Below are positions 1-12,350 of a stretch of DNA of 12,350 bases, piece after piece. The notes beneath the pieces were generated by a model, which was not told the DNA's origin, did no database searches, and worked only from the letters and a program-made list of their open reading frames with translations. Positions within the stretch are counted from its first letter, which is position 1; each line of letters opens with the position of its first letter. The DNA is from an uncultured delta proteobacterium (GTDB lineage Bacteria; RBG-13-61-14; DRUE01): contig CAIYYW010000239.1 of the NCBI GenBank assembly GCA_903930515.1, forward strand, positions 1 through 12,350, read 5' to 3'. Position numbers and translations under genes: made by a program.

Positions 1-2
1 AG

Positions 3-539
3 GTCAAAGCCATCAGCAAAACCACCGGCAAAGCTGACAAATCGCCTGCAACACAAACCTGGAGCGTAGCTGAGACTTGTGGATCTGCAATCTCGGCTGG
101 TGGTTATCATACCTGTGCCCTTACCGTAAGCGGCGGAGTAAAGTGCTGGGGGCGTAATGTGGAGGGTGAACTTGGGAATGGGACAACTGCCGACAGCAAT
201 ATTCCGGTGGATGTTTCCGGATTAGCTTCAGGGGTAAGCGCAATCTCGGCTGGTGAAAAGCATTCCTGTGCCATTGCCTCCGGCGGCGGAGTAAAGTGCT
301 GGGGGGATAATGAGGCGGGTGCACTTGGGAATGGGACATATACCAATAGCAATGTTCCGGTGGATGTTTCCTGCTTGGCTTCAGGGGTAAGCTCAATATC
401 TTCCGGTAGTTGGCATACCTGCGCCATTTCCTCCAGCGGCGGAGTAAAGTGCTGGGGGTATAATAATGCTGGTCAACTTGGGAATGGGACAAATACTGCT
501 AGCAATGTTCCGGTAGATGTGATCGGATTTGGACCGTGA
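3..539 (+). CDS. RCC1-repeat secreted/surface protein, C-terminal fragment (5' end outside window)
   Basis: The frame is open from the left edge and ends at TGA 537-539, so only the last 178 residues are visible. The first ~22 residues (ending ATQTWSV) resemble the closing strand of a bacterial Ig-like or cadherin-like domain. Three RCC1-type blades of 51 residues follow, each with an H-(T/S)-C-A core, then GGVKCWG and LGNGT. The paired cysteines per blade are typical of exported bacterial RCC1-like repeats and suggest one disulfide per blade; this is inferred from family knowledge. A closed RCC1 propeller usually has seven blades. Here only three follow the Ig-like part, so the propeller is incomplete, oligomeric or shortened. 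The last blade stops abruptly (VDVIGFGP) where the others continue into SGLASGVS. Likely role is binding or adhesion outside the cell; no catalytic motif is visible. Confidence 0.8.
88..539 (+). repeat. Three tandem 153-bp repeats encoding RCC1 blades
   Basis: Units begin at about 88, 241 and 394, a constant 153-bp step (51 codons). Long stretches are nearly identical in DNA, including the segments around GGAGTAAAGTGCTGGGG and CTTGGGAATGGGACA. The third unit is cut short at 539. Such high nucleotide identity implies recent duplication and a site prone to slippage or recombination. Confidence 0.85.
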
Positions 540-4072
<3,533 letters not shown>

Positions 4073-4080
4073 GTTTCAAA

Positions 4081-4105
4081 TCTCAAATAAAAACATTATT
4101 TGAGA
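4081..4105. terminator. Perfect 10-bp palindrome between convergent genes, possible bidirectional terminator
   Basis: TCTCAAATAA (4081-4090) and TTATTTGAGA (4096-4105) are exact reverse complements around a 5-nt loop. The structure sits between the GH2 stop (4072) and the sulfatase-like gene, and its right arm contains that gene's stop codon and last codons. The stem is AT-rich and neither strand has a long U tract after it, so it is a weak intrinsic terminator at best. Its place between convergent genes is the main support. Confidence 0.4.
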
Positions 4106-5484
4106 TATCCCAGGGCTTTCAGTTTGGCGCGGATTTCGGGGGAAATTTTTGCCGGAGTTTTCGCTTGATCCGCTTTCCGGATGATTGAGACCACGCCCCG
4201 GATCTGGTCAATGATTTCCGGCGGGTAACTTTCCTTGATCCCGAACAGGTTTTTAGTCTCCTTGGGATCATCGGCCAGGTTATAGATTTCCATATTACCG
4301 CTCAGCCGATCCAGGATCAGTTTGAAATTGCCGGAATAGATCGCCTGGAGCGGGTTCCCGCTCCGGTTAAGCTCGGCGACAATCGTTCGATTCGCCGGCT
4401 TGATCGCGGCTCCCGGCATCGAGATAAAACTCCGGCCCGCTCCCTGGAAGGGCGTTTCAATGCCCAGGTAAGCGATGATGCTCGGCATCACATCCACCAG
4501 GCTCACCCGCTCCTTGACCGCCATCCCCGCGTTTTCCCCGCCCGGGAAGCGCACGATCAAAGGCGTCAGCAGCAGTTCCTGGTAAAGGGTGTGGCCGTGC
4601 TCAAAGGAATTATGGTCCCAGAACTCCTCGCCGTGGTCCGCGGTCAGGATGATCAGGCTTTGATCATACAGCCCTTTATTCTTGAGGTAATCCATAAAAA
4701 AGCCCACCCAATTATCGGTAAAGCTCAGTTCCGCGTCATAAAGGCCGACTATGAATTTCCGGTCCTCCTCGCTGAACTTGAGCTCGCCCATCCGGATCTT
4801 TTCTATCTCCGGGTCGCTCGGGTTGAAGGGAGAAACCATCTTGCCTTGGTAGCCGTAAATGAACGGAAGCATAAACTCCGAAGGGGGATCGTAAGCCAGG
4901 TGCGGATCAAAAAAATGGACCACCATAAAAAAGGGATGGCGCGGGTCCCGCGATTTTTCCAGCCAGTCGGTCGCCAGCTTGACCACCTCGGTCGCTTTCC
5001 GGATCCGGAGATTATCCCCCGGAAAATAATCGTAATCGGCAAAACCGCGCTTCAATCCAAAACCCGGATCCACGAACGGGTTTTGAAAAAATCCCACGGT
5101 CTGATATTTATTCCGAGACAAAACCTCCGCGAGCGTGACCGCGGATTCCGATAAAAAGGTCAGGCCCTCCTGATGCGTATCCGGGTCCTGGACCGCGTAT
5201 CCGGCCAAATGCTGATGCGGCCAAAGCCCGGTCAAAAGAGACGCCATACTCGGGAGCGTCCAGGGAGATGCGGAAACCGCGTTCTCAAAACGAACCCCTT
5301 CCTTGGCCAACTGATCCGCCCGGGGAGTGGTTTCCCGGGAATACCCGTAACAACTGAAATGGCTTTGCCGGGCCGTGTCAATCACGATCAGGATTACATT
5401 CGGCTTGCCCCGGTGACCCCGGCAGGAACCGCCGGCCAAAAGGACCGCGGCCAGCAGCAACAACGGCAAATATTTTCTCATCAC
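4096..5484 (-). CDS. Sulfatase/alkaline phosphatase superfamily protein with Thr at the formylglycine position
   Basis: This 462-residue protein has an N-terminal hydrophobic export signal; Cys21 in LAGGSC could be a non-ideal lipobox, making it a possible lipoprotein. Family signatures: VIVIDTAR-like metal site (Asp36), SASPWTLPSMASLLTG (about 71-86), HFFDPHLAYDPP (about 190-201), and TADHGEEF with FEHGH (Asp283, His284, His296/298). A C-terminal NLADDPKETKNL segment is typical of sulfatases. In true sulfatases the core is C/S-x-P-S-R; here it is T-L-P-S-M. Formylglycine cannot form, and Thr76 could be a nucleophile as in phosphodiesterase or phosphoethanolamine-transferase relatives. Sulfate-ester hydrolysis should therefore not be assumed. 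Start: GTG at 5484 is followed at once by ATG at 5481; AAGG abuts the GTG, so either may be used. It converges on the GH2 gene, 23 nt away. Confidence 0.85.
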   Translation of the reverse strand: MMRKYLPLLLLAAVLLAGGSCRGHRGKPNVILIVIDTARQSHFSCYGYSRETTPRADQLAKEGVRFENAVSASPWTLPSMASLLTGLWPHQHLAGYAVQDPDTHQEGLTFLSESAVTLAEVLSRNKYQTVGFFQNPFVDPGFGLKRGFADYDYFPGDNLRIRKATEVVKLATDWLEKSRDPRHPFFMVVHFFDPHLAYDPPSEFMLPFIYGYQGKMVSPFNPSDPEIEKIRMGELKFSEEDRKFIVGLYDAELSFTDNWVGFFMDYLKNKGLYDQSLIILTADHGEEFWDHNSFEHGHTLYQELLLTPLIVRFPGGENAGMAVKERVSLVDVMPSIIAYLGIETPFQGAGRSFISMPGAAIKPANRTIVAELNRSGNPLQAIYSGNFKLILDRLSGNMEIYNLADDPKETKNLFGIKESYPPEIIDQIRGVVSIIRKADQAKTPAKISPEIRAKLKALGYLK

Positions 5485-5489
5485 CCTTA

Positions 5490-5517
5490 TTTTTATTGAA
5501 ATCCCCCCTCAAGTCAA
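5490..5517 (-). promoter_or_regulatory. Putative promoter directly upstream of the sulfatase-like gene
   Basis: On the minus strand TTGACT (5517-5512, five of six) is followed after 16 nt by TAAAAA (5495-5490, four of six). Predicted initiation falls at about 5483, on the start codon itself, so the transcript would be leaderless or nearly so. Confidence 0.35.
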
Positions 5518-5581
5518 CCAGGGCGCGGCGGCCGAGGACCGGCGCGGAAACCGCGGGGCAGTATCCGCGAAACCGGAATTG

Positions 5582-5602
5582 AAAAAGCAGGCCGGGATCG
5601 GC
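5582..5602 (-). terminator. Weak putative terminator after the eight-cysteine protein gene
   Basis: Reading the minus strand after the stop at 5622, a short GCCG/CGGC stem (5602-5591, 4-nt loop) is followed by CTGC and then five Ts (5586-5582). The stem is only 4 bp, so this is tentative. Confidence 0.22.
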
Positions 5603-5621
5603 GCAATCAGACTGAACCCGC

Positions 5622-5849
5622 TTAACTCTTGTGATGGCCCTGGTGCCGGGCTTCCTCCAGCCAATAGTTATATTCCTTCACCAGGCAATGAGACCGGAAC
5701 TTGCAATGGTTCTGAGGACTCAAACACCGCGCCATCCCCTGGCGAAAACAGGCCGCGCAAAAACTCTTGCCGTATTTCTCGCAGAGCGCCAGGATCGATT
5801 CTCCGCAATGGAACAGGCAGGCATCTTCTTCCGCTAAATTAGTCCTCAT
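5622..5849 (-). CDS. Small cysteine-rich protein (75 aa, 8 Cys), unknown function
   Basis: I cannot assign this protein to a named family. It has eight cysteines (Cys11, 15, 23, 31, 34, 42, 49, 55) and histidines near some of them, in blocks CLFHC, CEKYGKSFCAAC and RCLSPQNHCKFRSHC. No signal peptide is evident, so it probably acts in the cytoplasm. The spacing suits binding of zinc or an iron-sulfur cluster, which is inference. Coding status is supported by a good ribosome binding site on the minus strand (GGGAG about 7 nt before the ATG at 5849, with GAGGAG further up), a plausible promoter, and an amino-acid composition that looks designed rather than random. It stands alone: 95 bp separate it from the upstream larE stop and 137 bp from the sulfatase-like gene start. 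An iron-sulfur or zinc accessory role for LarE or the sulfatase-like enzyme is possible but unproven. Confidence 0.7.
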   Translation of the reverse strand: MRTNLAEEDACLFHCGESILALCEKYGKSFCAACFRQGMARCLSPQNHCKFRSHCLVKEYNYWLEEARHQGHHKS

Positions 5850-5873
5850 AAGGTTCTCCCGAACTCCTCTATT

Positions 5874-5901
5874 AGTCTAACCATTGTTCTGAATATTTCA
5901 A
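5874..5901 (-). promoter_or_regulatory. Putative promoter for the eight-cysteine protein
   Basis: Minus strand: TTGAAA (5901-5896, five of six) and TAGACT (5879-5874, four of six) are separated by 16 nt. Initiation near 5867 would leave a leader of about 18 nt that still includes the GGGAG ribosome binding site. It lies in the 95-bp gap after larE and suggests separate transcription. Confidence 0.4.
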
Positions 5902-5944
5902 TAATACGATGAAAGATCGTTGCTGCGCGGCCTTGAATTACGGG

Positions 5945-6805
5945 TCAAGGGCGCCGGTCCGGATCATCCGGAGTCCGCCCGCGGCCCGGATGGTCAAGGG
6001 CGAGGTTCATACTGCCGGACCGGTACCCGAGCAGGTCGAGGCTGGCGTAGAGGAATCCCAGCTTTCTGAATTCCTGGCAAATCGTCTGTCTCAGTTCCGG
6101 GCTGGAGAGCAATTTTTCCATTCCCGGCTGGTCCAGTTCAATCCTGGCCACCTGGCGATGATGGCGGACCCGGATCACCTTGAAGCCCTGGGTTCGGAGA
6201 TATTCTTCAGCCTTTTCCACCTGGGCCAGCTTTTCCGGGGTGATCGGTTCTCCGTAGGGGAACCGGCTGGCCAGACAGGCGAAGCTGGGCTTGTCCCAGG
6301 TCTTCAGGCCGATCCGCTTGCTCGCTTCCCGGATTTCCGATTTGGTAAAGCCAATCTCCAAAAGCGGGCTCCGGATTTCCAATTCCTCAATCGCTTTCCT
6401 CCCCGGCCGGTAGTCGGAAAGGTCGTCCAGGTTGCTTGCCTCCACGATCCAGCGCAAATGATTTTGCCCGGCGATTTTCCCGAGTTTCCGGAACAACTCC
6501 CGTTTGCAATAATAACACCGGTTTTCCGGGTTTTGGCGGAACTGTTCCTGTTCCAATTCCTGGGATTGAAACTCAATCAGCTCCACTCCCAGGGATTGGG
6601 CGATCTCTTCCGCTTCCTGCTTTTCCCGGGCGGGGAAAGTAGGGGAAAGGGCGGTGGCGGCCTTGACTTGATCCCCCAAGGCCTGTTTGGCGATGGCGAG
6701 CAGGAAAGACGAATCCACTCCGCCGGAATACGCGACCAGGGCCGAACCCATTTTGCCGAGCAACTCTTTCAGCAATCCCACTTTCCGGTCCAAATCAATC
6801 GCCAT
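5945..6805 (-). CDS. larE: LarE, ATP-dependent sacrificial sulfur transferase for the nickel-pincer nucleotide cofactor
   Basis: LarE adenylates the nicotinic-acid-derived bis-carboxylate intermediate made by LarB and inserts sulfur, building the nickel-pincer nucleotide cofactor of lactate racemase and related LarA enzymes in the cytoplasm. The PP-loop ATP site is SGGVDSS (residues 27-33 from the ATG at 6805). Other family landmarks are ENRCYYCKREL (Cys97, Cys100), VEASNLDDLSDYRPGRKA (122-139) and KPSFACLASRFPYG, where Cys177 matches the sacrificial cysteine (Cys176 of Lactobacillus LarE). Three cysteines in this arrangement fit the LarE type reported to bind a [4Fe-4S] cluster and use it for catalytic sulfur supply. 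The 286-residue length is normal. The frame is open up to 6922, but 6805 is preferred because AGGGAGA lies upstream at good spacing and it matches usual LarE length. No larA, larB or larC is in the window. Confidence 0.93.
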   Translation of the reverse strand: MAIDLDRKVGLLKELLGKMGSALVAYSGGVDSSFLLAIAKQALGDQVKAATALSPTFPAREKQEAEEIAQSLGVELIEFQSQELEQEQFRQNPENRCYYCKRELFRKLGKIAGQNHLRWIVEASNLDDLSDYRPGRKAIEELEIRSPLLEIGFTKSEIREASKRIGLKTWDKPSFACLASRFPYGEPITPEKLAQVEKAEEYLRTQGFKVIRVRHHRQVARIELDQPGMEKLLSSPELRQTICQEFRKLGFLYASLDLLGYRSGSMNLALDHPGRGRTPDDPDRRP

Positions 6806-7229
6806 GACAATGTTCTCCCTGGAGTTGATGGACCTGCGAAACCACGCCGGGATCGTCTTTTCCCAATTCTCGGGCGGTTTCCAACTCGGCACAAGCGGAT
6901 TGATGGTTTCTTCTTTCTCCAATCAAGACCTCACTATATGTTAGATGAAAATACCCCTGGTTTTGGGTGCCATATTTTATAGCCGCTTTTGCCCCCGCCT
7001 CAGCCGAATCCGGTTTTCCCGGCTTCAGCCAACCGTCCGCCGGGTTACGATGAGCCTTTGCGGAATCCGGCCGGAGCGAGACCGCCCGCTCAAATTGCTT
7101 TTGCGCCTCCCCGGCGCTCAGCCCGTCTCCAGCCGGGACCAGGCCGATCTTCTTGTCGCAGGACGGGGCGCTCAATAAGATCGGCAAGATCAGGCCGGGC
7201 GGTAAAATTTTAAAAGCCGTGCTTTTCAT
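6795..7229 (-). CDS. Small TPR-like putative lipoprotein, possibly decaying
   Basis: This 144-residue product starts with a hydrophobic export segment ending APSC (Cys24), an imperfect lipobox, so it may be a lipoprotein. The rest is helical and TPR-like: AQKQFERAVSLRPDSAKAH, then KPDSAEAGAKAAIKYG, then SACAELETARELGKDDPG. Two prolines fall where TPR helices normally have leucine (NPADGWLKPGK), which would distort the fold. The first repeat is also only half present. The 3' end overlaps the larE start by 11 nt, a spacing typical of translational coupling, so the two genes probably share a transcript. A GAGGA sequence lies about 12 nt before the ATG, rather far. It could be a small periplasmic scaffold protein or a truncated remnant of a longer TPR protein; the frame itself is intact. 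Confidence 0.6.
   Translation of the reverse strand: MKSTAFKILPPGLILPILLSAPSCDKKIGLVPAGDGLSAGEAQKQFERAVSLRPDSAKAHRNPADGWLKPGKPDSAEAGAKAAIKYGTQNQGYFHLTYSEVLIGERRNHQSACAELETARELGKDDPGVVSQVHQLQGEHCHGD
6813..6820 (-). promoter_or_regulatory. Ribosome binding site that fixes the larE start
   Basis: AGGGAGAA on the minus strand lies 7 nt before the ATG at 6805 (9 nt from its AGGGAG core) and inside the end of the TPR-like gene. It supports the 286-residue LarE over the longer frame beginning at 6922, whose first 39 residues overlap another coding frame. Confidence 0.65.
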
Positions 7230-7230
7230 A

Positions 7231-7259
7231 ATTATATAGTTTCCTCAAATGCCCGGCAA
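7231..7259 (-). promoter_or_regulatory. Putative promoter for the TPR-larE unit
   Basis: Minus strand TTGCCG (7259-7254, four of six) and a perfect TATAAT (7236-7231) are 17 nt apart, a good sigma70 geometry. The -10 box ends 1 nt before the TPR ATG (7229), so initiation would fall at about 7224, inside that gene. Either a more distal promoter makes the TPR mRNA, or this one mainly serves larE. Confidence 0.4.
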
Positions 7260-7324
7260 AATCAAATAAAAAAATCTCTTCCCGAGGCGCATCCGAAATT
7301 CCCCTCTTCCGCGCCAGGGCCGGG

Positions 7325-7353
7325 TTTAAAAGCCCGGGAACTTATGTTAAAAT
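7325..7353 (+). promoter_or_regulatory. Extended -10 promoter for lipA, predicting a leaderless mRNA
   Basis: TTTAAA (7325-7330, four of six) and TAAAAT (7348-7353, five of six) have an ideal 17-nt spacer, with a TGT extended -10 motif at 7345-7347. Initiation near 7360 leaves only about 3 nt before the lipA ATG at 7363. No Shine-Dalgarno sequence precedes that ATG (CACCGGGCG). Confidence 0.5.
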
Positions 7354-7362
7354 CACCGGGCG

Positions 7363-8295
7363 ATGGGAAAAGCGAAAATCAATAATATCACCGCCGGGCC
7401 CAGACCGGATTGGCTCCGCGCCAAATCCCGGCTCGGTCCGGAAGCCGGCCGAATCCGGGCCGGGCTTAGACGATTCCATCTCAACACGGTTTGCGAAGAA
7501 GCCCTTTGCCCGAACCTGGGAGAATGTTTTGGCAGGAGGACTTCCACTTTTATGATCCTGGGAAAGGTCTGCACCCGGAGTTGCCGGTTCTGCGCGGTGG
7601 AAAAGGGGAATCCTGCCGCGCCTGATCCAAATGAGCCGAGGCGTCTCGCGGAAATGGCAGGGGAATTGGGCTTGAAACACATTGTGATCACCTCGGTCTC
7701 CCGCGACGATCTCCCGGACTTCGGCGCGGAACAATTCTTTCAAGCCATTTGCGCGGTAAAGGATTTACTGCCGGACTCAAGCGTGGAAGCGCTGACCCCG
7801 GATTTTCAGGGAAGGATGGAATCGGTGGCGAGGGTGGCAAAGGCCGGGCCCGAGGTTTACAATCACAATTTGGAAACCGTTCCCCGACTTTATCCCGAGC
7901 TCCGGCCCGAAGCCGACTATCAGCGCTCGCTGGCGCTTCTCAAATGGATCGCCGAGAACGAGAAATGCATCAAGACCAAGAGCGGGATAATGGTCGGAAT
8001 GGGGGAGCGCCGGGAGGAAATGATCCGGGTGATGGAAGATTTGCGCAAAGCCGGATGCAGGATTTTGACCATCGGCCAGTACCTGACGCCGAGCCGGAAG
8101 CATTGGCCGGTGGAGAGATATTACCGGCCCGAAGAATTCGCGGAACTGGAACAAATCGGAATCCGAATGGGTTTTGAAACCGTTTTCGCAGGGCCTCTGG
8201 TAAGAAGCAGTTATCGCGCGGACAAGATTTTTAGAGGAGCGCAGGCAGGAGTGCCTGCGCCCCAAAAATCGCGCCTGAAGGCGCTCGCACATTAA
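7363..8295 (+). CDS. lipA: Lipoyl synthase LipA (radical SAM)
   Basis: LipA inserts two sulfur atoms into octanoyl groups on lipoyl-dependent subunits (pyruvate and 2-oxoglutarate dehydrogenases, glycine cleavage H protein) in the cytoplasm. The auxiliary sulfur-donating cluster site is Cys44, Cys49 and Cys55 (CEEALCPNLGEC). The radical-SAM cluster site is Cys70, Cys74 and Cys77 (CTRSCRFC). EALTPDFQG, YNHNLETV and QYLTPSRKHWPVERYY are standard family blocks, and RSSY (281-284) supplies the conserved serine ligand. The start at 7363 gives the usual short N-terminus before PDWLRAK; it lacks a ribosome binding site, consistent with leaderless translation. The family ends shortly after RSSYRAD; here about 20 more residues (from Arg291) are encoded by a palindromic repeat cluster, so the C-terminus looks extended by insertion. 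No lipB or lplA is nearby. Confidence 0.95.
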   Translation: MGKAKINNITAGPRPDWLRAKSRLGPEAGRIRAGLRRFHLNTVCEEALCPNLGECFGRRTSTFMILGKVCTRSCRFCAVEKGNPAAPDPNEPRRLAEMAGELGLKHIVITSVSRDDLPDFGAEQFFQAICAVKDLLPDSSVEALTPDFQGRMESVARVAKAGPEVYNHNLETVPRLYPELRPEADYQRSLALLKWIAENEKCIKTKSGIMVGMGERREEMIRVMEDLRKAGCRILTIGQYLTPSRKHWPVERYYRPEEFAELEQIGIRMGFETVFAGPLVRSSYRADKIFRGAQAGVPAPQKSRLKALAH

Positions 8296-8373
8296 AAGCA
8301 TAATCGCGACTAAAGTCGCTCGCACGATAAGGAATCGGGATCACGCCAAGGCGTGATCCCTCGCACAGTAAGG
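8239..8373 (+). repeat. Cluster of four short palindromic elements between lipA and alaC
   Basis: Four inverted repeats lie head to tail: GCGCAGGCA/TGCCTGCGC (8239-8260, 9-bp stem, 4-nt loop); GCGCCT/AGGCGC (8271-8284); GCGACT/AGTCGC (8306-8319); and GGGATCACGCC/GGCGTGATCCC (8337-8360, 11-bp stem). The last three share a formula: AATCG, palindrome with a 2-nt centre, TCGCAC, two variable bases, then TAA and AG or AGG. Flanks are conserved while palindrome cores differ in sequence but keep pairing. This resembles REP-like mobile palindromes. The first unit runs in frame into lipA and the last merges with the alaC ribosome binding site. Confidence 0.8.
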
Positions 8374-8376
8374 AGG
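8371..8376 (+). promoter_or_regulatory. Strong ribosome binding site for alaC, formed at the repeat edge
   Basis: AGGAGG lies 9 nt before the ATG at 8386. Its first AGG is the terminal AGG of the last palindromic unit, so the insertion boundary and the translation signal coincide. Confidence 0.8.
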
Positions 8377-8385
8377 AAAAGTTGA

Positions 8386-9570
8386 ATGTGCGCGGAATTT
8401 AATAGAATCAAACGGCTGCCGCCCTATATCCTGGGCCAGGTGGTGGGCCTGATGACCGAGGCCAGGCGCAAGGGCGAGGACATCATTGACCTGGGAATGG
8501 GCAACCCGGATCTCCCCACTCCCAAGCCGATCGTGGACAAGCTGAGGGAGGCCGCGGAGGTTGCCAAGAACCATCGTTACAGCGTCAGCCGGGGCATCCC
8601 GGGTTTGCGCAAAGCCATCTGCGACTGGTATCAGCGCCGCTACGAGGTTGACCTGGACCCGGAGGCCGAGGCGATCGTTACCATCGGCGCCAAGGAGGGC
8701 ATCTCGCATCTGGTTCTGGCAATGGTGGAATCCAAGGAAACCGTGCTGGTGCCCAACCCGACCTACCCGATCCATTATTATTCCGTGGTGATCGCCGGAG
8801 GCGATGTCCGCTCCATCCCCTTCACCGGAGAGGAGAGCGATTTTTTTGACGAGATGGTGAAAGCGCTTAAATTAACCTGGCCCAAGCCTAAATTGCTGAT
8901 CCTGAATTTCCCCCACAACCCCACCACCGCGGTGGTGGATCGGGAATTCTTCAAGAAGATCGTGGAATTCGCCCTTGACAATAACCTCTATGTAATCCAC
9001 GACCTCGCTTACGGAGACCTCTGCTTTGACGGATATCAGGCGCCTTCCTTCCTGGAAATACCGCGCGCCAAGGAAATCGGCGTGGAGTTTTACTCAATGA
9101 GCAAAAGCTTTTCCATGCCCGGATGGCGGGTCGGCTTTTGCGTCGGCAACCGGGAGATGGTCCACGCCCTGGGCCGGATTAAAAGCTACCTTGACTACGG
9201 AGTGTTCCAGCCCATCCAGATCGCGTCCGCGGTCGCGCTCAACCAGTATGAAGACCTCACCCACGGGATTGCCCAAGTATATTGCAAGCGCCGGAACGCT
9301 TTGGTGGACGGTTTGAACAAGATCGGCTGGAAGGTGAAGAAGCCCCAGGCCACGATGTTCGTCTGGGCCAAAATCCCCGAGCCGTATCTATCCATGGGCT
9401 CGCTGGAATTCTCCAAGTTCCTGCTTAATGTCGGAAAGGTCGCGGTCAGCCCCGGCGCCGGCTTCGGAGAATTCGGCGAAGGATATGTCCGGTTCGCCTT
9501 GATTGAAAACGAGCACCGGATCAAGCAGGCGGTGCGCGGGATAAAAAAAGCTCTTTTCAAAGGAAAGTGA
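8386..9570 (+). CDS. alaC: PLP-dependent alanine transaminase, AlaC type
   Basis: This 394-residue fold-type I class I/II aminotransferase most likely interconverts pyruvate plus glutamate with alanine plus 2-oxoglutarate in the cytoplasm. The sequence follows E. coli AlaC closely: [23 protein letters not shown] (30-42), [11 protein letters not shown] (65-75), [23 protein letters not shown] (205-211), [15 protein letters not shown] with the PLP lysine at Lys240, and [11 protein letters not shown]. Length equals the family norm. The neighbouring hom gene is a common partner for this AlaC-like group. Translation starts at ATG 8386 after AGGAGG. Its stop is 1 nt from the hom start, so the two are co-transcribed. 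The related LL-diaminopimelate aminotransferases share the fold; the AlaC-specific stretches make that less likely. Confidence 0.88.
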
Positions 9571-9571
9571 G

Positions 9572-10885
9572 ATGAAAGAAGTCAAAGTAGGTTTAATCGG
9601 CTTTGGAACGGTCGGGCAGGGGGTGGTCAAGCTGCTCCGCGAGAACCGGGAGGACCTCAGCGCGCGGATCGGCGGAAAGATCAGCCTGGCCGGGGTCGCG
9701 GATACGGACTGGAAGCGGCCGCGGAAAGTTTCGCTGGAGAAAAAGCTTCGGCTCAAGAACGCGGAGCAACTGATCCGAGACCCGCAGGTGAAGATCATCA
9801 TTGAGCTGGCCGGGAATTTTCCCGGCGTGAAAGAGATGATCATTGACGCGCTCAAGGCCGGGAAATGGGTGGTCACCGCCAACAAGGCCCTGCTCGCCAA
9901 ATTCGGCGACGAGATTTTCAGCGCCGCGAAAAAGCATAACTCGGAGATTTATTTCGGAGCCTCGGTGGCCGGCGGGATTCCCATCCTGCGGGTCCTGCGC
10001 GAAGGACTCTGCGCGAACCGGGTCCAGTCCATTTACGGGATCGTCAACGGCACCTGCAATTACATCCTGACCCGGATGCAGGAAGCCGGGTTGGACTATT
10101 CCTCCGCGCTCAGGGAGGCCCAGGAAAAGGGGTACGCCGAGTCCAACCCCGACGCGGATGTGGAAGGGATTGACGCCTCCCACAAGCTCGCAATCCTGAT
10201 CCGGCTCGGGTTCGGACTAAATCTTCCGCTGGAGAAAATATTCCGCCGAGGCATCTCCCGGCTGAGCCATTTGGATCTGCAAGCCGCTTCCGAACTCGGC
10301 TACCGGATCAAATTGCTCGCGATCGCCCGGGAGAGCAACGGCTTATTGGAAGCGCGGGTGCATCCGACCCTGGTTCCGGAAGAGTCCCTGCTCGCCAGCG
10401 TGCGCGGTGTGTATAACGCGGTTTATGTCCAGGGAAATTTTGTCGGCCCGACCCTTTTCTACGGACAGGGCGCCGGGATGGACCCGACTGCCAGCGCGGT
10501 AATGAGCGATGTGATGGAACTCGCGAGAAACCTGATCCAGGGACGGCCCGCTGGAAGGATCAAGCCCGAGGGATATGAAACGCTCAACCCGCATCGGCTC
10601 AAGCTGAGGCCGATGGACGATTTGATCGGGCCTTATTATCTCAGGGCCTGGGTCAAGGATCAGCCGGGGGTGCTGGCCAAAATCGCGGGGATCCTGGGCA
10701 AGCACATGATTTCCATTAACTCGGTCATCCAGCGCGAAGTGCGCGACGGCAAGTCCGTGCCCATCATAATCATCACCCACCAGGCCCTGGAAAAAAATAT
10801 CCAAAAGGCGGTCCGCGAAATCAACAACCTCAAGGTGGTGCTTAATCCCCTGCAATTGATCCGGATCGCGACCGAACTGGAGTAA
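9572..10885 (+). CDS. hom: Homoserine dehydrogenase with C-terminal ACT domain
   Basis: This enzyme reduces aspartate semialdehyde to homoserine with NAD(P)H, the branch point toward threonine, methionine and isoleucine. The nucleotide-binding loop is GLIGFGTVGQG (7-17). ANKALLA holds Lys105. The family signature spans about 183-205 (AQEKGYAESNPDADVEGID, with catalytic Lys205). The ACT domain (about 355-437; YYLRAWVKDQPGVLAKIAG) is the usual site of threonine feedback. The 437-residue length is typical of the monofunctional form, with no aspartokinase fused. AAAGGA at 9559-9564, inside the end of alaC, gives a good ribosome binding site. It is followed after 3 nt by a glycosidase gene, so it sits in the middle of an operon. 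Confidence 0.95.
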   Translation: MKEVKVGLIGFGTVGQGVVKLLRENREDLSARIGGKISLAGVADTDWKRPRKVSLEKKLRLKNAEQLIRDPQVKIIIELAGNFPGVKEMIIDALKAGKWVVTANKALLAKFGDEIFSAAKKHNSEIYFGASVAGGIPILRVLREGLCANRVQSIYGIVNGTCNYILTRMQEAGLDYSSALREAQEKGYAESNPDADVEGIDASHKLAILIRLGFGLNLPLEKIFRRGISRLSHLDLQAASELGYRIKLLAIARESNGLLEARVHPTLVPEESLLASVRGVYNAVYVQGNFVGPTLFYGQGAGMDPTASAVMSDVMELARNLIQGRPAGRIKPEGYETLNPHRLKLRPMDDLIGPYYLRAWVKDQPGVLAKIAGILGKHMISINSVIQREVRDGKSVPIIIITHQALEKNIQKAVREINNLKVVLNPLQLIRIATELE

Positions 10886-10888
10886 AAA

Positions 10889-12350
10889 ATGAAAAAGAAA
10901 TCGCGGAAACCCAACCGGAAAAATCCCAACCGGCGCGAATTCATCTCTACCGTCGGCATCGCCGGAGCAGGACTGCTCGCGGTAAAGAGCTTTCCGGCCC
11001 TGGCCGGCGCGAGCTTGGCCGCGAAAATTTCTCTGGACTATCAAAAGCCCTTGCACCTGATCCCGAAAACCATTTACGGGCATTTCATTGAAGAGTTGGG
11101 CAAATGCATTGAAGGCGGAATCTGGAGGCCGGTCGCGGGAACCGACCAGTTCCTGGGCGGAGTGCCCTGGGAGTTGCTGGACGCGGTGAAGAAAATAAAC
11201 CCGTCCGTGATCCGCTATCCGGGAGGGTGCTACGCCGACAACTACCACTGGCAAAACGGGATCGGCCCGAAGGAAAAACGGCCGGTCACGCCGAACCGCG
11301 CCTGGGGAATGTTGGGAAAGACGGTCGGCCCGGACGATACCAACCAGTTCGGGACCGACGAGTTCATCGCGTTCTGTCGGGAGGTGGGCGCGGAGCCGAT
11401 GATCACGGCGAATGTCGGCTCGGGAACGGTTGAGGAAGCTCAGGCCTGGGTGGAATATTGCAACGGAGCGGCTGACAGCAAATGGGGAGCGGTGCGCGCG
11501 AAGAATGGGCGCCAGGACCCGTTCCAGGTTAAATATTGGTGCGTGGGCAACGAGATGTGGAACCCGATTGACGGCGGCTTCACCGCGGAGGCCTACGCGA
11601 AAAAATATCTGGAATTCGCCAAGGCCATGCGCGCGGTTGACCCGCAGGTCCGGCTCATCCTCTGCGGGTGGACTGATAAGGAAAATAACTGGAACCGCAA
11701 AGTCCTGGAACTCGCCGGCAAGGACGCCGACTACCTGTCCATCCACTCCTATGGTCCCTCCAAGATCACGGAATTGGATGGGTCATGGAAAAAGAAGTTC
11801 GGATATCAATCCACATTCAAGGTCCTGGATTCATTTGAAAAAAAACTCAACTTGGGAATTTCCGCCATTGAACAATGGGGACCCAAAGACCGCGAAATAA
11901 AAGTGGCTTTTGATGAATGGAACCTTTGGTACCAGTTCTTGGATGTGGTCCAGACCAATTACAACCTCCGCGACGGCCTGTTCGTGGCCGCCATGCTCAA
12001 CCGCTTGCAAAGGCTTGCGGACAAGGTCCCCATCGCCAACATCGCCCAGATGGTCAACTGCATCGGAATCATCAGCTCCGACCAGCGCGGCACTTTCCTC
12101 ACCCCATCCGCATGGGCCTTTAATCTCTACACCAATTACGCCCTGGACCGATATTTGCAACCGGTAATGCCATCCCCAATTCCAGGGCTTGAAATCAGCG
12201 CCAACCGCGACGAAAAAGGAGAGAGCCTCAGCCTCTTCCTGGTCAACAAGGACCGGTATCAATCCTTCAACGCTGAATTCACCCTGACCGGATTCTCCCC
12301 GGCCCCCGAGGCAGAGTTGGCCTTGCTCTGGCACAAAGACCCGATGAGAT
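10889..12350 (+). CDS. Tat-exported GH51-type alpha-L-arabinofuranosidase (3' end outside window)
   Basis: The frame is open from ATG 10889 to the right edge (487 codons). It removes terminal alpha-L-arabinofuranosyl residues from arabinoxylan or arabinan. The N-terminus carries a twin-arginine signal (NRREFIS, Arg15-Arg16), a hydrophobic stretch and an ALA-type cleavage site near residue 39, so it is folded in the cytoplasm and exported by Tat. GH51 landmarks: IYGHFIEELGKCIEGGIW (about 63-80), SVIRYPGGCYADNYHW, CVGNEMWN with acid/base Glu222, and FDEWNLWY with nucleophile Glu343. The barrel is complete and the visible C-terminal part is a beta domain. GGAG (10879-10882) within the end of hom is its ribosome binding site, 6 nt before the ATG. 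Close relatives include other GH51 specificities, so substrate is inferred. Confidence 0.9.
   Translation, partial: MKKKSRKPNRKNPNRREFISTVGIAGAGLLAVKSFPALAGASLAAKISLDYQKPLHLIPKTIYGHFIEELGKCIEGGIWRPVAGTDQFLGGVPWELLDAVKKINPSVIRYPGGCYADNYHWQNGIGPKEKRPVTPNRAWGMLGKTVGPDDTNQFGTDEFIAFCREVGAEPMITANVGSGTVEEAQAWVEYCNGAADSKWGAVRAKNGRQDPFQVKYWCVGNEMWNPIDGGFTAEAYAKKYLEFAKAMRAVDPQVRLILCGWTDKENNWNRKVLELAGKDADYLSIHSYGPSKITELDGSWKKKFGYQSTFKVLDSFEKKLNLGISAIEQWGPKDREIKVAFDEWNLWYQFLDVVQTNYNLRDGLFVAAMLNRLQRLADKVPIANIAQMVNCIGIISSDQRGTFLTPSAWAFNLYTNYALDRYLQPVMPSPIPGLEISANRDEKGESLSLFLVNKDRYQSFNAEFTLTGFSPAPEAELALLWHKDPMR

Follow-up and report, generated by a model that had tools for sequence, protein, structure and literature searches.

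The window analysed here, a stretch of 12,350 nucleotides, contains a lipA (lipoyl synthase) frame (7363–8295) and downstream of it an alaC-type aminotransferase gene (8386–9570), both on the plus strand and both named from an earlier sequence reading. The alaC-type gene has an orthologue, 90% identical, in a genome of the same genus, and its probable ribosome-binding site, AGGAGG, lies at 8371–8376 (plus strand). We refer to the window's own genome as G000, to the sister species of the same genus as G001, and to a genome from another family of the same order as G002. Four palindromes were re-located at this locus with stems of 9, 6, 6 and 11 bp, as the earlier note had described: palindrome 1, the leftmost, at 8239–8247/8252–8260 with a 4-nt centre, palindrome 2 at 8271–8276/8279–8284, palindrome 3 at 8306–8311/8314–8319, and palindrome 4 at 8337–8347/8350–8360. 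Their placement between lipA and alaC holds for palindromes 3 and 4 but not for palindromes 1 and 2, which lie inside the lipA frame and form its last codons. The lipA stop codon (TAA, 8293–8295) falls within the flank of palindrome 2. The lipA frame also enters palindromes in G001 and in G002, where two different palindromes of the ACCGGTTGAAAACCGGTGGCACAC type were observed in the lipA–alaC gap and the lipA frame (contig C75). No Rfam match was found within the window.

Palindromes 2, 3 and 4 each have ATC at the left and TCGCAC at the right, so the constancy of these flanks was confirmed. Read on the minus strand, the three take the form GTGC-GA-[perfect hairpin with a TT or TC centre]-GAT. 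We call this family type A and its copies in the window A1 (8268–8290, minus strand, GTGCGA-GCGCCT-TC-AGGCGC-GAT, within the 3' end of the lipA frame), A2 (8303–8325, minus strand, GTGCGA-GCGACT-TT-AGTCGC-GAT) and A3 (8334–8366, minus strand, GTGCGA-GGGATCACGCC-TT-GGCGTGATCCC-GAT). They are arranged head-to-tail, with starts spaced 35 and 31 bases. The description of their stems as completely different proved too strong: palindromes 2 and 3 (GCGCCT.GA and GCGACT.AA) are alike except for one compensatory base pair and a single base of the centre, and only the 11-bp stem is truly distinct. We also considered the 11-bp stem as unique and rejected this, as two relatives in G001 share its core and carry the CGCAC tag; in this long-stem subfamily, the window's GGGATCACGCC/GGCGTGATCCC corresponds to GCGATCACGCC/GGCGTGATCGC in the sister species. 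The AGG after the last copy, once taken as part of the motif, makes up the first bases of the alaC Shine-Dalgarno sequence near the flank of A3, and the TAA of the proposed formula belongs to it only loosely, TCGCACNNTAA having 11 matches in the genome, some of which are not palindromes. Palindrome 1 indeed lacks the TCGCAC flank and belongs to a second repeat family, type B (8239–8260, plus strand, GCGCAGGCA.GGAG.TGCCTGCGC).

Hairpins downstream of a gene might be intrinsic transcription terminators, here acting on the minus strand or bidirectionally. Three of the hairpins do score weakly terminator-like on the minus strand, owing to the GATT... that comes after them there, but tails such as GATTCCTTAT are weak, and it is the tag side that is conserved rather than the putative U-tract; we therefore consider this very unlikely. 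A terminator on the coding strand was rejected outright, as none of the four palindromes is followed by a T-run there. The stems vary and the spacers are short and similar, in place of the identical repeats and unique spacers of a CRISPR. The earlier dismissal of both a CRISPR and an ordinary terminator was thus well founded.

The strict pattern TCGNGNCTRAAGNCNCTCGCAC, in which the variable stem bases are free, gave 41 matches across the 401 contigs (3.65 Mb) of the window's own genome and 25 in G001; none was found in 39 other genomes, and the reversed-pattern control had no match in any genome searched. These palindromes with constant feet thus exceed chance and are dispersed genome-wide, as had been proposed. 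Copy counts other than those of the strict pattern come from approximately 1.05 Mb of the 3.65 Mb. In an unrestricted scan of a 0.71-Mb sample, TCGCAC was the top-enriched 6-mer beside stem-loops, approximately 10-fold, a value that is somewhat high because the sample includes contigs chosen for holding TCGCACNNTAA. The copies are spread over dozens of contigs beside many unrelated genes and in both orientations, and 10 of the 46 placeable copies lie inside an ORF, compared with about 90% of the sequence called coding by rough ORF calls. Many dispersed copies, mostly outside genes, are characteristic of REP elements. The best-conserved part of the type-A copies is their unpaired feet, GTGCGA and GAT.

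At two free stem positions, the bases formed Watson-Crick pairs in 61 and 63 of 66 copies (58 were paired at both); two pair types occurred at the former position and three at the latter. The covariation at these positions lay above all 20,000 shuffles, although this result is no probability because the copies are related and the shuffle ignores relatedness. Moreover, the two species differ at one orthologous site, where GGGA..TCCC corresponds to GCCA..TGGC. The shuffle test and this orthologous double change indicate that pairing is kept by complementary changes, as in REPs, and bear out the suggestion of selection on pairing and not on sequence. Perfect dyads near genes could also be operators, bound by a dimeric DNA-binding protein; however, the stem letters vary here and the asymmetric flanks are fixed, the reverse of what is expected of an operator, leaving this explanation with next to no weight.

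In G001, the last palindrome in the lipA–alaC gap aligns with A3 of the window; it reads GGGGGACT.AA.AGTCCCCC, is perfectly paired and shares with A3 the right flank CGCACAGTA(A/T)GGAGGAAAAGTTGA. A different stem stands on the same right flank, and the core therefore differs at a fixed site. At the site orthologous to A2, the sister species kept the stem and has an insertion in the loop. The family thus shows rewriting of stems with pairing kept at orthologous sites. The few orthologous sites that we could compare, given the small overlap between the two draft genomes, hold different REPs in one slot or unalignable sequence, and no clean empty/filled site was found among them. As for the idea of cores able to vary, the stems do differ, but most of them can be grouped into a small number of recurring subfamilies, one of which is the 11-bp one. 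We also observed that TTGCTTCGACAAGCTCAGCACAGGAA, or a close variant, recurs as an insertion within GCGACT..AGTCGC REP loops at two G001 loci (C588 and C402).

Published REPs bear the tag GTAG or GTGG (PMC6006769), and variation of the tag has been reported at its second and third positions (PMC3733652). Among 52 paired hairpins in the own-genome sample, the right-hand tag was TCGCAC in 36 and CCGCAC in 7, and TCCCAC or TCCTAC never followed a hairpin of the type-A kind. The same hairpin with a canonical GT[A/G]G tag is absent from the own genome and has a single match in G001. Ten gammaproteobacterial genomes hold 53–504 copies of the canonical-tag pattern each, against 1–5 with the GTGC tag. 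The type-A hairpins, with stems of 6–11 bp and a 2-nt centre, fit the GT[A/G]G superfamily (a stem of 5–13 bp and a loop of at least 2 nt by the tag), and GA separates the tag from the stem, as it does in GTAG-1, but the unpaired 5' tag is GTGC. This tag places the family outside the GT[A/G]G superfamily in its present definition; the system is REP/RAYT (RAYT, REP-associated tyrosine transposase) in the broad sense. No paper found in our search of the literature outside subscription journals names a GTGC-tagged REP family.

The GTAG-1 REPs of Pseudomonas and Xanthomonads and the PF1–PF22 REPs (PMC3733652, PMC3686654), for example GTGGGAGCGAGCTTGCTCGCGAT, show the same unpaired 5' tag, GA, short perfect stem, 2-nt centre, conserved GAT tail and complementary stem variation, are likewise mostly intergenic, and have a RAYT flanked by copies. 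The anatomy GTGGGAG...CGAT of Pseudomonas and Xanthomonad REPs recurs here with GTGC in place of GT[A/G]G. In contrast to these REPs, the fourth tag base is C in essentially all of our copies, close pairs are head-to-tail and not inverted, the host genus lies outside the sampled Gammaproteobacteria, and the cognate RAYT was undetected in the own genome.

The head-to-tail arrangement was found in 9 of 10 close type-A pairs, most of them at a period of 31–36 bases, albeit among few pairs from two related genomes. Such dimers are reported to be absent or rare in most REP families (PMC3733652). REPINs (PMC3116915) are also short hairpin repeats with a RAYT and reported compensatory changes, but type-A copies do not pair as the inverted doublets of the same REP that make a REPIN or BIME. 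The regular period could have arisen if one palindrome was duplicated in tandem and the copies then drifted, with no transposase involved. However, the stems differ in 5 of 7 tight pairs, which would need paired changes or separate insertions, and the family occurs on dozens of contigs and flanks a RAYT. We consider tandem duplication improbable as the origin of the copies.

The RAYT in question is located in G001 (contig C324, 12531–13013) and has the HUH and Tyr motifs (PDHLH; YFNYVRFNPVK). It lies between GCGACTAAAGTCGTCCGCACAGTG and CACTGTGCGGGAGACTTTAGGCTCCCGC, which are cognate type-A copies in inverted orientation with their tags facing the gene; this REPtron arrangement, a Y1/HUH RAYT with repeats on both sides, was found for the family at this locus of the sister genome only. 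The sole copy seen of the gene has one in-frame TAA, either real or an assembly error, and the sequence beyond this stop scores above the cut-off for NF047646 (REP_Tyr_transpos). Among solved structures, TnpA-REP (4ER8) is the closest to it. The E. coli, S. maltophilia and Marinomonas REPtrons (PDB 4ER8; PMC8266576) share the HUH motif and single catalytic Tyr and are flanked by their own hairpins; the tag here, however, is GTGC.

In the window's own genome, a 93%-complete draft assembly, no REP-type RAYT was found. This genome holds four full-length Y1 transposases (C94, C25, C58 and C22) and one fragment; relatives of the C324 RAYT there reach no more than 24–26% identity and belong to the Y1 transposases that carry terminal repeats of their own. 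Each of the four is bounded by long inverted repeats that begin with GGGGTCAG or GGGGACAG, and they fit the TIRtrons with GGGGWSAS inverted repeats (PMC3733652). Since they carry these GGGGWSAS repeats of their own, which are unrelated to the window palindromes, we rejected them as cognate enzymes. The proposed involvement of a RAYT is hence upheld in the sister species, and no counterpart was detected in the window's own assembly. The arms of the Y1 terminal repeats pair within a copy and differ between copies, and thereby follow the same logic of a constant foot and a variable paired arm as the palindromes.

We interpret the three flank-conserved palindromes as REP elements, single-strand hairpin substrates of a Y1/HUH RAYT (TnpA-REP), and assign this reading a probability of roughly 0.85. 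The active strand would be the minus strand, 5'-GTGC-GA-stem-TT/TC-stem'-GAT-3'. The RAYT most likely acts on exposed single-stranded DNA, where it binds the hairpin and its unpaired 5' tag; the tag would guide its choice of the cleavage dinucleotide, and the enzyme would then join REP copies into new sites. The stems presumably drift by paired changes with the feet fixed because the fold and the tag are recognised and not the stem letters. Against this reading stand the GTGC tag outside the GT[A/G]G definition, the in-frame stop in the only RAYT seen with type-A REPs together with the lack of one in the own genome, the head-to-tail pairs unlike the inverted doublets of known families, and the missing clean empty/filled site among the orthologous sites compared.

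In vitro, the S. maltophilia enzyme no longer cleaved when the fourth tag position was changed (GTAC), and a fourth-position change shifted the cut of the Marinomonas enzyme to GA or GT (PMC8266576). As the tag here is GTGC and not GT[A/G]G, the cognate RAYT should have an altered guide specificity. The novelty is that canonical anatomy and enzyme are combined with a recoded tag and with pairs that are head-to-tail and not inverted. We speculate, rather tentatively, that the guide tag was recoded genus-wide from GT[A/G]G to GTGC, with a cut at GA or GC instead of CT/CA, head-to-tail copies, and cores exchanged at fixed sites. The GA directly after the stem was considered as the cut site expected with a GTGC guide but is uninformative, as GT[A/G]G REPs share the GAT tail. 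With GTGC in essentially every copy and a RAYT between two of them, the family provides a natural test of the idea of the tag as a guide.

The copies in the own genome are probably orphans because no REP-type RAYT was found in the draft, and those of the window probably now serve as the 3' end of lipA and the leader of alaC. A role of the hairpins in the lipA–alaC mRNA is possible, the palindrome region folding strongly as RNA (z = −4.9). One could go further and regard the palindromes as RNA elements that block 3' exonucleases or tune alaC translation, their mobility being ancient and now irrelevant. In addition to the folding, this is favoured by 16 of 22 copies between co-directed genes lying on one strand relative to the genes, by palindromes in the lipA–alaC gap of all three genomes examined, one of them from another family, and by G-T wobbles in the stems. 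However, copies lie beside many unrelated genes in both orientations, the most conserved part is the unpaired feet, which an mRNA stabiliser does not need, and the type-A family flanks a RAYT. We regard an RNA element as a possible but less convincing account, which is compatible with the REP reading and not mutually exclusive with it.

Type-B palindromes number 35 copies in about a third of the own genome. The tag of the window's copy is degenerate, GGAGC compared with TGTGC in other copies. In G001, type-B palindromes tagged GTGG flank a second RAYT (C320). In the own genome, type B lies within 60 bases upstream of 12 and downstream of 11 of the 46 type-A copies, with a chance expectation of approximately 0.005 on each side, and such neighbours can make an outward-tagged doublet, which resembles a REPIN. 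A third RAYT-like gene in G001 (C487) has GGCGCGACATTCCTGTCGCGCCAC hairpins downstream, and in an unrelated genome (G018, C57), CGCCAGACTATGTCTGGCG palindromes form a tandem array at the locus of a RAYT-like match. Finally, at around position 7690 of contig C414 in G001, the centre of a type-B palindrome is replaced by another palindrome, TCCCGCG.GAGA.CGCGGGA, a nesting of palindrome in palindrome; the own genome has close relatives of the inner palindrome at other places.
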